A stretch of 7,349 bases of DNA from Clostridiales bacterium. Lineage in GTDB: Bacteria; Bacillota_A; Clostridia; Lachnospirales; Lachnospiraceae. Made by a program: the position numbers and the translations under genes. The notes under the pieces were generated by a model that was not told the origin of the DNA, searched no databases, and saw only the letters and a list, made by a program, of their open reading frames with translations. Location: contig JASKJZ010000122.1 of assembly GCA_030154385.1 (NCBI GenBank), positions 1 through 7,349 on the forward strand, in the 5' to 3' direction. This document shows positions 1 to 7,349 of this stretch, piece by piece; position 1 is the first letter of the stretch; each line of letters opens with the position of its first letter.

Positions 1-39
1 TATTTACTTTTTCTACAAATACTGCTATTCTAATAAAGT

Positions 40-78
40 AATAAATGTCGTTGTGAGATTCACACAACGATATTTATT
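40..78 (+). terminator. Hairpin upstream of the operon, probable terminator of a preceding gene
   Basis: The core arms TCGTTGTG (48-55) and CACAACGA (63-70) pair perfectly around a 7-nt loop. AT-rich flanks extend the stem to about 16 bp (40-55 with 63-78) with two G-U pairs. The U-rich 3' side (71-78) is partly inside the stem, so it is not a textbook U-tract terminator. Its place before the first promoter elements suggests it ends a transcript entering from the left or insulates the operon. It could equally be a protein-binding dyad. Confidence 0.45.
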
Positions 79-106
79 GAAGAACTCTTGTATACTAGAA
101 TACTAT
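77..106 (+). promoter_or_regulatory. Candidate sigma-A promoter for the dehydratase operon
   Basis: TTGAAG (77-82) and TACTAT (101-106) are separated by 18 bp and each match the -35 and -10 consensus at four of six positions. The first copy of the GTATAC dyad (86-99) lies between the two boxes, the usual place for a repressor site. An alternative start is TTGCAA (138-143) with TATACT (163-168), but its spacer is 19 bp. The boxes are imperfect, so the exact start is uncertain. Confidence 0.35.
86..99 (+). promoter_or_regulatory. GTATAC dyad, copy 1 (putative operator)
   Basis: TCTTGTATACTAGA is an imperfect palindrome of the form TCTnGTATACnAGA with only the n positions unpaired. An identical 14-mer occurs at 158-171. 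The core TnGTATACnA matches what I know of FadR/FCD-type GntR operators (t.GTA-TAC.a). The sequence shows the repeat; assignment to a GntR regulator is inference. Part of the motif (TATACT) could also act as a -10 box. Confidence 0.45.
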
Positions 107-157
107 TAAACAGAAATTGTAACCCAAGGAAGTAAGGTTGCAATAATTTTTAATACT

Positions 158-171
158 TCTTGTATACTAGA
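158..171 (+). promoter_or_regulatory. GTATAC dyad, copy 2 (putative operator)
   Basis: This is an exact 14-bp copy of the element at 86-99. The start-to-start distance is 72 bp, close to seven helical turns, so the two sites could face the same side of the DNA and be bridged by one regulator. TATACT at 163-168 could also be a -10 box with TTGCAA at 138-143. Confidence 0.45.
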
Positions 172-192
172 GAACATATTCGATTATTTTTT

Positions 193-254
193 TTGACTGG
201 CTTCGTTAAAAAAATACCAAAGTCAGCTTTGCCAGCCAAGTAAGTAAGCGAAGC
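193..254 (+). promoter_or_regulatory. Structured leader upstream of the first dehydratase gene
   Basis: The leader can form competing helices. Positions 193-201 pair with 231-239 (eight of nine positions). GCTTCG at 200-205, with TTA at 206-208, pairs with TAA at 245-247 and CGAAGC at 249-254 around one bulged base. A small CAAAG-TCAG-CTTTG hairpin sits at 218-231. Because 200-201 are used in both long pairings, the helices exclude each other. A T8 run lies just before (187-194) but does not follow a strong stem, so this is not a clear attenuator. No known riboswitch class is recognised. Confidence 0.25.
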
Positions 255-280
255 AGGGATAAATGTATAAGCTATTTGAA

Positions 281-285
281 GGAGG
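281..285 (+). promoter_or_regulatory. Shine-Dalgarno site fixing the alpha-subunit start
   Basis: GGAGG ends 7 nt before the ATG at 293. An in-frame ATG at 263 also exists, but it has no ribosome site and would add ten residues not expected in the family. The start is therefore set at 293. Confidence 0.85.
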
Positions 286-292
286 TTTTTTG

Positions 293-1528
293 ATGAGCGA
301 ACAGGAACAGAAAAAAAAGTATGTCCCAGATCCAAATTCGGCGAAGTATAAGCTGAATGAAATCGTGGTAAAGCATTACCGGGAAGTACAAGAGGCAAAG
401 GATCGTGGTGAAAAAATAGGCTGGTGTGCCAGCAATTTTCCACAGGAAATCTTTCAGACGCTTGGTATCAAAGTCTGTTATCCAGAAAATCAAGCAGCCG
501 CGATTGCAGCCAGAGGGGCTGGTGAGCGGATGTGTAATGTATCCGAGGCTGACGGATATTCCAATGATATTTGTGCGTATGCCAGAATCAGTCTTGCTTA
601 TATGAAGGTCAAGGATGCACCAGAGCAGAATATGCCGCAGCCTGACTTTGTGCTTTGCTGTAATAATATATGCAATTGTATGATCAAATGGTATGAAAAT
701 ATTGCAAAAGAATTAAATATTCCAATGATTTTAATCGATATCCCATTCAATCCGGATTATGAAGTATCCGATGCGCAGATTGCTTATGTAAAGGGACAAT
801 TTCTTGCAGCAATCAAGCAGCTGGAAGAAATAACAGGAAAAAAATGGTCAGAAGAACGTTTTAAAGAAGTGATGGAAATTTCCAATCGTACGTCCAGAGC
901 ATGGTTGGAAGCGACCTCTTATACAAAATATACACCATCTCCATTAAATGGTTTTGATCTTCTCAATCATATGGCAGTAGCCGTTTGTGCCAGGGGAACG
1001 GTCGAGGCAGCAGAAGCTTTTGAGGTATTGCTGGAAGAATATAAAAAGGCGGTAAAAGAGGGAACAAGTACCTTCCGTGCGGAAGAAAAATATCGTATTA
1101 TGTTTGAAGGGATTGCTTGCTGGCCGCACCTTCGCGTTACTGCAACCGGGTTAAAATCAAGAGGAATTAACATGGTAGCGACCATCTATGCGGATGCCTT
1201 TGGTATGCTATATGACGATTTGGACGGATTGATTCGTTGCTATTGCAATGTTCCAAATGCGATGAATCTAGAGCAGGCAAGAGATAAGCGCGAAGCCATT
1301 GTGAAAAAAACAAATACGGAAGGGTTATTGGTACATACGAACCGTTCTTGCAAGCTTTGGAGTGGATTTATGTATGAGATGAGTCGCCAGATTGGGGAAC
1401 ATTGTGACATTCCAGTCGCTTCCTTTGATGGTGATCAGGCAGATCCTCGTAATTTTTCGGAGGCGCAGTATGAAACCCGTGTACAAGGGCTTACTGAAAT
1501 TATGGAAGCAAACAAGGGGGTAAGATAA
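293..1528 (+). CDS. fldB: (R)-2-hydroxyacyl-CoA dehydratase, alpha subunit (FldB/HadB type)
   Basis: This is the large subunit of an oxygen-sensitive cytoplasmic [4Fe-4S] dehydratase that removes water from (R)-2-hydroxyacyl-CoA to give the (E)-2-enoyl-CoA by a ketyl-radical mechanism. From the start at 293 it is 411 aa, the normal length. Candidate cluster cysteines are C94 (NDICAYAR), C127 (CCNNICNCMIKWYE) and C353 (NRSCKLWSGF). The 33-residue gap between the first two equals that between the cluster cysteines I recall for C. difficile HadB. The late motif SFDGDQADPRNFSEAQ is typical of the family. Segments such as GFDLLNHMAVAVCARGT and PMILIDIPFN resemble C. sporogenes FldB more than HadB, which favours phenyllactyl-type substrates. 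That comparison is from memory. The next gene starts 1 nt after the stop, so the two are probably translationally coupled. The family is certain; the substrate is not. Confidence 0.93.
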   Translation: MSEQEQKKKYVPDPNSAKYKLNEIVVKHYREVQEAKDRGEKIGWCASNFPQEIFQTLGIKVCYPENQAAAIAARGAGERMCNVSEADGYSNDICAYARISLAYMKVKDAPEQNMPQPDFVLCCNNICNCMIKWYENIAKELNIPMILIDIPFNPDYEVSDAQIAYVKGQFLAAIKQLEEITGKKWSEERFKEVMEISNRTSRAWLEATSYTKYTPSPLNGFDLLNHMAVAVCARGTVEAAEAFEVLLEEYKKAVKEGTSTFRAEEKYRIMFEGIACWPHLRVTATGLKSRGINMVATIYADAFGMLYDDLDGLIRCYCNVPNAMNLEQARDKREAIVKKTNTEGLLVHTNRSCKLWSGFMYEMSRQIGEHCDIPVASFDGDQADPRNFSEAQYETRVQGLTEIMEANKGVR

Positions 1529-1529
1529 T

Positions 1530-2648
1530 ATGGCATTACAAGAATTATGGAATCAATTTCATCAGATAGCATCCTCGCCTAAAAAACAATTGGATGATTA
1601 TCTTGCGAAAGGGAAAAAGGTAGTGGCTTGTGTTCCTGTATATACACCAGAGGAAATCATTCATGCAATGGGGATGGTTCCATTTGGCGCATGGGGCGCT
1701 GATGTGGAAGTAAACGAAGCAAAAAGCTATTTTCCTGCCTTTATTTGCAGTATTATGCAGTCTGTATTAGAGCTTGGCATTAAGGGCTCCTATCAAGGAG
1801 TATCGGCGATCGTTGTACCATCTTTATGTGACTCGCTAAAGTGTCTGGGACAAAACTGGAAGTATGCCGTGACAGATATACCTTTTATTCCGATGACCTA
1901 TCCACAAAACCGCGAAAATGAAGTCGGGGTTGCCTTTTGCAAGGCTGGTTATGAACGAGTAATTGCGGATTTAGAAAAGGCAACGGGTATGAAATTTTCT
2001 GATGCGGAGCTGAAAAAATCCATCGTTATTTATAACGAGCACAACCTTGTGATGCGCGAATTTGCAAAGGCTTGTTCCATACATGCAAGCATTAGTGCCT
2101 CACAGCGATCCGATGTTTTTAAAAGTGCTTACTTTATGGCAAAGGAAGAGCATACCGCCTTAGTAAAGGAATTGTTAGAAGAACTAAAGATGCTAGAGAA
2201 TGACGAACCAAAAAAAATACGAATTGTCACTTCTGGTATTCTTGCGGATAGTAAAAATCTCTTACAAATACTGGATGATAACAACATGCAAATTGTGGCA
2301 GATGACATTGCACATGAATCCAGACAATACCGTGTGGATGCATCGGAGGCAAAGGCTGGCTTAGATGCTCTGGCTGAAAAGTTTGCGGATATGGGGAATT
2401 GTTCGGTACTCTACGATGTTGATAAAAAGAGAGTGGACTATGTTTTGAATCTGGCAAAAGAAGAAAAGGCACAAGGTGTCGTATTATTTATGACAAAGTT
2501 CTGTGATCCAGAAGAATTTGATCTTGTACCGATCATGAATGGATGTAAGAGAGAAAATATTCCATTCATTCAAATCGAAGTGGATCGTCAGATGGTGAAT
2601 TATGAGCAAGCGAGAACGATGGTAGAAACATTAAAAGAAATGTTATAA
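1530..2648 (+). CDS. fldC: (R)-2-hydroxyacyl-CoA dehydratase, beta subunit (FldC/HadC type)
   Basis: This is the partner subunit of the dehydratase, 372 aa, which matches FldC/HadC length. It holds the second [4Fe-4S] cluster that receives the activating electron from an ATP-dependent activator. Likely cluster cysteines are C73 (YFPAFICSIMQ), C100 (PSLCDSLKCLGQNWK) and C325 (TKFCDPEEFD), all in conserved family contexts. C105 is also nearby. The motifs GMVPFGAWG (residues 48-56), TSGILADS and DDIAHESRQYR are characteristic. It starts with ATG at 1530, with AAGGGGG at 1514-1520 inside the end of the alpha gene, so expression of the two is tied together. I see no disruption. The beta subunit resembles both the aromatic and the isocaproyl systems and does not decide the substrate. 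Confidence 0.92.
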   Translation: MALQELWNQFHQIASSPKKQLDDYLAKGKKVVACVPVYTPEEIIHAMGMVPFGAWGADVEVNEAKSYFPAFICSIMQSVLELGIKGSYQGVSAIVVPSLCDSLKCLGQNWKYAVTDIPFIPMTYPQNRENEVGVAFCKAGYERVIADLEKATGMKFSDAELKKSIVIYNEHNLVMREFAKACSIHASISASQRSDVFKSAYFMAKEEHTALVKELLEELKMLENDEPKKIRIVTSGILADSKNLLQILDDNNMQIVADDIAHESRQYRVDASEAKAGLDALAEKFADMGNCSVLYDVDKKRVDYVLNLAKEEKAQGVVLFMTKFCDPEEFDLVPIMNGCKRENIPFIQIEVDRQMVNYEQARTMVETLKEML

Positions 2649-2678
2649 TCAATTTTCGATAATCAGGAGGAGAGAAAC

Positions 2679-3815
2679 ATGATCGATAAAAACAAAATGC
2701 CAGTAGCGATTGGTGTTGCATTTGTATGGTTTACAACACAATTTGGAGGCGGATTTGCATCCGGCGCTCAGTTATTATCTTACTTTGTATCTTTTGGAAT
2801 TTGGGCACTTTTAACCCCAGTTCTTGCACAGGCAATCGGAGCCATTTTCCAGTGGTACGCCCTTCGCTATGCAAAACGCCACAATACATACGATTACCGA
2901 AGCTTTACGGATAGCTTTTATGGAAAATACCGTATTGTGTTTTCAAATTTATATGAATTGGTATATCTAGTCGTAATTTGCCTTGCACCAGCGGTAGCGT
3001 TTGCAACAGGTGGATCAACACTAGAAGCTCTTACAGGAATTCCTTATATTATCTGTACATTGATTATTGGAGTCTTTATCTTTGTTCTTGCAATCTATGG
3101 TACAGAACTTGTACGAAAGGCAGCAGCTACGATTTCGGTTATCATCATTGTTGGTCTGTTGGTTGTTTATATTCCAAATATTATTGCACAGTGGGGAACG
3201 ATAACCAGCAATATTTCAGAAATGGCAAAAACGCCAGCACCAGCAGGTCCTGCTTTTTGGAGAGGTTTTCTCTATGCCGCATTCCAGTTGGCATCCATCG
3301 GATTACTGACCCAGCATGCACAGCCTTTTACCGATGAAAAAGAAGCAAAGACCAGTATGATTTATGGATTTATTGTAAATGCAGTAATCATCTTTATGTG
3401 TACCGTTGGTATGATGGCAGTTATTAATAACCCAGATCTTGCGACGGCAAAGGTTCCAACCTTACTTTTGGTACAGACTGGAGTTGGGGCAAAGGTTTTG
3501 ACACCCGTTATATCAATCCTGATTATTCTTGGTGCTGTTTCAACTGCTGTAAATATGGTAGCAGGTGTGGTTGCTCGTTTTGTTCATAGCTTAGAGAAGA
3601 AAGATAATAATGCAAAGGCATCCGAAGGAAAACGTAAGATGCGTACCATCATCATCGCAGTGATTGCAGTAGTAGTAGCATTCTCGATTGCACAGTTTGG
3701 ATTGATTCCACTCGTAAGCAAAGGATATGGATATCTTGGATATCTTACCATCTTTGTTGTAGTAATTCCATTTATCGTTCATATGATTTTAGCAAAAATG
3801 GGTAAAGTAGATTAA
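2679..3815 (+). CDS. YkvI-family membrane transporter (LeuT-fold type)
   Basis: This is an integral membrane protein of 378 aa with about ten hydrophobic segments, roughly at residues 8-28, 38-60, 88-110, 120-142, 147-170, 195-213, 228-250, 267-300, 322-344 and 350-373. It resembles the poorly characterised YkvI (COG3949) family, distantly related to APC/LeuT-fold amino acid transporters. The glycine-rich break in helix 1 (FGGGFASG, residues 22-29) and the small-residue stretch in helix 6 (ASIG, 205-208) fit the unwound substrate-site helices of that fold. A basic loop with several lysines (about 306-322) precedes helix 9. AGGAGG (2665-2670) lies 8 nt from the ATG, 30 nt after the dehydratase beta gene, and the gene is followed by a strong hairpin. 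Its place suggests uptake of the fermented amino or hydroxy acid, or export of the product. Direction and substrate cannot be read from the sequence. Confidence 0.75.
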   Translation: MIDKNKMPVAIGVAFVWFTTQFGGGFASGAQLLSYFVSFGIWALLTPVLAQAIGAIFQWYALRYAKRHNTYDYRSFTDSFYGKYRIVFSNLYELVYLVVICLAPAVAFATGGSTLEALTGIPYIICTLIIGVFIFVLAIYGTELVRKAAATISVIIIVGLLVVYIPNIIAQWGTITSNISEMAKTPAPAGPAFWRGFLYAAFQLASIGLLTQHAQPFTDEKEAKTSMIYGFIVNAVIIFMCTVGMMAVINNPDLATAKVPTLLLVQTGVGAKVLTPVISILIILGAVSTAVNMVAGVVARFVHSLEKKDNNAKASEGKRKMRTIIIAVIAVVVAFSIAQFGLIPLVSKGYGYLGYLTIFVVVIPFIVHMILAKMGKVD

Positions 3816-3820
3816 TAATT

Positions 3821-3862
3821 AATGTTGCGAAAGTGAGAAAGACTTGACTTTCGCAACATTTT
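3821..3862 (+). terminator. Terminator hairpin after the transporter gene
   Basis: AATGTTGCGAAAGT (3821-3834) and ACTTTCGCAACATT (3847-3860) form a perfect 14-bp stem with a 12-nt loop, starting 6 nt after the transporter stop. The 3' arm runs into a short T run (ATTTTCT), so the U-tract is weak and termination may be partial. It splits the cluster into fldBC-transporter and acd-etfBA-fldA blocks and would lower readthrough between them. TTGACT, a possible -35 box, lies on the 3' side of the loop. Confidence 0.75.
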
Positions 3863-3872
3863 CTGATAAACA
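3844..3872 (+). promoter_or_regulatory. Possible promoter for the acyl-CoA dehydrogenase block
   Basis: TTGACT (3844-3849) is five of six to the -35 consensus. It is followed after 17 bp by TAAACA (3867-3872), a weak -10 helped by an upstream TG (extended -10). It overlaps the terminator hairpin, so it could drive an independent transcript from 3955 onward. The -10 match is poor, so the block might instead rely on readthrough. Confidence 0.3.
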
Positions 3873-3887
3873 TGTATACAAGTATAC
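3871..3887 (+). promoter_or_regulatory. GTATAC element before the acyl-CoA dehydrogenase (putative operator)
   Basis: Two GTATAC hexamers (3874-3879 and 3882-3887) are separated by AA. Read on the - strand, GTATACAAG (3874-3882) is CTTGTATAC, the same 9-mer found in both dyads before the first gene. This suggests one regulator acts on both transcription blocks. It lies just downstream of the candidate -10 box, a position suited to repression. Confidence 0.4.
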
Positions 3888-3917
3888 GAATCAAAAAAGA
3901 TAACATTTTTTGATTCG
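3887..3917 (+). promoter_or_regulatory. Perfect 12-bp hairpin in the dehydrogenase leader
   Basis: CGAATCAAAAAA (3887-3898) pairs with TTTTTTGATTCG (3906-3917) around a 7-nt loop, ending 24 nt before the ribosome site at 3942. The T run is inside the stem and is not trailing, so it does not look like a terminator. It could be an mRNA 5' stabiliser, a processing site or a DNA dyad for a regulator. Confidence 0.4.
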
Positions 3918-3941
3918 ATTTATGGAAATAGAAAGAAAAAT

Positions 3942-3947
3942 AGGAGG
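3942..3947 (+). promoter_or_regulatory. Shine-Dalgarno site fixing the dehydrogenase start
   Basis: AGGAGG lies 7 nt before the ATG at 3955. The longer in-frame reading from TTG 3910 or ATG 3922 would run across this site and the hairpin arm, and adds charged residues foreign to the family, so 3955 is the start. Confidence 0.85.
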
Positions 3948-3954
3948 ATCACGC

Positions 3955-5094
3955 ATGTATTTTACGGAACAGCATGAACTAATCAGAAAATTAGCAAGAG
4001 AGTTTGCAGAAAAAGAACTGACGAATGAAATCCTGGATCAAGTGGAAGAGACTGAAACTTTTCCTGAGGAAATTTTAGAGAAGATGGCAAGGGCTGGATT
4101 TTTTGGTATAAAAATTCCAAAGGAGCTTGGAGGACAGGGAGCAGATGCCCGTTCTTATGTCATTGTAATGGAGGAAATTGCAAGAGTAAGCGGTGTGGCA
4201 AGTATTTATGTTTCTTCTCCAAACTCTTTATCAGGAGGACCACTTTTATTATCAGGCACCGACGAGCAAAAGGAAAAGTACTTGCGTCCCGTGGTTACCG
4301 GAAAGAAAAAGCTAGCCTTTGCACTTACCGAACCAGGAGCGGGCTCGGATGCAAGTGGTATGTCGACCACCGCAGTAAAAGACGGCGAATATTATGTATT
4401 AAATGGTCGTAAATGCTTTATTACAATGGCACCTCTTGCAGATTATTCCGTCGTATATGCAAAAACAGATGCAACCAAGGGAAGCAGAGGAATCAGTGCT
4501 TTTGTGGTTGACATGAAGCTTCCTGGCGTATCTTGTGGTAAGCCAGAAAATAAAATGGGTGTGGTAGGCTGTGCGACCAGCGATATTATCCTTGAAAACG
4601 TACGTGTTCATGAAAGCGATTTGCTTGGCGAAGAAGGAAAAGGATTTATCAATGCGATGAAGACCTTGGACACGGGACGTCTTGGCGTATCGGCACAGTC
4701 CATTGGTGTTGCACAGGGCTGCTTTGATGAAGCACTCAAGTATGCAAAAGAAAGAAAACAGTTTGGAAAACGGATTGGTGACTTCCAGGCGGTCAGCTTT
4801 ATGCTAGCCGATATGGCAACAAAACTTGAGGCAGCTAAGCAGTTGGTATACAAAGCCGCTTATATGATGGATATGCATCAGGATGCCAGTATGAATGCTT
4901 CGATGGCGAAATATTATGCATCGGAAATCTGCAACGAAATCGCAGGAAAAGCGCTTCAGATTCATGGAGGCTATGGCTTTATCAAGGATTACAAAATTGA
5001 ACGTATGTATCGAGATTGTCGTGTATTCACTATCTATGAAGGAACATCACAGGTTCAGCAGATGGTTATCTCAGGCAAGTTGTTGAAGAAATAG
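3955..5094 (+). CDS. acdA: Acyl-CoA dehydrogenase of an electron-bifurcating enoyl-CoA reductase (AcdA/AcdB type)
   Basis: This FAD enzyme, 379 aa from the ATG at 3955, is full length for the acyl-CoA dehydrogenase family. In this context it works in the reducing direction, converting 2-enoyl-CoA made by the dehydratase to the saturated acyl-CoA with electrons from EtfAB. Visible signatures are the FAD/substrate motif LTEPGAGSD (124-132), RKQFGK (267-272) in the C-terminal helical domain, QIHGGYGF (335-342), and YEGTSQVQ with E362 as the expected catalytic base. The N-terminal helical domain begins [20 protein letters not shown]. It is called AcdB in the C. difficile isocaproate cluster and AcdA in the C. 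sporogenes aromatic cluster; the neighbours favour the latter. Its own stop is TAG, followed directly by the etfB ribosome site 19 nt before the next start. This argues that TAG normally terminates in this genome. Confidence 0.92.
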
Positions 5095-5113
5095 GAGAGA
5101 GGAGAAAATCATA

Positions 5114-5899
5114 ATGAAAATTTTAGTATGTGTAAAGCAGGTACCAGATACCAACGAAGTAAAGATTGATCCGGTAAAGGGAACCTTAATACGTGATGGT
5201 GTTCCAAGTATTTTAAATCCAGATGATGCAAATGCACTTGAGGCAGCACTTGTTTATAAAGATAGTAATCCAGATACCATAATTGCTGTACTTACCATGG
5301 GACCTCCACAGGCAACCTATATGTTAAGAGAGTGTTTGGCGATGGGGGCAGATGAAGCATACCTGCTTAGTGATCGCGCATTCGGAGGAGCCGATACTTG
5401 CGCTACCTCTACCACAATAGCAGCGGGAATCAAAAAGGTAGGGAATGTCGATGTGATTTTTGCAGGACGTCAGGCAATTGATGGGGATACCGCGCAGGTG
5501 GGACCTCAGGTAGCACAAAGACTGGATATCCCAGTGGTTACTTATGTTCAAGATATCAAACTCGAATAGGGAAAAGCAATTGTACAGCGTCAAATGGAAG
5601 ATGGTTACGAAGAAATTGAAGTGACGACACCATGTCTTTTAACCGCAGTAAAAGAGCTAAATGAACCAAGATATATGAGCATCGGCGGGATTATGGAGGC
5701 TTATCAAAAAGAAATCACCGTGTGGAATCATGAGGATGTTGCTCTTTCTCCAAAGGATTGTGGATTAAACGCGTCTCCAACTCAAGTATTTCGTTCCTTT
5801 ACACCACCAGCAAAGGGCAAGGGTGAAATGCTTAGTGGTACGGCAAAGGAAATGAGTGAGGCGTTAGTTTCTTGTTTGAAAGAAAAACATTATCTATAA
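5114..5899 (+). pseudogene. etfB: Electron transfer flavoprotein beta subunit with an in-frame TAG at codon 152
   Basis: Read through the single TAG at 5567-5569, this encodes 261 residues, the usual EtfB length, with family motifs on both sides and no frame change. The N-terminal part has MKILVCVKQVPDTNEVKID, the MGPP turn (62-65), LAMGADEAYLLSD and the nucleotide-binding motif AGRQAIDGDTAQVGPQ (117-131). After the stop come RQMEDGYEEIEV and the dehydrogenase-docking loop LNEPRYMSIGGIM (182-194). As read, the product would be 151 aa and lack the docking loop. An ATG at codon 161 (5594) begins the remaining part but has no well-placed ribosome site. EtfB normally pairs with EtfA, binds the bifurcating FAD and contacts NADH. 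The TAG falls between an acidic residue and GK, a likely surface turn, so the ancestral codon was plausibly AAG, GAG or CAG. It could be a recent nonsense mutation, a sequence error or readthrough. AGGAG at 5100-5104 serves the start. Confidence 0.85.
5567..5569 (+). other. In-frame amber codon inside etfB
   Basis: TAG followed by GGA interrupts an otherwise intact frame; codons 153-261 keep conserved EtfB sequence. No strong hairpin is evident just downstream. One base change restores a sense codon (for example AAG, GAG or CAG). Confidence 0.95.
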
Positions 5900-5920
5900 G
5901 AGAAAGGACGGTAAAGTGAA

Positions 5921-7099
5921 ATGGCTGTAAATGTAATCAATGAAAAATGTAGAGGCTGTACGATTTGTGTGAAGAACTGTCCGTTTGGGGCAATTACGAT
6001 GGACAATAAAATCGCAGTTATCGGCTCTGCTTGTACAAGCTGCGGTGTCTGTGTAGAAAAGTGCCCATTTGGTGCAATCGAAAAAACAGAGGAAGAAAAA
6101 GAAATAAAGGACTTAAGTGCGTATAAGGGCGTCTGGGTGTTTGCAGAGCAAAGAGAAGGAAAGCTTATGCCAGTTGTAATCGAGCTTCTTGGAGAAGGCA
6201 AGAAATTGGCTTTGGAAGTTGGATGTGAGCTCTGCGCAATCGTTTGTGGATCGAATATCAGTGGACTCGCAGAGGAATTATTCGCGTATGGCGCCGATAA
6301 GGTATATGTAGCAGACCATGAAGCACTAAAAAATTATACCACCGATGGTTATACCAAGGTAATTTATGAAGCAATTACGGAATATAAACCAGAAATCGTA
6401 CTGCTTGGTGCTACACATATTGGACGTGACTTAGGCCCTTGCCTTGCCGTTCGTTGTAACACTGGTCTTACCGCCGACTGCACGAAACTAGAAATTGACC
6501 CAGAGGATAAAAAGATCAAACAGACACGTCCTGCTTTTGGCGGAAATCTGATGGCTACCATTGTTTGCCCAAATCATAGACCGCAGATGTCTACCGTACG
6601 TCCTGGTGTTATGGAAAAAGCCTCTTTTGCAGAAGGTAGAAAGGGTGAAATTGTAACCTTACATCCAAGCTTTGCAGATGGTGATATTCGTACGAAGGTT
6701 ATCAATATTGTAAAGACCATCAAAGATAGCGTATCTCTTACGGATGCAGAAATTATCGTTGCAGGTGGTATGGGACTTGGAAAGCCAGAAGGCTTTGAAC
6801 TTCTAAAGCAGCTTGCCGATAAGCTTGGCGGCGTTGTGGCAGCTTCCAGGGCGGCAGTTGATGCAGGATGGATTGATCATGCGTACCAGGTTGGACAAAC
6901 AGGAACCACAGTAAAGCCAAAAATTTATATTGCATGTGGCATTTCAGGCGCAATTCAGCATGTAGCTGGTATGCAAAATGCAGAGCAGATTATCGCAATT
7001 AATAATAATGAAAATGCACCAATATTTGAAGTGGCGGATTACGGGCTGGTGGGCGATTTATACCAGGTTATTCCAGCTATGATGGAAGAATTAAACTAA
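5921..7099 (+). CDS. etfA: Electron transfer flavoprotein alpha subunit with N-terminal 2x[4Fe-4S] ferredoxin domain
   Basis: At 392 aa this is about 70 residues longer than ordinary EtfA because of a ferredoxin-like N-terminus. C10, C13, C16, C20 and C38, C41, C44, C48 form two CxxCxxCxxxCP motifs. The Etf alpha N-terminal domain follows (about 68-250). The FAD-binding C-terminal domain shows AGGMGLG (281-287), R310 in [19 protein letters not shown] (325-333), [12 protein letters not shown] (340-351) and [12 protein letters not shown]. EtfA proteins with such iron-sulfur extensions occur in bifurcating complexes such as CarE of the caffeyl-CoA reductase. The extension is thought to route electrons to ferredoxin. 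It sits 21 nt after etfB with AAAGGA upstream, and is intact even though etfB carries a stop codon. It acts in the cytoplasm with EtfB and the dehydrogenase encoded just upstream. Confidence 0.93.
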
Positions 7100-7131
7100 T
7101 CAAAAGTTATTAATCGAAGGAGGATGTTATT

Positions 7132-7349
7132 ATGGCAGATAGAAAACCTTTACAAGGAGTCAAGGTAGTAGAATTAGCAACCTTTATTGCGGCAGCGAGT
7201 GCTGGACGTTTCATGGCAGACTTAGGAGCTGATGTCATTAAAATCGAATCAGCGAAGGGAGATCCACTTCGTTATACCGCACCATCGGAGGGGAGACCTC
7301 TTGATATGTATGAAAATACAACATGGGATTTGGAAAATGCAAACACGCG
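7132..7349 (+). CDS. fldA: Family III CoA-transferase, FldA type (N-terminal part, cut by the window edge)
   Basis: Only the first 72 codons are in the window. The N-terminus LQGVKVVELATFIAAASAGRFMADLGADVIKIES is the Rossmann-like start typical of CaiB/family III CoA-transferases. The stretch GDPLRYTAPSEGRPL followed by ENTTWDLENAN closely matches my recollection of C. sporogenes FldA, the cinnamoyl-CoA:(R)-phenyllactate CoA-transferase. HadA of C. difficile differs here. The enzyme would load CoA from an enoyl-CoA or acyl-CoA onto the (R)-2-hydroxyacid, feeding the dehydratase. The catalytic aspartate lies beyond the window. GGAGG at 7119-7123 is 8 nt from the ATG, and the gene follows etfA by 32 nt, so it is probably co-transcribed. 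Confidence 0.88.
   Translation, partial: MADRKPLQGVKVVELATFIAAASAGRFMADLGADVIKIESAKGDPLRYTAPSEGRPLDMYENTTWDLENANT

Follow-up and report, generated by a model that had tools for sequence, protein, structure and literature searches.

The etfB gene in the window, by which we mean the whole stretch of 7349 bases that was analysed, carries a lone in-frame TAG at codon 152. The simplest account of this TAG is that a mutation knocked out etfB very recently or that the sequence is in error, and not that a stop codon is read in a new way. To the first of these, a real and very recent nonsense mutation in etfB, we give a probability of about 0.5. The second, an error of consensus base-calling or of assembly in a contig that was seen a single time, with an intact etfB in the organism itself, is a strong competitor at a little short of even odds. 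Readthrough of the codon, splitting of the gene and reassignment of TAG are improbable even when the three are taken together.

When translated, the etfB frame at 5114-5899 gives 151 residues, the TAG at codon 152 of 261, then 109 residues and a terminal TAA. The residues before the stop (1-151) and the 109 residues after it match the NCBIfam EtfB profile NF040731 in register (Table 1), and thus the frame and the total length are normal, in agreement with the earlier note, which had described etfB as intact except for one in-frame TAG at codon 152, with both sides of the TAG in the same frame. The two pieces score 295.3 and 170.7 bits, each below the 445-bit cut-off of the profile, and no full-length match to NF040731 lies in one open frame, because the TAG separates the two matching pieces. 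The ETF domain PF01012 also spans the break, with its positions 3-125 before the stop and 129-180 after it. Judged from these matches, the gene with the TAG is a descendant of etfB. By stopping at the TAG, 110 of the 261 codons are lost, and the lost part presumably holds the dehydrogenase-docking loop, as in human ETF-beta.

Table 1. Features of the analysed window, with the grounds on which each was placed
Feature	Positions	Strand	Basis
2-hydroxyacyl-CoA dehydratase subunit, HadB-like, open frame	293..1528	+	start chosen by eye
2-hydroxyacyl-CoA dehydratase subunit, HadC-like, open frame	1530..2648	+	open frame list, profile match
378-residue protein, membrane transporter-like by eye	2679..3815	+	position shared with relatives
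acyl-CoA dehydrogenase (acd), TAG at conserved C-terminus	3955..5094	+	profile match, loci of relatives
etfB 5' part, 151 codons	5114..5566	+	ATG start with upstream purine-rich GGAG-type ribosome site; NF040731 positions 1-149
in-frame TAG, etfB codon 152	5567..5569	+	sense codon in 80/80 genome loci
etfB 3' part, 109 codons and TAA, undecayed	5570..5899	+	NF040731 positions 153-260; no departure at invariant columns
etfA, open frame encoding a 4Fe-4S ferredoxin domain at the N-terminus	5921..7099	+	profile matches
family III CoA-transferase (CaiB-like), start of gene, leaves contig end	7132..7349	+	profile matches

The flanking genes are undamaged, as had been claimed before: hadB and hadC, the transporter-like gene, acd and etfA each form an open frame, their order is that seen in the relatives, and the last gene runs off the contig end. 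It is noted that the hadB frame opens at ATG 263, yet it is ATG 293 that has an AAGGAGG ribosome site. The 378-residue protein gave no match in a Pfam search and is perhaps a YkvI-like transporter. With its 2-hydroxyacyl-CoA dehydratase, acyl-CoA dehydrogenase, EtfAB and CoA-transferase the operon looks catabolic, and therefore its loss would probably be tolerable. Among solved structures, the one closest to the unbroken homologue P0001 (residues 1-260, 445 bits) is CarD, which is the EtfB subunit in the caffeyl-CoA reductase-Etf complex of Acetobacterium woodii (PDB 6fah). As in that complex, an acyl-CoA dehydrogenase, EtfB and an EtfA with a ferredoxin domain are encoded side by side in the window, with the difference that the dehydrogenase is here accompanied by the 2-hydroxyacyl-CoA dehydratase and the CoA-transferase. 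At the place of codon 152, where the etfB of the window has TAG, CarD has Asp.

The comparison with the relatives, which the earlier note had proposed as a check, shows that the place of codon 152 is variable and is filled by a sense codon elsewhere. In a genome scan with 430 confirmed relatives, of which the best 80 loci were kept, a choice that may favour unbroken copies, all 80 have a sense codon at this place (D in 26, E in 23, G in 19, K in 5, N in 3, T in 2 and Q in 2) and none has a stop in etfB; the codon is one substitution away from TAG in 16 of them. A residue is also present there in all 120 of the EtfB proteins listed first, mostly E (58) or D (34), a count that bears only on the variability of the site since predicted proteins cannot show a stop. 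Moreover, in the family to which the closest genome found belongs, 209 of 397 genomes have an etfB match at E 1e-60 or better, and there is no internal stop among the etfB matches listed. Nor is any relative truncated where the window is: eight of the 148 EtfB proteins compared are shorter than 255 residues, as judged at the protein level and not traced to DNA, and seven of these match from residue 1 and cease to match at 147, 170, 181, 196, 198, 199 and 226, none at 151, the eighth spanning 1-261.

Next consider the part of the gene behind the stop. In an alignment of the window with 140 EtfB proteins of 255-275 residues (the eight shorter ones being dropped from the 148), 92 columns are invariant, 74 before the stop and 18 after it, and the window departs at none of them; it also departs at none of the columns that are conserved in at least 97% of the proteins, 109 before the stop and 40 after it. 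Residues that are seen in no relative number one after the stop (position 254) and zero before it, as compared with means of 0.96 and 0.61, respectively, in the controls, with 64 of the 140 controls having at least as many after the stop as the window. Against nine unbroken relatives the 3' part has a mean pN/pS of 0.168, where pairs among the nine average 0.148 (range 0.050 to 0.278), and the 5' part has a mean of 0.086 where the nine average 0.059. The window is thus slightly higher than the relatives on both sides of the stop; these ratios are rough, since many of the pairs are close to saturation at synonymous sites. In the absence of decay after it, the stop is recent, or is absent from the real genome, or is read through. 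In a neutral simulation, the probability that all 40 near-invariant columns are kept and no new stop arises falls to 0.05 at 0.03 substitutions per site, and based on this model the stop would be no more than about 3% neutral divergence old; the synonymous divergence of the etfB 5' part from the closest locus found is about 0.87. An old pseudogene is thus ruled out by the undecayed 3' part together with the simulation.

In the case of a real mutation, translation of etfB would stop after 151 of the 261 residues, and the 151-residue stub is expected not to pair with EtfA in a functional EtfAB heterodimer. The sequenced cell or strain would then lack this copy of the acyl-CoA dehydrogenase/EtfAB (CarCDE-like) step. 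Both a genuine TAG and an inactive product are inferred here. The gene resembles a recent nonsense pseudogene in having one stop with otherwise normal frame, length and constraint: the premature stop is absent from the relatives and there is no decay past it, with zero departures at the 18 invariant and the 40 near-invariant columns.

The same facts are, however, explained equally well by a base error. The contig has only 7349 bases, the window has no other lesion and shows no decay past the TAG, and its EtfA was found in this one contig only among the matches listed, the next relative being 88% identical. It is noted that a stop would result from 934 of the 20385 single substitutions that are possible in the coding sequence. 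With consensus error rates of 1e-4 and 1e-5, which are assumed and not measured, 0.031 and 0.0031 false stops would be expected per window, respectively, which is not negligible over many windows and which is, in our rough judgement, of about the same order as what would be expected from newly arisen, genuine nonsense mutations in an operon that can be dispensed with. The lack of frameshifts in the other genes and of a join at the TAG makes poor sequence or a chimera less likely, yet it says nothing against a single wrong base.

As regards a join, the DNA identity to the closest genome locus found, L001 (Lachnoclostridium sp. UBA5725), in stretches of 300 bases is 0.80-0.81 around the stop, 0.79 just after it and 0.75-0.77 in etfA. 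This identity has no step at the TAG, so that there is no sign of a chimeric join there, and a join at the TAG is rejected in that no break occurs in the identity to L001, L005 or L003 over such stretches. At the protein level, EtfB before the stop is 95% identical to that of Clostridium cadaveris (L005) and 91% to that of L001, and after the stop the order is reversed, with 77% to C. cadaveris and 87% to L001. Since the DNA has no break at the stop and the synonymous divergence is unlike the protein pattern, this looks like uneven conservation of the protein and not like a join.

Judging by its closest relatives, the bacterium probably belongs near the Lachnospiraceae. The L001 locus is 80% identical in DNA to the window across acd-etfB-etfA and matches it in all seven genes and their order, its etfB being unbroken. 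The contig of UBA5725 also has a second acd-etfB-etfA cluster (L030) about 9 kb from that of L001, with no match to hadB or hadC in the 12783 bases around it; with two such clusters in the closest relative found, this lineage may have a second EtfB. The best whole-length EtfB match among the best 120 listed is 90% identical, and none of these 120 is a second sequence of the species. A near-identical member may be hidden, the protein database being clustered at 90% identity and the best matches only being listed. The best DNA match is 80% in the genomes searched. A megablast search of a plasmid collection gave no match to a plasmid copy of etfB-etfA. As judged by titles, none of the papers listed deals with a lone premature stop in etfB.

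We now turn to the proposal that an amino acid is inserted at the TAG, whether through an amber suppressor tRNA, a pyrrolysine system or programmed readthrough, so that EtfB is made at full length or in two forms. The normal constraint on the etfB 3' part would fit this too, and since the residue at codon 152 varies widely, many inserted residues should be tolerated. An in-frame TAG inside a constrained frame is also what pyrrolysine or amber-suppressed genes have in common with the window. The difference from them is that TAG occurs in none of the 80 loci, that the closest relative found has no PylD above the cut-off and that no structure follows the stop. Without a stop at this place in any of the 80 loci, conserved recoding is rejected, and a conserved stop, such as programmed readthrough would have, is lacking. 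The 100 bases from the TAG onward fold like their shuffles (z -0.51, with 63 of 200 shuffles folding at least as well), and thus the RNA structure after the TAG is not beyond chance and a hairpin-driven readthrough can be discarded, though some readthrough signals need no RNA structure. ARAGORN found no tRNA gene in the 7349-base window, and acd has TAG as its normal end, both of which speak against suppression. All this makes it very unlikely that the codon is read.

For pyrrolysine in particular, PylD scores above the curated cut-off in a single genome out of 299 from the family to which the closest genome found (G001) belongs, which can be counted in favour of suppression, while the matches in the other 213 of the 214 matching genomes lie below it and G001 itself has none above. 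Weak PylD matches mean nothing, because 10 of 14 control genomes also have a match, one of them above the cut-off. The one PylD match above the curated cut-off among the 299 lies at locus L117 (G055:C7:40709-41500), so that the genome concerned may have a pyrrolysine system. The more specific picture, that the amber codon is read by a natural suppressor tRNA or pyrrolysine system, that the residue is inserted at a permissive loop of a full-length EtfB and that the output of the EtfAB-dependent, possibly electron-bifurcating reductase is set by the suppression efficiency, is slightly less probable still. Readthrough or suppression is without positive support over the ordinary readings. Accordingly, in the list of explanations given by the earlier note, the recent nonsense mutation and the base-call error gain from the sense codon in all 80 loci, the undecayed 3' part and the TAG that ends acd, whereas suppression and programmed readthrough lose ground, with no 3' RNA structure and with pylD seldom present in the family to which the closest genome found belongs.

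Reassignment of TAG to sense throughout the genome has nothing in its favour beyond the in-frame etfB TAG itself and is extremely unlikely. The TAG of acd follows KLLKK at the conserved C-terminus, and in 10 of 10 relative loci (L001-L009 and L030, which are 10 of the 80 genome loci and come, by their contig titles, from 8 genomes) a stop comes after LLKK, as TAG in five and TAA in five. If this TAG were passed, 24 residues would be added in another frame across the etfB start. The terminal TAG of acd thus contradicts reassignment, which the earlier note had already considered unlikely on the ground of this gene.

The last possibility is that etfB is split into two working polypeptides, the second beginning at an internal start such as ATG 5594, the first in-frame ATG, 24 bases past the TAG; we consider this to be just as remote. 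The frame is open and conserved past the stop, as a split gene would require, but ATG 5594 has no upstream ribosome site, unlike etfB and etfA with their purine-rich sites (by eye), and an internal restart there is rejected on this ground. The starts at 5693 and 5828 do follow purine-rich stretches, but these code in the conserved frame and the resulting pieces would be still shorter. Moreover, the break would cut the single ETF domain PF01012 that is common to both halves, and none of the 80 loci is split.

Finally, we note that lone nonsense mutations, like consensus errors, are commonplace, so that the finding as it stands has little significance. If it were true that the codon is read through, an anaerobe would be shown to suppress an amber codon naturally in one of its central catabolic genes.
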